64,000 nucleotides of DNA from NCBI GenBank assembly GCA_004213555.1, contig SHAP01000003.1:62001-126000 (forward strand), given 5' to 3'. This DNA is from Phycisphaeraceae bacterium. GTDB taxonomy: Bacteria; Planctomycetota; Phycisphaerae; Phycisphaerales; SM1A02. Shown here in pieces: positions 1-64,000 of this stretch (positions are counted from its first letter, which is position 1; the number at the start of each line of letters is the position of its first letter). Both the position numbers and the translations under genes were made by a program. The notes below the pieces were generated by a model, which was not told the DNA's origin, made no database searches, and worked only from the letters and a program-made list of their open reading frames with translations.

Positions 1-151
1 CCACGGTGATCGTGTTCGGAACTCCAGTCGCACTGAAGGGGTAATCAAAAGAGTCTCCCCCGGCTCCAGTAATATCGAATGGAATCAGTTGGGCTGAAGC
101 CAAAGAGCCAACACTGGTGGCCGCCGCCATGGCGAGTTTTGAAAATTGCAT
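1..151 (-). CDS. secreted protein, N-terminal part only
   Basis: The 5' end of a minus-strand gene that leaves the window at base 1. The visible 50 residues start with a Sec signal peptide (MQFSKLAMAAATSVGSLASA, probable cut before Gln), followed by a Gly/Asp-rich mature start. I chose the ATG at 151 because a GGAG lies 6 bases upstream; an ATG at 157 is in the same frame but directly abuts that GGAG. The family cannot be named. Its style resembles the small secreted PEP-CTERM-type proteins of Phycisphaerae, which is inference only. It is divergent from the gene at 283. Confidence 0.6.
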   Translation of the reverse strand, partial: MQFSKLAMAAATSVGSLASAQLIPFDITGAGGDSFDYPFSATGVPNTITV

Positions 152-282
152 GTTCATCTCCAGATCTGCAAAGGGCCGCGCCGAGCTGCGCGATCACCCA
201 AGTGACAAGATACGTCCAAATCAGGACTTTTCGATGAGGTTTTGGGCGATTCTGCCCAGAAGAAGGACCGATAGTTGATCAA

Positions 283-1563
283 ATGCCACCCCGTTCTCCA
301 AAACCTATTCCCAGCTGGCAGGGTGCCTTGGCGGCCGGAGGCAGTGTCTTTGGGCTCTGGATGGTGCTTTCATGTTTGGGATTTGCCGCACCCGCGGAAT
401 TGACTTTTGATGAGCGTTTCATGCTGCCAGTGGTGGAGCAACTCGCAGATCGCTGGCCCGAGCCCTCCGTATTTTGGGATTTCGAAGACACCAAGGGGCC
501 CGCCTTTTTTGTCCCCGCGGCAATCTTGTTCGATGCGGGGGTCGGCTTAGAAGGACTTCGATTGATCAACTTGATGTTGGCCATCGGCTCCGCCGGGCTG
601 GTGGGGATGCTGATGAAAAAGAACTGGCAGACGGCAGCTGTGGCTGGTGTGCTGCTGGCGGTGCTGCCGTATCACACTGTCCTGAGCCACTTGTTCATGA
701 GCGAGCCTTCATTTGTGCTGGGCAGCATCATCTTGGGCATTCTTGCAACCACTGGACCAAAAGGAGAACCAGGTTTTTGGCGACCACTGGCCTTTGGATT
801 GGGGCTCACGGTTCTCTTGCATCAAAGAGCGCATGCGGTTGTCCCCGCTGCAGCCGCAGTGCTTGTGGCATTCCAACGCGATGGCTCCTCGGCCTGGCGT
901 TATGGACTCGCCGGGCTCGCGGCCGGCATTTTGCGATTGCCTCTGTATGTTGAATGGGGTGGCTTGGTCAGCCCAGAGTACGCGAGTCGATATGGCTTGG
1001 GATTCTCACCAGAAGCAGTGGTGTACCTGCTTGGCGCACTCGCGCCGTTGGTGTGGATTGGTGTGCCTCTTGGATGGACAAAGAAGCCAAGGGTGATGGC
1101 CTGGGTTGGAATCGTTGCGATCACCATGGCTTTGGTTGCCGGACCAGACCTTTCCAGCCCCGATGGTGGCCTGCGACCCGACGGCACGTCTCCGCTTCGT
1201 TTTCAAGGGCTTCTGGCCACAGCAGTCCTCAAATTACCCCTCAGCATTCAATCATTCGCGGTGCCACTTGCCGTTGCGGTGGGCACGATGGGGCTCACGG
1301 GGCTCTACCTGCAAATGCCCAAACCAGGACTCAACGAAAATGATGGTTTTCCCAGGTACGGGTGGTTCCTGCTCGCTTTTGGATGCTTGCTGTATCTCGG
1401 GACGCGAGGCGCGGTGTATGACCGCTATCTCCTGTGCTTCGGGTGCGGCCTTCCTATTCTGCTGGTGCGACACACGCCGGGCTGGGCGATTGGGGCACAA
1501 GGCGGTCTTTGGTTGCTGCTGACGTTCTGGTCAGCGAGCCAGTGGCTTGACCCATCGGTTTAG
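283..1563 (+). CDS. multi-pass membrane protein, GT-C glycosyltransferase-like
   Basis: A 426-aa, very hydrophobic protein with about ten predicted membrane segments, the first near residues 14-36. An Asp-Glu pair follows at residues 43-44 in the first extracytoplasmic loop, and a TKGPAFF stretch lies a little later. This resembles the acidic pair and the K-P/G-P motif of the GT-C (PMT_2/ArnT-like) fold, whose members move sugars from polyprenyl phosphates onto lipids or proteins outside the membrane. The family call rests on topology and these two motifs and is moderate. It stands alone, divergent from the gene at 151 and converging on the metallopeptidase. No strong Shine-Dalgarno is seen. 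Confidence 0.5.
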   Translation: MPPRSPKPIPSWQGALAAGGSVFGLWMVLSCLGFAAPAELTFDERFMLPVVEQLADRWPEPSVFWDFEDTKGPAFFVPAAILFDAGVGLEGLRLINLMLAIGSAGLVGMLMKKNWQTAAVAGVLLAVLPYHTVLSHLFMSEPSFVLGSIILGILATTGPKGEPGFWRPLAFGLGLTVLLHQRAHAVVPAAAAVLVAFQRDGSSAWRYGLAGLAAGILRLPLYVEWGGLVSPEYASRYGLGFSPEAVVYLLGALAPLVWIGVPLGWTKKPRVMAWVGIVAITMALVAGPDLSSPDGGLRPDGTSPLRFQGLLATAVLKLPLSIQSFAVPLAVAVGTMGLTGLYLQMPKPGLNENDGFPRYGWFLLAFGCLLYLGTRGAVYDRYLLCFGCGLPILLVRHTPGWAIGAQGGLWLLLTFWSASQWLDPSV

Positions 1564-1650
1564 AAGTTTTGACAAATCATGCCGATCGCTGACGCGAGAC
1601 ACCACCAAGCTTCTTCACACAAGCCATGGCTTTGAGGGCATAGTGCGCAT

Positions 1651-1680
1651 ATGAAAGGCCCCCCGACTGGGTCGGGGGGC
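1651..1680 (-). terminator. rho-independent terminator of the metallopeptidase gene
   Basis: A perfect 10-bp GC-rich stem (1658-1667 with 1671-1680) has a 3-base loop. Read on the minus strand it lies about 35 bases after the stop at 1714 and is followed by CTTT. It may also stop transcripts arriving from the plus-strand gene that ends at 1563. Confidence 0.75.
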
Positions 1681-1713
1681 GTCATTGTGAAATGCATTGG
1701 CGTTCTGCCGCGT

Positions 1714-4557
1714 TTACGGGCAGGGGCCAAAGGCGGACAGCAGGCCGATCAGGTCATCAAAGCCAACGGTGCCTGACCCATCAACATCTTCTGGGCAGCC
1801 AGAACATGTGCTGTCCCAAGCGGAGAGCAGGGACACCAGGTCGTTGAAATCGACGGTTCCATTGCCATCGGCATCGCCTGGGCAGGTTGGACCGTCATCA
1901 ATGCACTCCGTCGCCAAGAGACGGACACCATCAACAGCGGCTTCCACCACCGAGCCTTCGCCGGTGTCTTGGGCAATAAAGCGGATGCGGAAGTTGGTGC
2001 TGTTGGGCACGTAAGAGCTCACCAAGAACTGCTTCTGGTACCAACCGCCATCGGCTTCGGCCACTGGGCCAACCACTTCAAGGCCAACCCAACTCAGTCC
2101 ACCGTCACCCGACACCTGGACAAACATGGTGTCTTGGTTGGGTGATGCACCAACTGCGTTGTTGAACCAACGCGAGTATGAGATCACCGAACCGGGCGCG
2201 GATGCGTCGAGGGCTGGGGATGTCAAAATGGTCTGCCCGTCGTCGACATCACTGTTGCAGTTGCCTGCGTTGGAGTTGTCTGTCAAGAAGCAGATGCCAG
2301 AACCATCGGCGTCGCTCGTGGGGTCGCCTCGGTCGCAGTCAATCGGTACACCGCGGCCCCATTGTCCGTCGGCGGCCGTGCCACTCACGGTCCAACCGGT
2401 GTCGGTTTGGAAATCATCCTCAAACGCAATGATCTCACCGGTGGCACCAATTCCAGAGAATTGACTGTTCGGAGAAGGCACCGACGTCTGACCACCTGGC
2501 CAGTAGAAAACATCTCCCGTTGTGGCTTCCGCGGAGAAGTAATAGCCAATCGCCTCGTCGCATTCGATGTCAGAGAACGACAAGAGATACTGGCTGTCTG
2601 CCACTTGTGGCATGGCGATGGCTTCCACGGTGCCATTGGAGCGGGCGATGTGAAGCGTGCCGGTATTGGGAACGGGCTGGAAGGAGAGCCCAGAGACGTT
2701 CATCGCAAAGTCAACCCCATCAAACGGGCTGATGACCGAAGGCGTTCCGTTGGGGAATTCAAAGTCCAAGCCCGAGAGCTCAGGAGCATCAAACCCGTGA
2801 ACGGCGAACCCAGCCGCGATTTCAAAGTAGTTCGGTGAACCATTGTTGAGATTGCCGTCGTCGTCGTCGAGCGTGAGGATGTCGATCAAGATGTCTTGCT
2901 GAATGGAACCACCGGAGTGCAGTGGAATCATGTTCACGTACAAATCGCCCATGTAAAAATTGGCTTGGTCTGGTGTCATCCCACTGTCTTCGAGCGCCGC
3001 AACACAGTCCCAGACACATCCTGAGATCAATTGGCCACATGAGTGAATCGCTGACCCACAAGAAGAACAACCAGAGGTACTAAAGGTGCATGTGTTGTCC
3101 GCGTTTCGAATACCGCTGTTGCAGTCATTGGTGAAGAATCCTCGAGCAAGCTGCGAGTCACGCTCAATGAGCACTCCCATGACGTCACCAGATCCTTCAC
3201 CAAACTCGTTTTGACCTGAACCACCAACGTTCACCAAGTGGTGGCCATATTCGTGGTGAACGATGACCGAGAACGCTGTGTTGTTGCAGCCGCCACCCGC
3301 GCTGTAGAAGTTGATAGACGAGCCGTTGTAAAACGCATTGCAACTGCCAGAAACACCAAGGTTGATGTCCCAATTGAATTGATTGCCGATCGTCGGATAC
3401 GAGGGATTCCGGGCCAGTGTGAAATCACGGACCACATTCGATTCGATGTAGGCGTTCATGGCCGCTTTGCCAGACTCGTCCGTGGGGTTCAAAGCGATGT
3501 TGAAGGGCACCCCAGACTCAATGTTGACCGATTGGCTGTACGGCGTGCCCGACGCGTAATTCACATCAAAATACCGGCCGTCAACTGTCAAAGTGCGCTG
3601 CCCCCCGACCAGACCGGTGGCATTGCCTTCGTAATCCGTGTAAATGGTTCCATTGACGTTGTCCGGGATCGCCAGGTAAGGCATGCCCACTTGGAATTCG
3701 GGATCGCACGCTTCCGCCCGGCTGGAAGTGGTATTGGCACCCGTCACCACACCATCGATGGCGGTGGCCGAGGCAAAGATTGCATTTGCAATTCGCTCGT
3801 TGTGCGTGCAGTTCAGCACGAGGTTTTCTTTACGCAACAGCTCGCCAGAATTGGCATCAATGATGTATCGAGCTTTCTGGTAGTTGTCGAGGTCACGAAC
3901 GGTTCCCACCTCGGCATCGAAGACGTAAGCAAATGTTGCCGGAACGCTTTCGAAGTCGTAGCCGGCGTACACCACCAACTCGGGTTCCGAGACGTAGACA
4001 AAATCATCGCCCAAGAAGTCTGCCGCGCGGGCATCCACCATGCTTCGTTCAATGCCAACCGGCCTCGACACCCCGGCCAAAGCTTCAACATTGCGGAGAT
4101 CCGTTCCGATTGAAACCGCGGGATATCCAGAATCGTTGCGAACCAAAACCTGCAGTCGGCTGTTGTACACCGGTACGCCTTGCACATTTTGCTTGAAATA
4201 CACTGCCGTAAATTTGTACGTCTCAGTTGCTTGATCCCACATGAGAGTTTGCTCGGTGCGATCATCACCGGGGAATGGTCCCGCCAACATCAAGTCCTTG
4301 GGGGCAAGACCCCAGATTCCAGACCACTCACGCACAACCTTCATCGCGGTTGCACGCGGTGAAGATCCTGTCTCCATCGGGCGACCGAAAATGCGATTGA
4401 GCCGGCCGTCGGGAGCCTTCCAGGTGCCAACACCGGGGAATTCGGTTTGCAGTCGTTGCAGTTCAAAGGAATCAACGATTGGGCCGGTGTTTTGGATTTC
4501 GGTCGTCAGGAGGGTTCCTGAGACAAGACCGATGGTCATGGTAGATAAGAAAGGCAT
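1714..4557 (-). CDS. secreted M36/M4-type zinc metallopeptidase with dockerin-like tail
   Basis: A 947-aa secreted zinc peptidase. The start at 4557 has GGAG 5 bases upstream; an ORF extension to 4596 lacks this. The N-terminal third resembles the FTP/PepSY inhibitory propeptide of thermolysin and fungalysin. The active site is HEYGH (His435, Glu436, His439), with the third ligand probably Glu454 in EFGEGSGD, which fits gluzincins close to M36. A jelly-roll-like domain (about residues 700-880) follows. The protein ends in two dockerin-like calcium loops (GDADGNGTVDFNDL and DVDGSGTVGFDDL). It probably degrades extracellular protein. The gene is monocistronic with its own terminator and is divergent from the kynurenine operon. 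Confidence 0.85.
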   Translation of the reverse strand: MPFLSTMTIGLVSGTLLTTEIQNTGPIVDSFELQRLQTEFPGVGTWKAPDGRLNRIFGRPMETGSSPRATAMKVVREWSGIWGLAPKDLMLAGPFPGDDRTEQTLMWDQATETYKFTAVYFKQNVQGVPVYNSRLQVLVRNDSGYPAVSIGTDLRNVEALAGVSRPVGIERSMVDARAADFLGDDFVYVSEPELVVYAGYDFESVPATFAYVFDAEVGTVRDLDNYQKARYIIDANSGELLRKENLVLNCTHNERIANAIFASATAIDGVVTGANTTSSRAEACDPEFQVGMPYLAIPDNVNGTIYTDYEGNATGLVGGQRTLTVDGRYFDVNYASGTPYSQSVNIESGVPFNIALNPTDESGKAAMNAYIESNVVRDFTLARNPSYPTIGNQFNWDINLGVSGSCNAFYNGSSINFYSAGGGCNNTAFSVIVHHEYGHHLVNVGGSGQNEFGEGSGDVMGVLIERDSQLARGFFTNDCNSGIRNADNTCTFSTSGCSSCGSAIHSCGQLISGCVWDCVAALEDSGMTPDQANFYMGDLYVNMIPLHSGGSIQQDILIDILTLDDDDGNLNNGSPNYFEIAAGFAVHGFDAPELSGLDFEFPNGTPSVISPFDGVDFAMNVSGLSFQPVPNTGTLHIARSNGTVEAIAMPQVADSQYLLSFSDIECDEAIGYYFSAEATTGDVFYWPGGQTSVPSPNSQFSGIGATGEIIAFEDDFQTDTGWTVSGTAADGQWGRGVPIDCDRGDPTSDADGSGICFLTDNSNAGNCNSDVDDGQTILTSPALDASAPGSVISYSRWFNNAVGASPNQDTMFVQVSGDGGLSWVGLEVVGPVAEADGGWYQKQFLVSSYVPNSTNFRIRFIAQDTGEGSVVEAAVDGVRLLATECIDDGPTCPGDADGNGTVDFNDLVSLLSAWDSTCSGCPEDVDGSGTVGFDDLIGLLSAFGPCP

Positions 4558-4600
4558 GGTTACTCCGTTCGGGCATGCGGGCCACTCGGCCCCCACTGGT

Positions 4601-4710
4601 CAATAAGGTCCCAAATCTGGGACATGTCAACTTATCTATACGTTCCTGTGAAGTACAGGATGCAGGCTGGAAGAATTGTTCGTATAAATGGACGAGTTCA
4701 TGGCTTCCAG
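4601..4710. promoter_or_regulatory. divergent intergenic region with palindromes
   Basis: This region lies between the metallopeptidase (minus) and the kynurenine operon (plus). On the minus strand TTGACA (4625-4630) is a good -35 box, but the matching -10 near 4602-4607 is poor. Its spacer contains the palindrome GTCCCA-aatc-TGGGAC (4608-4623). A second palindrome, TCCTGT-gaagt-ACAGGA, spans 4644-4660. CTGGAAG (4667-4673) and CTTCCAG (4704-4710) form a wider inverted pair. These could be operators for a repressor of tryptophan catabolism; nothing here identifies the protein. Confidence 0.35.
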
Positions 4711-4789
4711 ACCCTGAAATGTCCGAGAATCTGCCGAGCGTGGCGTATTTCACTACTCTCAGCGCTTCCTTAGCAGAGGAGAAAAAGTG

Positions 4790-5383
4790 ATGTCCCACCG
4801 CATCGAACACGGGATGGTGGCCCCCGCCCCCGAACACCTGCTGCAATGGATTCAAGCCAACCGGGCCGACATGCGCCCGCCTGTCTCCAACAAGTACCTC
4901 TACGACGGTCAAGATTTCTTTGCCATGTGCATTGCTGGTCCCAATGCCAGGAACGACTATCACATCACCGACAGTGAAGAATTCTTCTTGCAGCTGCAAG
5001 GCGACATCGTGGTCACGCTTCTCGAAGAAAACGGCCCGAGGCATGTTCGAATTCGCGAAGGTGAGACCTTCATGATTCCAGGAGGCGTGCCCCACGCACC
5101 GCAACGCCCTCCCAACACATTGGGCTTGGTGATCGAAAGACGTCGCCCCCCGGGCGAGCAAGAAGCGCTTCGCTTCGTGTGTGAATCTTGCGGTGCGGTG
5201 GTTGAAGATTTGATGTTCGACTGTGCGGACATCGTCGAACACTTCCGAGAAGCCATGTTGGCTTTTTGGGCCGACGAAGAGCGTTCAACCTGCCAGTGTG
5301 GTGTCCGGGTCATGCCGCCCCAACCCATTGAGCGAATTGAGTTTGAACCGAAGGTGAAGATTGTTCGAAAGGGGGACGAATGA
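4790..5383 (+). CDS. nbaC: 3-hydroxyanthranilate 3,4-dioxygenase (HAAO)
   Basis: This cytosolic non-heme iron dioxygenase opens 3-hydroxyanthranilate to 2-amino-3-carboxymuconate semialdehyde (ACMS). It is 197 aa, the usual bacterial length. The cupin ligands are visible as His and Glu in YHITDSEEFF and His in GGVPHAPQ. The C-terminal rubredoxin-like Fe/Zn site of bacterial HAAO appears as CESC and CQC. The ATG at 4790 is preferred over a GTG at 4787 because GAGGAG (4776-4781) is 8 bases upstream. It is the first gene of a six-gene operon and overlaps the next by ATGA. Confidence 0.93.
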   Translation: MSHRIEHGMVAPAPEHLLQWIQANRADMRPPVSNKYLYDGQDFFAMCIAGPNARNDYHITDSEEFFLQLQGDIVVTLLEENGPRHVRIREGETFMIPGGVPHAPQRPPNTLGLVIERRRPPGEQEALRFVCESCGAVVEDLMFDCADIVEHFREAMLAFWADEERSTCQCGVRVMPPQPIERIEFEPKVKIVRKGDE

Positions 5384-6414
5384 ATCGACTGATCGACGTT
5401 CACGCCCACATGTTGCCTCCCGAACTCCCAGACATGAAAGCACTGACGGGTCGATCCGGCTGGATTTCTCTCGATGGGAACAAAGATGGTCGAGTGACCA
5501 TGCGTCAAGACGAGCATATGTTTCGAACCGTGGAGCCTGAGTGCTGTTGCGATGATCGGCGTAGAGAATTCAACGCCGCCCATGGGGTCGATGTTCAAGT
5601 GGTCTCCACCGTTCCGGTTCTCTTTTCAGATTTTGCCCCTGCCGAAGAAGCACTGGTTCTTCATCGGTACCTCAACGATCACTTTGTTGAAGTGCAAGAT
5701 CGTCATCCCGACCACTTTGTTGCGTTCGGCACCGTTCCCCTGCAGGACCCTGAGTTGGCCGTCCAAGAGTTGCACCGCATTGCGAAAATTGGTCTGATCG
5801 GCGTTCAGATTGGCACACAAGCGGGCGGGCGAGAACTCGATGACCCTCAATTTGATGTCTTCTGGGAGGCGTGTGTTCAACTTGACCTTCCCATCTTGGT
5901 GCACCCTTGGGACATGCTTGGCTCAGACCGGATGAGCCGCCACTGGCTGCAATGGCTGGTGGGAATGCCCAGCGAAACCGCTCTTGCCGTAGCTTCCATG
6001 ATCTTGGGGGGAGTCTTTGAGAAGCACCCTGATCTTCGGGTCTGCTTTGCCCACGGAGGCGGAGCGTTCCCATTCATTTTGGGCCGAATTGATCATGGCT
6101 TCCGAATGCGGCCAGATTTGGTGGCTACCAAGACTCAATCATTGCCGAGTTCGCTGCTGGGTCGATTTTGGGTCGACTCCGGTGTCCACGATGATGACGC
6201 GCTTCGGTTCCTGGTTGACCGAATCGGTTCCGATCGTGTGTGCGCGGGATCTGATGCACCATTTCCACTGGGAGAAGCCGTGCCCGGAGAATCAGTCGTC
6301 CGATCACAACAACTCACCCATGGCGAGCAACAACGCATACTGTGGGACAACGCTCTTGCCTTCCTCGGAAACCGCGCCCAAGGCCGGCTGAAGCATCACT
6401 TCTCCCACGCCTAA
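5380..6414 (+). CDS. nbaD: 2-amino-3-carboxymuconate-6-semialdehyde decarboxylase (ACMSD)
   Basis: A 344-aa amidohydrolase-superfamily decarboxylase that converts ACMS to 2-aminomuconate semialdehyde and so diverts flux away from quinolinate and NAD. Metal ligands are visible: HAH at residues 9-11, the His of LVHPWDM, the His of AHGGGAFP and the Asp of GSDAPFP, which is the ACMSD arrangement. The start codon overlaps the HAAO stop (ATGA). Its pairing with HAAO and with an aldehyde dehydrogenase and deaminase in the facing operon supports a catabolic rather than a NAD-making role. Confidence 0.92.
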   Translation: MNRLIDVHAHMLPPELPDMKALTGRSGWISLDGNKDGRVTMRQDEHMFRTVEPECCCDDRRREFNAAHGVDVQVVSTVPVLFSDFAPAEEALVLHRYLNDHFVEVQDRHPDHFVAFGTVPLQDPELAVQELHRIAKIGLIGVQIGTQAGGRELDDPQFDVFWEACVQLDLPILVHPWDMLGSDRMSRHWLQWLVGMPSETALAVASMILGGVFEKHPDLRVCFAHGGGAFPFILGRIDHGFRMRPDLVATKTQSLPSSLLGRFWVDSGVHDDDALRFLVDRIGSDRVCAGSDAPFPLGEAVPGESVVRSQQLTHGEQQRILWDNALAFLGNRAQGRLKHHFSHA

Positions 6415-6432
6415 AATTTACCTCCTGTGCCA

Positions 6433-7698
6433 ATGACCACCTCTCGACTCGAACTGTTGCATGCCGAAGCGCTTCGTCTCGATGAAAGCGACCCCGCGCC
6501 GAAGCGGGACGCCTTTGAATTGCCCCACAATGACAAAGGCACGCTGGCGTACCTCACCGGCAACAGTCTGGGACCTCTGCCCAAACAAACCAGAAGCGAA
6601 CTGGCCACCGAGCTTGACGATTGGAGCCGTCTGGCCGTTGATGCCCACTTTGAAGGCAGCCATCCGTGGTACGACGCCCACCTCGCACTTGCGGACCCAG
6701 GCGGTCGACTGGTTGGCGCTCACCCCCACGAGGTGGTTTGGATGAACGGACTCACCGTCAACCTTCACCTCCTGCTCGCCAGCTTTTGGCGGCCTCAAGG
6801 GAAACGAACCAAAATCTTGATGGACGCTCCAGCCTTTCCCAGCGACACCTATGCCATCAAGTCACATTTGCGTCAGCGCGGCTTTGATCCTGATGAGCAT
6901 TTGATTGTCGTCAACTCTGGAACCGAAGAAGCCACGGCACCTGAAGTGCTCGAAGCGGCCATTGCGGACGCCGGCGACACGTTGGCATTGGGCATGATCG
7001 CTGGTGTCAATTTCCTGACCGGACAAGTGCATCCCATTGCTCGAATCACCGAAGCCTTGCACGGCGTGGGCGCTTTGGCCGGCTGGGATTTGGCCCACGC
7101 CGCCGGGAACATCGAGCTGCAGCTGCATGAAGACCAGGTGGACTTTGCCGCTTGGTGTTCATACAAGTATCTCAATGGCGGCCCTGGTGGATTGTCGGGC
7201 GTCTACATTCATGAACGGCACGCCCATGACACCAAGCGGCCTCGATTTGGTGGGTGGTGGGGCAACGACCCTTCCACCCGATTCAAGATGCACCAGATCC
7301 CCGACTTCCATCCCGTGCCGTCTGCCGATGCGTGGCAACTGTCCAACCCCCCCATCATGGCATTGGCTCCGCTGCGTTCGGCATTGGCGCTGTTCGACGA
7401 GGTCGGCATGCCAAAGCTTCGATCTCGAAGCCAACGATTGACCGGGTGGCTTCGCAAACAACTTCCCTCTTGGGTGGAAGTGATGACCCCCCAAGACGCA
7501 CAAGGCGCTCAACTCTCACTCCGTGTTGAGCAAGCTGATGTTGTGCAAAAATCACTGCAACATGAAGGGGTCGTGTGTGATGTTCGAAAACCAAACATCA
7601 TTCGTGCCGCTCCAGCGCCTTTGTACAACTCCTACGAAGACGCCTATCGACTGGTACGCGCGTTGACGATGGCACACGAACATGGAATCAAGGCATGA
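6433..7698 (+). CDS. kynU: kynureninase
   Basis: A PLP-dependent fold-type I hydrolase that cleaves 3-hydroxykynurenine (or kynurenine) to 3-hydroxyanthranilate (or anthranilate) and alanine. It is about 421 aa, typical of the family. The PLP lysine lies in WCSYKYLNGGPG, a kynureninase signature, and GWDLAHAAGN carries the cofactor Asp. The start is uncertain: ATG at 6433, or GTG at 6427; neither has a clear Shine-Dalgarno. It lies 18 bases after ACMSD and overlaps KMO by ATGA, so translation is probably coupled. Confidence 0.93.
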   Translation: MTTSRLELLHAEALRLDESDPAPKRDAFELPHNDKGTLAYLTGNSLGPLPKQTRSELATELDDWSRLAVDAHFEGSHPWYDAHLALADPGGRLVGAHPHEVVWMNGLTVNLHLLLASFWRPQGKRTKILMDAPAFPSDTYAIKSHLRQRGFDPDEHLIVVNSGTEEATAPEVLEAAIADAGDTLALGMIAGVNFLTGQVHPIARITEALHGVGALAGWDLAHAAGNIELQLHEDQVDFAAWCSYKYLNGGPGGLSGVYIHERHAHDTKRPRFGGWWGNDPSTRFKMHQIPDFHPVPSADAWQLSNPPIMALAPLRSALALFDEVGMPKLRSRSQRLTGWLRKQLPSWVEVMTPQDAQGAQLSLRVEQADVVQKSLQHEGVVCDVRKPNIIRAAPAPLYNSYEDAYRLVRALTMAHEHGIKA

Positions 7699-8948
7699 CG
7701 AAGCCGCAAGTGATTGTGGTTGGGGCTGGATTGGCGGGAAGTCTTTTGGCCGCGCTTTTGGGCCAAAGAAGCGTCAAAACCTTGGTGCTGGAATCACGGC
7801 GTGACCCGAGAAAGCATGGATCCCAAGGCGGAAGATCCATCAATCTGGCCCTCTCAACGCGTGGGCGAACCGCACTGGCCCGCGCGGGTCTCGAAGCGAC
7901 AGTGGTTTCCGATGGCATGCCGATGGCGGCCCGATTGATGCACGATCGCCAGGGAAACTTGACCCGCCAGCCGTACGCCAAAGATGAACAGCAAGCCATT
8001 CTTTCCGTGGGGCGATCACGACTGAACGCCACGCTTCTGGAGGCCGCCGAGCACACTTCGAGTGTGGAGTTTCGCTTCCAACAAAAAGTGACCGGTTTAC
8101 GCGACGACGGCAAAGCCGTGCAACTCGGCAAAGAGTGCCTCGAAGCCGATTTGATCGTCGGTGCAGACGGCGCGGGGAGTGTGGTTCGCCAATCTCTGGA
8201 GGCCTTGAAGTGTTGCCAAAGCGTGACAGAACCACTGGGACACGCGTACAAGGAACTGGAACTTCCGCCTCGACAGGGACGGCATGCGCTCGATCCGGCC
8301 GCGCTGCACATTTGGCCTCGGGGCGGCGAAATGGCGATCGCCTTGCCCAACCCTGACGGCACTTTCACCGGGACCCTGTTCTTTGCCAACGAGACTTTTG
8401 ATCGGTTGAAGAACGAGGCCGAAGCCCGAGACCATCTGCAAACGCATTACCACTCCATGCTTCAACACGTGCCGGATTTTGACAAGCAATGGTCAAACAA
8501 TCCGGTTGGGTTCTTGGGCACACTTCGAGTGGATCAATGGCACCACGGGAACACCGTCCTGATTGGAGACGCCGCCCACGCCATTGTTCCTTTTTACGGA
8601 CAAGGCATGAATGCTGCTTTTGAAGATGTGCGACGCTTGGATGAACTGCACGCCGCAGGAGTCAACAACCTGCCCGAGGTCTTGTTCCAAGAACGCAAAC
8701 CCAATGCCGACGCCATCGCAGAAATGGCATTGATGAACTTTGTGGAGATGCGGGACCACGTCGGCGACCCCATGTTTCTGAATCGCAAAGCACTCGAGCG
8801 CAAGTTGGGACGGTGGATCCCGAAGATGTTCACGCCCCTCTACGACCGAGTGTCCTTTTCCAATCAGCCCTACGCCGACGCACTGCGCCATGGCAAACGC
8901 CAAGACCAACTCTTGCGACGTCTCCAAAGTCTCGGCTTGGGCCGGTAG
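7695..8948 (+). CDS. kmo: kynurenine 3-monooxygenase
   Basis: A 417-aa FAD-dependent hydroxylase that turns kynurenine into 3-hydroxykynurenine with NADPH and O2. It shows the Rossmann VVGAGLAGSLLAALL at residues 7-21, the GGRSINLALSTRG segment typical of KMO, and the second FAD motif GDAAHAIVPFYGQGMNAAFED. Its presence means the pathway runs through the 3-hydroxylated branch, matching HAAO. It overlaps kynU by ATGA and is followed by TDO after 12 bases. Confidence 0.94.
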   Translation: MTKPQVIVVGAGLAGSLLAALLGQRSVKTLVLESRRDPRKHGSQGGRSINLALSTRGRTALARAGLEATVVSDGMPMAARLMHDRQGNLTRQPYAKDEQQAILSVGRSRLNATLLEAAEHTSSVEFRFQQKVTGLRDDGKAVQLGKECLEADLIVGADGAGSVVRQSLEALKCCQSVTEPLGHAYKELELPPRQGRHALDPAALHIWPRGGEMAIALPNPDGTFTGTLFFANETFDRLKNEAEARDHLQTHYHSMLQHVPDFDKQWSNNPVGFLGTLRVDQWHHGNTVLIGDAAHAIVPFYGQGMNAAFEDVRRLDELHAAGVNNLPEVLFQERKPNADAIAEMALMNFVEMRDHVGDPMFLNRKALERKLGRWIPKMFTPLYDRVSFSNQPYADALRHGKRQDQLLRRLQSLGLGR

Positions 8949-8960
8949 GATCCTTACGCC

Positions 8961-9746
8961 ATGTCGGATTTGACCTACCCGCGCTACCTCGAATTAGACC
9001 AATTGCTGGATCTGCAGCACGTCCGAAGTGATCCTCCTGAGCACGATGAAATGCTTTTCATTGTCATCCACCAGGTCTATGAACTTTGGTTCAAACTGCT
9101 CTTGCACGAGTTGGAAAAAGTCGAATCAGACTTCCTCGCTGGTACGCAATGGGGCGCGCATGCCACTCTTGGCCGCTGCCGCACCATTTTGAAAACCTTG
9201 GTTGGACAACTCGACATCTTGGAAACAATGACCCCCCGGTCGTTCAATTCTTTCCGCGAACGACTGGAGACCAGCAGCGGCTTTCAGTCGGTTCAATTCC
9301 GTGAAATTGAAACCTTCTTGGGCTACAAGCGTCCTGGCATGCTTGAACATTGGCCCGAACACCTCGAAGGCCTCGACCAGCTCAAAGCCCGACTTACAGC
9401 GCCCACGCTTCGCGATGCTTTTCATCGATTCTTGGTGGACTGTGGTGCAGACGTTCCACAGGACATTCTCGAGCGCGACGTTACGCAACCTTCCCAGCCC
9501 GACGAGCGGGTTCAAGAATCGCTCTTCCAGCTGTACACCGATCGCCCGGACCTCATTGGCATGTTCGAGACCATGATTGACTTGGATGAAGGATTCATGG
9601 AATGGCGTTACCGCCACGTACAGTTGGTGTCACGCACCATCGGCACCAAAGAAGGCACGGGCGGTTCGCTGGGCGTGGAGTTCCTCAAGAAGAGCCTCTT
9701 CCACCCTTTCTTCCCCGACTTGTGGGCGATCCGGCATCGCTTCTGA
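8961..9746 (+). CDS. kynA: tryptophan 2,3-dioxygenase
   Basis: A heme enzyme catalysing the first committed step, L-tryptophan to N-formylkynurenine. It is 261 aa, a normal bacterial size. It begins with the family-typical TYPRYLELDQLLDLQ, then HDEMLFIVIHQVYELWFK at the substrate pocket. The proximal heme His is in WRYRHVQLVSRTIG near the C-terminus. An AGGA lies about 10 bases before the start. The stop overlaps the formamidase start (TGATG). Confidence 0.95.
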   Translation: MSDLTYPRYLELDQLLDLQHVRSDPPEHDEMLFIVIHQVYELWFKLLLHELEKVESDFLAGTQWGAHATLGRCRTILKTLVGQLDILETMTPRSFNSFRERLETSSGFQSVQFREIETFLGYKRPGMLEHWPEHLEGLDQLKARLTAPTLRDAFHRFLVDCGADVPQDILERDVTQPSQPDERVQESLFQLYTDRPDLIGMFETMIDLDEGFMEWRYRHVQLVSRTIGTKEGTGGSLGVEFLKKSLFHPFFPDLWAIRHRF

Positions 9747-10375
9747 TGAGCTTCCAGATCCACGACATTTCCACGCCCCTGACCCCCGATGTGGCGGTTT
9801 TCCCTGGAGACACTCCGCCGACACGGGAGATGCTGCTAGACATGCAGCAAGGCGACCACCTCACCCTTTCCACGCTGCACAGCACGGTGCATTTGGGCAC
9901 CCATATCGATGGGCCCTGCCACTACGTCAAAGATGGGGCTGGCGTGGAATCCATGCCACTGTCGTTGGGCTATGGCCCCGCGTTGGTGATTGACGCGCCC
10001 GGTGATGGACCCGTTCCTGCCTCTGTCCTTCCTGATGGCGATCTTCCTCCGCGATTGTTGGTGCGGACCCAGTCCCATCCTGATCCCAACACCTTCAACC
10101 CGAAGTACAGGCCGATGAGCCCGGCGTTCATGGATGCCATTGCAGATCGTGGCGTGCAACTGATTGGTGTCGACACCCCAAGTGTTGATGCCGCCGACGC
10201 CAAAACATTGGTCGCACACCACCGCGCGGGCGTGCATGGTCTTTGGATCTTGGAACAACTGAGGTTGGCCGAAGTCCCCGCCGGACTGTGGCACCTGATC
10301 GCGTTCCCGCTCCCTTTGGCGGGCTACGACGCCTCACCCGTGCGTGCGGTTTTGATTGGCCCACCTGGCCGGTAA
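9746..10375 (+). CDS. kynB: kynurenine formamidase (arylformamidase), cyclase family
   Basis: A 209-aa metal-dependent KynB-type hydrolase that converts N-formylkynurenine to kynurenine and formate. It carries the family motifs HDISTPL, PGDTPP and HLGTHIDGPCHY, whose His/Asp residues bind the metal pair, and HHRAGVHGL further on. The start overlaps the TDO stop (TGATG); a longer ORF from 9602 lies inside TDO and is not the real start. Its last 52 bases overlap the 3' end of the convergent RidA-type gene. Last gene of the plus-strand operon. Confidence 0.93.
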   Translation: MSFQIHDISTPLTPDVAVFPGDTPPTREMLLDMQQGDHLTLSTLHSTVHLGTHIDGPCHYVKDGAGVESMPLSLGYGPALVIDAPGDGPVPASVLPDGDLPPRLLVRTQSHPDPNTFNPKYRPMSPAFMDAIADRGVQLIGVDTPSVDAADAKTLVAHHRAGVHGLWILEQLRLAEVPAGLWHLIAFPLPLAGYDASPVRAVLIGPPGR

Positions 10376-10782
10376 CACACCACTTTGAGCTCAACCGCGA
10401 TGGGCGTGGGCAATGCCCCAATTTCCACCGTGGTACGCGTGGGACGGGGACCGTCCGGACCAGCAAACCACTTGGCGTACACCTCGTTGTACCCCGCAAA
10501 ATCCCGATCCATATGGGTCAAAAAGGCCAGCACGTCGAAGACATCCGACCACTCGGCCCCGGCATCCTCGACCACCGCTTTGACGTTGGCGAAGCAAGAT
10601 TCACACTGAGCCATGATGTCGGCCGAAATGATGCGTCCAGCTTCGTCCAGCTCGACGCCGGGGATCACACTGGTGCCACGTTGACGCGGACCGACTCCCG
10701 ACACGTACAGGAAATCTCCGGCCCAGCGGGCATGGGGATAAGGCCCCACCGGCTCGGGGGCACGATCAGACTCAACACTCAT
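10324..10782 (-). CDS. RidA/YjgF-family deaminase, probable 2-aminomuconate deaminase
   Basis: A 152-aa RidA-superfamily protein. Its start overlaps the stop of the 2-aminomuconate semialdehyde dehydrogenase gene (ATGA). In this setting its likely job is hydrolysis of 2-aminomuconate to 4-oxalocrotonate plus ammonia, as in the AmnD/NbaF enzymes, which is an inference from context. Family features seen are PVGPYPHA, FLYVSG, the RPTRTTVEIGALP segment and a terminal VELKVVCY strand. About 15 residues follow that strand, and this tail is encoded opposite the end of kynB. Confidence 0.85.
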   Translation of the reverse strand: MSVESDRAPEPVGPYPHARWAGDFLYVSGVGPRQRGTSVIPGVELDEAGRIISADIMAQCESCFANVKAVVEDAGAEWSDVFDVLAFLTHMDRDFAGYNEVYAKWFAGPDGPRPTRTTVEIGALPTPIAVELKVVCYRPGGPIKTARTGEAS

Positions 10783-12227
10783 GATGGATCTCCCAAACGC
10801 AACGTCACCCCGGCGGGTTCTTGGAAAAAGTGCACCGACTCGATGCCGCCCTCTCGTCCCAGCCCCGATTGCTTCGCCCCACCAAATGGTGTGCGCAGGT
10901 CACGAACCATCCACGCGTTGATCCAGATCACACCGGCTTCAACCCGCTGCACCAAACGGTGGGCCCGGTCGAGATCCTTGGTCCAGACGCTTGCGGCCAA
11001 TCCGTAAGGCGTGGCATTCGCCAAACGAAGGGCTTCCGATTCATCCGAGAACGCTCGTACGCTGGCCACCGGACCAAAAACTTCCTCGTCCTCGAGTGCG
11101 CATGATTCTGGCAAGTTCGTCAAGATCGTCGGCTCGAGGAACCAACCTTCGCGGCAACGATCGGGGAGACCATTCGGCCGCCCGCCACCGCAAAGCACCG
11201 TCCCGGGTGCCGCTTCGATGGCCTGCTTGACCTTGAGGTAATGGGACTCCGAGACCAGTGAACCTATGTGCGTGGTCTCTTCAGCAGGGTCACCAACCCG
11301 CATGGCCGCGGTGGCGGCCAACAACTTCTCTTGGAACTCTGGCAGGACTGAGGATTCCACCAAGATCCTTGATCCACACAGACAAATTTGGCCAGAGTTG
11401 CTGAATGCCGCCCGTGCCGCTTCGCTGGCCGCGCGATCGACATCAGCATCGGCAAAGACCACAAAAGGATTCTTGCCTCCGAGTTCCAAGGATGTTCTTT
11501 TGAACTGCTTCGCACAGGACACGGCGATGTCACGTCCGGTGGTGGTTCCGCCCGTAAATGAAATCGTGGGCACATCTGGGTGACGCACCAACGCTGAGCC
11601 CGCCTCGGAACCGAGACCGTGGACGATGTTCAAAACACCCGGAGGAAATCCCGCCTCCCCTGACAACTCTGCAAAGCGGGTGGCGGTGGCTGGCGTCACT
11701 TCACTTGGTTTGGCGACCACTGTGCATCCCGCCGCGAGGGCCGGCGCCACTTTCCACGACAGCAAATACAACGGAAGGTTCCACGGAGAAATACATCCCG
11801 CAACGCCGCGCGGACGGCGATGGGTCCAATGCAAAACGTTTGGTCCGCTTGTGAAAGCGTCATTGTGCTCGTGCCGCAAAGCAGATGCAAAGAACCGAAA
11901 GTTCTCCGCCACGCGTGGGATTTCAACCGATCGTGCTCGAGCAATCGGCTTGCCGCCATCTTGTGATTCCAGCGTGGCCAACTCATCGCAGTGGTCATCG
12001 ATCAACGCTGCAAAACGCTCCAGAATCGACACGCGTTCGGCCGTTGTGGTTTGGGACCATGTGGGAAAAGCAGAGCGGGCCGCTTGAACCGCGCGATCAA
12101 TGTCGGAGGCTGTTCCCGCAGCGCAGCGGGCAAAAGTCTGACCGGTGGCTGGTTCTGTCACCGGAAGCCATCCGCCATTTGTGGCGGGGACAAATGCGCC
12201 ATCAATCCAGTGGAGCAGATCCATCAT
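10779..12227 (-). CDS. nbaE: 2-aminomuconate-6-semialdehyde dehydrogenase
   Basis: An NAD-dependent aldehyde dehydrogenase of about 482 aa. It has LELGGKNPFVVFADADVD with the general-base Glu and SGQICLCGSRI with the catalytic Cys. The overall pattern fits the 5-carboxymethyl-2-hydroxymuconate/AMSDH branch. It would oxidise the ACMSD product to 2-aminomuconate. The start is at one of two adjacent ATGs (12227 or 12224), overlapping the SDR stop; the ORF extension to 12296 lies inside the SDR gene. Substrate assignment depends mainly on neighbours. Confidence 0.88.
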   Translation of the reverse strand: MMDLLHWIDGAFVPATNGGWLPVTEPATGQTFARCAAGTASDIDRAVQAARSAFPTWSQTTTAERVSILERFAALIDDHCDELATLESQDGGKPIARARSVEIPRVAENFRFFASALRHEHNDAFTSGPNVLHWTHRRPRGVAGCISPWNLPLYLLSWKVAPALAAGCTVVAKPSEVTPATATRFAELSGEAGFPPGVLNIVHGLGSEAGSALVRHPDVPTISFTGGTTTGRDIAVSCAKQFKRTSLELGGKNPFVVFADADVDRAASEAARAAFSNSGQICLCGSRILVESSVLPEFQEKLLAATAAMRVGDPAEETTHIGSLVSESHYLKVKQAIEAAPGTVLCGGGRPNGLPDRCREGWFLEPTILTNLPESCALEDEEVFGPVASVRAFSDESEALRLANATPYGLAASVWTKDLDRAHRLVQRVEAGVIWINAWMVRDLRTPFGGAKQSGLGREGGIESVHFFQEPAGVTLRLGDPS

Positions 12228-13024
12228 CCGGCCACCACCCGGCCCCCGTCGACAGGAATGGTCGTGCCGTTGACATAGCCCGCAGCTTCGGAACACAAGA
12301 ATGCCGCCAACGCCGCCAGTTCACCCGGATGGCCGAGTCTCCCGGCGGGCACGCTGGCGATCATCGAATCTCGAACTTGTTCTGGGGTCTGGTCTTGTCG
12401 GTTCGCACGGCCTTCGATCAACGACGTCAAGCGGTCGGTATCGGTGAATCCAGGCAACAAGCAGTTGACAGTGATGCCATCCCCAGCCAACTCGACCGCA
12501 AGGGTTCGGGCCCAGTTGGCGATGGCGTTGCGAATAGTGTTGGAAACCCCAAGGCCTTGGATGGGCGTGATCACACTCGTTGAAACGACCAACACAATGC
12601 GGCCATATCTTTGGGCCCGCATTCCAGGTAGAACTTGCTGCATCAGCACATGGGCCGACCGAACATGACGGCGAAATGCCGCATCCAAGTCATCAGGATC
12701 GGCATCGGCCAACGGCCCCGCGGCAGGGCCGCCCGTGTTGTGAATCAAGATGTCGTAACACTCATCACCCACCACGTTGCCCAGCTCCTCGCTGTGGTCA
12801 AAGTCGACGGCAGTGGCTCGGTGACCCGATCCGGGCAGATCTTGTATGGCGGCAGACAAAGTTACCTCGTCGCGGGATAGGCCGTGCACCACCGCACCGG
12901 TAGAGGCGAGCGCTTGAGCGATAGCCTGCCCCAAACCCTTGGACGCACCCCCCACCAACGCTTTTCGTCCCAATAGGGCATCGGGACACATGACGTTTTT
13001 GACAAGATTTTGCGGACTGGTCAT
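12224..13024 (-). CDS. SDR-family protein lacking the catalytic Tyr-Lys pair
   Basis: A short-chain dehydrogenase/reductase fold of about 266 aa, the first gene of the minus-strand arm of the tryptophan island. The cofactor motif is a variant (GGASKGLGQAIA). Where classical SDRs have YxxxK this protein reads SNTIR, so both catalytic residues are missing. The following NWARTLAVELAGDGITVN and LLPGFTDTDRL are normal. This resembles the BKR-like SDR subgroup known for an imperfect catalytic tetrad. The start at 13024 has AGGA about 11 bases upstream; an ATG at 12991 is an alternative. Its role is unknown; it may act on a 2-aminomuconate-type intermediate. Confidence 0.75.
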   Translation of the reverse strand: MTSPQNLVKNVMCPDALLGRKALVGGASKGLGQAIAQALASTGAVVHGLSRDEVTLSAAIQDLPGSGHRATAVDFDHSEELGNVVGDECYDILIHNTGGPAAGPLADADPDDLDAAFRRHVRSAHVLMQQVLPGMRAQRYGRIVLVVSTSVITPIQGLGVSNTIRNAIANWARTLAVELAGDGITVNCLLPGFTDTDRLTSLIEGRANRQDQTPEQVRDSMIASVPAGRLGHPGELAALAAFLCSEAAGYVNGTTIPVDGGRVVAG

Positions 13025-13103
13025 CGCAAAAAATCCTACAAGTAAAGACAATGTTCATGGATGCGGGCTTTGAACAAAGTCTTCACCAAATCAACACTTT
13101 TTC

Positions 13104-13120
13104 GTCATACATTAAATGAC
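13104..13120. promoter_or_regulatory. inverted repeat upstream of the response-regulator gene
   Basis: GTCAT-acattaa-ATGAC lies 23 bases before the response-regulator start, in the short region shared with the divergent SDR operon. Inverted sites of this size could bind a dimeric regulator, possibly the PhoB-like product itself. The half-site faintly resembles a Pho-box element, but the 11-bp direct-repeat layout of a real Pho box is not present. Confidence 0.25.
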
Positions 13121-13143
13121 CTACACTCTCGGGACGTAATTCC

Positions 13144-13857
13144 ATGGACATGAAGCAAAAAATCCTCGTTGTTGAAGACGAACCTGAGATTGCGGAGCTG
13201 ATTCGCATGCATATGGATCGCAATGGGTTCCAGACGACCGTGGCGCACTCTGGGAAGGCGGGCATCGATGAGATCGCCCGAAGCATGCCGGACTGCGTGC
13301 TGCTTGATTTGATGCTCCCCGATCTTGACGGCTTGGAAGTCTGCCGAAGATTGCGTCGCCACGAAGAGACTGAAAAGCTTCCCGTCATTATGGTGACGGC
13401 CAAGGGTGAAGAATCTGATGTCGTCACGGGCATTGAACTTGGGGCGGATGATTACATCACGAAACCCTTCAGCCCCCGCGTTTTGGTGGCCCGAGTCAAG
13501 AGCGTGCTTCGACGTACCGGGTCGGGAGAAACGGAATCAAAGCCTGGAGGCCTGATTACCTTGGCCGATGAGTTGGTGATTGACACCGAACGCCACCGCG
13601 TCTCCGTTCGGGGCAAGACCGTCAACCTCACCGTAACTGAGTTTGGCATCTTGAAATACCTCGCGGGTCGAACAGGCTTTGTTCGAACCCGCGATCAGAT
13701 CATCTCGGCCGTGCACGGGGGCAACACCATCCTCTCCAGCCGTACCGTTGACGTGCATGTGACCGCACTTCGGCGCAAACTTGGGGAAGTGGGTCGGATG
13801 ATCGAAACCGTACGTGGCGTGGGATACCGCTTGTCTGAAAGTCCTGACGGCGCTTGA
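13144..13857 (+). CDS. OmpR/PhoB-family response regulator
   Basis: A 237-aa two-domain transcription factor. The receiver domain (residues 6-120) has the acidic pocket EDEP, the phospho-acceptor Asp55 in LLDLMLPDLDG and the switch Lys in ITKPF. A C-terminal winged helix (about 135-232) ends in the typical RTVDVHVTALRRKLG and VRGVGYRL. The histidine kinase start overlaps its stop (TGATG). PhoB-like regulators of this type usually control phosphate starvation genes, but no Pho transporter genes are visible, so the signal is unknown. Confidence 0.92.
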   Translation: MDMKQKILVVEDEPEIAELIRMHMDRNGFQTTVAHSGKAGIDEIARSMPDCVLLDLMLPDLDGLEVCRRLRRHEETEKLPVIMVTAKGEESDVVTGIELGADDYITKPFSPRVLVARVKSVLRRTGSGETESKPGGLITLADELVIDTERHRVSVRGKTVNLTVTEFGILKYLAGRTGFVRTRDQIISAVHGGNTILSSRTVDVHVTALRRKLGEVGRMIETVRGVGYRLSESPDGA

Positions 13858-15233
13858 TGAACAATCGATCGATCCACTGGTGGTCAAGTGCGTTTCTCGT
13901 CTTCCTGCAAATTCTCGCCGGCAGCTACTTGTTGTGGAAATCTTCACAACAAGACCTCGCCACAACACAAATCTTGGTGGTGCTCTCGACTCTTCTTGTC
14001 TTAAGTGTCATCATTGTGCTGTCCGCCAATCGCGTCCAATGGAACATGATGGTTCGGGCCATCGATGCCGCCAGGCGCTTTGGTCGTGGCGATCTTCGGG
14101 ATCGGATCCAACCCCCCGGTTTCGCTGATCACAACAAACTTGCCAATGCGCTCAATCGTATGGCCGGTCGACTGGATGACCGCATGCACGACATGCGCGC
14201 CCACCAGCTGGAACAACAAGCCATCATGGAATCGATTGCGGCCGCCATCATCGCGGTCGACCACGAGCAGCACATTCTTAACAGCAACGAAGCATCTTCA
14301 TCGGTTCTGGGGCTGCTCCCCGAAGACCGTGGGCGCAAACTCGGTGAGGTGCTTCGCGAACCAGAGCTCCTAGGCTTCGTGACCGACGGTCTTGCTCGCG
14401 ACGATGACCTCAACCGTGACATTCGAATTTATCGACGTGGCGGCCGTGAAATCAATGCCATCGGTCATCCCATCATCGATTCTGAATCGGGGGACCGTGT
14501 TGGCCTCGTCATCATGTTGGATGATGTGACTCGAATGCGCAAGCTTGAATCGATGCGCACCGACTTCGCTTCAAACGTTTCTCACGAACTGAAAACTCCA
14601 ATCACGTCGGTTCGAGGATACGCCGAGACAATGCTGGAAGAGGGTCTGGACGAAGAGACCAAGCGGCACTGCGTTGAAGTGATCTACCGGAACACCGAAC
14701 GCATAAGCAACATCATTGCAGATCTCCTAGAACTTTCCAACTTGGAACACTCGGCCGAAGTGGATCCTGAGAGACTCGAGCATGTTGATGCCGAGGCGAT
14801 GTTGACCCGTATGAAGTCACTGCACGAAGATTTGGCTTCAACGCGTGACATGAAGACCCGCATTGATGTCGACCAAAATCTGGTGATCCAAGTGGAGGTT
14901 CGCCTCATCGAACAAGCCCTCAGCAACCTGTATCAAAACGCCTTGCGTTACGCCACAGAAGGAACCACCATCACGTTGACGGCTCACCGCTTGCCTCATC
15001 GACAAATCGAGTTGCAGGTCAAGGACGAAGGCCCAGGTATTTCTTCGGAACATCAAAAGAGATTGTTCGAACGGTTCTATCGGGTCGATCGTGCGCGAAG
15101 TCGGGAAATGGGTGGAACGGGGCTTGGCTTGGCCATCGTGAAGCACATCGCCTTGCACCACGGTGGCGAAGCGAATGTGTCCAGTGAGGTGGGAAGCGGA
15201 AGTGTTTTTAGGATTTTGCTTCCCGAACGGTGA
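13857..15233 (+). CDS. membrane sensor histidine kinase, PhoR-like
   Basis: A 458-aa kinase coupled to the preceding response regulator. Two membrane segments (about 8-27 and 38-58) leave almost no periplasmic loop, as in PhoR. A HAMP-like helix pair and a PAS domain (about 118-225) follow. The HisKA box NVSHELKTPITS holds the phosphorylated His243. The ATPase core shows NLYQNALRYA (N box), DEGPGIS (G1) and GGTGLGLAIVKHI (G2). The ATG at 13857 is preferred over an in-frame TTG at 13854. Its stop is only 3 bases from the convergent sulfotransferase gene. Confidence 0.92.
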   Translation: MNNRSIHWWSSAFLVFLQILAGSYLLWKSSQQDLATTQILVVLSTLLVLSVIIVLSANRVQWNMMVRAIDAARRFGRGDLRDRIQPPGFADHNKLANALNRMAGRLDDRMHDMRAHQLEQQAIMESIAAAIIAVDHEQHILNSNEASSSVLGLLPEDRGRKLGEVLREPELLGFVTDGLARDDDLNRDIRIYRRGGREINAIGHPIIDSESGDRVGLVIMLDDVTRMRKLESMRTDFASNVSHELKTPITSVRGYAETMLEEGLDEETKRHCVEVIYRNTERISNIIADLLELSNLEHSAEVDPERLEHVDAEAMLTRMKSLHEDLASTRDMKTRIDVDQNLVIQVEVRLIEQALSNLYQNALRYATEGTTITLTAHRLPHRQIELQVKDEGPGISSEHQKRLFERFYRVDRARSREMGGTGLGLAIVKHIALHHGGEANVSSEVGSGSVFRILLPER

Positions 15234-15236
15234 AGC

Positions 15237-16262
15237 CTATTTTTTCAACGCCAGAAGAGCCCCTACAAATCCAGTCGCGATCTCTTCAAAAGGAACGCTC
15301 ATGGAAGAAGGTGTGCCTACGTTCTCAAGTTCAAAAGGATTAACCGGAAGGTCGAGATACTCCTGACCGAACTTGGTGTTCGATTCTGAGAACTCCTCGT
15401 AGATTCTCGACGCATGATCTTTACTGTGCAATGTTCCATGCGAGGACACTGGGTGCTTCAAAACGAACTCTCGTAACTTTCTCTTTTCTGAAACCGAAAA
15501 AAGATTTTGATCCTGAAGCGCAAGATTGAGTTCTCGAAGCAACATAAATCCAAGCAGGCCGAACGATTGGTTCCGGGGCTGGACAGTTTGCATCATTTCC
15601 GGAGTGATGTTTTGGATCCCTGCAGCCAAAAGAAAGTCGGCGTGCAGAGAACTGCTGGGGCTTGGAGGAAAAAGATAGGCCGAAAAGTTTTCGAACCCAA
15701 AAATGGAAGACCACATCCGAGCGGAACGCCAGTGGTCATATGGATGCTGGCCTTGAGAACATGACCCTAAAAAATCATCAAAAGTTCTGGCTTGACCCAT
15801 CTTTAAAGCAGTGAAGTATCTCGATCGACACATCGCGTACTGCTCGCGAAACCAACAGATCACCTGAATATCATCAAAGAACTGAATAAGAAACTCGTGA
15901 AGTTGCCGTACAGACTCCTCAGAGCAAACCAATCGATGCAAATGTTCGGATGTCACGACCACTAAATCGTGCTGGACTCCAGAGATTTCAAAGCCAAAGC
16001 CACTCAAAATCTTTTGACGGACGGAATCAAAGTCGTCTTGATCCAGTGAATGGTTTGATATGAAAGATTGCAAAATTGCATCTGAAAGATCCCGGCCGGG
16101 ATCAAAGGCCGCTGCTAAGCAACGGTTGTTGGGCTCGCCGATGCTCGATGGCAGATACACCCCTGCCTGATCCAAAGGAGCTCGATTGGTATAGAGCCAG
16201 CTCTGAAGTGAAGTGGTTCCGGTCTTCGGAGAGCCGATATGCAGGACGAGCCGTTTAGTCAT
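15237..16262 (-). CDS. sulfotransferase-family protein (P-loop, PAPS-type)
   Basis: A 341-aa protein beginning with the 5'-phosphosulfate-binding loop HIGSPKTGTTSLQSWL, the PAPS-site pattern of sulfotransferases. The VVVTSEHLHRLV and VICWFREQYAMCRSRYF segments resemble the 3'-phosphate-binding region. The start at 16262 overlaps the preceding gene by 8 bases and has a GGAG just upstream; an extension to 16292 is inside that gene. As the last gene of the polysaccharide operon it probably transfers sulfate to a sugar of the exported glycan (inference). Confidence 0.72.
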   Translation of the reverse strand: MTKRLVLHIGSPKTGTTSLQSWLYTNRAPLDQAGVYLPSSIGEPNNRCLAAAFDPGRDLSDAILQSFISNHSLDQDDFDSVRQKILSGFGFEISGVQHDLVVVTSEHLHRLVCSEESVRQLHEFLIQFFDDIQVICWFREQYAMCRSRYFTALKMGQARTFDDFLGSCSQGQHPYDHWRSARMWSSIFGFENFSAYLFPPSPSSSLHADFLLAAGIQNITPEMMQTVQPRNQSFGLLGFMLLRELNLALQDQNLFSVSEKRKLREFVLKHPVSSHGTLHSKDHASRIYEEFSESNTKFGQEYLDLPVNPFELENVGTPSSMSVPFEEIATGFVGALLALKK

Positions 16263-17181
16263 CTCCATTTCCATCCACATGGAACTTGGCAAACCATTCG
16301 TCCATGAAATCTCTATCCGAAGCGGTCATCTGGTCAATTGTGGATGCCTCATCTTCACTGAGATACTCCCTCCAATCCTGACCGTAGTTTCTCACCGGCT
16401 GGTACAGCAAAGGGTCTGACACATTCCCTTCCTCAAAGTGAGGGTCGGTCAGTGCCGCTGTACTGAATTTTGCGTCAATCGATTCGAATATTCCTCGCAG
16501 ATAAAACTCAGGATCGCTCACAAATTCCTTGTATGAGAATGGCACAACATGATCTGGAATCTTGTGCTTCAAAATCGAGAACTGCCTCAAAATGTCGCGA
16601 TAGAACTTGGCGAAATCCTCGGGGCCTTGACTAAGCCATGCGTCAGGAGCACGACGGTTTCGCACCTCGGTCTCTCTGCGACGTCTCATTGAGGCATACA
16701 CATCACAGGGCTCTCGATAAGAACAAATGAATTTCGCTTTGGGGAAGCACGACCACAAAAAATCCGAGGCGTAAACATGAAGCGGGGTCTTTTCAACCGC
16801 CCTCTGCGGTTTGCAAAGTTCGTGCATCGTAAAGAAGTACGCCTGCACATACGCTTTTCTTCTTCTCTCGATTGGTACTTCACGAAGCGTATGTACAACC
16901 TGGTCTAAAATTTTTCTTGCCCCATGTGTTCCACCGATGAATCGAACCAGAGGGCCAAACTTCTCCCATTGGCTAAAATCTTGAAGTCTTGAGACCAAAT
17001 CTGTCTCCACCACATCGCCACGGTCCCGAATAAATTCCGGACTTCTGCCGATAATGTTTGAGAGTCGTGTGGTCCCAGATCGTGGAATCCCAACAATAAA
17101 TACCGGCCGCTGATCTACCGACCAGAGCTCCAAAGCAGTCATGAGGTTGCGAGGCTGTTTCAGGCAATTTAAGACATTCAT
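16255..17181 (-). CDS. sulfotransferase-family protein
   Basis: A 308-aa member of the Sulfotransfer_3 type. The 5'-PSB loop is PVFIVGIPRSGTTRLSNII. The PKAKFICSYREPCDVYASMRRR segment carries the Arg/Ser of the 3'-phosphate-binding motif. The ATG at 17181 overlaps the glycosyltransferase stop (ATGA) and has AGGA 7 bases upstream, so it is preferred over the in-frame start at 17268. With the next gene it gives two different sulfotransferases in one surface-glycan operon, suggesting sulfation at two positions or of two sugars. Confidence 0.8.
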   Translation of the reverse strand: MNVLNCLKQPRNLMTALELWSVDQRPVFIVGIPRSGTTRLSNIIGRSPEFIRDRGDVVETDLVSRLQDFSQWEKFGPLVRFIGGTHGARKILDQVVHTLREVPIERRRKAYVQAYFFTMHELCKPQRAVEKTPLHVYASDFLWSCFPKAKFICSYREPCDVYASMRRRRETEVRNRRAPDAWLSQGPEDFAKFYRDILRQFSILKHKIPDHVVPFSYKEFVSDPEFYLRGIFESIDAKFSTAALTDPHFEEGNVSDPLLYQPVRNYGQDWREYLSEDEASTIDQMTASDRDFMDEWFAKFHVDGNGDD

Positions 17182-18377
17182 CGAACAGTCCTGCATGAGG
17201 TGAGGCACTCGGATAAGAACGCGGATTGCATTCGGACACTCATCGCTGGTGTAACAGACGAAGCCCATGATCTTGCTTCGCGACCAATCTTTTCTCGACG
17301 GCTCGGATCACACAGCAATCCGCGACACACTTCTGACAGCCCTGTTGTATCAAAAGTGTCCAAGGGTACGCCGGCCACTGATCCCGCCGGAGGCTCCATG
17401 AACGAGCCGTGCCGAAAGACAACCACAGGCTTACCAGCCCCCATCGCACGGGTCATCGTTCCAGAAGTTTCGCCAACCGTCGGATACCGAAGATTCACCA
17501 CCAAATCACTGGCTTCAATCGCCGCTTCAAATGTTTCCAAAGTGGTGTACCCCTTCTCAACCACGACATCTTCCATTCCATGCTCTCGGATCGTTCGTCG
17601 GACAGCGGCGGGATGTCGCATTTCGCCAAAGATCCAAAATTTAAAGGGTGGCACCTCGGACCGTATTGATGCGAGTGCGCGGATGGTCTGTTCGATGCAT
17701 TTTGCCGGTGTCACAAAGCCGAGTGAAACCACAGCGAGCTCGCCTGGATGCATGCCAAACATCCTTCGGCAGTCCTCACGATCAACCGAGACCGGCTGAG
17801 AAAAATGATGTGGAATATGTGCAGTGGGGACCTCTGGCGCAACGGCATCGACCCGATTGAGGATCCATGTTGAGTGGCCAATGATGCCAGAGGCCATTCG
17901 CAAGCGAGACTCGATCGCAGGGAACAGAAACTGTTCAATGCCGGACCAAACTCCCTGCCTTCGCAGTTCAGAAATGACCTCCCCCTCCGGACCACATGCC
18001 ATCAGCTCTTTCCGATATCTGAGCTCGTCACCATAAGCGAGAGTGGTTTCGGTGAGCAGATGGTGCATTGAAAACTCATGAAGCAAAAGGACGGCGCCTG
18101 GATTCATCGCCTCGAGATAAGCGTGTGCGTGGAACGGGTTGTTCGCCAAGTGGATTAGTCTCGCCGCACCCTGAAACTCGCCCCGACGCTTTTTGAACGA
18201 AGAATAATTCAGCACCATGCAATCGCTCCTTGAGCGAACCTTGGTCTCGTCTCCCACAACAACCACAACATCCCATCGGGAAGCCAAATCTTGCATTTGT
18301 TCCTCGAGGTAATCAGCGGTTCCCGTTCTGGCCGGGGGCAGTGCGCCAAAAATCAAAAGTGTCCGCTGGTCGTTCAC
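17178..18377 (-). CDS. glycosyltransferase, GT4-like (GT-B fold)
   Basis: A 399-aa cytosolic GT-B enzyme. The N-terminus LLIFGALPPARTGTADYLEEQ has the Gly-rich acceptor-domain start of GT4 enzymes. The C-terminal half has VVSLGFVTPAKCIEQTIRAL, FWIFGEMRH and a donor-site region VNLRYPTVGETSGTMTRAMGAGKPVV that matches the E-x7-E style motif. It probably adds one sugar to the lipid-linked polysaccharide repeat. It overlaps both neighbours by 4 bases (ATGA), in the middle of the operon. Confidence 0.85.
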   Translation of the reverse strand: MNDQRTLLIFGALPPARTGTADYLEEQMQDLASRWDVVVVVGDETKVRSRSDCMVLNYSSFKKRRGEFQGAARLIHLANNPFHAHAYLEAMNPGAVLLLHEFSMHHLLTETTLAYGDELRYRKELMACGPEGEVISELRRQGVWSGIEQFLFPAIESRLRMASGIIGHSTWILNRVDAVAPEVPTAHIPHHFSQPVSVDREDCRRMFGMHPGELAVVSLGFVTPAKCIEQTIRALASIRSEVPPFKFWIFGEMRHPAAVRRTIREHGMEDVVVEKGYTTLETFEAAIEASDLVVNLRYPTVGETSGTMTRAMGAGKPVVVFRHGSFMEPPAGSVAGVPLDTFDTTGLSEVCRGLLCDPSRREKIGREARSWASSVTPAMSVRMQSAFLSECLTSCRTVR

Positions 18378-18658
18378 TCTTCTTCTCGACTCATCTCATC
18401 AATTTGCTGTGCAAGACGTTCAATTCGTTGTTCAAGTTTGTGGAACATCAGATCCTGACGCTCAATGAGTTTGTCACGCAGGAAATACAGATCGTCTTTC
18501 TGCACGCCTGAAAAAGTCCTCCGCTCCTGTCGCAAAAGATACTGCTGTACCGAGCCCGGAAGCATCCGTCGTGCCAAAGTCCGAATCCGGGCCAACAACT
18601 TTCCTGGAAGCACTGCTCTCGTTAGCCGAATAGAGCCACGGACCACATAGCCAATCAT
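18374..18658 (-). CDS. 94-aa basic/coiled-coil protein in the polysaccharide operon
   Basis: A small protein overlapping both neighbours by ATGA, which argues that it is translated. The first half is basic and amphipathic (ARIRTLARRML). The second half, from about residue 50, is a strong heptad coiled coil (LYFLRDKLIERQDLMFHKLE, then RIERLAQQIDEM). I recognise no family. Sitting directly between the ABC ATPase and a glycosyltransferase, it could tether the glycosyltransferase to the exporter or measure chain length, which is speculation. Confidence 0.7.
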   Translation of the reverse strand: MIGYVVRGSIRLTRAVLPGKLLARIRTLARRMLPGSVQQYLLRQERRTFSGVQKDDLYFLRDKLIERQDLMFHKLEQRIERLAQQIDEMSREEE

Positions 18659-19350
18659 CTTGACTCCCGATCTGAATGCATTGCTTCTTTGTATTGCTGC
18701 AAGACATCATCCGTTTCGCCCAAGCTTCGAATCATGCCATCTTCCATCCAAACAACCTTATTGCAGTTCTTTTGAATTTCTTGAAGTTGATGAGAAACCA
18801 TCACCAAGACTCTTGCCTTTTGCATAAACATTGTCAAGCGTTGCATCGCTCGCTGCCGAAAAGCAAGGTCTCCAGCGCCCAAGGCCTCATCGACAAGCAG
18901 GACGTCCGCAGAAATGCTGGTGGCCACAATAAATGCCAGTCTTGCTCGCATGCCGGTCGAGTAGTGTCCTACCGGCTCGTGCAGCCAGCTGCCGAGTTCG
19001 GTTTCCCGAACCACCTCATCTTGAATATTTTCAAGATCACCGACCGAACACCCCATCAATCTTGCCATAAGCCTGACGTTCTGAACCCCCGAAAGTTCTG
19101 GCTGCAGCGCCGCACCAAAGCCGAGAAGCGGCACCACCGTACCTTGGCTGGAGATCGAACCTTCGGTTGGTCTCAGTATTCCTGCCAGCACTCGACACAA
19201 GGTCGATTTCCCACTGCCGTTCCGGCCCACCACCCCCAATCGGTCTCCCTCGACCAGATTGAGGTCGATGTCTCGGAGCGCCCAGTGCCACTTCCCGTCG
19301 GAGGCGTTCCACTTTCGCAGTCGAACAGATACAGACTTTGCTGAAAGCAT
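18655..19350 (-). CDS. polysaccharide ABC exporter, ATP-binding protein
   Basis: A 231-aa ATPase of the Wzt/TagH/KpsT type. It has Walker A GRNGSGKSTL, signature YSTGMRARLAF and Walker B VLLVDEALGAGD, followed by the switch His in MVSHQLQEI. It lacks the C-terminal carbohydrate-binding domain of O-antigen Wzt proteins, so it is closer to capsule or teichoic-acid exporters. The ATG at 19350 shares a base with the permease stop (TGATG). It works with the permease encoded just upstream. Confidence 0.9.
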   Translation of the reverse strand: MLSAKSVSVRLRKWNASDGKWHWALRDIDLNLVEGDRLGVVGRNGSGKSTLCRVLAGILRPTEGSISSQGTVVPLLGFGAALQPELSGVQNVRLMARLMGCSVGDLENIQDEVVRETELGSWLHEPVGHYSTGMRARLAFIVATSISADVLLVDEALGAGDLAFRQRAMQRLTMFMQKARVLVMVSHQLQEIQKNCNKVVWMEDGMIRSLGETDDVLQQYKEAMHSDRESR

Positions 19351-20171
19351 CAACGAAGACCCTCAAGCAAGTGACGTTCGAACCTGCCCTGAAGCAAGCA
19401 TCCCGCTGTGAAGTACAAAGCGGAACGGGCAACCAAAATCACCCATCCGTTCAGAGACAGAACGCCGTCATCCAAAAGGACATGTCGATACGCGTCGATC
19501 AAATCACCAACCGGATGAATAAAGATGTACACACCGAGCCATTGCAAAAATTCAGAGTCATCCAGCTTGGCTTGCAAAAATTCAAACGAGTACAGGACCG
19601 GACTGAGATAGAACAAAACCTTGAGGAAATGCGGAAGCAACTCACGCAAATCCGGCTGGCTGGCCATGGGGGCCGCAACCATCAACCCAATGCCAAACAT
19701 GGTGATGAATTGAATGACCAACAGACCCAGCAACTGGATCCATCCCAGCGACACTCCACCTGAGATACCTAAAAAAACAATCACCACCACGACCGCTTGA
19801 ACAAATAGATGGAAGGTCTGAAGAACCACCGACCCTGGCAGCGAGACCAGCGGCACCGAGAGATTTTTAATCAGCCCCTGTCTTCTGTTGTACACCCCAC
19901 AGCATCCAGACAAGCACTGCGCGAACTGCTTCCAGACAATCAGACCCAAGAAAAGAAACAGCCAGTACCGGGGGTGAATGGACTCTCCACGTCCGAGCAA
20001 CTGATCCACCAGCCCCCAATAAATCAGTGCCAACACAAGGGGATCAAGAAACCACCACAGGATGCCCAGTCGCAGGCGAGACGTATGGCGAACAAGGTCC
20101 GCCCGCGCCAATTCATACATCAGGTGACGCGCATCCCAGACCTCACGCACCGCTCTCAAAGGACCGCCCAA
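19350..20171 (-). CDS. polysaccharide ABC exporter, permease (ABC-2 type)
   Basis: A 273-aa membrane protein with about six segments, typical of Wzm/TagG permeases. The N-terminal RHTSRLRLGILWWFLDPLVL resembles the amphipathic gate helix and first membrane segment of this family. It would carry the finished polysaccharide across the inner membrane. The start is uncertain: a TTG at 20171, one base after the preceding stop, or the first in-frame ATG at 20120, which would trim 17 residues. The downstream ATPase overlaps it by one base. Confidence 0.87.
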   Translation of the reverse strand: MGGPLRAVREVWDARHLMYELARADLVRHTSRLRLGILWWFLDPLVLALIYWGLVDQLLGRGESIHPRYWLFLFLGLIVWKQFAQCLSGCCGVYNRRQGLIKNLSVPLVSLPGSVVLQTFHLFVQAVVVVIVFLGISGGVSLGWIQLLGLLVIQFITMFGIGLMVAAPMASQPDLRELLPHFLKVLFYLSPVLYSFEFLQAKLDDSEFLQWLGVYIFIHPVGDLIDAYRHVLLDDGVLSLNGWVILVARSALYFTAGCLLQGRFERHLLEGLR

Positions 20172-20172
20172 C

Positions 20173-20847
20173 TTAGCCCCGCCACGGGCAACACAAACCC
20201 CAGACCGCTCGGACGATCAACTTGAGGTCAAGACCGTGGGTTCGATTTCTGATGTACCAGCGATCCCAAACGACCCGTCTTCGATGTTCGGGGATCGACC
20301 GCGCGTACCCATCACGCAAATTGGAAAGCGCCACCATGCCAGGCTTGACCAACACTCGACTCTCGTATCCCACCAGCAGTTTTGAGAGCAACTCATGAGG
20401 TCCCGGCTGCTCAGGACGAGGACCCACCAAAAGCATTTCGCCCCGAAGCACATTCCACAGCTGGGGCAACTCGTCGAGGTGCGTGCGGCGAAGAAATTTC
20501 CCCGTTGGCACCACACGACTGTCTTCCACATCAGCGAACACCGGACCGGATTCACCAGACATGGTCCGGATTTTCAAAATTCGAAAAGTTTGATTGTGAA
20601 GGCCCACCCGATCTTGCCAAAAAAAGAAAGGACCCGGTATGCCTCGGACGAACCAGACCAATCGAATGCTCAACAAAATCAAAAAAGCCGGGGCCAAAAG
20701 CATCCCCGCGAAGAAGCGTTGGACACCCTCCGGCAGACCACGACCCAAAGAAATTTCGGGAGCCGATGAGATTGGCTCAGCAAGTTCAATTTCCACCGGT
20801 CGAGTGGCCGGTGCGGCCTTCAGACTGTCGGTGGTAGAAGTCGTCAT
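20173..20847 (-). CDS. undecaprenyl-phosphate sugar phosphotransferase (PGT)
   Basis: A 224-aa bacterial sugar transferase of the small monotopic (PglC/WcaJ C-terminal) class that starts the glycan by moving a sugar phosphate onto undecaprenyl phosphate. It shows one hydrophobic re-entrant helix (residues about 47-70), then FFFWQDRVGLHNQTFRILKI, RRTHLDELPQLWNVLRGEM and LLVGPRPEQP, the family signatures around the catalytic Asp-Glu. The N-terminal 40 residues are probably disordered. ATG at 20847; 19 bases separate it from the preceding gene. Confidence 0.92.
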   Translation of the reverse strand: MTTSTTDSLKAAPATRPVEIELAEPISSAPEISLGRGLPEGVQRFFAGMLLAPAFLILLSIRLVWFVRGIPGPFFFWQDRVGLHNQTFRILKIRTMSGESGPVFADVEDSRVVPTGKFLRRTHLDELPQLWNVLRGEMLLVGPRPEQPGPHELLSKLLVGYESRVLVKPGMVALSNLRDGYARSIPEHRRRVVWDRWYIRNRTHGLDLKLIVRAVWGLCCPWRG

Positions 20848-20866
20848 CGCAGCCGCGGAGTGTAGA

Positions 20867-22021
20867 TCATTTCAGACGCTCTCTCCCAGCAAGTGACAAT
20901 GCCAGAATCGCTCCGGTGACTCCGGTTCCCAAGCCCGCATCAAATAGACCAAGTACCCCCCAAACTGCCAACAAACCAAGCCCTGAGGACTGGTGAATGG
21001 ATTCTGAACGAAGGACGACCGATGCTGCAGAACCGTACAAACCCATCAGCAAGACCACCCCAGTGGCTCCAGTTCGCGCGAAAGCGTTGGCCCAAATGTT
21101 GTGAAGATTGAGCGGGGTGCCCACGCGATTGTTTGAGAATCTTTCCGATTGAGCGCGAACAGGGTGATCCGCCGAAATTGCAGAACGCACCCCACCGTAG
21201 CCATGTCCGATCCAAGGACTTTGGGTCCCAACCTCCCATGCGGCGTTCAGTGCGGCGACCCGCCAGCCGACGCTGGTCTCTGGGGACTCATGCCACTGGC
21301 TGAGTTCTTGCCACGCATCAGACCATCTGTTTTGCAAAGTTTCGTGTTGCCAGAGCCCAATTGGCGCTGCCAGAGCAACCCCGACCAGGGCCGCGGTTCG
21401 CACACGCCGCTGCATCAGGGCCAAACTGATCGGAACCGCTGCCAGCGTCGCCAACAGTCCAGTTCGAGAACCACTCAACAGCAAAGCACTTAGGGTCAGA
21501 CCTGCGGCGATGGCGATCGCCAAGCGACACCCAGGCGTTGCCTTACCCCACGCATCCAACGCGAGGACCAGCCCTGCCGCACAAAGGACGCCAAGCACAA
21601 TCGGGTGTTGAAACGGCACCACTTGGCCATCCAAGACCTCAACACCAGGAAGCACCAAACCAGCAACCGCAAGCAAGCTGGCCAGACCCGCCAAGGCTGT
21701 TCCCAGCAACAACCCGAACCGCCAAGTCGTCGACTTCCCGTATGGCCAAAAAAGAGGGAGCAACAGCACGCGTTGCGCTTTCAGACCTTCGACCCCGCCT
21801 GGAACATCTTGACTCCACAGAAGAGACAAAGCATTCCAAGCAACAAAAAGGATCGCGGCCATGGCAAATTTCGTCTGCAAACGACTCGCAATCACCTGAC
21901 GCATCGCTTTCCCTTGAAGCAGGGCGGCCAAGACCAAGGTCAACATCATCACATTGGCGAACGCGGTGCTGATGGGCAAAGCCGCGAGAAACACCATCGC
22001 AACTCGTGCGTGCAATGTCAT
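20867..22021 (-). CDS. O-antigen ligase/polymerase-like membrane protein
   Basis: A 384-aa, roughly eleven-pass membrane protein with the WaaL/Wzy-type pattern. A large extracytoplasmic loop before the last helices contains GHGYGGVRSA and LHNIWANAFARTG, similar to the HxxxL/Y motif of O-antigen ligase-type enzymes. In an ABC-exporter operon it more likely attaches the glycan to an outer acceptor than polymerises it, although the sequence alone cannot decide. It overlaps the preceding epimerase gene by ATGA. Confidence 0.75.
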   Translation of the reverse strand: MTLHARVAMVFLAALPISTAFANVMMLTLVLAALLQGKAMRQVIASRLQTKFAMAAILFVAWNALSLLWSQDVPGGVEGLKAQRVLLLPLFWPYGKSTTWRFGLLLGTALAGLASLLAVAGLVLPGVEVLDGQVVPFQHPIVLGVLCAAGLVLALDAWGKATPGCRLAIAIAAGLTLSALLLSGSRTGLLATLAAVPISLALMQRRVRTAALVGVALAAPIGLWQHETLQNRWSDAWQELSQWHESPETSVGWRVAALNAAWEVGTQSPWIGHGYGGVRSAISADHPVRAQSERFSNNRVGTPLNLHNIWANAFARTGATGVVLLMGLYGSAASVVLRSESIHQSSGLGLLAVWGVLGLFDAGLGTGVTGAILALSLAGRERLK

Positions 22022-22884
22022 GCCTCACGATCCGGTCGGTCAAGGCCAACCCCGAAAATCTCGCTGGACGAACCCGGGGGATGCTCAAAGAGAACCTCGT
22101 GCTGCTTTTCACCCGGACGCAGTCCAGTGATTTCAACAGGGTGTTGTGGACGCTCATTCGCAGCCAAAAATCGTTGGAGCAATGCATTCATCGAGACGGG
22201 TTCACCCAACTGGGGAACATAAACACCCCCGGATTTCCCACGAGCGCAAACAGCCAACAGCAAGTCAATGGCTTCGGATTCGGTCAAGAACCAACGGGTG
22301 GCTTTTGGATCGGTCAACGTAAGGGGTTGGCCCAATGCCAACTGATTGACCCAAATAGGAAGCACAGAATCTGATGAACCCAAAATGTTTGGGAAGCGAA
22401 CCACCAGCGCGGTTCCTTGGGAACCAGAGCTTTGCACGATCTCCTCTGCCTCGCGCTTGCTTTGCCCCATGACACCAAGTGGAAATGCCGCCTTGTCTGT
22501 CGATACAAAAAGCAAACGGCTGCCCAGCGGCCGGGCGGTGCAGATTTGACGGACCAAATCTCGATTGACGCTCCAGGCCAGGTCTGGATCCAACTCCGCC
22601 CGGTCCACATGCTTTAAGGCGGCAGCATGAAAAATGATCGATTGCCCATTGAGCACGGTCTTGAGGAATGCGGCATCGCATAAATCCCCCTGCAAATCCA
22701 CCTCATCGGCCGAGCGGCGATCCACCCCCCGCACTGAGACTCCAGCATGACGAAGAGCACGAACCAAAGCGCTGCCGATGGTGCCCGCGGCACCGGTCAC
22801 CAGGACGTCTTGACCGCGAAAAAAAGCTGGGTCGCCCCCAAAGGAAATGGGATCGCGATCCAACAAATTGAGAGATTCAGGCAC
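22018..22884 (-). CDS. CapD/FlaA1-like nucleotide-sugar dehydratase/epimerase
   Basis: A 288-aa soluble extended SDR of the Polysacc_synt_2 family. The NAD motif is VLVTGAAGTIGSAL, followed by HAAALKHVDRAE and the active-site region VSTDKAAFPLGVMGQSKREAE. Here Met and Lys replace the usual Tyr-x3-Lys, a hallmark of UDP-GlcNAc 4,6-dehydratases (PglF/FlaA1/CapD). The likely start is GTG at 22884, overlapping the upstream gene by 8 bases with GAGGG about 10 bases before it; a longer ORF to 22974 lies within that gene. It probably makes a deoxy-amino sugar precursor. Confidence 0.8.
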   Translation of the reverse strand: MPESLNLLDRDPISFGGDPAFFRGQDVLVTGAAGTIGSALVRALRHAGVSVRGVDRRSADEVDLQGDLCDAAFLKTVLNGQSIIFHAAALKHVDRAELDPDLAWSVNRDLVRQICTARPLGSRLLFVSTDKAAFPLGVMGQSKREAEEIVQSSGSQGTALVVRFPNILGSSDSVLPIWVNQLALGQPLTLTDPKATRWFLTESEAIDLLLAVCARGKSGGVYVPQLGEPVSMNALLQRFLAANERPQHPVEITGLRPGEKQHEVLFEHPPGSSSEIFGVGLDRPDREA

Positions 22885-24166
22885 GGCGATAGATCCCTCG
22901 GACCTGGGCCTCAGACAAAGCGTTGCGAGTGTCCACCACCCGCTTGGCGGCGGTGGCCACCAAACCAAAATCAATGGCGTCGTGGTCTGTCACGATCAAC
23001 ACCGCGTCGGCGTCTTGTACCACTTGCTCGGTCAAAGGGACCGAACGCAAACTTAAGTCATGCCGTCGCATCTTGGGAAATTCTGGAACCAATGGATCGT
23101 GGTACTGCACGTGGGCACCACGACCTTGTAAATCTTCAACGATTGGAGCGGCTGGGGTCTCTCGCACATCGCCCACATTTTTCTTGTAAGCCACGCCCAG
23201 TACCAGAATGGAAGAACCGTCGAGATCTTTCGCGTCTTGGGCCAGAACAGAAGCGACCGCGTTCACCACATGCCTGGGCATCTGGGTGTTGATCTCGCCT
23301 GCCAACTCCACAAATCGACTGGGGTGCCCCACACGATTGGCTGCCCAAGCGAAATACCACGGGTCGACAGGAATGCAATGGCCCCCAAGACCAGGCCCGG
23401 GATCAAAGCGAGAAAACCCAAAAGGCTTGGTGGATGCGGCATCCACCACTTCGTAAATATCGATGCCCATCCGTTCCAGAATCATTTTGTACTCGTTGAC
23501 CAACGCAATGTTGACCGCTCGATATGTGTTTTCAAGAAGTTTGGCCGCTTCCGCAACTTCGGCCGAACCCACTGGGATCACTTCATCGCACACTTCGGCG
23601 TACAACGCCACCGCTTGCGCGCTGGAGGCCGGATCAACCCCCCCCACCAATCGGGGAATCGACCGAATGGGTGCGTCTCGCCCCGGATCTTCCCGTTCGG
23701 GCGCAAAAGCCAAAAAGAAATCTTTGCCGAGCGTTTGGCCCCCCGAGGACAACAGTGGAAGACAAACTTCTCGGGTGGTCCCGGGCCAAGTGGTACTTTC
23801 CAAAACCACCAGACAACCTGGCGCATGCACACGCCGAATCATTTCAAACGTCTGCTCAACGTACGTCAGATTTGGCTGCCGATCCTCATCAACGGGGGTC
23901 GGCACACAAACCAAAATCGCATCGCATTGAGCCAATGCTTTCTCATCGCTGGTTGGTTGGAAGCGGCTTGAGGATGCCAGACGATCGAAAAGCTCTTGGC
24001 CCAAATGCGGCAAGTACGAGTCGGCCTGATTCAACTTTTTGGATTTCGCTGAATCGATGTCGAATCCAATGACTTGGTGTCCTGCCGCTTCAAAGGCATC
24101 TGACAGGGGCAACCCAACGTACCCGAGCCCGACAATACCGACCGTTCGTGGGTTTGCGTTGCTCAC
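22877..24166 (-). CDS. UDP-N-acetylhexosamine 6-dehydrogenase (WbpA/WecC-like)
   Basis: A 429-aa NAD-dependent dehydrogenase oxidising a UDP-N-acetyl sugar to the uronic acid. The N-terminal Rossmann loop reads VGIVGLGYVGLPLSDAFEAA. The catalytic Cys is in GLGGHCIPVDPWYFAW. The VGLPL and HCIPVDP patterns favour UDP-GlcNAc/UDP-ManNAc dehydrogenases over UDP-glucose dehydrogenase. This predicts an acidic amino-uronic sugar in the glycan. It overlaps the preceding gene by ATGA. Confidence 0.9.
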   Translation of the reverse strand: MSNANPRTVGIVGLGYVGLPLSDAFEAAGHQVIGFDIDSAKSKKLNQADSYLPHLGQELFDRLASSSRFQPTSDEKALAQCDAILVCVPTPVDEDRQPNLTYVEQTFEMIRRVHAPGCLVVLESTTWPGTTREVCLPLLSSGGQTLGKDFFLAFAPEREDPGRDAPIRSIPRLVGGVDPASSAQAVALYAEVCDEVIPVGSAEVAEAAKLLENTYRAVNIALVNEYKMILERMGIDIYEVVDAASTKPFGFSRFDPGPGLGGHCIPVDPWYFAWAANRVGHPSRFVELAGEINTQMPRHVVNAVASVLAQDAKDLDGSSILVLGVAYKKNVGDVRETPAAPIVEDLQGRGAHVQYHDPLVPEFPKMRRHDLSLRSVPLTEQVVQDADAVLIVTDHDAIDFGLVATAAKRVVDTRNALSEAQVRGIYRRA

Positions 24167-25116
24167 AAGGAAAAGACGCGGTCGACCCGCTCAGCCACCG
24201 TACGCAGATACGCAGTGTCTCCACCGCCAACTTCCGCGGAAACCCAACCGGTAAAACCGATGTCAGACAAAGCTTGGGTGACGGCAGCCCAATCAACATC
24301 ACCGTCTCCGATACGAGACCAGCCACCCTGAACTCCCCAGTCTTTCACATCGCATTTGACCAAACGTGAGCCGAGGGTTCTGATCCAAGCGGCCGGAAGT
24401 CCATATTTTTGGTGGTTCCCAATATCGAAGTAGGCCCCGACCCAAGGGGAATCGATGGCATCGATGTAGGTCGCAAATTTTTCCGCCGACTGGGTGTTGG
24501 GTCCGTCATGCTCATACAAGAAGCGGTTCCACACATTTTCGATCAGAATGTGGATGCCAAGGTCGGCCGCCAACGGCAGCGTCTTCCGAATTTCTTCAAC
24601 GGATCTTTCCCAAGCGGCTGCTTCGGGCACTGATTTCCCGCACACGGCTGGGACCAACAGAACCGAAGTGCCGCCATACGCATGAGAATCACGAATCGCG
24701 GTCTCGAGGGCTTTCCTTCCCTCCTCACGCTTGGCGGCATCCGGGTCGGACAGGGTGATCTGCCAGTGCACAGAATCCACCACCCCGGGAATGCGGATGC
24801 CAACTTCCCGAGCGGCCGCAACAACCTCGGCGGTTGACATACCGTTGGGTGAATCCATTTCAACCCCGTCGAATCCTGCATCTTTCGCGCTTTGAAATCG
24901 CTCTCCCAGGGTCTTCCCTCGGGTCATGCCGAACTTGCATGCTTTGCGATACTGGAACTTCGCACCAGAGCGGCGGACATTGCCCGCCGCGGCCGCCACC
25001 GTCGGAGGTGGGGCGGCCGTGGAGGCGGGCGTGATCGTGGAGGCGGTCAGACTCGTGGTGAGCCCGGTTCCCAAACTTGCACCAAGAAACGTTCGTCGAT
25101 CAAGTGAACTCGGCAT
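24163..25116 (-). CDS. Tat-exported TIM-barrel sugar isomerase/epimerase-like protein
   Basis: A 317-aa AP-endonuclease-2/xylose-isomerase-like barrel, the first gene of the polysaccharide operon. The N-terminus has a twin-arginine motif (DRRTFLGAS) and an Ala/Thr-rich hydrophobic stretch ending near residue 43, so the enzyme acts outside the cytoplasm. Metal-site candidates include the Glu of LIENVWN, the Asp and His of YFDIGNHQ, the Asp of VKCDVKDW and the Glu of VSAEVGG. Planctomycetes encode many such exported barrels, usually of unknown substrate. It may trim or isomerise a sugar released from the glycan. It overlaps the dehydrogenase by ATGA. Confidence 0.82.
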   Translation of the reverse strand: MPSSLDRRTFLGASLGTGLTTSLTASTITPASTAAPPPTVAAAAGNVRRSGAKFQYRKACKFGMTRGKTLGERFQSAKDAGFDGVEMDSPNGMSTAEVVAAAREVGIRIPGVVDSVHWQITLSDPDAAKREEGRKALETAIRDSHAYGGTSVLLVPAVCGKSVPEAAAWERSVEEIRKTLPLAADLGIHILIENVWNRFLYEHDGPNTQSAEKFATYIDAIDSPWVGAYFDIGNHQKYGLPAAWIRTLGSRLVKCDVKDWGVQGGWSRIGDGDVDWAAVTQALSDIGFTGWVSAEVGGGDTAYLRTVAERVDRVFSL

Positions 25117-25145
25117 TGGTGCACCTCGGGTCTATTCTTTGCCTG

Positions 25146-26060
25146 ATGTATCGTATCGTTCTCTGCTGTGTCGCGTTGATATTTGCTGGATGTTCTTCAA
25201 CGCCAAGAGTGTCCAAAGCACCACAAGCACTCTTGATGTTCTCGACCGAGAGCGTCATCATGGGATGCCGCAGCCAGATTCGAGTATGGAGCGATAACGA
25301 ACAAGTTGCCTTCGCCGCGATGCGCGATGCCTGGGAGGGCATGAACGACCTCGAAATGGTCTTGAGCGATTGGAACCCCCAAGCCGAAGTCGCACAACTC
25401 AACGCACAAGGGGAATTGAAACTTTCCCCCAAATTGCTTTCCGCAGCGCAAACTGCTCGGGAGTTGACTCGGTCAACCGGCGGTGCGTTCGATTTCGAAA
25501 AAGGAGGGCTCTTCTTCGCTTGGCGTGAGCATCGCACAAGAGGCGAAATGCTCGACCCTGTTGAGGCTCAACGTTTGGCTTCACTTCCCGACGCCCATTT
25601 CTCCGCCGATGGTTTTGCCACGCTCGCGGCCGGCAATCGTTGGGATTTTGGAGGCATTGGCAAAGGCATGGCGGCCGATCTGGCTGGTGATATCTTGCGC
25701 TCCCACGGGTGTCCACACTTCCTAGTGGACTGTTCTGGAGATCTTTTGCTGGGAGAAGCTCCTGACTCTGATTCAGGATGGTCCATCGCCACCGAAGTGG
25801 AAGGACTGACGCTTGCAGTCCCGAGCAACCACGCCGTGGCCTGCTCAGGCGATCTTCATCAATTTCTACTCCACGACGGAAACCGTTACTCCCACATTAT
25901 GGATCCTCGGACTGGACAAGCCGTGACCAATCAAAATCTCATCTTCGTGCTTGCGCCAACCGCAACGCAAGCCGACGCATGGGCCACGGCCTTGAGTGTG
26001 GAAAGTGAACTCTTTTGTCCGAAACACATACAGACCGTTCAATACCCTTCATCGAAATAG
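25146..26060 (+). CDS. apbE: FAD:protein FMN transferase (ApbE), lipoprotein
   Basis: A 304-aa flavin transferase that links FMN covalently to Thr/Ser of exported flavoproteins. It starts with a lipoprotein signal (MYRIVLCCVALIFAGC, lipobox Cys16). Family motifs are GGAFDF, the GGIGKGMAADLAGD lysine region, VDCSGDLL and MDPRTGQAV near the end. The start at 25146 was chosen because it begins the signal peptide; an ORF from 25077 reads through the divergent gene. Only 29 bases separate the two divergent starts. No target flavoprotein such as an Nqr/Rnf subunit is visible here. Confidence 0.9.
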   Translation: MYRIVLCCVALIFAGCSSTPRVSKAPQALLMFSTESVIMGCRSQIRVWSDNEQVAFAAMRDAWEGMNDLEMVLSDWNPQAEVAQLNAQGELKLSPKLLSAAQTARELTRSTGGAFDFEKGGLFFAWREHRTRGEMLDPVEAQRLASLPDAHFSADGFATLAAGNRWDFGGIGKGMAADLAGDILRSHGCPHFLVDCSGDLLLGEAPDSDSGWSIATEVEGLTLAVPSNHAVACSGDLHQFLLHDGNRYSHIMDPRTGQAVTNQNLIFVLAPTATQADAWATALSVESELFCPKHIQTVQYPSSK

Positions 26061-26093
26061 GCAAAGGGACATCCATCTTCAAGGGGATCAATC

Positions 26094-27311
26094 ATGCGTT
26101 CATTTTTAATACTCGGGACATTGGTGTGTGCAGCCCAACAATCGCTTGGCCAATGCGAAAACAGCTGGGCACTTGAATCAGCCCAAACCAATCTTGGTGT
26201 GGTCGCTGGACACTGCACGGCTTTTGATGAGGTCCGAGGCGTGCACGTGCTGCTGCGTGGCGATCAGGTATGGGAACATGCTGGACCTAAAGACCAATGG
26301 AGGTTGGTGGCCGAAGGAGGCATCCCGCCCCGAGGCGCCGCCGGGATGTGCTGGGATCGAATTCGACACAGAATTGTGGTCTATGGCGGTGAAGGCGGCG
26401 GTGGGAAATACAATGACATTTGGGCGTGGGACGGACAAAGCTGGGAACAGTGGACCGACGGCACGGGCGGACCAAGCGGGCGCAGCTACGTGGCCATCGC
26501 CCACGACGCACAGCGCGACCGCTTTGTGATGTTTGGCGGCTACGACAGCAGCCTTCAGGGAGACACGTGGGAATGGTCCCACCAACTTGGTTGGCAACAA
26601 GTCTCAACGGGTGGGCCGGAGGGCTTGTATGCCCACCGCATGGTGTACGACGATGAGCGGGGAGTCTGTGTCCTACACGGCGGGTACTACTTTTTCAATC
26701 GCAACGAAACTTGGACTTGGAACGGAATCGCTTGGACACTGGCTTCCAGCGGAAATGGTCCCGCGCGGTACGTCTTTTCTATGGCTTGGGACTCCCTTCG
26801 CAATCAGGTGGTGTGCTTTTCGGGAACACAGTGTTGTCCTGAATCTGAAAGCCAAGAGGAATGGCGGTGGGACGGTGGGTCTTGGTCGCGGTGCTCCGAC
26901 GTGCTGGAAGTCCCTGGGCGAGGGTACACCGACTGGTCTTACGACAGTTGGCATGACGAACTTCGGATTGTGGGTGGATTTGGCATGCCTCAAGGCCAAT
27001 CCGAAAGAGTCGCACTCTCGGACGCATGGGTGAACGCACTGGGCGGAATACTCAACGACTGCGACGGAGATGGCATTCCTGATCACGTCGAAATTGCCAA
27101 CAACTTGGCCTGCGATACGAATCTTGATGGTTTGCCTGACCAATGCGTCTGTCCCCAGGATCTGGACTGCGACGGTTCGGTTGGCATGAAGGATTTGATG
27201 CTCCTCCTCGAACAATGGGGCATGGTCAATGCAAATATTGATTTCGACGAGGACGGGGTTGTTGATTTCCATGACCTGCTTTGGCTTTTGCGTGCATTTG
27301 GTCCCTGCTGA
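26094..27311 (+). CDS. secreted Kelch-like beta-propeller with dockerin-like tail
   Basis: A 405-aa protein with a signal peptide (MRSFLILGTLVCAAQQSLG, cut near residue 20). Five to six propeller blades carry repeated Gly-Gly and Trp patterns: YGGEGGGGKYNDIWAWDG, FGGYDSSLQGDTWEW, HGGYYFFNRNETWTWNG. This fits Kelch/galactose-oxidase central folds. The C-terminus from about residue 350 has two dockerin-like calcium loops (DLDCDGSVGMKDL, DFDEDGVVDFHDL) ending in AFGPC. AAGGGG lies 8 bases before the start. Function unknown; probably a surface or secreted carbohydrate-binding or adhesion protein. Confidence 0.82.
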   Translation: MRSFLILGTLVCAAQQSLGQCENSWALESAQTNLGVVAGHCTAFDEVRGVHVLLRGDQVWEHAGPKDQWRLVAEGGIPPRGAAGMCWDRIRHRIVVYGGEGGGGKYNDIWAWDGQSWEQWTDGTGGPSGRSYVAIAHDAQRDRFVMFGGYDSSLQGDTWEWSHQLGWQQVSTGGPEGLYAHRMVYDDERGVCVLHGGYYFFNRNETWTWNGIAWTLASSGNGPARYVFSMAWDSLRNQVVCFSGTQCCPESESQEEWRWDGGSWSRCSDVLEVPGRGYTDWSYDSWHDELRIVGGFGMPQGQSERVALSDAWVNALGGILNDCDGDGIPDHVEIANNLACDTNLDGLPDQCVCPQDLDCDGSVGMKDLMLLLEQWGMVNANIDFDEDGVVDFHDLLWLLRAFGPC

Positions 27312-27329
27312 TTTGCTTAGCATAGATCT

Positions 27330-28337
27330 ATGAGAGTTCTTGTCACTGGTGCGGCCGGGTTTGTTGGAGCGGCCACAACCCAAAAGCTTCTCGACCGAGG
27401 CGATGACGTCGTGGGGATTGACAACCTCAATCCGTACTACGACCCAAAGCTCAAAGCAGATCGGATTGAACGACTTTCCGGAAATGACCGGTTCGAATTC
27501 ATTGAAATGGACTGCGCCGACCAAGACGGCATGGCAAAGCTGTTTCAGAAAGACAAATTCGACACGGTGGTTCATTTGGCAGCCCAAGCCGGTGTGCGCT
27601 ACTCACTCGAACACCCATTCGCCTATCTCGAAGCCAACCTCAACGGATTCCTCACGGTACTGGAGGGTTGCCGGCACCAAAGCATCAAACACTTGGTGTA
27701 CGCCTCAAGTTCCAGTGTGTACGGGGGCAACGAAAAACTGCCTTTCTCCGTCGAGGACAAGGTTGACCATCCCATTTCGTTGTACGCCGCCACCAAAAAA
27801 TCCAACGAACACATGGCGCACGTCTACGCCCACCTCTATGGCGTGCCGTGTACGGGACTCCGGTTCTTTACGGTGTATGGACCTTGGGGGCGTCCGGATA
27901 TGGCGTTGTTTCGATTTGTGGAATCAATCCTGAAGGATGAGCCCATACAAGTCTTCGGTGGAGGGGAGCAAACTCGAGACTTCACCTACATCGATGACAT
28001 CGTCGAAGGCGTTCTTCGCACCCTGGATACACCTGCAACTGGAGATGGCAACTGGGACCCGAGCGCTCCAAACCCGGCAACCAGCGCGGCCCCTTGGCGG
28101 GTCTTCAACATTGGAGGCGGTCGACCCATCCCGTTGCTCCAGTTCATTGGCTGCATCGAAGATTGCCTGCAGAAAAAAGCGGTCATGGAGTTCTTACCCA
28201 TGCAACCAGGCGATGTCCGTCATACCGAAGCCGATGTCCAAGCGCTGTCAGAAGCCGTCGGATACACACCATCAACCCCCATTGATGTGGGTATCCCCCG
28301 GTTCATCGAGTGGTACCGAACCTATTACCAAGCTTGA
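27330..28337 (+). CDS. UDP-glucuronate 4-epimerase
   Basis: A 335-aa extended SDR that interconverts UDP-glucuronate and UDP-galacturonate. The cofactor loop is VLVTGAAGFVGAAT. The GAE-type start DNLNPYYDPKLKADR, the HLAAQAGVRYSLE segment, SSSSVYGGN and the catalytic YAATKKSNE all match this family. It may feed galacturonate to the neighbouring acidic polysaccharide, although it is on the other strand. It lies 18 bases after the propeller gene. Its TGA directly abuts the TCA stop of the convergent amidohydrolase, forming TGATCA. Confidence 0.92.
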   Translation: MRVLVTGAAGFVGAATTQKLLDRGDDVVGIDNLNPYYDPKLKADRIERLSGNDRFEFIEMDCADQDGMAKLFQKDKFDTVVHLAAQAGVRYSLEHPFAYLEANLNGFLTVLEGCRHQSIKHLVYASSSSVYGGNEKLPFSVEDKVDHPISLYAATKKSNEHMAHVYAHLYGVPCTGLRFFTVYGPWGRPDMALFRFVESILKDEPIQVFGGGEQTRDFTYIDDIVEGVLRTLDTPATGDGNWDPSAPNPATSAAPWRVFNIGGGRPIPLLQFIGCIEDCLQKKAVMEFLPMQPGDVRHTEADVQALSEAVGYTPSTPIDVGIPRFIEWYRTYYQA

Positions 28338-29549
28338 TCAGCGTGGCTTTTGCTCAAACGACTGGCCATCAATCATGACACCTTCGCAGTGGGTGACCCA
28401 TTCAAAAGGATCGCCGTCAAAGAACGCCAGATCAGCATCTTTTCCAGGTTCGATGGAGCCAACCCGGTCTTGAATGCCCAGGATTTTGGCCGGTTCAATG
28501 GTAATCATCGCCAAGGCATCTTCGCGTGACAAACCGTAGGGGATGGCCATGGCGGCCTCAAAAACCAAGACCCGGACCTTGGGCACGTACGCCTCGTAAC
28601 CCGTAGAAAAGGCCACCGGAACCCCCGCCTCACGCAACTTGGCGGCCGTGGTGAAACTGACATTCAGCCGTTCCCCAGAACCTCGCGCCATGGTGGGGTG
28701 CAAGAAGATCGGCACGTTCGCCGCTTTGATCGCATCGATCATTCCGTGGGCTTCGGCCGCGCTCTCAAGCACCACATCAAGACCGAACTCCTTCTTCAAA
28801 CGAAGGGCGGCGGAGATATCAAAAGCCCGATCCGCATGCACGATGAGTGGCCGATCGCCCGAAGCAATGTCTTCCAACATTTCCTCGCGAAGATTTCGGA
28901 ACACGGTGGTGTCTGCACTCTCCGCTCGCTTCTCAAGTCGTTCTTCCGCCGCAATCATGGCTTGGCGCAACATGGCGACCGCCTTCGATCGGTTCCCCGG
29001 GGAACTTCCAGACCGTTGTGCCCCTTCGCCCAAAGTTGCGCTCACCCCCCAGCACGTTTGGACGAGGTCCTCTTGCAGCCCCCGACCGGCCGTCTTCACG
29101 ATGCAGGTCTGCCCCGAGATAAGTTCTCCGGGGGAGTGTCCAGTGTGCACGGTGGTGACGCCAAAGCCCCGGACCCATTCCACCAAACGCTCTTTCCAGT
29201 TGTAGGCATCGATGGCTCGCAGTTCGGGCTGCATGGCTTCAGAAGTATCGAGATGGTCTTGATCGTGCTCATGGTTGAATTGACCTGTTAAACCAACGGT
29301 GGCCCGAGCGTCGACAAAACCAGGAACCACCACCGAGGCTTGAATCACTCGATCAGCTTCCCGACCATCAACCATCGAAGCAGGACCAACCGCTTGGATC
29401 GTGCCATCTTCGACCACGACCACACCATTCCGAATCACCGGCTGGGTGACCGGGTGGATCTCTTCACCGAAGACGAAGATGGTCTCTGCAGACGTGATGC
29501 TGCAAACGACCAGCGTGAACAGGGACATGAACGTATGACAGGTGTTCAT
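28338..29549 (-). CDS. secreted amidohydrolase-family protein with lost metal-binding HxH
   Basis: A 403-aa protein with a signal peptide, an N-terminal urease-alpha-like beta-sandwich and a TIM barrel of the imidazolonepropionase-like group. The strand-1 motif that should read D-x-H-x-H is PGFVDARATVG, so both histidines are gone. A His survives in PLIVHADRAFDI, but the later ligands are changed (LESAAE, and STGYEA where an Asp-containing loop is expected). It is probably not a classical binuclear hydrolase. The ATG at 29549 overlaps the upstream intact amidohydrolase (ATGA). Confidence 0.85.
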   Translation of the reverse strand: MNTCHTFMSLFTLVVCSITSAETIFVFGEEIHPVTQPVIRNGVVVVEDGTIQAVGPASMVDGREADRVIQASVVVPGFVDARATVGLTGQFNHEHDQDHLDTSEAMQPELRAIDAYNWKERLVEWVRGFGVTTVHTGHSPGELISGQTCIVKTAGRGLQEDLVQTCWGVSATLGEGAQRSGSSPGNRSKAVAMLRQAMIAAEERLEKRAESADTTVFRNLREEMLEDIASGDRPLIVHADRAFDISAALRLKKEFGLDVVLESAAEAHGMIDAIKAANVPIFLHPTMARGSGERLNVSFTTAAKLREAGVPVAFSTGYEAYVPKVRVLVFEAAMAIPYGLSREDALAMITIEPAKILGIQDRVGSIEPGKDADLAFFDGDPFEWVTHCEGVMIDGQSFEQKPR

Positions 29550-30829
29550 TGGGCACATCCTTCGCATTCATTCTTGGTGCAGCACATGTAAGGATTCACT
29601 TCGTTGCTGCCCCCAAAGCCCCCCTCGGCAAACAGTCGATCGCTCGGGTTCGCCAAATTGAAGGCCAAGTTGCCCTCCACCCAAGTCTGCTGCACTCGGG
29701 TGTCAATGGAAAAGGGGTCACCAGAAAGGATCACGAAATCTGCATCCTTGCCCGGCACCAAAGACCCAATCTGACCTCCAAGATCCATCATCTCCGCCCC
29801 GTGCAACGACAGAGAAGCCAACGCCGTGTCCCGGGCCAGCCCCGCGCGAATGCCAAGCGCGGCCGAGCGAAAAAAGTACCGACTGTCGGTGATGTAGTCG
29901 TCCGTGTGATATGCCACTTTGACCCCGTGTTCGTCAAGAACTCGACCGGTTTCAAAAGACAAGTTGATGGCCTCTTGCTTGCCCCCCGGACTGTCAATCA
30001 TGATGACCGAACAAGGAACATCCGCTTCGGCGATTTCTTCGGCCACCATGATGGCTTCGCTCACATGGTGCAGAACCAACCGGAAACCAAACTCCTCGGA
30101 AAGCCGAAGCACCGTCACGATGTCATCGGCCCGGTGGGTGTGGTGATGCACCACACGCTTGCCTTCGAGTGCTTCGACGAGCGCTTCCAGGCCAAGATCT
30201 CGCGGTGGGGCTTCACCCCCATCTGCCATCGCCTCGAGATCACGCTGATACTTCTGCGCTTCCAGATATTTTTGACGCACCAACGCCGCGGCCTTTGATC
30301 GGGTGCCAGGAAATGGCGGAGCTCCCTGGGGGTTTGTGCCATTGGCCATTTTGATGCCACCCCTGGGTGATCCATCGGGGAACCGATACGCCATCTCGCC
30401 AATCGTGCCGACACCGGGTCGAAGCTTGAGATACACCGTTTGGCCCGAGAGAAGATGCCCCGACCCCGGCATCACATTCAGGCTGGTCAAGCCACCGGCC
30501 AGGGCCCGCTTCCATCCACTGCTTCGCGGATTCAACGCGTCGATGATGCGGGCATCCGGCTGAATGGGTCCCGATCGATCGGCTCCGCCCCATCCACCAA
30601 TGTGACTGTGGGTACAAATGAGTCCGGGCATGATGACTTGGTTGGAACAGTCCTGAACCAAAGCATCCTTGGGGACTTCAACGGACGCACCCACGGCAAG
30701 AATTTTTCCGTTCTGCACCAACAGGGTGCCCCGCTGAACTTCGGGGCCTTCAACAGGAATAATGTGGGCATTGGTGAAGGCCATAGGTTGACCTGCCAAC
30801 GAAACGGCAAGAAGAAGCAAAAGTGACAT
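29546..30829 (-). CDS. secreted amidohydrolase with intact metal site
   Basis: A 427-aa amidohydrolase with signal peptide (MSLLLLLAVSLAGQ). The metal ligands look complete: HSH in PGLICTHSHIGG, the His of VVHHHTHRADD, the His of LVLHHVSEA and the Asp of AYHTDDYITD. Members of this group are metal-dependent hydrolases, often dipeptidase- or imidazolonepropionase-like; the substrate is unknown. The protein ends in a Cys-rich tail (MCCTKNECEGCAQ). The ATG at 30829 lies 11 bases after the PfkB stop; an ORF extension to 30907 overlaps PfkB and is not used. Confidence 0.87.
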   Translation of the reverse strand: MSLLLLLAVSLAGQPMAFTNAHIIPVEGPEVQRGTLLVQNGKILAVGASVEVPKDALVQDCSNQVIMPGLICTHSHIGGWGGADRSGPIQPDARIIDALNPRSSGWKRALAGGLTSLNVMPGSGHLLSGQTVYLKLRPGVGTIGEMAYRFPDGSPRGGIKMANGTNPQGAPPFPGTRSKAAALVRQKYLEAQKYQRDLEAMADGGEAPPRDLGLEALVEALEGKRVVHHHTHRADDIVTVLRLSEEFGFRLVLHHVSEAIMVAEEIAEADVPCSVIMIDSPGGKQEAINLSFETGRVLDEHGVKVAYHTDDYITDSRYFFRSAALGIRAGLARDTALASLSLHGAEMMDLGGQIGSLVPGKDADFVILSGDPFSIDTRVQQTWVEGNLAFNLANPSDRLFAEGGFGGSNEVNPYMCCTKNECEGCAQ

Positions 30830-30840
30830 GAGTGTGAAGA

Positions 30841-31770
30841 TTAAGCGAGAAGGTCTCGAACCGCCGGAGGGATGCCCGGGGCCGAGGCGGGCTGGGATGC
30901 CCCCCATGCTCCCAGAATGTCCGCGGCCGCCACTTGATCCCGTCGAGATCGCCCATTCAGCAGGGCAAACATCCAGCCTGCGGCCGCGTGATCTCCAGCT
31001 CCAATTGGATCCGCGTCTTCATCCATAGGAAAGGCCACGGGAAGACCAGCCATGGCCCCCTCGCCATCCAGAAGCACACAGCCCCCTGCCCCATTGGTCA
31101 CCAAACACGAGTCCAGGGCAAATTGCGTGCGCAATTCCGTGGCGATGGCATGGGCTTGATCGGCTTGGCAGCACAGGATCGTTCCCAGCTGAATCCATTC
31201 TTCGACGGTGCCTTTCACGTGGGTTGCGGCTTCCAGCACGGAGGTCAGCAACTCTGCTTCAGGTTCGTGACGAAAGTTGAGATCAAACATTCGGATGCTT
31301 GCATTGCTCGTTTGGAAAAGGGCCAGCATCGTCGAAGCTGAGGCAGGAGATCTCAGCGGCAGCGAACCGGCAAGAAGGCCTACGCAGGCCGCGGCCTGTT
31401 CGCGGAGTGGTTCGCACCATGCAATCTCATCCCATGCTCCAGGTTCCAGTTGAAAGACAACTTCTCCCTTCGGCTGAATTTGAGCGAGTGAAATTCCAGT
31501 CGAATCATCGGAGGTGGTTTGCAGAAGGGTCGGGGGCAGATTGTGCGCGAGCAGAGCGTCTCGGAGAAGCCCACCCCCTGCGTCTTCACCGAGACGCGAA
31601 ACCACCAAGCAATCCCCACCCAAAGTTCGAAGGAGAGGCTGAAGGGCCGAAGCAAAATTTAGGGGCGCTCCACCAGGTCGATCGAGACCAGCAACCCGGT
31701 CGACCACCAATTCGCCATAACAAAGCACAAGAGGCTTTTGACCAATCACGTTCGCATGGGCCTCTAACAC
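30841..31770 (-). CDS. PfkB-family carbohydrate kinase
   Basis: A ribokinase-fold kinase of about 309 aa that phosphorylates a sugar or nucleoside with ATP. It has the N-terminal LVLCYGELVVDRVAGL with GGAPLNFASAL (substrate lid) and the C-terminal catalytic DPIGAGDHAAAGW, in which Asp is the base and GAGD the anion hole. It resembles fructokinase-like members, but the substrate is not defined by sequence. The start is uncertain (GTG at 31770 or GTG at 31749). It is the first gene of an operon with the two amidohydrolases. Confidence 0.85.
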   Translation of the reverse strand: MLEAHANVIGQKPLVLCYGELVVDRVAGLDRPGGAPLNFASALQPLLRTLGGDCLVVSRLGEDAGGGLLRDALLAHNLPPTLLQTTSDDSTGISLAQIQPKGEVVFQLEPGAWDEIAWCEPLREQAAACVGLLAGSLPLRSPASASTMLALFQTSNASIRMFDLNFRHEPEAELLTSVLEAATHVKGTVEEWIQLGTILCCQADQAHAIATELRTQFALDSCLVTNGAGGCVLLDGEGAMAGLPVAFPMDEDADPIGAGDHAAAGWMFALLNGRSRRDQVAAADILGAWGASQPASAPGIPPAVRDLLA

Positions 31771-31810
31771 AATTCACATTGTCGCGAATCCATAACCCTG
31801 TGCAAGGTTG

Positions 31811-31841
31811 ATAAAAAAGACCCGGCCGAGGCCGGGTCTTT
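31811..31841 (-). terminator. rho-independent terminator of the thioredoxin-fusion gene
   Basis: An 11-bp stem (31816-31826 with 31831-31841, loop CGAG) is followed on the minus strand by a run of six T. It lies about 23 bases after the stop at 31864. Confidence 0.85.
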
Positions 31842-31863
31842 GGAATGAAGGTTCAACGGTCAA

Positions 31864-33168
31864 TCACTCTGCAATCAAAGCATCGAGTTCTGCCGCCATA
31901 TTCTTTTCGTGGTCGGGTGAGAACCCGATGTGCACGTGGCGGATCACACCCTTCTTGTCAATGATCAAGGTGTGAGGAATAGGACCAACTTTAAAAGCTG
32001 AGGCGATGTCGTTTTTCTCGTCAAACGCCGAAGGAAGCGGACGGCCTTCGTTGGATTCAGGGAACGCCTTCGCGTACTGCTCTACTTTTTCTTTGCGGTC
32101 GGCAATGGCCACAGGCATGAACACGACGCCTTGATCGCGACGCTCAAACGTGATTCTGGACAATCCTGGCATGCCTCGTTTGCAAGGTCCACACCAAGTG
32201 GCCCAGAAGTCCATCACCACCACTTTGCCTCTGAGAGAAGCCAAGGGAACTTGGGTGCCATCGAGCATGGTCAAGGTGACCGCAGGTGCGGGCTCGCCTT
32301 CGAGAGGTCCTCCCTTTTTCTCTTCTTCTGCTTCAGGAACCACTTCTTGTGGCTCGTCCATTTCCATCATGCCGCCCATGGCTTCCGAGAAGTCGCTGAC
32401 TTTTCGTGCGCCCTCGGGGGCCACAAATGCGAAGGCGTCTTCTTTGATCTCGGCTTTGCAATCACGCATGTCCAAAGTCACAGACATTTCCATGCCTTCC
32501 ATCATGTCAGCATCTTCACCACCTTCTTCCTCGGCCATGGCCATCATGCTTTCCATGTCAGGCTTCAAGCGGAAGGGCCACTTGCCATCGCTGCTCAACC
32601 ACAAGTCGGTGGTCATGTTGGGCAGCCCAGCCTCACCTTTTTCGGTGATCTTGAGGTGCAGAACTTTGGTGTCTTCCACAGTCTCTTCACCCACAAATTC
32701 ACATGACTTCACGGTCGAGAGAACTTTCTCGATGTCCTCGGCGGTCACCATCAAGAAGTTGGAGTCCAGACCAGGGAGACCAGCGCCGCCCAAGGGATCG
32801 GACTCATCCGGCTCATTCATTTCGGCAAAAGACTTCGGTGCGTCATCCACCATGTAAGCCGACAGCATGGGGAGATAGGTGGTCATGTTCTCACCATCAC
32901 TCACCATGTCCACGCTCATCATGCCGCCGCCTTTGCCCCGCAGGGCCATCTTGTTGGGCTGCTGCATGGCGAACGAGAATTTCTGGTCCATGTTCATGGG
33001 CCCAAAGGGGCTTTCAATTTCCATGCTCAAGGCCAATTCACAGCTGAAGGCCTCCAGCTTGGATTGGTAGGTCAAAAACTCCCGAAGAAGCTTGTCGCCC
33101 CGCTCGTCTGCGTCAGCGTGGGAAATGAGGAGGGCCGACAGGCCAGAGGCAAACAGGGCGTATTTCAT
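31864..33168 (-). CDS. secreted DUF2092-thioredoxin (TlpA/ResA-like) fusion
   Basis: A 434-aa exported protein with signal peptide (MKYALFASGLSALLISHADA). Residues about 25-260 resemble DUF2092, a LolA/LppX-like half-barrel that may bind a lipid or polypeptide (MVSDGENMTTYLP). After an acidic Glu/Pro linker comes a TlpA-type thioredoxin domain from about residue 290, with the redox pair in FWATWCGPCKRG and the cis-Pro in GPIPHTLI. It probably reduces disulfides or services c-type cytochromes or lipoproteins outside the cytoplasm. GGAG lies 7 bases before the ATG. Single gene with its own terminator. Confidence 0.87.
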   Translation of the reverse strand: MKYALFASGLSALLISHADADERGDKLLREFLTYQSKLEAFSCELALSMEIESPFGPMNMDQKFSFAMQQPNKMALRGKGGGMMSVDMVSDGENMTTYLPMLSAYMVDDAPKSFAEMNEPDESDPLGGAGLPGLDSNFLMVTAEDIEKVLSTVKSCEFVGEETVEDTKVLHLKITEKGEAGLPNMTTDLWLSSDGKWPFRLKPDMESMMAMAEEEGGEDADMMEGMEMSVTLDMRDCKAEIKEDAFAFVAPEGARKVSDFSEAMGGMMEMDEPQEVVPEAEEEKKGGPLEGEPAPAVTLTMLDGTQVPLASLRGKVVVMDFWATWCGPCKRGMPGLSRITFERRDQGVVFMPVAIADRKEKVEQYAKAFPESNEGRPLPSAFDEKNDIASAFKVGPIPHTLIIDKKGVIRHVHIGFSPDHEKNMAAELDALIAE

Positions 33169-33268
33169 GGAAACTCCTTCAGCACACAAAAAATGGTGAA
33201 AATCCATGCTACCCACCTCAACCGCCTCGGGTTCACCAATACTCCACAAGTCCCGCTAGATTCATGCC

Positions 33269-33988
33269 ATGAAGGTTCTTCTTGGCTCTGGCGGCTTCCG
33301 CACCGACGATCGAAAGGCCACTTTGGTGGCCGAAATGCAATCCCACTTCGGTGAGATCGACTCCATCTTGTTTGTGCCGTATGCCTTGGCCGACCACGAC
33401 GGCTACGTGACGGCGCTCAACGAGCGTGGACTGCACGCGGGGTACACCCTGCAGGGCATCCATCAAGCATCCGATCCGGTGGCGGCGGTGCGTTCGGCCC
33501 AGGGCATCTACGTGGGCGGCGGCAACACATTCCGGCTCATCAAGCAGTTGCACGAGCTTGGCTTGGTCGAGGCGATTCAAAAACGAATTTTGGCCGATGG
33601 GGTCCCCTACCTTGGCGTCAGTGCAGGAACCAACGTGGCCTGCCCCACCATGCGAACCACCAACGACATGCCCATCGTGCAACCGCCAAGCTTTGATGCG
33701 CTGGGGTTGGTGCCATTCCAAGTCAACGCGCACTATCACCCCGGGGGCATCCACTATGAGCAAGACGGCGCCCTGCATCCACACTTCGGGGAAACCCGGG
33801 ACGACCGGATTCGAGAATTCCACGAAGAAAACACCACTCCGGTGGTGGGCTTGTTTGAAGGAGGGCTTCTCCGGTGCTGCGAACAGTCGGTCCAGCTCAC
33901 AGGCAGTGAAGCACGGGTGTTCAGACCGGGCATGACACCAACCACGCATCAATCGGGCGAGGATCTCCTGCCGCACCTCCAAGGGTAA
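33269..33988 (+). CDS. pepE: peptidase E (Asp-Xaa dipeptidase, family S51)
   Basis: A 239-aa cytosolic serine dipeptidase that cleaves dipeptides with N-terminal aspartate. It shows VLLGSGGFRTDDR at the start, IYVGGGNTFRL and the nucleophile elbow LGVSAGTNVACPT. The later NAHYHPGG and FHEENTTPVVGLFEGGLL match PepE. Length is close to Salmonella PepE. Single gene, its stop 5 bases from the convergent DUF3500 gene. Confidence 0.93.
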   Translation: MKVLLGSGGFRTDDRKATLVAEMQSHFGEIDSILFVPYALADHDGYVTALNERGLHAGYTLQGIHQASDPVAAVRSAQGIYVGGGNTFRLIKQLHELGLVEAIQKRILADGVPYLGVSAGTNVACPTMRTTNDMPIVQPPSFDALGLVPFQVNAHYHPGGIHYEQDGALHPHFGETRDDRIREFHEENTTPVVGLFEGGLLRCCEQSVQLTGSEARVFRPGMTPTTHQSGEDLLPHLQG

Positions 33989-33993
33989 GGCCG

Positions 33994-35829
33994 TCAACCT
34001 TCCGGGCGAGATCCGGGAAAGATCCATCCGGGCTGCTCTCGAGGGACCGCGTAGACCGAGTCTCCGGCGGTGACAAAAAGCGTCCGATTCGCGGGTCCGC
34101 CAAAACAAACATTGCTTGGGCCTCCGGGCAAACCAATGCGATCGATTTCTACCCCCGCGGGATTGACCACCACAACTGACCGAAGTCGACCACTGGTCAA
34201 GTACACGTTGCCTTGCGCATCCACCGTCATGCCGTCGCCTCCACCTGGGACCTGTCCAAACGCACGGCGGTTGGCGACCACGCCCGGAGCCGTGATGTCG
34301 TATGCAAAACCGGATGAACCGCTCGATGGCAGCACATACAACGTCTCTTCGTTGGGGCTCAGCATGATGCCATTCGGTCGATTCAACTCTTCGATCACCA
34401 GAGAAATCGTACCGGTCGGACGGCGGTAGTACACCCCCATGACGGGTTGCTCTCCCGCTTTCCGGCCAAACAATGGATCGGTGAACCACAGTCCCCCAGA
34501 AGCATCAAACACCAAATCATTGGTTTTTAAAAAGCGCTGTCCTTGGTAACCGGAGATTTCCGTGCGTTCATCCACCAACGCGCCTTCTTGCCATGCGAAG
34601 CTCGCCAGCGTGCCGTGCCCAAAAAGGCATGCCCACAAGCGACCCGCACCATCAAACATCAATCCGTTCGCGACCTTCGGTGAAGACCACAACCGTTGCA
34701 GCTTCCCGGACTCGTTCAAGGAGACAATGTGGCCCGCACTTCCATCAAAGCGCATGTCTGAAAACAACAGGGTGCTCGGAGGGGACCACACGGGGCCTTC
34801 GGTGAAAAACTGACCCGAGGCCACTCGAGTCCAACTTGGGACCTCTTGACCAAAGTCGCGCCCCCCCTCCCGGTACAGCGTGTGCACGTGGTTGCCCTCG
34901 TCCTGCGCATTCACAAAATCGAATGTGAAATCCCTCCCTTCGATGCGATACGCGTTGGGACGAAAAGCCAAACCGGTCCCACTCCAACTGAAAAAAATGT
35001 CTTCGGCTTGAGCACGAGCGGAGGCCCGCCGCATCCAAGCCAATTCTGGATCCAACCGGTCGTACACGGTGTCCAAGACTTTCCATGCGGCGGCTTGTGT
35101 TGCTTCAGACAATTCTGAGAACCGAACCCCGACCCGGTCCCCCGATGTTGGACGCGGCTTGCCTACATCTGGCACCTCCCCTGGCATGGGGCCGTCCCGC
35201 TTCGCCGTCGCTCGGGTCTTCGCGTCGAGTGTGCCTAAGAAATCCAGATACGCCTGTTGGTCACCCCCGAGGGCCTGAGGCTCGCCGGCTTGATCGACAA
35301 ACGGAGAAATACCGAAAGCCATGGGCGTCACCGAAACAACCCGGCCCCCATCGATGGTCCAATTCAACGTGAGGTGGTGTCCCTCCACCCGCCACCCCCA
35401 TCGCGCATCCGACGAAGGTTGGCCGAAAATGGTGATGGCGTACCGGTCGGGTCCCAAGCGAACGCCATCACCCCGGTCTTCTCGAGGGTCAAGTCGACGA
35501 ATGTTCGCGGCGATCTTGGCCCCCGAGTCAGACAAGCCGCAATTCAGAAGCGCTTTCGCGGAGGCGAATGCCGCAACATTGTCTCGAAGATCAGCAAGTT
35601 CAAGACCATTCCGGACCCGAGGAAAGAACGTCCAGTCCATGCGAGATTTGTCATCCAATGACTTTTGCGCGGACAACCGCTGCGAATCCGACAGTGCTTG
35701 CAAGAATGAAAAAGCGTGCTGCCGCATTTCGGCCGCCACAGGGGTCATCACCACTTTTGATGTTTCAGGAACATCATCCAAGACCGAAGCGAGCCAAATC
35801 ACTGCCAAACCACAAACGCCACTGCACAT
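33994..35829 (-). CDS. secreted DUF3500 - SMP-30/gluconolactonase fusion
   Basis: A 611-aa exported protein with a signal peptide (MCSGVCGLAVIWLASVL). Residues about 30-325 match DUF3500, with YAITIFGQPSSDARWGWRVE and GHHLTLNWT. From about residue 333 a six-bladed SMP-30-type propeller follows (FFTEGPVWSPPSTLLFSD, NGLMFDGAGRLWAC, RPNGIMLSPNEETLYV, GGGDGMTVDAQGNVYL). The conserved Glu, Asn and Asp of the metal site are present. It may be a lactonase with an added binding domain. ATG at 35829 has GGAG 7 bases upstream; the ORF extension to 36192 overlaps the sigma-factor gene and is rejected. Confidence 0.82.
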   Translation of the reverse strand: MCSGVCGLAVIWLASVLDDVPETSKVVMTPVAAEMRQHAFSFLQALSDSQRLSAQKSLDDKSRMDWTFFPRVRNGLELADLRDNVAAFASAKALLNCGLSDSGAKIAANIRRLDPREDRGDGVRLGPDRYAITIFGQPSSDARWGWRVEGHHLTLNWTIDGGRVVSVTPMAFGISPFVDQAGEPQALGGDQQAYLDFLGTLDAKTRATAKRDGPMPGEVPDVGKPRPTSGDRVGVRFSELSEATQAAAWKVLDTVYDRLDPELAWMRRASARAQAEDIFFSWSGTGLAFRPNAYRIEGRDFTFDFVNAQDEGNHVHTLYREGGRDFGQEVPSWTRVASGQFFTEGPVWSPPSTLLFSDMRFDGSAGHIVSLNESGKLQRLWSSPKVANGLMFDGAGRLWACLFGHGTLASFAWQEGALVDERTEISGYQGQRFLKTNDLVFDASGGLWFTDPLFGRKAGEQPVMGVYYRRPTGTISLVIEELNRPNGIMLSPNEETLYVLPSSGSSGFAYDITAPGVVANRRAFGQVPGGGDGMTVDAQGNVYLTSGRLRSVVVVNPAGVEIDRIGLPGGPSNVCFGGPANRTLFVTAGDSVYAVPREQPGWIFPGSRPEG

Positions 35830-35879
35830 GTTCCACTCCTTGGGGATGATTTTTGGATGCCTGTCGTACGATACGGCAC

Positions 35880-36491
35880 GTGCCTGATCCCAACCGCGAC
35901 CAGGTTGATTTGGATGCCTGCGCCCGGGGTGAAAGCCAGGCGTTTGCGAATTTTGTTTCGGCCTACGGCGGCCTCGTGTGGGCGGGGGTCCGGCGGGTCC
36001 TTCGCGGGCAATCGGAGCAGGACATTGAAGATGCGGCCCAGGATGTGTTCGTACGCTTGCTGAAGGACAACGGAAGACTCCTTCGGTCTTTTGATCCCAA
36101 CCGTGCATCAATGAGCACGTGGCTGACGTTGGTCTCTCGGTCCACCGCCATCGATCGAGCTCGGAAGCTTGGCCGGACCGTAGGCCGAGCAACGGAACTC
36201 AATGATCGGACCCTCGAGGCCCCAGAGGCGCCCCTGGAGTCGGGTGATCTGGACGATTCCACCATCCCTTTGGGCGTTCTGACCGACCGGCAGCGGCTCG
36301 TCTTGCACCTTCTGTATCAAGATGAACAACCCGTCGATGTGGTGGCCCAGATGCTTCAGGTGTCCGAACAAACCGTTCGTTCCACCAAGCACAAGGCCTT
36401 GGAACGCCTGCGAGCCGCCATGCATGAATCTCAAAAGCCGGGGGATGATGCCCCTCCCAGCGACGTACAAAGGAGCGTCGACCATGGTTGA
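35880..36491 (+). CDS. ECF-type RNA polymerase sigma factor
   Basis: A sigma-70 factor of about 203 aa with region 2 (about residues 20-90: DIEDAAQDVFVRLLKD and FDPNRASMSTWLTLVSRSTAIDRAR) and region 4 (about 130-185: LTDRQRLVLHLLYQDEQPVDVVAQML, VSEQTVRSTKHKALERL). Starts are GTG at 35880 or TTG at 35853; neither has a good Shine-Dalgarno. It overlaps the next gene by 8 bases. The following two genes encode a membrane anti-sigma-like protein and a periplasmic sensor, so this is a self-contained extracytoplasmic stress module. Divergent from the DUF3500 gene. Confidence 0.9.
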   Translation: MPDPNRDQVDLDACARGESQAFANFVSAYGGLVWAGVRRVLRGQSEQDIEDAAQDVFVRLLKDNGRLLRSFDPNRASMSTWLTLVSRSTAIDRARKLGRTVGRATELNDRTLEAPEAPLESGDLDDSTIPLGVLTDRQRLVLHLLYQDEQPVDVVAQMLQVSEQTVRSTKHKALERLRAAMHESQKPGDDAPPSDVQRSVDHG

Positions 36492-36939
36492 ACACAACAA
36501 CGACATCCCGAATGCTGTGCCGATCGAAGAAGCCATGCTTTTGCTGGCCACCGCCTTGGAGGGGCGGTTGGAGGAATCCGATCGACCTCGTCTTGAGCAG
36601 GCCCTCTTGCAGCATCCAAGCCTGCGGGCCGCGGCCGCTGATGTGGCCCTCTCCCCTGCCGAGCGTTCCATTGCGGGAGCATTCCCCCAGCCCATTGGTT
36701 TGAATCGGGCCGCTCGAGAAGCCCATGCCCGCACGTCTTGGCCATCGTGGATCGCGCCAGTGCGACTGGCTGCATCGGTGGCCATCATGGCCAGCGCCGG
36801 TCTTCTGGGCTGGTCGATGGGCGCTGCCACCAGCAACAACAACGGTATTGACATCTTGGAAGCCCACTTTGGCTTCGAGCCTGTCGAATCGTCGGAAGCC
36901 TTCAGCAATGATGTGGTCTGGGAGGCGTTTGGCTCATGA
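36484..36939 (+). CDS. single-pass membrane anti-sigma-like protein
   Basis: A 151-aa protein with an acidic cytoplasmic helix region (EEAMLLLATALEGRLEESDR) typical of anti-sigma N-termini, one membrane segment (about residues 95-115) and a short outer tail. No HxxxCxxC zinc motif is present, so it is not a ZAS-type protein. AGGAG lies 8 bases before the ATG. It overlaps the sigma gene by 8 bases and the sensor gene by 4 bases. The anti-sigma role is inferred from position and topology, by analogy with CnrY in the cnrYXH system. Confidence 0.7.
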   Translation: MVEHNNDIPNAVPIEEAMLLLATALEGRLEESDRPRLEQALLQHPSLRAAAADVALSPAERSIAGAFPQPIGLNRAAREAHARTSWPSWIAPVRLAASVAIMASAGLLGWSMGAATSNNNGIDILEAHFGFEPVESSEAFSNDVVWEAFGS

Positions 36940-37718
36940 TGTCAACCCGAACCATCAACGTCATGCTGGGGCTTGCCTTGTGCGCCTCGCTGTCGTTCAA
37001 CGTCGCCTTTTTGGCCGCCCAACGCCAAGCACCACCACCCGAAGCCACCGAGGCCCGACCGACCAGCAGCCAGCAATTTGCCGCCTTGACCAACACATTG
37101 GATCTCTCTGCGGAGCAGCGTCAGGCCTGCCGAGAACTCAGCAACACTTGGAATGCCGAGCGAAAAGTCTTGGGAGAATCCATCGGTTTGCTGCGGCAAG
37201 AAGTCCGAATGTTGATGGATGGTTCACCTGTCGACCTGATTGCCCTGCGGGAGCGAACCGATCGCATCGCAGAACTGCACCACGAGCGTCGCAGAGCAGG
37301 TCTGGCCCGGATGGAAGAATTTTTGACATTGCTGACCCCCGAGCAAGCCAAGTCAATTCGCAAACTGCGACCCGAACAACTGATCCCTCCACCACCACGA
37401 GAAAGCAAGGTCCCCGAAGACGCCTGGACACGCTTCGATGCCAACCAAGACGGCAAATTGGACGAAAGTGAACGCGAAGCCGCGCTTCGCAGCATTCGCG
37501 ATCGAGCCCAATTGCGTGATTCTCGGATGCAGCAACTGCGTGAGAACTTCGACGCCAACGGTGATGGCGAACTTGACCCAGCGGAACGTCGAGCGCTTCG
37601 TGAACATCTGCACCAACACCGCGGTGGAGAGGGTCACCCCGGACCCGGACCGCGAGGGCCGCGTGGTTCACGAGGAAGAAACCCAGATCGGTTGCCCAAC
37701 CGTGGGCCCGGCGCGTAA
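36936..37718 (+). CDS. periplasmic Metal_resist-domain sensor with two EF-hands
   Basis: A 260-aa protein. Residues 7-27 form a membrane anchor or signal. Residues about 55-145 match the Metal_resist (CnrX/ZraP/CpxP-like) helical fold: LDLSAEQRQACREL at the start and LTPEQAKSIRKL at the end. Residues 168-179 (DANQDGKLDESE) and 206-217 (DANGDGELDPAE) are perfect EF-hand loops. The C-terminal 40 residues are rich in His, Gly, Pro and Arg. Encoded directly after a sigma and an anti-sigma gene (ATGA overlap), it probably senses Ca2+ or another divalent metal and releases the sigma factor. Confidence 0.85.
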   Translation: MMSTRTINVMLGLALCASLSFNVAFLAAQRQAPPPEATEARPTSSQQFAALTNTLDLSAEQRQACRELSNTWNAERKVLGESIGLLRQEVRMLMDGSPVDLIALRERTDRIAELHHERRRAGLARMEEFLTLLTPEQAKSIRKLRPEQLIPPPPRESKVPEDAWTRFDANQDGKLDESEREAALRSIRDRAQLRDSRMQQLRENFDANGDGELDPAERRALREHLHQHRGGEGHPGPGPRGPRGSRGRNPDRLPNRGPGA

Positions 37719-37760
37719 ACCTTGAGACATTCGGGCGGTCACCGTTAGGCTGGTCCAGTC

Positions 37761-38906
37761 ATGACCACCGCCACGCTGATCGCAGGGATTCCCGCCCACA
37801 ACGACACGCTCTACCACCGCATCCGATTTGCCGTCGGTGACCCCGCAGCATGTCTTGAACTTCCCGAAGGCCGGCTCCTGATTGTGCGTGATATTGAAAT
37901 GGACCGGGCTCGTGCCCAAGCGCAAGCCGACCGTGTGGCCTGTCCCGCCGACTTCACGCCCGAGGGCGGTTTGGACGGCGATCGAGAAACCGCCACCGCG
38001 CAAGCCGCGGCCGAAGCATTGCGTCAACACGGCATCCAAGAAGTGGTCGCCGATCGAACATTGGGTTTGCTTTTTGTCGAGCAGCTGCGTGCCGCCGGTA
38101 TCACCCTCCGACTCGATCCCAATTTGGGTGTGGCCGAACGCCGTCAAAAAGATGCCAAAGAGTTGGAAATGCTCCATGAGTGTCAATGTGTGACAGAATC
38201 CGCGGTGCGTATGGCGTGCGAGCGCATCGCTGCCGCAACCCCAGACGCGGAAGGATTCTTGCTCGAAGATGGTGAACCACTGACCAGCGAACGGATGCAA
38301 GCAATCATCGACATCTTCCTGTTGCAGCAGGGCTTTGCCGGATCAGATTCCATCGTCGCTGGGGCCAAAGATGGTGGAGACTGCCACGAACGAGGCACCG
38401 GAGCCCTGCGTACCGAAGAACCAATCATCGTGGATATTTTTCCCCGCAGCGCTCGCAACCGCTACAACGGAGACTGCACACGAACCGTGGTTCATGGCGC
38501 GATTTCGGATCAAATTCAACGCATGCACCATGCGGTGGTGGCCGCCAAGAAGGCCGCGGTTGAAACCCTGCGAACTGGGGTGATGGGATCCACCGTGCAC
38601 CAAGCCACCGTCGACACTCTGAAAGACCACGGGTTTGCTTTTGGATTTCCTGGCAAGGACCACCCGAACGATGCGGTCACCATGCCCCATGGCACGGGAC
38701 ATGGACTGGGACTTGCGGTGCATGAGCCTCCACTGCTGGATGACAAAGGAACGGCCTTGGTCCACGGTGATGTGGTGACGATTGAGCCAGGCCTCTATGG
38801 GACGTTGGTGGGGGGCATCCGCGTGGAAGACGTGTACGCCATCCAAGGTGACGGCGCGACCCAACTCGGAGGGACACTGCACGAAGGGCTTTCTTGGCCT
38901 GCGTGA
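37761..38906 (+). CDS. Xaa-Pro aminopeptidase (M24 family)
   Basis: A 381-aa metallopeptidase removing N-terminal residues before proline. All five pita-bread metal ligands are visible: the Asp of IIVDIFPRS, the Asp of NGDCTRTVV, the His of HGTGHGLGL, the Glu of TIEPGLY and the Glu of IRVEDVYAI. The N-terminal creatinase-like domain spans about residues 1-135. It lies 42 bases after the sensor gene and may be co-transcribed. A stem-loop terminator follows at 39027. Confidence 0.9.
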   Translation: MTTATLIAGIPAHNDTLYHRIRFAVGDPAACLELPEGRLLIVRDIEMDRARAQAQADRVACPADFTPEGGLDGDRETATAQAAAEALRQHGIQEVVADRTLGLLFVEQLRAAGITLRLDPNLGVAERRQKDAKELEMLHECQCVTESAVRMACERIAAATPDAEGFLLEDGEPLTSERMQAIIDIFLLQQGFAGSDSIVAGAKDGGDCHERGTGALRTEEPIIVDIFPRSARNRYNGDCTRTVVHGAISDQIQRMHHAVVAAKKAAVETLRTGVMGSTVHQATVDTLKDHGFAFGFPGKDHPNDAVTMPHGTGHGLGLAVHEPPLLDDKGTALVHGDVVTIEPGLYGTLVGGIRVEDVYAIQGDGATQLGGTLHEGLSWPA

Positions 38907-39026
38907 CCAGCATGTCTGCGAGGCGGAGAAGAAAAATCCTAAACATCTGCAACCGTTGTATTTGTGGCCCGTATAGGATCCGAGAGTCTGCTGAAGCGGA
39001 GAGTTGAGAGAATCCATCTTCAGGTG

Positions 39027-39054
39027 AAAAAAGCTTGCCATTGCGAGCTTTTTT
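39027..39054. terminator. bidirectional rho-independent terminator
   Basis: A 12-bp stem with one G-T pair and a 4-base loop, flanked by six A on the left and six T on the right. It sits between the convergent M24 peptidase (ends 38906) and NrtR-like gene (ends 39088) and can serve both strands. The rest of 38907-39087 shows nothing else that I can identify. Confidence 0.85.
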
Positions 39055-39087
39055 CATGGTTCCTTGCCCCACCGATGGGGGGTTGGC

Positions 39088-39855
39088 TCATGTGGACTTG
39101 GATCCCGAGTCCGCACTGAACTTCCACAACTCAGCGCCATCGGGGCCTTGACGGTCGCCGCAGCGTTCCAGCCAATCCAAAGATTCCAACGTGCGGCGGA
39201 AATTGCGACGATCCATGGGAAAAGTGTTGGGCCGAGGCTTGGCCAATCCATCTGCTCGAGTCATTTCTGCGGGATCAAGGACCGCGGCCAACGTGTTCTC
39301 AACCTCACGGAGTGTGAATACCTCGGGCAAAAGACCACGCAGGAATGGTTCCCCCCCACTGGTACGGCCGCTCCACCATTGACGTGCAAGACGAGGCACC
39401 AGACGCAGCGTCTGTGCATCCAGCAACAGCGAACGCCGCAAGGCCAAACTGGCCAATTCGATGCAGGCCAAATCTCGGGTCGAAACACCCTGTTGTGGGG
39501 TCAAAGAACGCACCGGAATCCAGTTTGGATCCTCGGTCGGCGGCAACAGAGTCAACATCACCAGCCGGACCGATGCATCAGCGACGTCATCACCAGGTTC
39601 ATCCCATCCGGCAGATGTCACGTTGCCAGTGTTCTTTAACCGAGAGGGTCGAATGCGCTGCACCACTTCATCGATCGACTCATCCGCACGCAAGAACCCT
39701 TGCGGCAACTCCCGTTGGATGCCATCAATTCGGCCCGTCTCAGGGAGGTACACCTGAAGGCCATCTCGAACCTGCAACCCAACCAGCATCACACTGACCG
39801 TGGGAGCCGCGGCCCGACGTCGCTGGTCGGGACGAATTGGGGAGAATCCGGTCAC
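39088..39855 (-). CDS. NrtR-like regulator: degenerate Nudix domain plus winged helix
   Basis: A 255-aa protein. The first part is Nudix-like (SVMLVGLQVRDGLQVYLP, LPQGFLRADESIDEVVQRI), but the catalytic REUXEE box is not conserved, as in NrtR repressors that bind ADP-ribose-type ligands without hydrolysis. The C-terminus has the typical winged-helix signature LLPEVFTLREVENTLAAVL and RRNFRRTLESLDWL. NrtR proteins usually repress NAD biosynthesis or sugar catabolism genes. The start is GTG at 39855. It is divergent from the DUF669-like gene by 52 bases and may regulate it or itself. Confidence 0.78.
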   Translation of the reverse strand: MTGFSPIRPDQRRRAAAPTVSVMLVGLQVRDGLQVYLPETGRIDGIQRELPQGFLRADESIDEVVQRIRPSRLKNTGNVTSAGWDEPGDDVADASVRLVMLTLLPPTEDPNWIPVRSLTPQQGVSTRDLACIELASLALRRSLLLDAQTLRLVPRLARQWWSGRTSGGEPFLRGLLPEVFTLREVENTLAAVLDPAEMTRADGLAKPRPNTFPMDRRNFRRTLESLDWLERCGDRQGPDGAELWKFSADSGSKST

Positions 39856-39907
39856 AGGCCACAGACTACTGCCGGGCTAGAATAGATTCCCCCCTGAAGG
39901 AGCAACC

Positions 39908-40378
39908 ATGGATTTCAACCCGCAGGACGCGAACAGTACCGGAGCCGCCCCCACCACCTTGCCCGAAGGGGTCTATGCCCTCAAAGTCAGCGATGCTGAA
40001 GAGCAAACCAGTGCCAAGGGCAACAAGATGATCGTGGTTTTCATGGAAGCATCCGATGGCGCCGGGCGGGTTGTCAAACTTCGCGACTATTTGGTTTCTA
40101 CACCCAAAGCGGTGTTCAAAATCGAGCAGTTTTGCAAAGCCGCGGGCCTGAACCACCAGTTCCAGTCGGGGCGGCTTCTCCCTGACGACTGCAAGGGACG
40201 CACGGTTCGCGCTCGTGTCATTTTGGAAACAGGTCGCGATGGCTATCCCGACCGGAATGCCGTGGATGAATACTTGGCCCACGACGCGGGCATCGAAACC
40301 CGATTCGAAGAACCTACCACGCCAACCCAGCAGGATGCCCCCGTCCGCCAGGTCGAAGACAACGATATTCCGTTCTAA
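39908..40378 (+). CDS. DUF669-like protein with SSB-type C-terminal tail
   Basis: A 156-aa protein with GGAG 6 bases upstream. The start MDFNPQDA and LPEGVYALKVSDAEEQTSAKGNKMI resemble DUF669, a family common in phages and suspected to bind single-stranded DNA. After a Pro/Gln-rich linker it ends in EDNDIPF, nearly identical to the DDDIPF tail by which SSB recruits repair and replication proteins. No other phage gene is nearby. A role as an accessory ssDNA-binding protein is inferred, not shown. Confidence 0.72.
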   Translation: MDFNPQDANSTGAAPTTLPEGVYALKVSDAEEQTSAKGNKMIVVFMEASDGAGRVVKLRDYLVSTPKAVFKIEQFCKAAGLNHQFQSGRLLPDDCKGRTVRARVILETGRDGYPDRNAVDEYLAHDAGIETRFEEPTTPTQQDAPVRQVEDNDIPF

Positions 40379-40390
40379 ATCTTCAAACGA

Positions 40391-41665
40391 TCAATCCAAC
40401 CGCCCTTGCCGACGGTACTTTTGCAAGTACTTGTCTCGCAATTGGGTTTGCCGGTTGTCCAATTCAATTTGACGACCCTCGATGAATGCTTTGCTGACGT
40501 TGGTGGTGACTTCCAAGGGATCACCATTGGTCACAATCACGGTGCCATACTTTCCGACTTCAATCGTGCCCAGCACCTCTCCGAGTCCGATCACTTCGGC
40601 GGCGTATTCGGTCACCGTTCGAAGGGCCTCATGGGGGTCCATGCCGTGGGCCGCCGCGGTACCAGCGTGGTACGGAAGATTGCGCTCGTGACCGGTGTAA
40701 CGTTCGTTGGCTGCGATGGCCACTTTCACGCCGGCTTCATTCAAACGGCCCGGCAAAGTGAACTGGTGGTCCCAAAGTTCGTCGCGTCGGCCAGGCATGC
40801 GGTGGGTGCCGTGCACCACCACGGGGATGTCGTGCGCCAACAGGGTCTCCACGCATTCCATGGCTTCGTCCCCTCCAACGATGACAACATTGATGTCATG
40901 GCGGGCCCCAAAGGCAACCGCGGTTTCGATCTGTGGTGCTGAGTCCGCGCGAATGAACGCGGGCGCTTCTTTCTCGAGCATGGGCAACAAAGCATTGAAC
41001 CGAGCATCGGGGCCAACCGTGGGATCGGCCTCCCGGGCCGCGGACCAACGCCGGGCATCTCGGACCAGGGCGTCGAGTTCTTCAAAGCGGTCCGCACTTT
41101 TGGCAAAACCGACCCGAGGCCAGTCAAAGAACAAACCCGACCGGGGTTGGATCGCCATGTCTTCCCAAGTCCAACCGTCCAAACGCACGGTGGCGCCCCA
41201 GCCGGCAACCAAACCACCACTCGGGGCCACGACTCCCGTCAAGACCCCATTGGATCGAGTGACCGGAATCAAATCGCTGTCAGGATTGATGGCCAAGAGC
41301 GCGCTGGCTTCAGGCGTAATACTTCCTATCTCGTTGTAATCCAGAGTGACTTCGACCGCGCTGGTCTCGTACAAACCAAGCTGGGTGTCGATCAAGATCA
41401 TGCCCGGATACACGTGCGACCCTTGGCAATCGATGACTTGGTCCCCAGACTCAAGCGTGGGATCGCCAGCCCCGACTTGGGTGATGAGTCCGTTCTCAAT
41501 ACGCACAAATCCGGACACGATCGGATCCGCATCGGCAACGGTATGGATGGTGCCTCCGGACAAGACGATTGGACGGTCTTGGTCGGCGGCGGGCACTTGT
41601 CGGCTTTGGCCCCAAGCCGCCGCCGAAACCAGCAATCCCATAACAGCAACAATGTGATGACGCAT
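40391..41665 (-). CDS. secreted amidohydrolase-like protein lacking the metal HxH
   Basis: A 424-aa protein with signal peptide (MRHHIVAVMGLLVSAAAWG) and an amidohydrolase barrel. The strand-1 metal motif is replaced (PGMILIDTQLGLYE instead of D-x-H-x-H). Other expected ligands are also altered (FIRADSAPQIET, VVIVGGDEAME), while the C-terminal sandwich IGLGEVLGTIEVGKYGTVIV is well conserved. Probably a non-catalytic or differently acting partner. AGGAG lies 7 bases before the ATG, and the gene follows the large amidohydrolase fusion by 11 bases, so the two are one operon. Confidence 0.85.
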   Translation of the reverse strand: MRHHIVAVMGLLVSAAAWGQSRQVPAADQDRPIVLSGGTIHTVADADPIVSGFVRIENGLITQVGAGDPTLESGDQVIDCQGSHVYPGMILIDTQLGLYETSAVEVTLDYNEIGSITPEASALLAINPDSDLIPVTRSNGVLTGVVAPSGGLVAGWGATVRLDGWTWEDMAIQPRSGLFFDWPRVGFAKSADRFEELDALVRDARRWSAAREADPTVGPDARFNALLPMLEKEAPAFIRADSAPQIETAVAFGARHDINVVIVGGDEAMECVETLLAHDIPVVVHGTHRMPGRRDELWDHQFTLPGRLNEAGVKVAIAANERYTGHERNLPYHAGTAAAHGMDPHEALRTVTEYAAEVIGLGEVLGTIEVGKYGTVIVTNGDPLEVTTNVSKAFIEGRQIELDNRQTQLRDKYLQKYRRQGRLD

Positions 41666-41676
41666 TCGTGGGCTCC

Positions 41677-44600
41677 TTAGTCAGTGCAACCGCAAACGCC
41701 GCGAGGATCCGCAGGCTCGTTGGAGGGAGGGGGCTCAACCGGCGGTGGCATTGGGGCATCACCCAATTGCTTCACCAACAATTTGCCAAGCAAGCGGGAC
41801 CGCTCATCGCGATCTCTTCTGCGCACCTCGGCATCTTTCTTACGGGAGAAATAACAAGCACCTTCAATCCAAGTCTCCTGCACCAGTGCGTACGAAGACA
41901 AAGGATCTCGGTTCCAGACCGTGAAGTCAGCGTCTTTGCCCACTTCCAGTGAACCGGTCCGGTGGTCAATCCCCAACTGCTTGGCGGGGTTCAACGTGAT
42001 GAACTTCAGGGCTTCGTGGGGCTCGACGCCGCCGTATTTCACCGCCTTGGCGGCTTCGCCATGCATTCGCCGCGCAAGTTCATTGGAATCTGAGTTGAAC
42101 GAGACGTTCACTCCCACCTCATGCATGATCCATCCATTCCAAGGAATCGCATCCATCACTTCCACTTTGTACGTCCACCAGTCGGAGAAGCTGCTGGCGC
42201 CGGCCCCATGCTCGGCAATGGCGTCCGCCACTTTGTACCCCTCCAAAATGTGCTGCAGGGTCCCGATGCGGAAGCCTTTCTCTTCGCCCAACCTCAACAG
42301 AGCCAGAATTTCATCTTGGCGATAGGAGTGGCAGTGCACGATGCGATCGCCTTCGAGAATCTCCACCAACGTCTGCAACTCAAGGTCGAAGCGGGGAGGA
42401 ATTTCCAAGGCACGCTCATCCTCATCCATCGCATCCCAACGCTCATGCATGGACCGGTAGAACTCCGCCTGGTCAAAGCGATCTCGCATGAACGCGGCGA
42501 CCCCCATTCGGGTGTCGGGGTAACGACCGCGGGAACGCTTTACGTTTTCACCCAGCGCAAATTTGATCCCGGGCTTGGCGTCCTGCATGCGGAAGTCTTG
42601 GGCATCACCGCCCCACTTCAATTTCACCACAGAATTGCGGCCGCCGATCGGATTGGCCGAGCCGTGCAACTGGTTTGCGGCGGTCAAGCCCCCGGCCAGT
42701 TGGCGGTACCAGTCCACGTCGTCAGGGTTGACCACGTCTTCGATCGTGACCTCCGCCGTGCTGGCCCGACTGCCTTCATTGACTCCCCCATTGATGCCCG
42801 TGTGCGAATGGCAATCAATCAAGCCAGGGGTGATGTGGAGCCCCGTGGCATCCACCACACGAGCTGAGGATTCTGGAGGACGACCGGTACCCAAATCAGT
42901 GATTTGCCCACGCTCCACCAGCATCCAGGCATCCTCCAAAATGCCCGCGTCCGAAGCGGTCCAAATGATCGCGTTGGTCAGCAAGACACTTTCAGTGGCC
43001 GGAGGTTCAAATCGACCGTATCCGCCAAGAGGAACCGGGAGATCTCGATTGGGCTCGGGCAGTTCCGAAGCCAATTCGACATCATCCTCATTGGTTGGTG
43101 CATCTGATTCGACGCCCGGGCGAGACACCACCCGGGTGCCTTCGACCGGCAACGAACCCATGGGCGACTCAATCGAACCCGACAAGATGCCATCGGCAAT
43201 GGTGCCCGACAAGACACCCTCCCCACCCGGGGTCGAAGTTCGAAGTTCAATCGTTGATGCTTCGGCATCGAAGGAGCCGCTCGAAAGAGGAACTTCTTGA
43301 TCCATCATGGACATGGAACCGGTGATGCCGCCGTCGGCTTGCAAGGTCAGTTCCGCATCGATGGTCATTTCAAAGCCTTGGTCTGGAATGGACAACGTGC
43401 AGGTCCAAAGTCCGCTGACCAGATCAGGACCCAACATTTGTTCGTTGTCGGAGGCCTCTTCTTCTTTTTTGGTGACCTCGGCTTCGGCCATCGGTTCGGA
43501 GAGCAACCCCTCAAACCCCACCCGGTGGCCGTCGGTGGCCACGAAAGCACCGGTCAACCGGTCTTCAATCAACACCGCGCGGAAGGTGGCCCATCCCCGG
43601 TGCTCCATCAAAGCGGCATCAATGGAACCGCCAATCAATTCGCCATCGACTTCCACTTTCTTGGTGGCAAACGCGGTGTCGCCTTTCTTGAACGTGATCT
43701 TCTTGGCTTTCCGGTCAAAAGAACACGACATCTGCTGACCGTCCGTCAACTGCAAGGTGCCCTGGTTGCGGAACGGTTCCACGGGAGGCTCTTGCACCAC
43801 GTGCTCGACCCCGCCGACCCAGACGGTTTGGACGGACGTTCCTTTTTCAAAGGGCTCGCCATCAAAAACCACCAAGTTGGCCATGTGACCCGGTGCAACG
43901 GTCCCCGCCCATGTATCAATGCCGAGCAGTTGCGCGGGGATGGTGGTCAACGCGGCCATGGCGTCGGTTGGGCTCAGCCCACGGCGAATAGCTTGGCGGA
44001 TGCGATCGTGGATATCGGTGGGCTTCGAAAGGCCGTGGGCGGTCAAAGAGAAGACCACACCCGCGTCGCGCAAGCGTGCCGGATTGGACGGCGCTTCGTC
44101 CCACGTCATCAGGTCCCGCAACGACAACGAGTCCGCTTCTTCGGCATTTCGAACCACCGGGGCATCCGGAAAGTCGACTGGCAGCACAAACTCTCTGCCC
44201 ATGGCAACGATGTCATCCAGTCGCCGGAACTCGTTGCCAGAGCCGAGCATGACCACGTCCAACTCAAACTCTTCGGCGAGGGCGTGGGCCCGGGCGGCAT
44301 TCACTTCGTCCTTGGTGTCAAACAGCACCGACTGTCGGGCGGAAAGAATGGGGGCCAAAGCCACCATGGCGTCCGACTGCGGCGGGCGGGGGCCAGCCGT
44401 ACTTCGGGCCATCCAACGATCATGGGCGGCCTGGTGGTGGGTCGCATCCATCAACGTCTGCCGGGCCAACGCGATGGATCCCATCAAAGAGACGGGGTAG
44501 CCCTCAAGGCCCCAACTGCCCCCACGGTCAAAGCCCATGCCTTGCATGGTGTCCCAAGACCACGAACCCGTGGCCAACCCGTCTTCTTCGGTGGTGGCGA

Positions 44601-45087
44601 GCAACGTTCCCGTTCCTCGAAAAATACCTTTGCTGGGTTGGACGGCCACCAACGTGAAACCCGCCCGGCGGTGCGCGGACCGCTTTCCCGAATCCAAAGG
44701 AAGCGCACTGCTGGTGAAATCAAATTCTGGGTGGACCAAACGGTTCCAGTGGGACCCGGCTGCGTCGCCAATCTCGGCTTCAACCAGAACCGAGGGATCA
44801 ATAAATCCTGGGGCAACCACGTGTCCGGTCAGGTCGTGAACGACGGCACCGGGTGGAACTTCACCGCTCGATTCGACCGAAAGCACACCTCCATCACGAA
44901 GCACAATGGTGGCATTCTCCACCATTTGTCCGGGAGCAGGAATGAGCGTTGCACCAACCAATGCGTGCGTGCGGGGAGCCGCACTCGCCATACCGTTGGG
45001 ACGATTTTGAAATTGAGCACGACTCTGCTCACTGGTCATCAGAAGCAGACCCAAGAGAAGAACGGACCAAGAGTGAATTCGAGGCAT
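41677..45087 (-). CDS. secreted double amidohydrolase: degenerate N-half fused to intact C-half
   Basis: An 1136-aa protein with a signal peptide (residues 1-24). The N-terminal amidohydrolase domain (about 40-430) has lost the HxH (PGFIDPSVLVE, residues 93-103). A middle segment (about 440-680) contains beta-rich stretches with repeated GGxIxGSxxxx patterns. The C-terminal domain (about 690-1110) keeps its ligands: HSH at 760 and 762, then His in IVHCHSYRQD, His in TLQHILEG and Asp in SFNSDSNE. A Pro-rich tail ends in GVCGCTD. It probably acts on an exported amide or peptide substrate. Confidence 0.88.
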   Translation of the reverse strand: MPRIHSWSVLLLGLLLMTSEQSRAQFQNRPNGMASAAPRTHALVGATLIPAPGQMVENATIVLRDGGVLSVESSGEVPPGAVVHDLTGHVVAPGFIDPSVLVEAEIGDAAGSHWNRLVHPEFDFTSSALPLDSGKRSAHRRAGFTLVAVQPSKGIFRGTGTLLATTEEDGLATGSWSWDTMQGMGFDRGGSWGLEGYPVSLMGSIALARQTLMDATHHQAAHDRWMARSTAGPRPPQSDAMVALAPILSARQSVLFDTKDEVNAARAHALAEEFELDVVMLGSGNEFRRLDDIVAMGREFVLPVDFPDAPVVRNAEEADSLSLRDLMTWDEAPSNPARLRDAGVVFSLTAHGLSKPTDIHDRIRQAIRRGLSPTDAMAALTTIPAQLLGIDTWAGTVAPGHMANLVVFDGEPFEKGTSVQTVWVGGVEHVVQEPPVEPFRNQGTLQLTDGQQMSCSFDRKAKKITFKKGDTAFATKKVEVDGELIGGSIDAALMEHRGWATFRAVLIEDRLTGAFVATDGHRVGFEGLLSEPMAEAEVTKKEEEASDNEQMLGPDLVSGLWTCTLSIPDQGFEMTIDAELTLQADGGITGSMSMMDQEVPLSSGSFDAEASTIELRTSTPGGEGVLSGTIADGILSGSIESPMGSLPVEGTRVVSRPGVESDAPTNEDDVELASELPEPNRDLPVPLGGYGRFEPPATESVLLTNAIIWTASDAGILEDAWMLVERGQITDLGTGRPPESSARVVDATGLHITPGLIDCHSHTGINGGVNEGSRASTAEVTIEDVVNPDDVDWYRQLAGGLTAANQLHGSANPIGGRNSVVKLKWGGDAQDFRMQDAKPGIKFALGENVKRSRGRYPDTRMGVAAFMRDRFDQAEFYRSMHERWDAMDEDERALEIPPRFDLELQTLVEILEGDRIVHCHSYRQDEILALLRLGEEKGFRIGTLQHILEGYKVADAIAEHGAGASSFSDWWTYKVEVMDAIPWNGWIMHEVGVNVSFNSDSNELARRMHGEAAKAVKYGGVEPHEALKFITLNPAKQLGIDHRTGSLEVGKDADFTVWNRDPLSSYALVQETWIEGACYFSRKKDAEVRRRDRDERSRLLGKLLVKQLGDAPMPPPVEPPPSNEPADPRGVCGCTD

Positions 45088-45168
45088 TCTTAAAGCCTAG
45101 CCGGGATGAATATGAAGGGTGTCTAAAAGCATTTCACTTCCATAGAACCAGAACTGGAACCCTCCGGC

Positions 45169-46749
45169 TCATGGCGCAGGAGACCCTTGTTTCTGTGGCA
45201 ACGGCCCTGCGTTCTTCTTTGATACTTTGAAAATGCAGATGCTTCCGCTGACCTCGTATGAGACCACCAGCAATGCCTCTCCAGTGGGACTGTCTTTTGC
45301 TTTTATGAAACACAATCCTTCGGGACCAAGATCGCCCGAGAGATCAATACTTTGGTTGTTGTTTCGAGTGGTGGCATAGCTCGAAAATGTAGGTTCAAAA
45401 GGATTCGAGCAATCAAACGCCATAATCCCACTCGGGCGCTCGAGGCCTAAGAACGCAATCGGGATTCCCTCCACCACTCCAACCACCACTCCTTCAGGCT
45501 CTGGGCCACGATCATCCGATCGGCTGTCTCTGCTGCTCACCCGATCATTGTTCGCATTGAAGTGCTCGGGGTCGTACTGGTTCAGCTTCTGTTCGATCAG
45601 TGACCCGGTGTCGGCAATTCGATTGCCATCCGCGTCCAAAATACTCAGCGATCGCGAGCCGAAGCTGTACAGCACATCACAGTCACCATCGCCATCGATA
45701 TCCCCGTGCGTGTTGAGGATCTTCAGTCTGCCCAAATTGTGCTCCGATTTCAGATCTGGAGCGTCCGGAAATTGCACCGGATCCAAATGCACCTTCTGAA
45801 CCCGAGAACTGTTGCCAAATGCACCATATTCACGTGCGTCTCCCTCGTTGGCCGTGGCAATGTAGTCGCCTCCTCCAACTTGAAAAGATGAGATGGCATC
45901 GGGCATGGGTAAACCAAAAACGGGTTGAGGATTGATGTTGATACCACCATCACGATCACTGGCATCGATGGCATTTCGGTTTTTGCGGTGATCAATCGAA
46001 CCCATGCTTTTGACCCAAAGCCATGACCCACGTTCAAGATCAATTTTGGCGATGGCGTTGTTTTCTTGCAGACTGATGTAGGCGAACTGGTTGTCGGAAG
46101 AAAAGGTCACGTACTCAGGCTCGGCATCTTGAGCAAACGTGGTCCCGGCTGGGGCCGAAACAATCACTTGGGGGTCCACCATTTCCGGCTCAATCGTACG
46201 GAAGTCAACCGTTTGGGCCGTCATGGTGGTCGTGTCCAGAATGGTGACGCTACCGACAGGATCGCTCTGATAGTCCTCGCTCGGCTGGCCTTCATCGGCC
46301 GTCACGATCCACCTTCCGTTTTCACTGACCCCCACCATGTCGGGCAAGACACCGGTCGGATACTTCCTCAGCAAAGAACCATCATGCGCATGAAGAAGGA
46401 CCAACGTCCCGGAATCGGTTGTCACCGCCGGCGCGATGGCCACCACCACGGCCTGCAAGCCCGAGTGGTAAGCCACAGATTGGATCTGCTGGCCGTAATT
46501 CGACAAGTCAAACTGTGCCACCAGGTTGAGGATTGAGGCTTTGGTGTTCAACTCGAAAGCCAACACACTCATTGAGGATTGACTGGTGGTGTACAGACGC
46601 CCGAGATCCGGGGCAAAAGCGCTGATTTCAACTGCCCCCTCCCGCACTCTTGGCGACGCCCACCTGGCCATCGGTTCCATAACGATTTGGAACTCTGCTG
46701 GTGGCCCCAAACAAGAGATAGCCATCAAGAGGAATTGCGCGGCGGACAT
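45169..46749 (-). CDS. secreted choice-of-anchor-I beta-propeller protein
   Basis: A 526-aa protein matching the choice-of-anchor-I family: VTADEGQPSEDYQSDPVGSV, AEPEYVTFSSDNQFAYISLQ (followed by ENNAIAK), DAISSFQVGGGDYIATANEG and LGPEGLCFI are its typical repeats. The seven-bladed propeller probably binds calcium or substrate at the cell surface; the family often accompanies exported phosphatases, none of which is here. The N-terminus has only a short hydrophobic start (AAQFLLMAISCLG), and no Shine-Dalgarno precedes the ATG at 46749. No anchor domain is present at the C-terminus. Confidence 0.8.
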   Translation of the reverse strand: MSAAQFLLMAISCLGPPAEFQIVMEPMARWASPRVREGAVEISAFAPDLGRLYTTSQSSMSVLAFELNTKASILNLVAQFDLSNYGQQIQSVAYHSGLQAVVVAIAPAVTTDSGTLVLLHAHDGSLLRKYPTGVLPDMVGVSENGRWIVTADEGQPSEDYQSDPVGSVTILDTTTMTAQTVDFRTIEPEMVDPQVIVSAPAGTTFAQDAEPEYVTFSSDNQFAYISLQENNAIAKIDLERGSWLWVKSMGSIDHRKNRNAIDASDRDGGININPQPVFGLPMPDAISSFQVGGGDYIATANEGDAREYGAFGNSSRVQKVHLDPVQFPDAPDLKSEHNLGRLKILNTHGDIDGDGDCDVLYSFGSRSLSILDADGNRIADTGSLIEQKLNQYDPEHFNANNDRVSSRDSRSDDRGPEPEGVVVGVVEGIPIAFLGLERPSGIMAFDCSNPFEPTFSSYATTRNNNQSIDLSGDLGPEGLCFIKAKDSPTGEALLVVSYEVSGSICIFKVSKKNAGPLPQKQGSPAP

Positions 46750-46763
46750 AAAGATATTGTGAC

Positions 46764-46796
46764 AAAAAACCGGCCCCCAAAAATTGGAGGCCGGTT
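46764..46796 (-). terminator. rho-independent terminator of the lamin-tail/PEP-CTERM-like gene
   Basis: AACCGGCC (46768-46775) pairs with GGCCGGTT (46789-46796). Read on the minus strand it is followed by six T, about 23 bases after the stop at 46819. Confidence 0.8.
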
Positions 46797-46818
46797 CACA
46801 TTTATCTGTGGGTTGGGC

Positions 46819-47415
46819 TTAGCCGCGTCGGCGACGACCGAGGCCGGCCAAGCCGAGCAAAGCCAAGGCACCGGGTGCAGGAATCACGCCCGGGGTACCC
46901 AACACACCACTCAAGCTGGTTGAACCGCTGGTGGTCAAGCCGCCTGGGGTCCAAGTGGCAGCATCACCAATCGTGTCGGTGTCGGGGTATTCCAAGAAGG
47001 TAAGGACATTGGCGGAGTCTCCATTGCCATCAAAGACGTACGCAGCATCGCCGCCGCCGCCAAGTCCGGATCCGCCATCCACGAAGCCGATCGCGCCCGA
47101 GTAAGACCATTCTGTATTAAAGGCACTGATGGCATCTGCAGAAGAGGCAAAGTCATCTTCCCAGGAAACCAAGAAGACGACTGACTCGCCAGCACCAATG
47201 GTGAGGCTGGAGAGACCATCATCTTTGGTGGCATCGGCCGAATCGTCGTCGTAGAACAGGCCCGCGGTTGAAATGGCGGTGGTACCGGTGTTCGTGAGTT
47301 CGAACCAGTCGGCCACACCGCTGTCGTTGTTCCAGTAGATCTCACTCATCAAAAGATCAGCTGAGACACTTTGGGCTGCGATCGCGGTGGATGCAGCGGC
47401 AAGGAGAAGTCGCAT
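46819..47415 (-). CDS. secreted lamin-tail-domain protein with PEP-CTERM-like sorting tail
   Basis: A 198-aa protein. A signal peptide (MRLLLAAASTAIAAQSVSA) is followed by a lamin-tail domain (LLMSEIYWNN, ADWFELTNTGTTAIS). The C-terminus is IPAPGALALLGLAGLGRRRRG: a Pro motif, a hydrophobic helix and an Arg cluster, the three-part signal used for exosortase-type sorting. AAGGA lies 10 bases upstream of the ATG. The 200-bp region upstream (47416-47615) is AT-rich compared with its surroundings and probably holds the promoter; no clear boxes are seen. Confidence 0.87.
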   Translation of the reverse strand: MRLLLAAASTAIAAQSVSADLLMSEIYWNNDSGVADWFELTNTGTTAISTAGLFYDDDSADATKDDGLSSLTIGAGESVVFLVSWEDDFASSADAISAFNTEWSYSGAIGFVDGGSGLGGGGDAAYVFDGNGDSANVLTFLEYPDTDTIGDAATWTPGGLTTSGSTSLSGVLGTPGVIPAPGALALLGLAGLGRRRRG

Positions 47416-47615
47416 GTTTAGAGTCCTTTGTTATTGCAATAGTCAGAAATAAACTCAGACTCTCTCTTCAAGCGTGCATGTTCTCGACTGACGCTTAAGG
47501 AACTCTTATCAATTCATTAAGAATGTGTTAAACCCTTGCCGAATTTAGGCCTCCCCCTTCGAAATTCCGCCAAAAAAGGGTGGACAGTACAAGAAATACG
47601 CCATCAAGGTCTTTT

Positions 47616-48527
47616 TTATTGGAAAGCTCGCCCCAAAGGGTCCCACACAATTTCTGGGCGGTTGTAATCGGCAGTTCCTGCTTTTATACCCTCAGAGTCG
47701 GTGGTGATGGTGTCATTCAGAAAATATTGAATCGAGCCATCGCAGCGAAGAACATGGCCCCCGCCATCATGACGGGCCGCAAAACGCTGCCAATCTGATC
47801 GGTGGCGTTTCAGGTCTTCGTTGTAAAACTCATCGTCGGCTCGAAGTTCATCTGCACGGGTTCTTTTTTCCAACATCAAGACAGTGACGCCCGGCTTTTG
47901 AATTTGAGTCCGCTTCATCACAAAATTTGGATCGCTCTCAATGTCATACGAGGGCGACTCCTCCTGTTCGTAGGTGGACTGGAATGTGTTGTCCAGCTCA
48001 GAGTTGGGGACATAACAAAAGAACGCCCGAGGCTGGCCGCCAGGCCAATTCGGCACGACGTAGAAATCGATGTCATCTGGCACGCCGGCCGCGGGGTCGA
48101 TGTAAATCGAGTCCGCAGGCGGCAAAGGAAGCGAGGAGGGATCCTGCAATTGATCCGTCAAAAAATCACCGTAGGGCTTCTGATCCAAATATGGAGGCAA
48201 AGCATTGGCCCAGAAGAGGCGTTCACATTCACGCTGGGTCCACGATTGCCCATTGGGTACTGGAATTCTTCCAAAGTTGTAATTCAAGAATTGCCACTGC
48301 TTCATCCCCAGCCAAGGCAATGCTTCTTTGTTTTCATTGGAATACGTCTGTGAAGCAATACCCCACTGACGGAGATTGTTCTGGGATTTGGCTGCGTTTG
48401 CTTTTCGCCTTGCGCTGCCTAATGCTGGGAAAAGCAAAGAGATCAGCAAAGTGATGATGGCAACGACCACCAACAACTCAATCAGCGTAAAGCCCAATCT
48501 GTGACGTTGAGACGTTCGGATCGACAT
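47616..48527 (-). CDS. type IV prepilin-like protein (DUF1559-like)
   Basis: A 303-aa protein with a class III signal: the basic leader MSIRTSQRHRLG is cut before the Phe of FTLIELLVVVAIITLLIS, including the essential Glu5. The C-terminal part has the planctomycete pattern FAARHDGGGHVLRCDGSIQYF with a DNTFQST-like middle, close to DUF1559 and other H-X9-DG pseudopilins. Planctomycetes carry large numbers of these; their export route is probably a type II/IV system. It is 9 bases downstream of the dockerin protein gene, so probably co-transcribed. Confidence 0.87.
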   Translation of the reverse strand: MSIRTSQRHRLGFTLIELLVVVAIITLLISLLFPALGSARRKANAAKSQNNLRQWGIASQTYSNENKEALPWLGMKQWQFLNYNFGRIPVPNGQSWTQRECERLFWANALPPYLDQKPYGDFLTDQLQDPSSLPLPPADSIYIDPAAGVPDDIDFYVVPNWPGGQPRAFFCYVPNSELDNTFQSTYEQEESPSYDIESDPNFVMKRTQIQKPGVTVLMLEKRTRADELRADDEFYNEDLKRHRSDWQRFAARHDGGGHVLRCDGSIQYFLNDTITTDSEGIKAGTADYNRPEIVWDPLGRAFQ

Positions 48528-48536
48528 CCGTAAAGA

Positions 48537-50318
48537 TTAGCCCCAACTGGCCAGCAACAGGAGGACATCAGAAAAACCGACCGTGCCATCAAAGTCCACA
48601 TCTTCTGGGCAGTTGCCAGCACATCCCCAATTGGCCAAGACCATCAGGACATCCGAAAACCCAACCATACCGTCGCCATCCAAATCCAAGGGATTGCCAC
48701 TCTCACAAGACTTGGTGCTGTTCTCGCAGTCCCCCGCCACAATGCCGCTTACGTCCTGCGTCAAAAACACACCGTCGCCGCAAGTGTCCCAGATGTTTGG
48801 CCCCCCAAATGTAGAAGTGTCGGCGTCGTCATAGGCTGAGGATCGAGTTGTATTTTGAGATGGATCTTCACGGAGACGGCAAACGTCGTTGGAGCCTACT
48901 GCACCTTGTGCGTAACGATCGGAGCCTTCACCCGCAGCGGTGAAGACCACGGCATCGAAACAATCGCGGATTTCTACCATGAATTCGCGGTTGCTCACAC
49001 TCCACTCCCCCGAGATGTGGCCGGGCACTTCAACCCCGTCAAGCAATCGTGTGGTTCCGGAAATCACTGAAGTATCAAACGTGTTGAGATTGATCCAATC
49101 GGCGGTCAACGTGGTGTCAAGGCCCCCTTCGGCCGTCGTCCATTCGGTCAACGTCAGGAGAGTGCCCGCATCCAAGTCGACCAACTCTGCCGCATCGCCA
49201 AACGTAATCACGCCTGATTGACGCGGTCGAGCGACCGGTTGACCAAAAGCGTCGTAGGTGATCTCGCCTGGTGCATCTTGTGACCAGTGCAGCGTCCATC
49301 CTCGCAAGTCAACACCGTCCTGCAGGACGACGAACTCCATCCAGTCCCCTCCATTCCCCAGCGTGCGCCCAAAATTTGTATCCGATGGCACGCGATCAAC
49401 CACACCATCACCATCATCGTCAACCCCGCTGGCGTCCCCACCACCCAGCCAAGCGTCTTCGTCAACGGCGTTGTATTCATTCAGGGCCAGAGGAGTGCAG
49501 GCACATCCGTACTCTTCTCGCAAGCCAGCCTGCAACACTTCCAAGTCGGCGTAAACACGGCAACCGAACAGATCGGACCAGTTGTTGACCACCGAAAAGG
49601 TGCTGTTGTCTGTGTCGTCGTACAAACTGAAAATGCCCGACGAGTTGGTGGGCGATTCTTCCAAACGGCAGGCTTCACGTGAGTTGACGCCCCCACCACC
49701 GTATCCTGGTGCACCCTCACCCACCAGACCAGCCGTAACAGCCCCCGAGGCATCCAAGATCTGCGCCATCCAGTCATCATTGCCCACGTCAAGGAGATCA
49801 GGCACCGGCGTGGCAATGTTCGACTCTGCAACAAAAAGTTCCGAGTCGTAAATGTTGGCGTTGATCCAATAGTCACCAGAACATGGGTCGTAAGACAAAT
49901 CAGTGTCCAAGCCTCCGGTGTCCGTGCCCTGATCGGTAATGGTCAAGATGGTGCCGATTCGCAAATCCGACCAGACCTCGGCATCGGCGAAAGTGAATTG
50001 ACCTTGCGGCACCTCACCATTGCCATACCAGACGTCGGTTCCGTCCGCATCGTCCTCACCAAGTTCAGCCCACTGAACGGTCCACCCTCGAAGATCCACG
50101 TGATCTTCCGTGACGACAAATTCAACCCAATCGCCACCGTTTCCCATTCTTCTCGCAAAAAACTTATCACTGCCGTCGGAACATCCACTGCCCCCCGGGC
50201 CTTCACAAGCGGCAACACCATCGTTGTCCAGCCATTTTTGACTGCCAACCGCGTTGTACTCGGTGAGCAAAAGACCGCCATTTTGAGCAAGAACCGCCAG
50301 AAGAAACAATTGGGTCAT
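48537..50318 (-). CDS. secreted protein with two lamin-tail-like repeats and dockerin-like tail
   Basis: A 593-aa protein with a short signal peptide (MTQLFLLAVLAQNGG). Two tandem homologous domains follow, about residues 14-270 and 280-530. Both contain LLTEYNAV/ALNEYNAV, an A-W-L/K-W-L site, GNGGDWVEFVV/GNGGDWMEFVV and DLRGWT. The C-terminus has paired calcium loops (DLDGDGMVGFSDVL, DVDFDGTVGFSDVL) and ends in ASWG. The start at 50318 was chosen for the GGAG 6 bases upstream. Function unknown; the domain class is shared with the neighbouring PEP-CTERM-like protein. Confidence 0.82.
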   Translation of the reverse strand: MTQLFLLAVLAQNGGLLLTEYNAVGSQKWLDNDGVAACEGPGGSGCSDGSDKFFARRMGNGGDWVEFVVTEDHVDLRGWTVQWAELGEDDADGTDVWYGNGEVPQGQFTFADAEVWSDLRIGTILTITDQGTDTGGLDTDLSYDPCSGDYWINANIYDSELFVAESNIATPVPDLLDVGNDDWMAQILDASGAVTAGLVGEGAPGYGGGGVNSREACRLEESPTNSSGIFSLYDDTDNSTFSVVNNWSDLFGCRVYADLEVLQAGLREEYGCACTPLALNEYNAVDEDAWLGGGDASGVDDDGDGVVDRVPSDTNFGRTLGNGGDWMEFVVLQDGVDLRGWTLHWSQDAPGEITYDAFGQPVARPRQSGVITFGDAAELVDLDAGTLLTLTEWTTAEGGLDTTLTADWINLNTFDTSVISGTTRLLDGVEVPGHISGEWSVSNREFMVEIRDCFDAVVFTAAGEGSDRYAQGAVGSNDVCRLREDPSQNTTRSSAYDDADTSTFGGPNIWDTCGDGVFLTQDVSGIVAGDCENSTKSCESGNPLDLDGDGMVGFSDVLMVLANWGCAGNCPEDVDFDGTVGFSDVLLLLASWG

Positions 50319-50412
50319 GATGGGCTCCATTGGATAGATTGATTCAGACTAGGGTCAGATTGTTTAGATTTGGTAAGCAAGGGGGCCTTCTGACCCGGAT
50401 ACTGTGCACGCC

Positions 50413-51618
50413 ATGTGCAAAATCTCACGTCGCGATTCACTCAAAGCCTCGCTCCTCGCTAGCGCGGCACCGGCCTTCTACTCCTCCCGAGCTTGGAGTG
50501 CCCAATTCGAGCCCATACGAATCGGACTCATTGGGGTTGGCAACCGCGGGAATGCAAATCTTACCGAGGTATCTCATGAACACGTGGTCGCCCTGTGTGA
50601 TGTGGACGACCGCTACTTGAAGAGCGCTGCCAACGAATATCAAGAGGCCGCAACCTTTCGGGATTACCGCGAAATGTTGGAGGCGGATCTCGACCTTGAT
50701 GCCGTCGTGGTTTCGACGCCGGACCACACCCACGCCCCCGCATCAATAGCCGCCATGCAACGTGGTCTGCACTGCTACTGCGAGAAGCCACTGACCCACA
50801 GCGTGGAAGAAGCCAAGGCCATGGCCAAGTTGGGCAAAGGGCTGGTCACCCAAATGGGGACGCAAATCCACGCCGGAGACAACTATCGGCGGGTCGTGGA
50901 ATTGATGCGAACACAGCCCATCGGCAAGGTGACAGAAGTGCATGTTTGGTGCGGGAAAGACTGGTCCGGCGGACGAAACAGTGCACCAGAACAGTCGGCG
51001 CCCGATCACCTCGACTGGAAGTTGTGGCTTGGGGACCGTGCCGACCGACCGTACCGCGATGGCTTGCACCCGGGAAGCTGGCGACGCTTCTGGGAGTTTG
51101 GCGGCGGCACCTTGGCCGACATGGGCTGCCACTACATGGACTTGCCTTTTTGGGCCCTCGAACTTGGCACGCCCAAGGTTGTCACGGCCGACGCGCCCGA
51201 GCCTGCACATCCCGTGGGCACGCCCAAAGATCTCCACTGCGCTTGGACGTTCGACCACCAAGGGCACGAGCTGGTCTTTCATTGGTACGACGGTTCCCGA
51301 CGCCCAGACTGCTTGTCTTCACTGTCGTACAACCATGGGCAGCCCGTCGACTGGAATTCGGGCGTCCTGTTCGTGGGCGAAGACGGCATGGTCCTGGCCG
51401 ACTACGGACGCCATTACCTGCTGCCCGAGCAACAATTCGTGGGCTTCACTCCGCCGCCACCAAGCATCTCCAGTTCGATCGGGCACCACCGTGAATGGCT
51501 CGAAGCCATCCGCACTGGCGGTCCAACGACGTGCCATTTTGCTTACAGCGGCAACTTGACCCAGACGGTGCTCTTGGGCAATCAGGCGTACCGCGCGGGC
51601 GGATCACTGAAGCTCTGA
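50413..51618 (+). CDS. Tat-exported Gfo/Idh/MocA-family oxidoreductase
   Basis: A 401-aa NAD(P)-dependent oxidoreductase. A twin-arginine signal (SRRDSLKASLLASAAPAF) precedes the Rossmann IGLIGVGNRGNAN. STPDHTHAPASIAAMQRG and CEKPLTHSVEEA carry the conserved Lys and Pro of the family, and GGGTLADMGCHYMDLPFW is the substrate-side His motif. Many planctomycete members act outside the cytoplasm on sulfated or other marine sugars; the substrate here is unknown. ATG at 50413 is preferred over a GTG at 50404. Its last 15 bases overlap the convergent membrane-protein gene. Confidence 0.9.
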   Translation: MCKISRRDSLKASLLASAAPAFYSSRAWSAQFEPIRIGLIGVGNRGNANLTEVSHEHVVALCDVDDRYLKSAANEYQEAATFRDYREMLEADLDLDAVVVSTPDHTHAPASIAAMQRGLHCYCEKPLTHSVEEAKAMAKLGKGLVTQMGTQIHAGDNYRRVVELMRTQPIGKVTEVHVWCGKDWSGGRNSAPEQSAPDHLDWKLWLGDRADRPYRDGLHPGSWRRFWEFGGGTLADMGCHYMDLPFWALELGTPKVVTADAPEPAHPVGTPKDLHCAWTFDHQGHELVFHWYDGSRRPDCLSSLSYNHGQPVDWNSGVLFVGEDGMVLADYGRHYLLPEQQFVGFTPPPPSISSSIGHHREWLEAIRTGGPTTCHFAYSGNLTQTVLLGNQAYRAGGSLKL

Positions 51619-52914
51619 CGGAGTTTGCCCCAGACCGCGCGCCCGCCACCACAGCCAAAGGCCTTGGGCCAGATAGCCCACACTGGTGGCGGTTCCAGCA
51701 ACCACCAAGCCACCGAACTTGCCCGACCACACGCCCAGCGCCAACAACGAGCAATCCACGATCAAAAAGCACACCACACTTTCGGTGATGGCTCTGGTTT
51801 TGTGAAAGTGAACCAAAAAGCCCTGCCAGTATGAGTGCATGCAGTTCAAAATGGCAATCGGAGCCACGAACCACGCGGCATAGCGGGCCAACTCCGCCAA
51901 CCGCGGCTCGAGACCAAGAATTTCTTCGAAGTACCACGCCCCCAGTGGTGTCGCAAAGCCCAGAGAAATCAGTGATGCCGACCCGCCCACGGCGAGTCCC
52001 ATACCAAACAACGTTCGACGTGCGTCGTGGGCGCCGGCGTGTTTGACCACCACTTCGTTGAACGCGTGTCCCACGCTGCGTAGCAAAAATGTCGAGCCCA
52101 TCAAAGGGCCCCACACCGCCAAGGTGTCGACCGGGTTGGGCATTTGGGCCATCGCCGTCGAACCAATGGGACGACCAATGAACCCAATCAATGGGGTGAT
52201 GGCCAAGGGCCAATAGAAGACAGCGATGCTCTTCCAACCTGGAGGAGGAGAAGCGTGTTCTGCCAATGGGCCTCGAAGCACTTTTCGCATGAAGCAGCGG
52301 GCGGCAATGGCTTCACAGAACACCGCAAACGACAAAGCCCCCCCGGCCAGAGCGGCCCCATCAAGCCAACGGGTCCAAAGTCCCACCGCCAAGAACAAAC
52401 ACAGCGTCAACAAACGAACCCCAGTGCCTTTGGTGACGGAGCTGGCGTGTCCAAACCGAATCAAGACACCCTGGTGGAATCGTCGGTCGGCGATGGCCCA
52501 CGTCCAAGGCGTCATCCACTGCAACGAGCGGCGGGCGGGCTCCAAAGTTTCTGCCGGTGCCCCCATCACGTCCCCCACGATGACATCAAAGAGTGGAGTG
52601 AAGGCCACCGCTACGTGCACCATTGTGCAGACCGCCGCCAAAGCATGGCTGAAGAACAACAACCGGCGGTACGCCGCCCGATCGGTGCACAACTTCGTGC
52701 TGGCCGCGAGCAACATGATGATGGGCGTCTCGATCAGAATTGCCAGCGGAAACGAAAGCCCCCCATGCCCCGCGAGCTGCGCGGTCGAATCGGGAAGTTT
52801 GGTGACTGCACCCACCACAAATGGATCTTCGACCGCCATCAGCAACCAGCTGAGGGCAAGGGGAATCCAATCGCGAAGAACATCGGCGGCCCGCAGCGGG
52901 CGTGCAGGCTGCAT
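51604..52914 (-). CDS. multi-pass MATE/ANKH-like membrane protein
   Basis: A 436-aa protein with about eleven to twelve hydrophobic segments and no soluble domains. A central FYWPLAITPLIGFIGRPIGS stretch resembles the FWWPLAL..ISRPI region of vertebrate ANKH and some MOP-superfamily flippases. The fold is therefore probably an exporter or flippase of this type; pyrophosphate, citrate, lipid or drug are all possible substrates. The gene has no close neighbour on its strand except the symporter, 14 bases upstream of its ATG. Confidence 0.55.
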   Translation of the reverse strand: MQPARPLRAADVLRDWIPLALSWLLMAVEDPFVVGAVTKLPDSTAQLAGHGGLSFPLAILIETPIIMLLAASTKLCTDRAAYRRLLFFSHALAAVCTMVHVAVAFTPLFDVIVGDVMGAPAETLEPARRSLQWMTPWTWAIADRRFHQGVLIRFGHASSVTKGTGVRLLTLCLFLAVGLWTRWLDGAALAGGALSFAVFCEAIAARCFMRKVLRGPLAEHASPPPGWKSIAVFYWPLAITPLIGFIGRPIGSTAMAQMPNPVDTLAVWGPLMGSTFLLRSVGHAFNEVVVKHAGAHDARRTLFGMGLAVGGSASLISLGFATPLGAWYFEEILGLEPRLAELARYAAWFVAPIAILNCMHSYWQGFLVHFHKTRAITESVVCFLIVDCSLLALGVWSGKFGGLVVAGTATSVGYLAQGLWLWWRARGLGQTPSELQ

Positions 52915-52928
52915 TCGTAAATCTTAGG

Positions 52929-54737
52929 TCAGTGCGATGTCGCAGCACCCGCCCCTTTGGGCACCCGAATGGCCCGCACCATGTCTTGGGTGCTGGCGCT
53001 CGGCGCGGGGAAGCATGCACCAACCACCAGACTGACGACAAAGTTCAGCACCATCCCCACCGATCCGATGCCCTTGGGGCCAATGCCGAACCACCAATGG
53101 TCAACGGTGTCGAGTTCTGGATGCAAGAAACGAAACCAGACGATTGCGCTGGCCGTAAAGAGCAGACCAGTGACCATTCCCGCCGCCGCGCCTTGCTTGT
53201 TCATGCGGGTGCTGAAAATACCCAGCACAATCACGGGGAAGAATGTGCTGGCGGCCAAGCCAAAGGCGAACGCCACCACCTCCGCGACAAATCCCGGGGG
53301 ATCGATCCCCAACCAACCCGCCACCACCACCGCACCCACAATGGCAATTCGCGCGGCCCGCAACTCGCCCTTTTCGGAGATGTTGGGAAGCAGCCCACGC
53401 TTGAGGAGGTCGTGAGAAATACTGGTCGACACCACCAGCAGCAAACCCGCCGCGGTGGAGAGGGCCGCCGCCAAACCACCCGCGGCGACCAAGGCCACCA
53501 CCCAATTGGGAAGGCCGGAAATTTCTGGATTGGCCAAGACCATGATGTCACGATCAACGTAGAGCTCGTTCTTGGCTTCGGTCGGTTCGTTGACCAGCAT
53601 CCGTTCGCCGTGGTCGCCTCGCGCTTCATCGGAAACAAAAGAAGGCTTGCCTACGAACGCCGCCCCGGGAGCGTAGTCCACAGCGCCATCGCCATCCTTG
53701 TCGACCCAAGCAATCAACCCAATGTCTTCCCAAGAACGCACCCACTCGGGCAATGGCTTGATGGACGGGTCGTCATTGGTCTCGGCCGAGACCGACCACG
53801 ACGCATCACGCACAGATTCCATCAAGTTGTAACGGGCAAAGACCGCGATGGCCGGAGCCGTGGTGTAGAGCAACGCAATGAAGAGCAGCGCCCACAGCGC
53901 GCTGGTCCGCGCATCGCGAACCTTTGGCACCGTAAAGAACCGAACGATCACATGGGGCAGGCCTGCCGTACCCACCATCAGCGCCAAGGTGATGGCAAAG
54001 AGATTGAGAACATTCCCCCCGCCCTGCTCGGTGTAGGGCGTGAATCCCAACTCACGATCCAGCCCTTCCAACTTGGCCAGCACGCTGGCGTCTTCGCCGC
54101 CCCATCCGAAGCCAAGTTGTGGAATGGGAAGGCCCGAAAAGCGCAGCGAGAGAAAGATTGCGGGAACCATGAAGGCAAAAATCAGCACGCAATACTGCGC
54201 CACCTGGGTGTAGGTGATGCCTTTCATACCGCCAAGGACGGCGTAGAACAGCACGATGGCCATGCCCACCAACACACCGGTCTCAACTGGCACTTCCAAG
54301 AAACGCCCGAAGACCACCCCGACGCCGCGCATTTGACCCGCGACATATGTGAATGAGACAAAGAGCGCGCACACGACCGCCAGAAATCGAACCGTGGTGC
54401 TCTCGTACCGATCCCCCACAAAATCAGGAACCGTGAACTTGCCAAACTTCCGCAAGAAAGGCGCCAGCAACACCGCGAGCAACACGTAGCCGCCCGTCCA
54501 TCCCATCAAATACACCGATCCACCGTATCCCGCAAAAGCAATGATTCCGGCCATGGAGATGAAGGATGCCGCGCTCATCCAATCGGCCGCGGTCGCCATG
54601 CCGTTGGCCAAAGGAGAGACCCCTTTCCCCGCCACATAAAATTCACGGGTGCTCGAGGCACGAGTCCACCATGCAATGGCGGTGTACAAACCAAAAGTCA
54701 ATACAACAAAGATGGCGGTCCAAACCTGCACGGTCAT
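52929..54737 (-). CDS. sodium/solute symporter (SSS family, VC_2705-type large subunit)
   Basis: A 602-aa integral membrane protein with about thirteen helices. It shows the family segments TAADWMSAASFISMAGII and GWTGGYVLLAVLLAPFLRKF, KFTVPDFVGDRY, and AAGGLAAALSTAAGLLLVVS. A loop with DKDGDGAVDYAP, a calcium-loop-like sequence, lies between helices and is also seen in related symporters of this type. It takes up a small organic acid or similar substrate with sodium. The DUF4212 small-subunit gene overlaps its start (ATGA) and is transcribed first, which confirms the two-part system. Confidence 0.9.
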   Translation of the reverse strand: MTVQVWTAIFVVLTFGLYTAIAWWTRASSTREFYVAGKGVSPLANGMATAADWMSAASFISMAGIIAFAGYGGSVYLMGWTGGYVLLAVLLAPFLRKFGKFTVPDFVGDRYESTTVRFLAVVCALFVSFTYVAGQMRGVGVVFGRFLEVPVETGVLVGMAIVLFYAVLGGMKGITYTQVAQYCVLIFAFMVPAIFLSLRFSGLPIPQLGFGWGGEDASVLAKLEGLDRELGFTPYTEQGGGNVLNLFAITLALMVGTAGLPHVIVRFFTVPKVRDARTSALWALLFIALLYTTAPAIAVFARYNLMESVRDASWSVSAETNDDPSIKPLPEWVRSWEDIGLIAWVDKDGDGAVDYAPGAAFVGKPSFVSDEARGDHGERMLVNEPTEAKNELYVDRDIMVLANPEISGLPNWVVALVAAGGLAAALSTAAGLLLVVSTSISHDLLKRGLLPNISEKGELRAARIAIVGAVVVAGWLGIDPPGFVAEVVAFAFGLAASTFFPVIVLGIFSTRMNKQGAAAGMVTGLLFTASAIVWFRFLHPELDTVDHWWFGIGPKGIGSVGMVLNFVVSLVVGACFPAPSASTQDMVRAIRVPKGAGAATSH

Positions 54738-55000
54738 TGGTCGTCCTCCTCCACCCCAGCGTCACGGTCGAGCCCGCGCATCTTTCGGGCGTAGCCCCAA
54801 ATGATCAGAACGAAGACCAAAATGGAACCCTGTTGGGCCATCCAGAATCCCAGCGGGAAGCCAGTCCCCGGAATGGTGATCGCGTCCAACTGTTCTTTGA
54901 ACAGCACGCCGGCCCCCAAACCGGCCACGAACCACACCCCCAGAAGAACCCCCGTCAGGCGAAGAACTCGCCGCCAATAGCGTGCATGCTGTTGCTCCAT
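54734..55000 (-). CDS. DUF4212 symporter small subunit
   Basis: An 88-aa protein with two membrane helices: VLRLTGVLLGVWFVAGLGAG, and PLGFWMAQQGSILVFVLIIW ending GYARKMRGLDRD, the typical DUF4212 pattern. DUF4212 proteins always accompany the VC_2705-type symporter encoded next and are thought to be its small subunit. The ATG at 55000 starts the family-typical basic leader (QQHARYWRRVL). The same frame is open far upstream to 55963, but that stretch is the antisense of the exonuclease gene. Confidence 0.88.
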   Translation of the reverse strand: MEQQHARYWRRVLRLTGVLLGVWFVAGLGAGVLFKEQLDAITIPGTGFPLGFWMAQQGSILVFVLIIWGYARKMRGLDRDAGVEEDDQ

Positions 55001-55024
55001 GGCTTCTAGGATCGGTTCAGACCG

Positions 55025-56065
55025 ATGTCCTCGTCCACTCCCATCCCAACTGATCTCCTGGTGCCCACCGCCAAAGGGCTCTATTGCGAACGTGGTGGTT
55101 TTTTCATCGACCCACGCCGTCCGGTCGCCCGGGCGATCACCACCCACGCCCACACTGACCATGCCCCACCCGGTTGCGATCAATATGTGTGCACTCCCCG
55201 GACCGCCGATTTGATTCGATCCCGATACGGACCAGAACAAAACTTCCTCACGCTCGAGTGGGGCACGCAGCATCAGTTCGGTGAGGTGATGGTCAGCTTG
55301 CATCCCGCCGGACACATCATGGGCTCCGCGCAGATTCGCATCGAGGCGCTCGATGGTGGACCGGTCTGGGTGGTCACCGGCGATTGCAAAGACGATGATG
55401 ACCCCACCACCGAAGCGTTTGAATCGGTGCCGTGTGACGTACTCATCATTGAAAGTACGTTCGGTCTCCCGATCTACCATTGGCCTGAACCCGAGACCGT
55501 GCTGTCTCAGATCAACGATTGGTGGGCCACCAACGCCGACCAAGAACGCACCTGCGTGGTCATGACCTATGCGGTGGGGAAAGCGCAGCGGCTGTTGGCG
55601 GGGCTGGATCCCAACATCGGACCCATCGGGATTCATGGTGCGTTGGTTGGTCCGACCGAGGTGTACCGGGCGGCAGGTATCGAACTGCCTGAGACCATCC
55701 GCGCGGGCCGCGACACCGCCACCGAACTGCAAGGCCGAGGCATCATCGTGTGCCCACCCTCCGCCGCCGGGACTCCGTGGATTCGAAGGTTCTCCGGCAA
55801 GGATGGCATGGAAACGGCATTTGCCTCCGGATGGATGGCGGTCCGAGGTCGCCAACGTTGGCGCGGGGTTGATCGCGGGTTCATTCTCAGTGACCACGCC
55901 GATTGGAACGGACTGCTCAACATCGTTCGCAACAGCAAGGCCAAACGCGTGGGCGTCACCCACGGATCAACCGAGGCTTTTTCGCGCTATCTCCAAGAAT
56001 TCGAAGGTCTGGAGAGCTTTGTCCTGGGCGATCAACGGGCCACCAGCGATGGAGACGACGGATGA
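55025..56065 (+). CDS. ligase-associated DNA exonuclease (MBL fold)
   Basis: A 346-aa metallo-beta-lactamase/beta-CASP-like nuclease of the ligase-associated family. Metal ligands are visible in THAHTDHAPPG, in the His of HPAGHIMGSAQIRI and in the Asp of VVTGDCKDDDDP. The start LLVPTAKGLYCERGGFFIDP is characteristic, and FILSDHADWNGLL is the later metal His/Asp region. It opens the four-gene repair operon and overlaps the ligase by ATGA. It is predicted to process DNA ends for the partner ligase. Confidence 0.9.
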   Translation: MSSSTPIPTDLLVPTAKGLYCERGGFFIDPRRPVARAITTHAHTDHAPPGCDQYVCTPRTADLIRSRYGPEQNFLTLEWGTQHQFGEVMVSLHPAGHIMGSAQIRIEALDGGPVWVVTGDCKDDDDPTTEAFESVPCDVLIIESTFGLPIYHWPEPETVLSQINDWWATNADQERTCVVMTYAVGKAQRLLAGLDPNIGPIGIHGALVGPTEVYRAAGIELPETIRAGRDTATELQGRGIIVCPPSAAGTPWIRRFSGKDGMETAFASGWMAVRGRQRWRGVDRGFILSDHADWNGLLNIVRNSKAKRVGVTHGSTEAFSRYLQEFEGLESFVLGDQRATSDGDDG

Positions 56066-57681
56066 GGCGCTTCGTCCAGCTTGCTCTTGAATTGGAACAA
56101 ACGGTGCGTACCAACCGAAAGGTGAGCGCGTTGTCGTCGTACTTCCAAGAGGTCGACGCCCACGATGGCGCGTGGGCCGTACGTTTGCTCACGGGTCAGC
56201 GGCCCAAAAAACTTGGGGCCAGTCAGAATCTTCGCAAGTTGGTGCACGAACACATTGGTCTGCCGGACTGGCTGATGGAAGCCTGTCGATCCGCAGTTGG
56301 GGACAGTTCAGAAACTTGGGCGTTGTTGTTTCCGAGCAAATCCAAGACCTGCGAACTTTCATTGGCCCAAACCATCAAGCAGTACGTCCTGCCTTTGGGT
56401 CACCTTGATGAGTCAGGGCAGCGCGCCTGCATCTTGGAGGCACTGGATCAACTGTCTGCCTCCGAGAAGCAGGTGTATTTCAAGATCATTCGCGGGGGGT
56501 TCCGCATGGGGGTCAAAAAGGCCTTGGTGGTCAAAGGACTCGCGGCGGCATCCGGTCTCGAAGAAGCGGTTCTCGCCCACCGGCTGATGGGCGGCCTCGA
56601 CGCCACGCCCGAAGCGTTCCAACACTTGGTCCATCCCGAATCAAGCGAAGAACACGCCCTGCGGGCCTACCCCTTCTTCTTGGCCCCCCCGCTTGATGGC
56701 GAAGCACATCAGTTGGGTGATCGAAAAGAATGGGCCGCCGAATGGAAATGGGATGGCATTCGAATGCAACTGGTGCGACGCAACGGTGTCGAATTGTGGA
56801 CCCGAGGCGAAGAACCCATCTCGGGACAGTTCCCCGAACTGGTGCGCGCCGCCCAAGCACTCCCGGAAGGCACCGTGCTGGATGGTGAATTGTTGCTGTG
56901 GTCGGAAGGACATCCGAAATCCTTTGCTGAATTGCAGACCCGTCTGCACCGTGCTCCCTCGCCGCAAACCCAATTTGACCTTTTTGAAACCACGATCCCC
57001 ATCATGATGGTGTACGACCTGTTGGAATCGGACGGCATCGATCGTCGAGAAGAGTCCTGGGAACATCGAAGGTCTCGTCTTGAAGAAGTCTTGAGAAACA
57101 TCGAGTGTGATCATTTTCATCTCTCCGACATTCTGGATGGATCGTGGGACGCACTAGCCGAACAACGAGACGGAGCACGAGCCAAGCAAACCGAGGGTCT
57201 CATGCTGAAGCACTGCCAGTCCATCTACGGACGTGGCCGGTCTTCTGGTCGGGCCGGATGGTTCAAATGGAAGCTGGATCCCTACACGGTCGATTGCGTT
57301 TTGATCGGCGCACAGACTGGATCTGGTCGCCGGGCCGATCTGTACACGGACTACACCTTCGCGGTGTGGCAGGACGATTCACCCGACGCAGAGTTGGTGA
57401 CTTTTGCCAAGGCCTATTCTGGTCTCACCCAAAAAGAAATTGAACGGCTCGACCGTTGGATCCGTGCCAACACGATTTCCCAGCGTGGGCCATTCCGGCA
57501 AGTCAAACCCATGTTGGTTTTCGAACTTGGATTTGAAGGGTTGCGACGCTCACCACGACACAAATCAGGAATCGCGGTGCGTTTTCCACGAATCTTGCGT
57601 TGGCGAGAAGACAAGCCGGCCCAAGAAGCCGACCGAGTGACGGCGCTGGAAGTGTTGCTGGAGCCTGAATCTTCATGCTGA
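56062..57681 (+). CDS. ATP-dependent DNA ligase
   Basis: A 539-aa ATP-dependent ligase. The N-terminal DNA-binding domain spans about residues 1-200. The nucleotidyltransferase motif I is AEWKWDGIRMQ, with Lys as the AMP acceptor. ELWTRGEEPISGQFPEL is motif Ia/III-like, VLDGELLLW is motif III, EGLMLKH is motif IV, and WFKWKLDPYTVD is motif V. The C-terminal OB domain follows. The start at 56062 overlaps the exonuclease stop (ATGA); an ORF from 55903 is inside that gene. It overlaps the helicase by 7 bases. Confidence 0.93.
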   Translation: MRRFVQLALELEQTVRTNRKVSALSSYFQEVDAHDGAWAVRLLTGQRPKKLGASQNLRKLVHEHIGLPDWLMEACRSAVGDSSETWALLFPSKSKTCELSLAQTIKQYVLPLGHLDESGQRACILEALDQLSASEKQVYFKIIRGGFRMGVKKALVVKGLAAASGLEEAVLAHRLMGGLDATPEAFQHLVHPESSEEHALRAYPFFLAPPLDGEAHQLGDRKEWAAEWKWDGIRMQLVRRNGVELWTRGEEPISGQFPELVRAAQALPEGTVLDGELLLWSEGHPKSFAELQTRLHRAPSPQTQFDLFETTIPIMMVYDLLESDGIDRREESWEHRRSRLEEVLRNIECDHFHLSDILDGSWDALAEQRDGARAKQTEGLMLKHCQSIYGRGRSSGRAGWFKWKLDPYTVDCVLIGAQTGSGRRADLYTDYTFAVWQDDSPDAELVTFAKAYSGLTQKEIERLDRWIRANTISQRGPFRQVKPMLVFELGFEGLRRSPRHKSGIAVRFPRILRWREDKPAQEADRVTALEVLLEPESSC

Positions 57682-60113
57682 AGCCTGCCACAACTTGGTT
57701 TTCTGAACGAGGCTGGAACGTTGCTCCGTTTCAACGCTTGGCCTGGGAATCGTTTTTGGCGGGCAAAGATGGATTGATTCATTCGCCAACTGGCAGCGGA
57801 AAAACCTTGGCCGCCATTGTGGGCCCGTTGCTGGAGAGATTGGCCGAAGCAGAACCATCGGAAGGAACCGATCCCATTCGTGTGATCTGGATCACCCCCC
57901 TGCGGGCTTTGGCCTCGGACACCGCCGCCGCGTTGCGGGAAGCGGTCGAAGGCCTGGGCGTTCCTTTTTCGGTGGCGCTGCGAACTGGAGACACCAGCGC
58001 GGCTGAAAAAACAAAGCAGCGCAAGAAGCTGCCCTCCATTTTGATCACCACACCCGAATCACTGACGTTGTTGCTGACCCACCACGAAGTGCTGGAGCAA
58101 TTCAAAGGTCTTCGGGCCGTGGTGTGTGACGAATGGCACGAATTGCTTGGAAGCAAACGCGGTGTGCAAACCGACTTGGCCCTCAGCCGTTTGAGAAAGC
58201 TCGCGCCCAAACTTCGCGTTTGGGGGGTATCCGCCACGCTGGGCAATGTTCAGGAAGCCGCCCAAGCCTTGGTTGGTCCGGATCGTCCGCCCCCGGAAAT
58301 GGTGCGTGGGACTTCAGAGAAAACCATCGAAGTCGAATGCCTTCTTCCGGAAAAGGTGGAACGCTTGGCGTGGTCAGGGCACATAGGCGTGCGGCTGGTC
58401 CCTCTGGTTCTGAAACGGATACGCCAAGCCAACAGCACCATCATCTTCACCAACACCAGAGCTCAAGCGGAAATTTGGTACCGAGCTCTGGTTCTTGCGG
58501 CTCCAGATTTACTCACTGAAATTGCCCTGCACCACGGTTCCCTGGAACGGAAGCTTCGAGATCGAGTGGAATCGATGTTGAAGGGTGAAGACGGCGGACT
58601 GAGGTGTGTGGTCAGCACCTCCAGCTTGGACCTTGGGGTGGACTTCTCGCCGGTGGATCAAGTCATCCAAATTGGTTCACCCAAAGGTGTTGCACGATTG
58701 TTGCAACGGGCCGGACGATCTGGGCACCAACCTGGAGCGGTGTCACGCATCCTTGGGGTGCCAACCCATGCCATGGAGATTTTGGAGTTTGCGGCCGCCC
58801 GAGCCGCGATCGAACGGGGCGAGTTGGAATCGCGAACTCCAATAGAAAAACCGCTCGACGTTCTTGTTCAACATTTGGTCACCGCGGCGATGGCCGACGG
58901 ATTTCGAGAAGAAGAACTCAAAGCAGAGGTCCGGGGAAGCTGGTCATACCGAAACCTCACCGACCACGAGTGGCAATGGGCCATGCAATTTGTCCGCCAT
59001 GGAGGTGATGCCTTGTCGGTCTATCCAGAATTTTCCCGGATTGCCTCCAAGGACGAACGGTACGAAGTCACATCCAAACTCATCGCCCGACGCCATCGTA
59101 TGAATATTGGCACGATCACGGCCGACGATGCCGTGGCAGTCGCCTACCGAACCGGAAAGCGACTGGGATTTATCGAAGAGACCTTCATCAGTCGACTTCG
59201 CCCAGGAGACCGCTTCGTCTTCGCGGGAAAAATGCTCCGCTTCAAACGGGTCCGGGAAATGACGGCCATTGTCGAGAAGGCTTCGGGCACTCGAGGAGTG
59301 GTGCCCCGCTGGAACGGAGGGCGCATGCCGCTGTCCACGCAATTGGCACGAAGCGTGCAGGAGGAACTCAACGCCTGCGCCAATGGAGACTGGTCCACCC
59401 GAGAACGGCAACGCTTGCAGCCCTTGTTGGAGTTGCAAGCGGAACGCAGCCAAATCCCCACACCAAAGTGCTTGCTTCTGGAGCATCTGGTCCGGGACCG
59501 CAGGCATTATGTCTTCCTCTTCCCTTACGCCGGACGTCTCGCGCACGAAGGCTTGGGTGCGGTGCTCTCGCTTCGGCTGGCTCGGAAATCACCAAGGTCG
59601 GTGCAAGCCGTGGTCAACGACGACGGCATCAAACTTTCTTGCGATGAACCCCTCGACGTGGACGAAACCACATGGCGGCAGCTGCTCAACCCCGAAAACC
59701 TGCTTCCGGATCTGCTTGAATCCATGAACGCGGCAGAGTTTTCAAGACGCCGCTTCCGCGACATCGCCCGGGTGGCCGGACTGACCCAACAGGGCATGCC
59801 AAGTGCCAAGCAGAAATCACGCCATCTTCAAGCATCCAGTGACATGTTTTATGACGTCTTTCATGAGTTTGATCCGAACAACCTGCTGCTGGAGCAAGCG
59901 CAGCGAGAGGTCCTGAATGAACAATTGGAGTTTGAACGCATTCAGTCGGCCCTCGAACGCATTCAACACCAAAGTATGGCCATCGTTGCCTTGGAAAAAT
60001 TGTCACCCTTGTCTTTCCCGCTGTTTGCGGAAAGTCTTCGGGCCACCACCGTGAGCACCCAAACCTGGGAACAGCGAGTCCGAAGATTGTCAGAGATGAT
60101 GGAACACGAATGA
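57675..60113 (+). CDS. ligase-associated DEXH-box helicase (Lhr-like)
   Basis: An 812-aa SF2 helicase. Walker A is HSPTGSGKTLA. Motif II is CDEWHELL, in place of the classical DEAH/DECH. Motif III is GVSATLGNV, SSLDLGVDF precedes motif V, and LLQRAGRSGH is motif VI. The winged-helix and C-terminal domains of the Lhr type follow from about residue 400. The start overlaps the ligase stop region by 7 bases, and its stop overlaps pdeM by ATGA. It probably remodels DNA during the same repair process. Confidence 0.93.
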   Translation: MLKPATTWFSERGWNVAPFQRLAWESFLAGKDGLIHSPTGSGKTLAAIVGPLLERLAEAEPSEGTDPIRVIWITPLRALASDTAAALREAVEGLGVPFSVALRTGDTSAAEKTKQRKKLPSILITTPESLTLLLTHHEVLEQFKGLRAVVCDEWHELLGSKRGVQTDLALSRLRKLAPKLRVWGVSATLGNVQEAAQALVGPDRPPPEMVRGTSEKTIEVECLLPEKVERLAWSGHIGVRLVPLVLKRIRQANSTIIFTNTRAQAEIWYRALVLAAPDLLTEIALHHGSLERKLRDRVESMLKGEDGGLRCVVSTSSLDLGVDFSPVDQVIQIGSPKGVARLLQRAGRSGHQPGAVSRILGVPTHAMEILEFAAARAAIERGELESRTPIEKPLDVLVQHLVTAAMADGFREEELKAEVRGSWSYRNLTDHEWQWAMQFVRHGGDALSVYPEFSRIASKDERYEVTSKLIARRHRMNIGTITADDAVAVAYRTGKRLGFIEETFISRLRPGDRFVFAGKMLRFKRVREMTAIVEKASGTRGVVPRWNGGRMPLSTQLARSVQEELNACANGDWSTRERQRLQPLLELQAERSQIPTPKCLLLEHLVRDRRHYVFLFPYAGRLAHEGLGAVLSLRLARKSPRSVQAVVNDDGIKLSCDEPLDVDETTWRQLLNPENLLPDLLESMNAAEFSRRRFRDIARVAGLTQQGMPSAKQKSRHLQASSDMFYDVFHEFDPNNLLLEQAQREVLNEQLEFERIQSALERIQHQSMAIVALEKLSPLSFPLFAESLRATTVSTQTWEQRVRRLSEMMEHE

Positions 60114-60793
60114 CTGTTCATATTGCACTTGGCGGGATCGAACTTGATTTGCTTCCAGGAAGGGTGGCGTATCGACCAGACACCGCAACGTTGTTTGTGG
60201 CCGACATGCACCTGGGAAAATCGGGAACCTTTCGCGCGCATGGCGTGCCTGTGCCGGAGTCCAGCACTCCAGATCTCCAGCGGCTTGCATCACTCACCAA
60301 AAAATACGATGCCCACACTGTCGTGGTGTTGGGTGATCTGTTGCATGACCGGAATACGCTTCGAGGCGAGCTCGGCGCACAGATTCAAAAAGGACTCAGC
60401 GACTTTCCTGTGCCAGTCCATTTGGTTCCCGGAAACCACGATCTGCACACCAAGGACCTCGACAGCTTGGAACTGACCATCGCGGCCGAAGATGGAGAGT
60501 TGGATGGGCTTCGACTGCGTCACGAACCGGACCCCACATCCGTATCACCCATGCTGGCCGGGCACATCCACCCCGTGGCGATTTTGGGAACACGTGGTGG
60601 TCCGCATCTGCGAACACGCTGCTTCCACGCCAAACATCAAACCATGACGTTGCCCGCCTTTGGATCGTTCACCGGCGGCTTTGAGATCCATTGGAACGAT
60701 GGATCACTCTTCGCGGCCGGTGAGCAAGAGGTGATTCCCCTGAACCCAGACGCCAAAGAAATGAGCCTCGGCACGCCCCAAGATCCTCGTTAG
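60110..60793 (+). CDS. pdeM: ligase-associated DNA damage response endonuclease PdeM
   Basis: A 227-aa calcineurin-like phosphoesterase. The metal ligands are in ADMHLGKSGTFR, VVLGDLLHDR, VPGNHDLHT and AGHIHPVAIL. PdeM is the fourth member of the conserved ligase-associated set, and all four are present here in the usual kind of order, overlapping start to stop. Together they form one DNA repair operon of about 5.8 kb. The chimeric remnant gene begins 12 bases after its stop. Confidence 0.9.
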   Translation: MTVHIALGGIELDLLPGRVAYRPDTATLFVADMHLGKSGTFRAHGVPVPESSTPDLQRLASLTKKYDAHTVVVLGDLLHDRNTLRGELGAQIQKGLSDFPVPVHLVPGNHDLHTKDLDSLELTIAAEDGELDGLRLRHEPDPTSVSPMLAGHIHPVAILGTRGGPHLRTRCFHAKHQTMTLPAFGSFTGGFEIHWNDGSLFAAGEQEVIPLNPDAKEMSLGTPQDPR

Positions 60794-60805
60794 GATCGAT
60801 TTTCG

Positions 60806-61216
60806 ATGCTCCTGTTGGCCGCCTTGCTCTGCACCTTGGAAGACCGGATCAATTTCGGTCTCGAGGTTCGTCCCATTTTGGCTCGACGCTGCTTCGCCTG
60901 CCACGGACCTGACACGGACGGAGGTCAAGCCGATCTTGCCTTGCACACCTCCCACGACGCGGCCGAAGTCATCAATCCACATGGCTTCACCATTTGGATG
61001 GCGGGCGGCGGAACCAAACCAGAGACGGTCTATGGCGCGACGGATCATTTTGGCTACCACGCGATTGAAAATCCTCTCGAGATCCACGACCTGCACGCCA
61101 CCATGATGCACCTGCTCGGGGTGCAACACGAATCCCTGACCATCAACCACGGCGGTCGGGAGATGCGATTGACCGACGTGCATGGTCGGGTTGTGCGGGA
61201 TTTGTGCATCAGTTGA
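60806..61216 (+). pseudogene. in-frame chimera: PSCyt1 N-terminus joined to DUF1501 C-terminus
   Basis: A 136-aa ORF. The first half (signal-like [11 protein letters not shown], then [20 protein letters not shown]) is the start of a planctomycete cytochrome c (PSCyt1/PSD1) protein, with a CxxCH heme site. From about residue 55 it switches to the end of a DUF1501 protein ([20 protein letters not shown], then [12 protein letters not shown] and the terminal [13 protein letters not shown]). These two families are normally neighbouring full-length genes in planctomycetes. The simplest reading is a large internal deletion that fused the two remnants in frame. It probably has no enzymatic function. 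Confidence 0.75.
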
Positions 61217-61261
61217 CATGATTCCGTTTGTCGCAAATCGGTGACGGCGTAGACTGAATCG

Positions 61262-62602
61262 ATGCTGGCGGCGATCACAGCGTGTCTCGTGGCGACCGGA
61301 ACCGATGTTCCGGTATTTGCCCATTACATGCCATGGTTCGAAACCCCAGAGTCCAATCTTGAAGCTCCAGGTCAATGGGGATACCACTGGACGCTCCAAA
61401 ATCGCAACCCCAACATCATTCTCCCCAATGGTCAGCGAGACATCGCAAGCCATTTCTACCCTCTGATTGGGCCGTACGCCTCCAATGACCCTGACGTCAT
61501 TGAGTACCACTTGCTCCTCATGAAAGCCGCGGGAATCGATGGGATCATTATCGATTGGTACGGGGTGCAAGGAACCAACGGAGACATTGGGGGGTTGCTT
61601 CGCAACTCCAACGCGATCGCCAACAAGGTTTACACCTATGGTCTCGACTTCGCCGTGATGCTGGAGGACCGCTTCAGCTCGAACATCGGTGATGCCGTGG
61701 CCAACGTGGCGTATTGCCGGGACAACTATTTTGATTTGCCGAGCTATGCCAGAGACGATCAAACCAACGAGCCTTGGTTTTTTAACTTTGGGCCCATCAC
61801 CTTTGAGAACCCCAGCACCTGGAGTCAAATCCTGTCCGCGGCTGGGGAGCCGGTGCAATTTCTCCCCCTGCAGTACCAAAGCAGTGAGGTGGGCAACAAC
61901 GGAGACGGTGAGTTCTACTGGCCCACTGAAAATGAAGCGCTCGACAACCATCTCTCTCTGTTGAACACCTTTTACAACAACCGTGCCCCAGGTTTGAATC
62001 GAGCCGTGGGAGCGGTGTACCCCAGCTTCATTGATTTCTACGAAGAAGGTGGGGTGGGAGACATCATCGGCTTTGAAATCCCCTACGAAGACGGAGGGAC
62101 GCTTGAAGACACCATTGATGCCGCCCTGGCCAACGAAGAATCCATCGAGATGGTTCAACTGACCACGTGGAATGATTTTGGCGAAGGCACCATTTTTGAG
62201 CCCACAGTGGAGCGTGGCTTCCAAGACCTCATCGCCCTGCAGAGACTTACCGGAAGCGCGGCCCCGCCAAACGCATACCAATCCATTTTTCGACTGTTTC
62301 AAAATCGAAAAATCGCTGGCGAAGCCTGCAACCCAATCGCCGCACAGTCTCAACTGGAAATCATTGCCACACAACTGGTCTTGGGCTCATACGCCACCGC
62401 CGAGCTCCTGCTTGATTTTTGGGATGAGGACTACGAGTGTTGCGCTGGAGATTTGGATGGCAACAACGCGGTGGACTTCACAGACCTGCTCACGGTTTTG
62501 GGCGCTTTTGGCACGACCAATCCCGAAGCCGACGCCAATGGCGACGGGGCCGTGGAGTTCGCCGATATCTTGTTCTTGCTGGCGCGGTGGGGTCCATGTT
62601 GA
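61262..62602 (+). CDS. secreted GH99/GH71-like glycoside hydrolase with dockerin-like tail
   Basis: A 446-aa exported protein with a short hydrophobic start. The barrel shows the GH99-like VFAHYMPWFET near the N-terminus, GIDGIIIDWYGVQG, and QLTTWNDFGEGTIFEPTVE, matching the catalytic WN-x-x-GEGT region of endo-mannosidase-like enzymes. A family substrate would be an alpha-mannan or similar glycan. The last 55 residues hold two dockerin-like calcium loops (DLDGNNAVDFTDL, DANGDGAVEFADI) and end in ARWGPC. 45 bases separate it from the chimeric remnant, and it appears to have its own promoter. Confidence 0.8.
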   Translation: MLAAITACLVATGTDVPVFAHYMPWFETPESNLEAPGQWGYHWTLQNRNPNIILPNGQRDIASHFYPLIGPYASNDPDVIEYHLLLMKAAGIDGIIIDWYGVQGTNGDIGGLLRNSNAIANKVYTYGLDFAVMLEDRFSSNIGDAVANVAYCRDNYFDLPSYARDDQTNEPWFFNFGPITFENPSTWSQILSAAGEPVQFLPLQYQSSEVGNNGDGEFYWPTENEALDNHLSLLNTFYNNRAPGLNRAVGAVYPSFIDFYEEGGVGDIIGFEIPYEDGGTLEDTIDAALANEESIEMVQLTTWNDFGEGTIFEPTVERGFQDLIALQRLTGSAAPPNAYQSIFRLFQNRKIAGEACNPIAAQSQLEIIATQLVLGSYATAELLLDFWDEDYECCAGDLDGNNAVDFTDLLTVLGAFGTTNPEADANGDGAVEFADILFLLARWGPC

Positions 62603-62720
62603 ATCAACGTCATCCCCCAATTCCCTCCCAGATCTCTCTCCGGAAACCACCCTGTCCGACGGGGCAGACTGGTGAAGGTCAATGCTCTGCTCACGGTGCT
62701 TGTCAGACGATTTGAGGCCA

Positions 62721-62756
62721 TCTCAGGGCTTTGACCGGCTACGAAAGCCTCTGAGA
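62721..62756. other. bulged hairpin between the GH99-like gene and umuD
   Basis: TCTCAG+GGCTTT (62721-62732) pairs with AAAGCC+T+CTGAGA (62744-62756) with one bulged T and an 11-base loop. Outer arms GGCCA (62716-62720) and TGGCC (62772-62776) could extend it. No T-run follows, so it is not a standard terminator. The rest of 62603-62811 holds the umuD promoter region; no recognised LexA box is seen. Confidence 0.4.
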
Positions 62757-62811
62757 CCCGATTCCCCCAGGTGGCCTTGCCTTTTGTACGGTGATTGTTA
62801 GGGTTTTGCCC

Positions 62812-63240
62812 ATGCTCCCCTCCATTCCTTACGCCCCCGCTCCTGGGGCGTCACCGCTGTCCCGCCCCCTGCTCGCTGGCACCGTGCAGGCCGGCTTTCC
62901 CTCGCCCGCCGACGATTACATGGAGCGCTCGCTCGACTTAAACGAAGAGCTCATCCATCGCCCCCACGCCACGTTTTTTCTCCGCGCGGCCGGACACTCC
63001 ATGGTCGGGGCGGGCATCCACGACGGCGACCTGCTCATCGTGGATCGAGCCGCGTCTCCCCAGCCTGGCCTGGTGGTCGTGGCCATCGTCGATGGTGACT
63101 TCACGTTGAAACGATTGTCCCAAACCGATGACGGACTCGCTTTGGAAGCCGAGCATCCGAATTACCGGCCCGTTTCGGTCGGAGAAGAAACCGATGTGCG
63201 CATTTGGGGTGTTGTGACTTTTGTCATCCACCGACCGTAA
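62812..63240 (+). CDS. umuD: UmuD-type S24 peptidase, SOS mutagenesis
   Basis: A 142-aa LexA-fold protein. The self-cleavage site is Ala-Gly in [14 protein letters not shown] (near residue 28). The catalytic Ser is in [13 protein letters not shown] and the Lys in DFTLKRLSQ. On DNA damage it would cut itself under RecA and join UmuC to form polymerase V. The ATG at 62812 is taken; a GTG at 62791 is in frame but adds residues not seen in the family. The stop is 4 bases before umuC. Confidence 0.92.
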
Positions 63241-63244
63241 CGCG

Positions 63245-64000
63245 ATGTACGCCCTTGCGGATTGCAACAATTTTTACGCGTCTTGCGAACGGGTCTTCGA
63301 GCCAAAGCTTGAAGGACGACCCGTGGTGGTGTTGTCCAACAACGATGGATGCGTGGTGGCACGTTCTCAAGAAGCAAAAGATGCGGGAATCGGTATGGGT
63401 GAACCCGCCTTCAAATGCCGCGATCGATTTGATCGGTATCAGGTGGTGGTTCGGTCCTCCAATTACACGCTGTACGACGACATGTCCCGAAGGGTGGTGC
63501 GTTCCATTTTGGAATTTGTCCCTGACGTCGAAATTTACTCCATTGATGAAGTATTTCTCGACCTTCGCCCCCTGAACCACTTGGACGTTGAATCACTGTG
63601 TCGAACCATTCGCAATCGAGTCAAACAATGGACGGGCATTCCAATTTCCATTGGTATTGCTTCGACCAAGACGCTGGCCAAACTGGCCAACCGCATTGCC
63701 AAAAAAGATCCCACCGCTCAAGGTGTATTCCAACTGCCCGAAACCGATCCCGATCGGGCTCTGGCGCTGGATTCAGTCGATGTGGGAGATGTGTGGGGTG
63801 TAGGGTCGCGCTGGGGCGCCAAGCTTCGAGGCCTTGGCATTCGTTCCGCCCTGGACTTGGCGCGTATGCCCACCGATGACTTGCGAAAAAGATTCAATGT
63901 CGTGGCCCAACGAACCGCTTTGGAACTTCGAGGGCTGGTATGTCAAGAACTCGAAGACGTGGCCCCACCGCGAAAAACCCTGGTGCGTTCTCGCTCTTTT
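63245..64000 (+). CDS. umuC: UmuC, Y-family DNA polymerase V subunit (partial)
   Basis: The first 252 codons are visible and the gene runs off the window. It begins with the Y-family palm [18 protein letters not shown], whose Asp binds metal. The second catalytic pair is Asp101-Glu102 in [32 protein letters not shown] is the fingers region, and a helix-hairpin-helix ([20 protein letters not shown]) follows. Encoded 4 bases after umuD as one operon, it would make an error-prone translesion polymerase. Confidence 0.95.

Follow-up and report, generated by a model that had tools for sequence, protein, structure and literature searches.

What signal could reach an ECF sigma factor through a membrane-anchored, CnrX-like protein that carries a pair of EF-hands? 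The question is raised by three genes (the trio), encoding a sigma factor, an anti-sigma factor and a sensor, in a planctomycete genome (G000) that is a 2.0 Mb draft of 91% completeness; the window below is the whole 64-kb stretch of DNA that we analysed. A sequence-only reading of the window had placed three tightly overlapping genes at 35880-37718, and these coordinates proved correct, with overlaps of 8 nt between the sigma and anti-sigma genes and of 4 nt between the anti-sigma and sensor genes (Table 1). Overall, what that reading observed was confirmed; its interpretation is supported in part.

Table 1. Features of the trio, its predicted promoters and predicted target genes (positions in the window unless a locus is named).
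Feature	Position	Strand	Basis or remark
ECF sigma gene	35880..36491	+	203 aa, GTG start; Sigma70_r2/r4, TIGR02937 above cut-off
Anti-sigma gene	36484..36939	+	151 aa; orthologue alignment, hydropathy
Sensor gene	36936..37718	+	260 aa; Pfam, orthologue alignment, PDB profile, hydropathy
EF-hand loop 1, residues 168-179, DANQDGKLDESE	37437..37472	+	Sequence; ligand positions intact in 32/32
EF-hand loop 2, residues 206-217, DANGDGELDPAE	37551..37586	+	Sequence; ligand positions intact in 32/32
Predicted ECF promoter of sigma gene, GGGAT-N17-CGTA	35843..35868	+	About 12 nt before GTG; conserved in G001
Second promoter copy in sigma 3' end, predicted to drive anti-sigma and sensor genes as feedback	36442..36467	+	16 nt before anti-sigma start
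Inverse overlapping copy, GGGAT-N16-CGTA, towards divergent DUF3500/SGL gene	35867..35891	-	Also in G001
Divergent gene, secreted DUF3500 + SMP-30/gluconolactonase-like	33994..35829	-	PF12006 174.9 bits, PF08450 130.9 bits
BIG, example	L032:2671-4437	-	
Secreted AhpC/TSA (redoxin) with EF-hands, divergent from trio	L023:664-1794, L027:8242-9210, L084:4739-5908		

The first gene encodes an ECF sigma factor, as had been proposed: both Sigma70 regions exceed their Pfam cut-offs (Sigma70_r2, 45 bits; Sigma70_r4, 44 bits), as does TIGR02937 (74.6 bits, cut-off 42.9), and the protein of about 200 aa combines PF04542 and PF04545 with no region 3. Identity to eight orthologues ranges from 37 to 95%, and a TTG at about 35910 offers an alternative start. 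The second gene product has one hydrophobic segment by hydropathy, at about residues 90-110, and is predicted to span the membrane once, leaving a periplasmic tail of about 40 aa in which Phe129, invariant across the alignment, is a candidate contact to the sensor. When searched alone against Pfam, the window protein gave no match, and the zinc ligands are absent. It nevertheless resembles class I anti-sigma factors (zf-HC2 ASDI, such as RsiW and ChrR) through its orthologues, of which 6 of 10 match zf-HC2 and several retain HxxxCxxC (those of L025, L027, L028, L029, L084-L087 and L034); it differs from them in that the motif has been lost in the window and its genus. Because of these orthologues, the N-terminal domain is best read as derived from zf-HC2, of class I type and without zinc ligands in the window member, and the zinc site appears to have been lost repeatedly, in several lines. 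A mixture of zinc and zinc-free members is normal in class I groups (PMC7406223), while CnrY belongs to class II (PMC7406223). Hence the earlier description of a one-helix anti-sigma factor without a zinc motif is correct for the window and its genus, but the CnrY-like, zinc-free type that it implied does not fit a protein of apparent zf-HC2 class I origin.

Conservation of the trio as a unit had been named as a check, and it bore the proposal out. In a first search of 41 genomes, full-length sensors were found in the window's genus and in other genera of its family, and the DNA at these loci reads sigma, anti-sigma, sensor. By a family-wide profile search, 37 of 181 genomes and 14 of 45 genera have the sensor; two of these genomes lack an in-frame EF part, G012 because it is EF-less and G429 because the gene is split between contig ends. 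The same order recurs at 34 loci outside the window's own genome, where an EF-hand sensor gene stands beside an anti-sigma gene and, wherever the contig reaches, a sigma gene; in most of them a 4-nt overlap links the anti-sigma gene to the sensor gene, a sign of coupled translation. Beyond the family the combination thins out. Full-length EF-fused matches in a class-level search of 298 genomes lay solely in the window's own family (G000, G010, G022 and G165), and in 294 genomes of the phylum only the window's genome gave a match spanning both parts, the rest being EF-hands alone or the sensor domain alone. A scan of genome contigs returned mostly unrelated EF-hand proteins and a single match to the same module (L051, which is locus L101). 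Trios that lack EF-hands were found in G012 of the same family and in G029, G044, G062 (where the contig stops before the sigma gene) and G648. Because such trios occur in other planctomycete families, the EF pair looks like a local gain: the EF-less trio is the more widespread form, and the pair was probably gained in or near the window's family. A sigma tree did not separate a single gain of the EF-hands from loss in some lines.

The regions around the sigma start share the two-part motif GGGA(T/C)-N16-18-CGTA, and a closely related pattern is present in 28 of 35 upstream regions (shuffled mean 1.95, maximum 6). Since the motif was derived from these regions, later counts describe its placement and are not independent discoveries; the junction between the sigma and anti-sigma genes took no part in the derivation and is the cleaner test. 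There, the motif points into the anti-sigma gene at 34 of 37 trio loci, which are kin from about 14 genera and not independent, and thus places a predicted two-part promoter before the operon's own genes. It also faces the divergent neighbor in 28 of the 37 loci and the sigma gene in 7, and only five other sites were counted across all 37 loci (312 kb, both strands). The whole 64 kb of the window contains three matches, all inside the trio module. In the window's genus, divergent promoter copies overlap at window positions 35826-35891. The sigma GTG lies about 12 nt past the predicted -10 (CGTACG; window 35865-35880), and the sigma mRNA may therefore be leaderless.

Most trio loci share one neighbor, usually divergent, which we call BIG: a secreted, helical protein of 500-750 aa, most copies of which end in a Gly-rich tail and contain one or two EF-hand loops. 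Pfam finds nothing in BIG beyond EF-hand, and we dropped the idea of BIG as a proven CpxP-like protein for that reason; we likewise rejected it as a marker exclusive to trio genomes, since 177 of the family's 181 genomes have it and most of these lack the trio. Its upstream region nonetheless follows the trio: 24 of 29 trio-associated copies are preceded by the motif, against 0 of 20 copies in genomes that lack the trio. Within the window's genus BIG lies apart from the trio (own-genome copy G000:C7:185670-187364), and the motif precedes unlinked copies in the window's genome, G001, G017 and G024; it was not found upstream of the unlinked copy of a further trio genome, G368. We also sought a wider regulon in the window's own genome, but as only the trio and BIG sites among 12 GGGATG-N15-17-CGTA sites recur in G001, we claim no further targets. 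In L023, L027 and L084-L086, the divergent gene encodes an AhpC/TSA-EF-hand fusion or resembles one; in L027 and L084-L086 the motif lies upstream of it. The DUF3500/SMP-30 gene, whose likely ATG at 35829 directly follows an AAGGAG, neighbors the trio only in the window's genus, other trio loci having other divergent genes; it is a possible target of the leftward motif copy. Further left, inspection by eye of the product of 31864-33249 (minus strand) suggests a long secreted N-terminal part resembling LolA/DUF2092, followed by a thioredoxin/TlpA-like C-terminal domain (WATWCGPC). Together, the motif placements support a model in which sigma factors of this group read the motif, feed back on anti-sigma and sensor, and drive BIG, with the pairing of this particular sigma factor and promoter put forward as a prediction; BIG thereby gains its first function guess. 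The predicted targets that encode EF-hand proteins would also support a wider calcium theme. We are highly confident in the module and its regulation.

The sensor itself is organized as a predicted transmembrane segment (about residues 7-28), a Metal_resist/LTXXQ domain (about 44-142), the EF-hand pair (about 160-220) and a Gly/Arg/Pro-rich tail. Alone, the window protein passes the cut-off of LTXXQ (PF07813; 27.4 bits, cut-off 24.3) and falls just under that of Metal_resist (PF13801; 25.6 bits, cut-off 29.2); among 32 orthologous sensors searched at E ≤ 0.01, Metal_resist is matched by 32 (strongest match 1.1e-13), EF-hand_1 by 31 and LTXXQ by 29. A profile of the N-terminal part matches VirG-like (1.4e-7), CpxP (0.0044), Spy, ZraP, NccX (0.2) and CnrX (0.58) entries in the PDB, and the domain can thus be assigned by profile to the CpxP/Spy/CnrX superfamily, with weaker support towards its CnrX end. 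The CnrX/ZraP-like domain that had been proposed fits these matches, and the possibility, raised at the time, that the domain lies outside the Metal_resist/LTXXQ group is answered in the negative by both Pfam and the PDB profile. A predicted structure was set aside as evidence (AlphaFold on a two-sequence alignment, mean pLDDT 55.7; top Foldseek matches NccX and CnrX, best E 0.4, not significant). Outside the genus, sensors share 24-35% identity with the window protein, and 14 columns are invariant. Five of these lie in the membrane segment (L11, S18, F21, N22 and F25), which suggests a working anchor with a specific membrane partner, and not a cleaved signal peptide. The His-rich tail that had been singled out is not conserved, the tails of relatives being rich in Gly, Pro and Arg.

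Another five invariant columns belong to the EF-hands (D168, G173, E179, D206 and E217). The two canonical loops are placed exactly where the sequence-only reading had put them, at residues 168-179 and 206-217, and their fusion to the sensor is real and strongly conserved across the 32 aligned orthologues. Both are 12-residue loops with ligands at positions 1, 3, 5 and 12, kept in 32 of 32 sensors, and with Gly at position 6 (32/32 and 31/32 in the two loops). The twelve EF loop positions average 0.36 bits of column entropy, whereas the sensor domain averages 2.11 bits. We therefore predict that this calmodulin-like pair binds calcium.

Our working model is as follows. The single-pass anti-sigma factor would keep the sigma factor at the inner membrane, and its short periplasmic tail would contact the anchored CnrX-like protein bearing the Ca2+-binding EF pair. 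Altered Ca2+ occupancy, most likely Ca2+ loss, or a client competing for the sensor would change the sensor/anti-sigma complex and free the sigma factor. Free sigma would then use GGGA(T/C)-N16-18-CGTA to produce more anti-sigma factor and sensor, as feedback, together with secreted EF-hand proteins, mainly BIG and, in some species, the AhpC/TSA-EF-hand fusion. On balance we lean slightly towards this autoregulated envelope-signaling module being gated by Ca2+ occupancy of its EF-hand sensor. That Ca2+ is the actual signal, rather than Mn2+, envelope stress or a structural Ca site, is to our minds evenly poised. More tentative, and somewhat short of even, is the fuller proposal of a dedicated, encoded Ca2+ route in which the anchored EF-hand sensor directly gates the anti-sigma/ECF sigma pair and the regulon consists of secreted Ca2+-binding proteins; if true, this route would serve these Planctomycetes in Ca2+ homeostasis or as a Ca2+-dependent circuit of the cell surface. 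The Ca2+ switch is plausible because of the CnrX/CnrY/CnrH mechanism (PMC7689651) and the Caulobacter CaBP-SigV circuit (PMC13171946). That BIG occurs chiefly in genomes lacking the trio weighs against the model.

The main rival is a sensor of envelope protein stress, similar to CpxP or Spy, whose EF-hands are constitutively Ca-loaded and either structural or docking BIG. The best profile relatives of the sensor domain, VirG-like, CpxP and Spy, point in this direction. The EF-less trios L034, L040 and L170 keep the same promoter motif, and by that token the core switch does not need the EF-hands. Seawater contains about 10 mM Ca2+, so that the EF-hands could be permanently loaded and purely structural. 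In addition, BIG weakly resembles the sensor profile and has an EF loop and a Gly-rich tail, and Dockerin_1 is among the weak Pfam matches of the orthologous sensors. On the other hand, perfect ligands in both loops of all 32 sensors exceed what a dispensable structural role would need, although structural Ca sites can match such conservation; we consider protein-stress sensing unlikely, yet a serious contender.

Gating by Ca2+ is also to be weighed against a transition-metal sensor (Ni/Co, Zn or Mn) of the CnrYXH kind, in which the EF-hands would be incidental or bind Mn2+. Metal_resist in every orthologous sensor and a gene content like that of CnrYXH agree with such a role, but across the sensor domain, the alignment of 32 sensors has no column in which a His, Cys or Met is conserved. 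In CnrX, Met123 is conserved and needed for Ni/Co signaling (PMC7689651), and a Ni/Co role for the present sensor is hence unlikely. Moreover, the ORF lists, in which the neighbors are partly annotated, show no efflux pump gene next to the trio, and the predicted targets are EF-hand proteins; the transition-metal reading as a whole strikes us as improbable. A last rival would have the EF-hands be acidic sequence that arose by chance or from low complexity and binds nothing. It might be argued from EF-hand Pfam models that score just below their curated cut-offs on the window protein alone, but is hardly credible: although overall identity is only about 30%, each of the 32 orthologues has both loops with their ligands fixed, and 31 match EF-hand_1, so that the orthologue set already contradicts it.

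Among known systems, CpxP, Spy and ZraP are soluble proteins that act as chaperones or alongside two-component systems; the window sensor belongs by profile to their superfamily (LTXXQ PF07813, PDB profile matches) but is anchored, lies in an ECF operon and bears EF-hands. The CnrYXH and NccYXH systems of Cupriavidus come closer in anatomy, with a linked ECF sigma factor, a single-pass anti-sigma factor and an N-terminally anchored periplasmic protein of Metal_resist type, and NccX and CnrX are weak PDB matches of the window-sensor profile. Here, however, the gene order is different (sigma, anti-sigma, sensor), the anti-sigma factor is of zf-HC2 class I type versus class II for CnrY (PMC7406223), the Ni/Co ligands of CnrX, including Met123, are not conserved, an EF-hand pair is added, and the predicted targets are secreted EF-hand proteins instead of an efflux pump. 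By anti-sigma class and metal ligands, the trio would thus fall outside the CnrYXH group despite its similar anatomy. In Caulobacter vibrioides, the CaBP-SigV circuit is switched on by Ca limitation and by acid (PMC13171946, 2026), and there, too, a periplasmic EF-hand protein is functionally linked with an ECF sigma factor. CaBP (133 aa) has EF-hands and a Sec signal but is not described as having a Metal_resist domain, and the membrane component linking it to SigV is not yet named (PMC13171946); the anchored window sensor, in contrast, combines its EF-hands with a CnrX/CpxP-type domain and is encoded together with a membrane anti-sigma factor. The open-licence literature that we searched yielded neither a report of a Metal_resist domain fused to EF-hands in an ECF operon nor a paper on an EF-hand/CpxP combination; new here are the motif GGGA(T/C)-N16-18-CGTA and its link to the trio and BIG. 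Little is understood, to our knowledge, of how bacteria sense extracellular Ca2+ and relay it to transcription. Here, four genes and a single reporter make that question directly testable: where CaBP-SigV lacks its membrane component, the trio encodes sensor, anti-sigma factor and sigma factor together, with a predicted promoter and predicted targets, and is a good candidate for a calcium-sensing circuit built into the bacteria of an uncultured planctomycete lineage.
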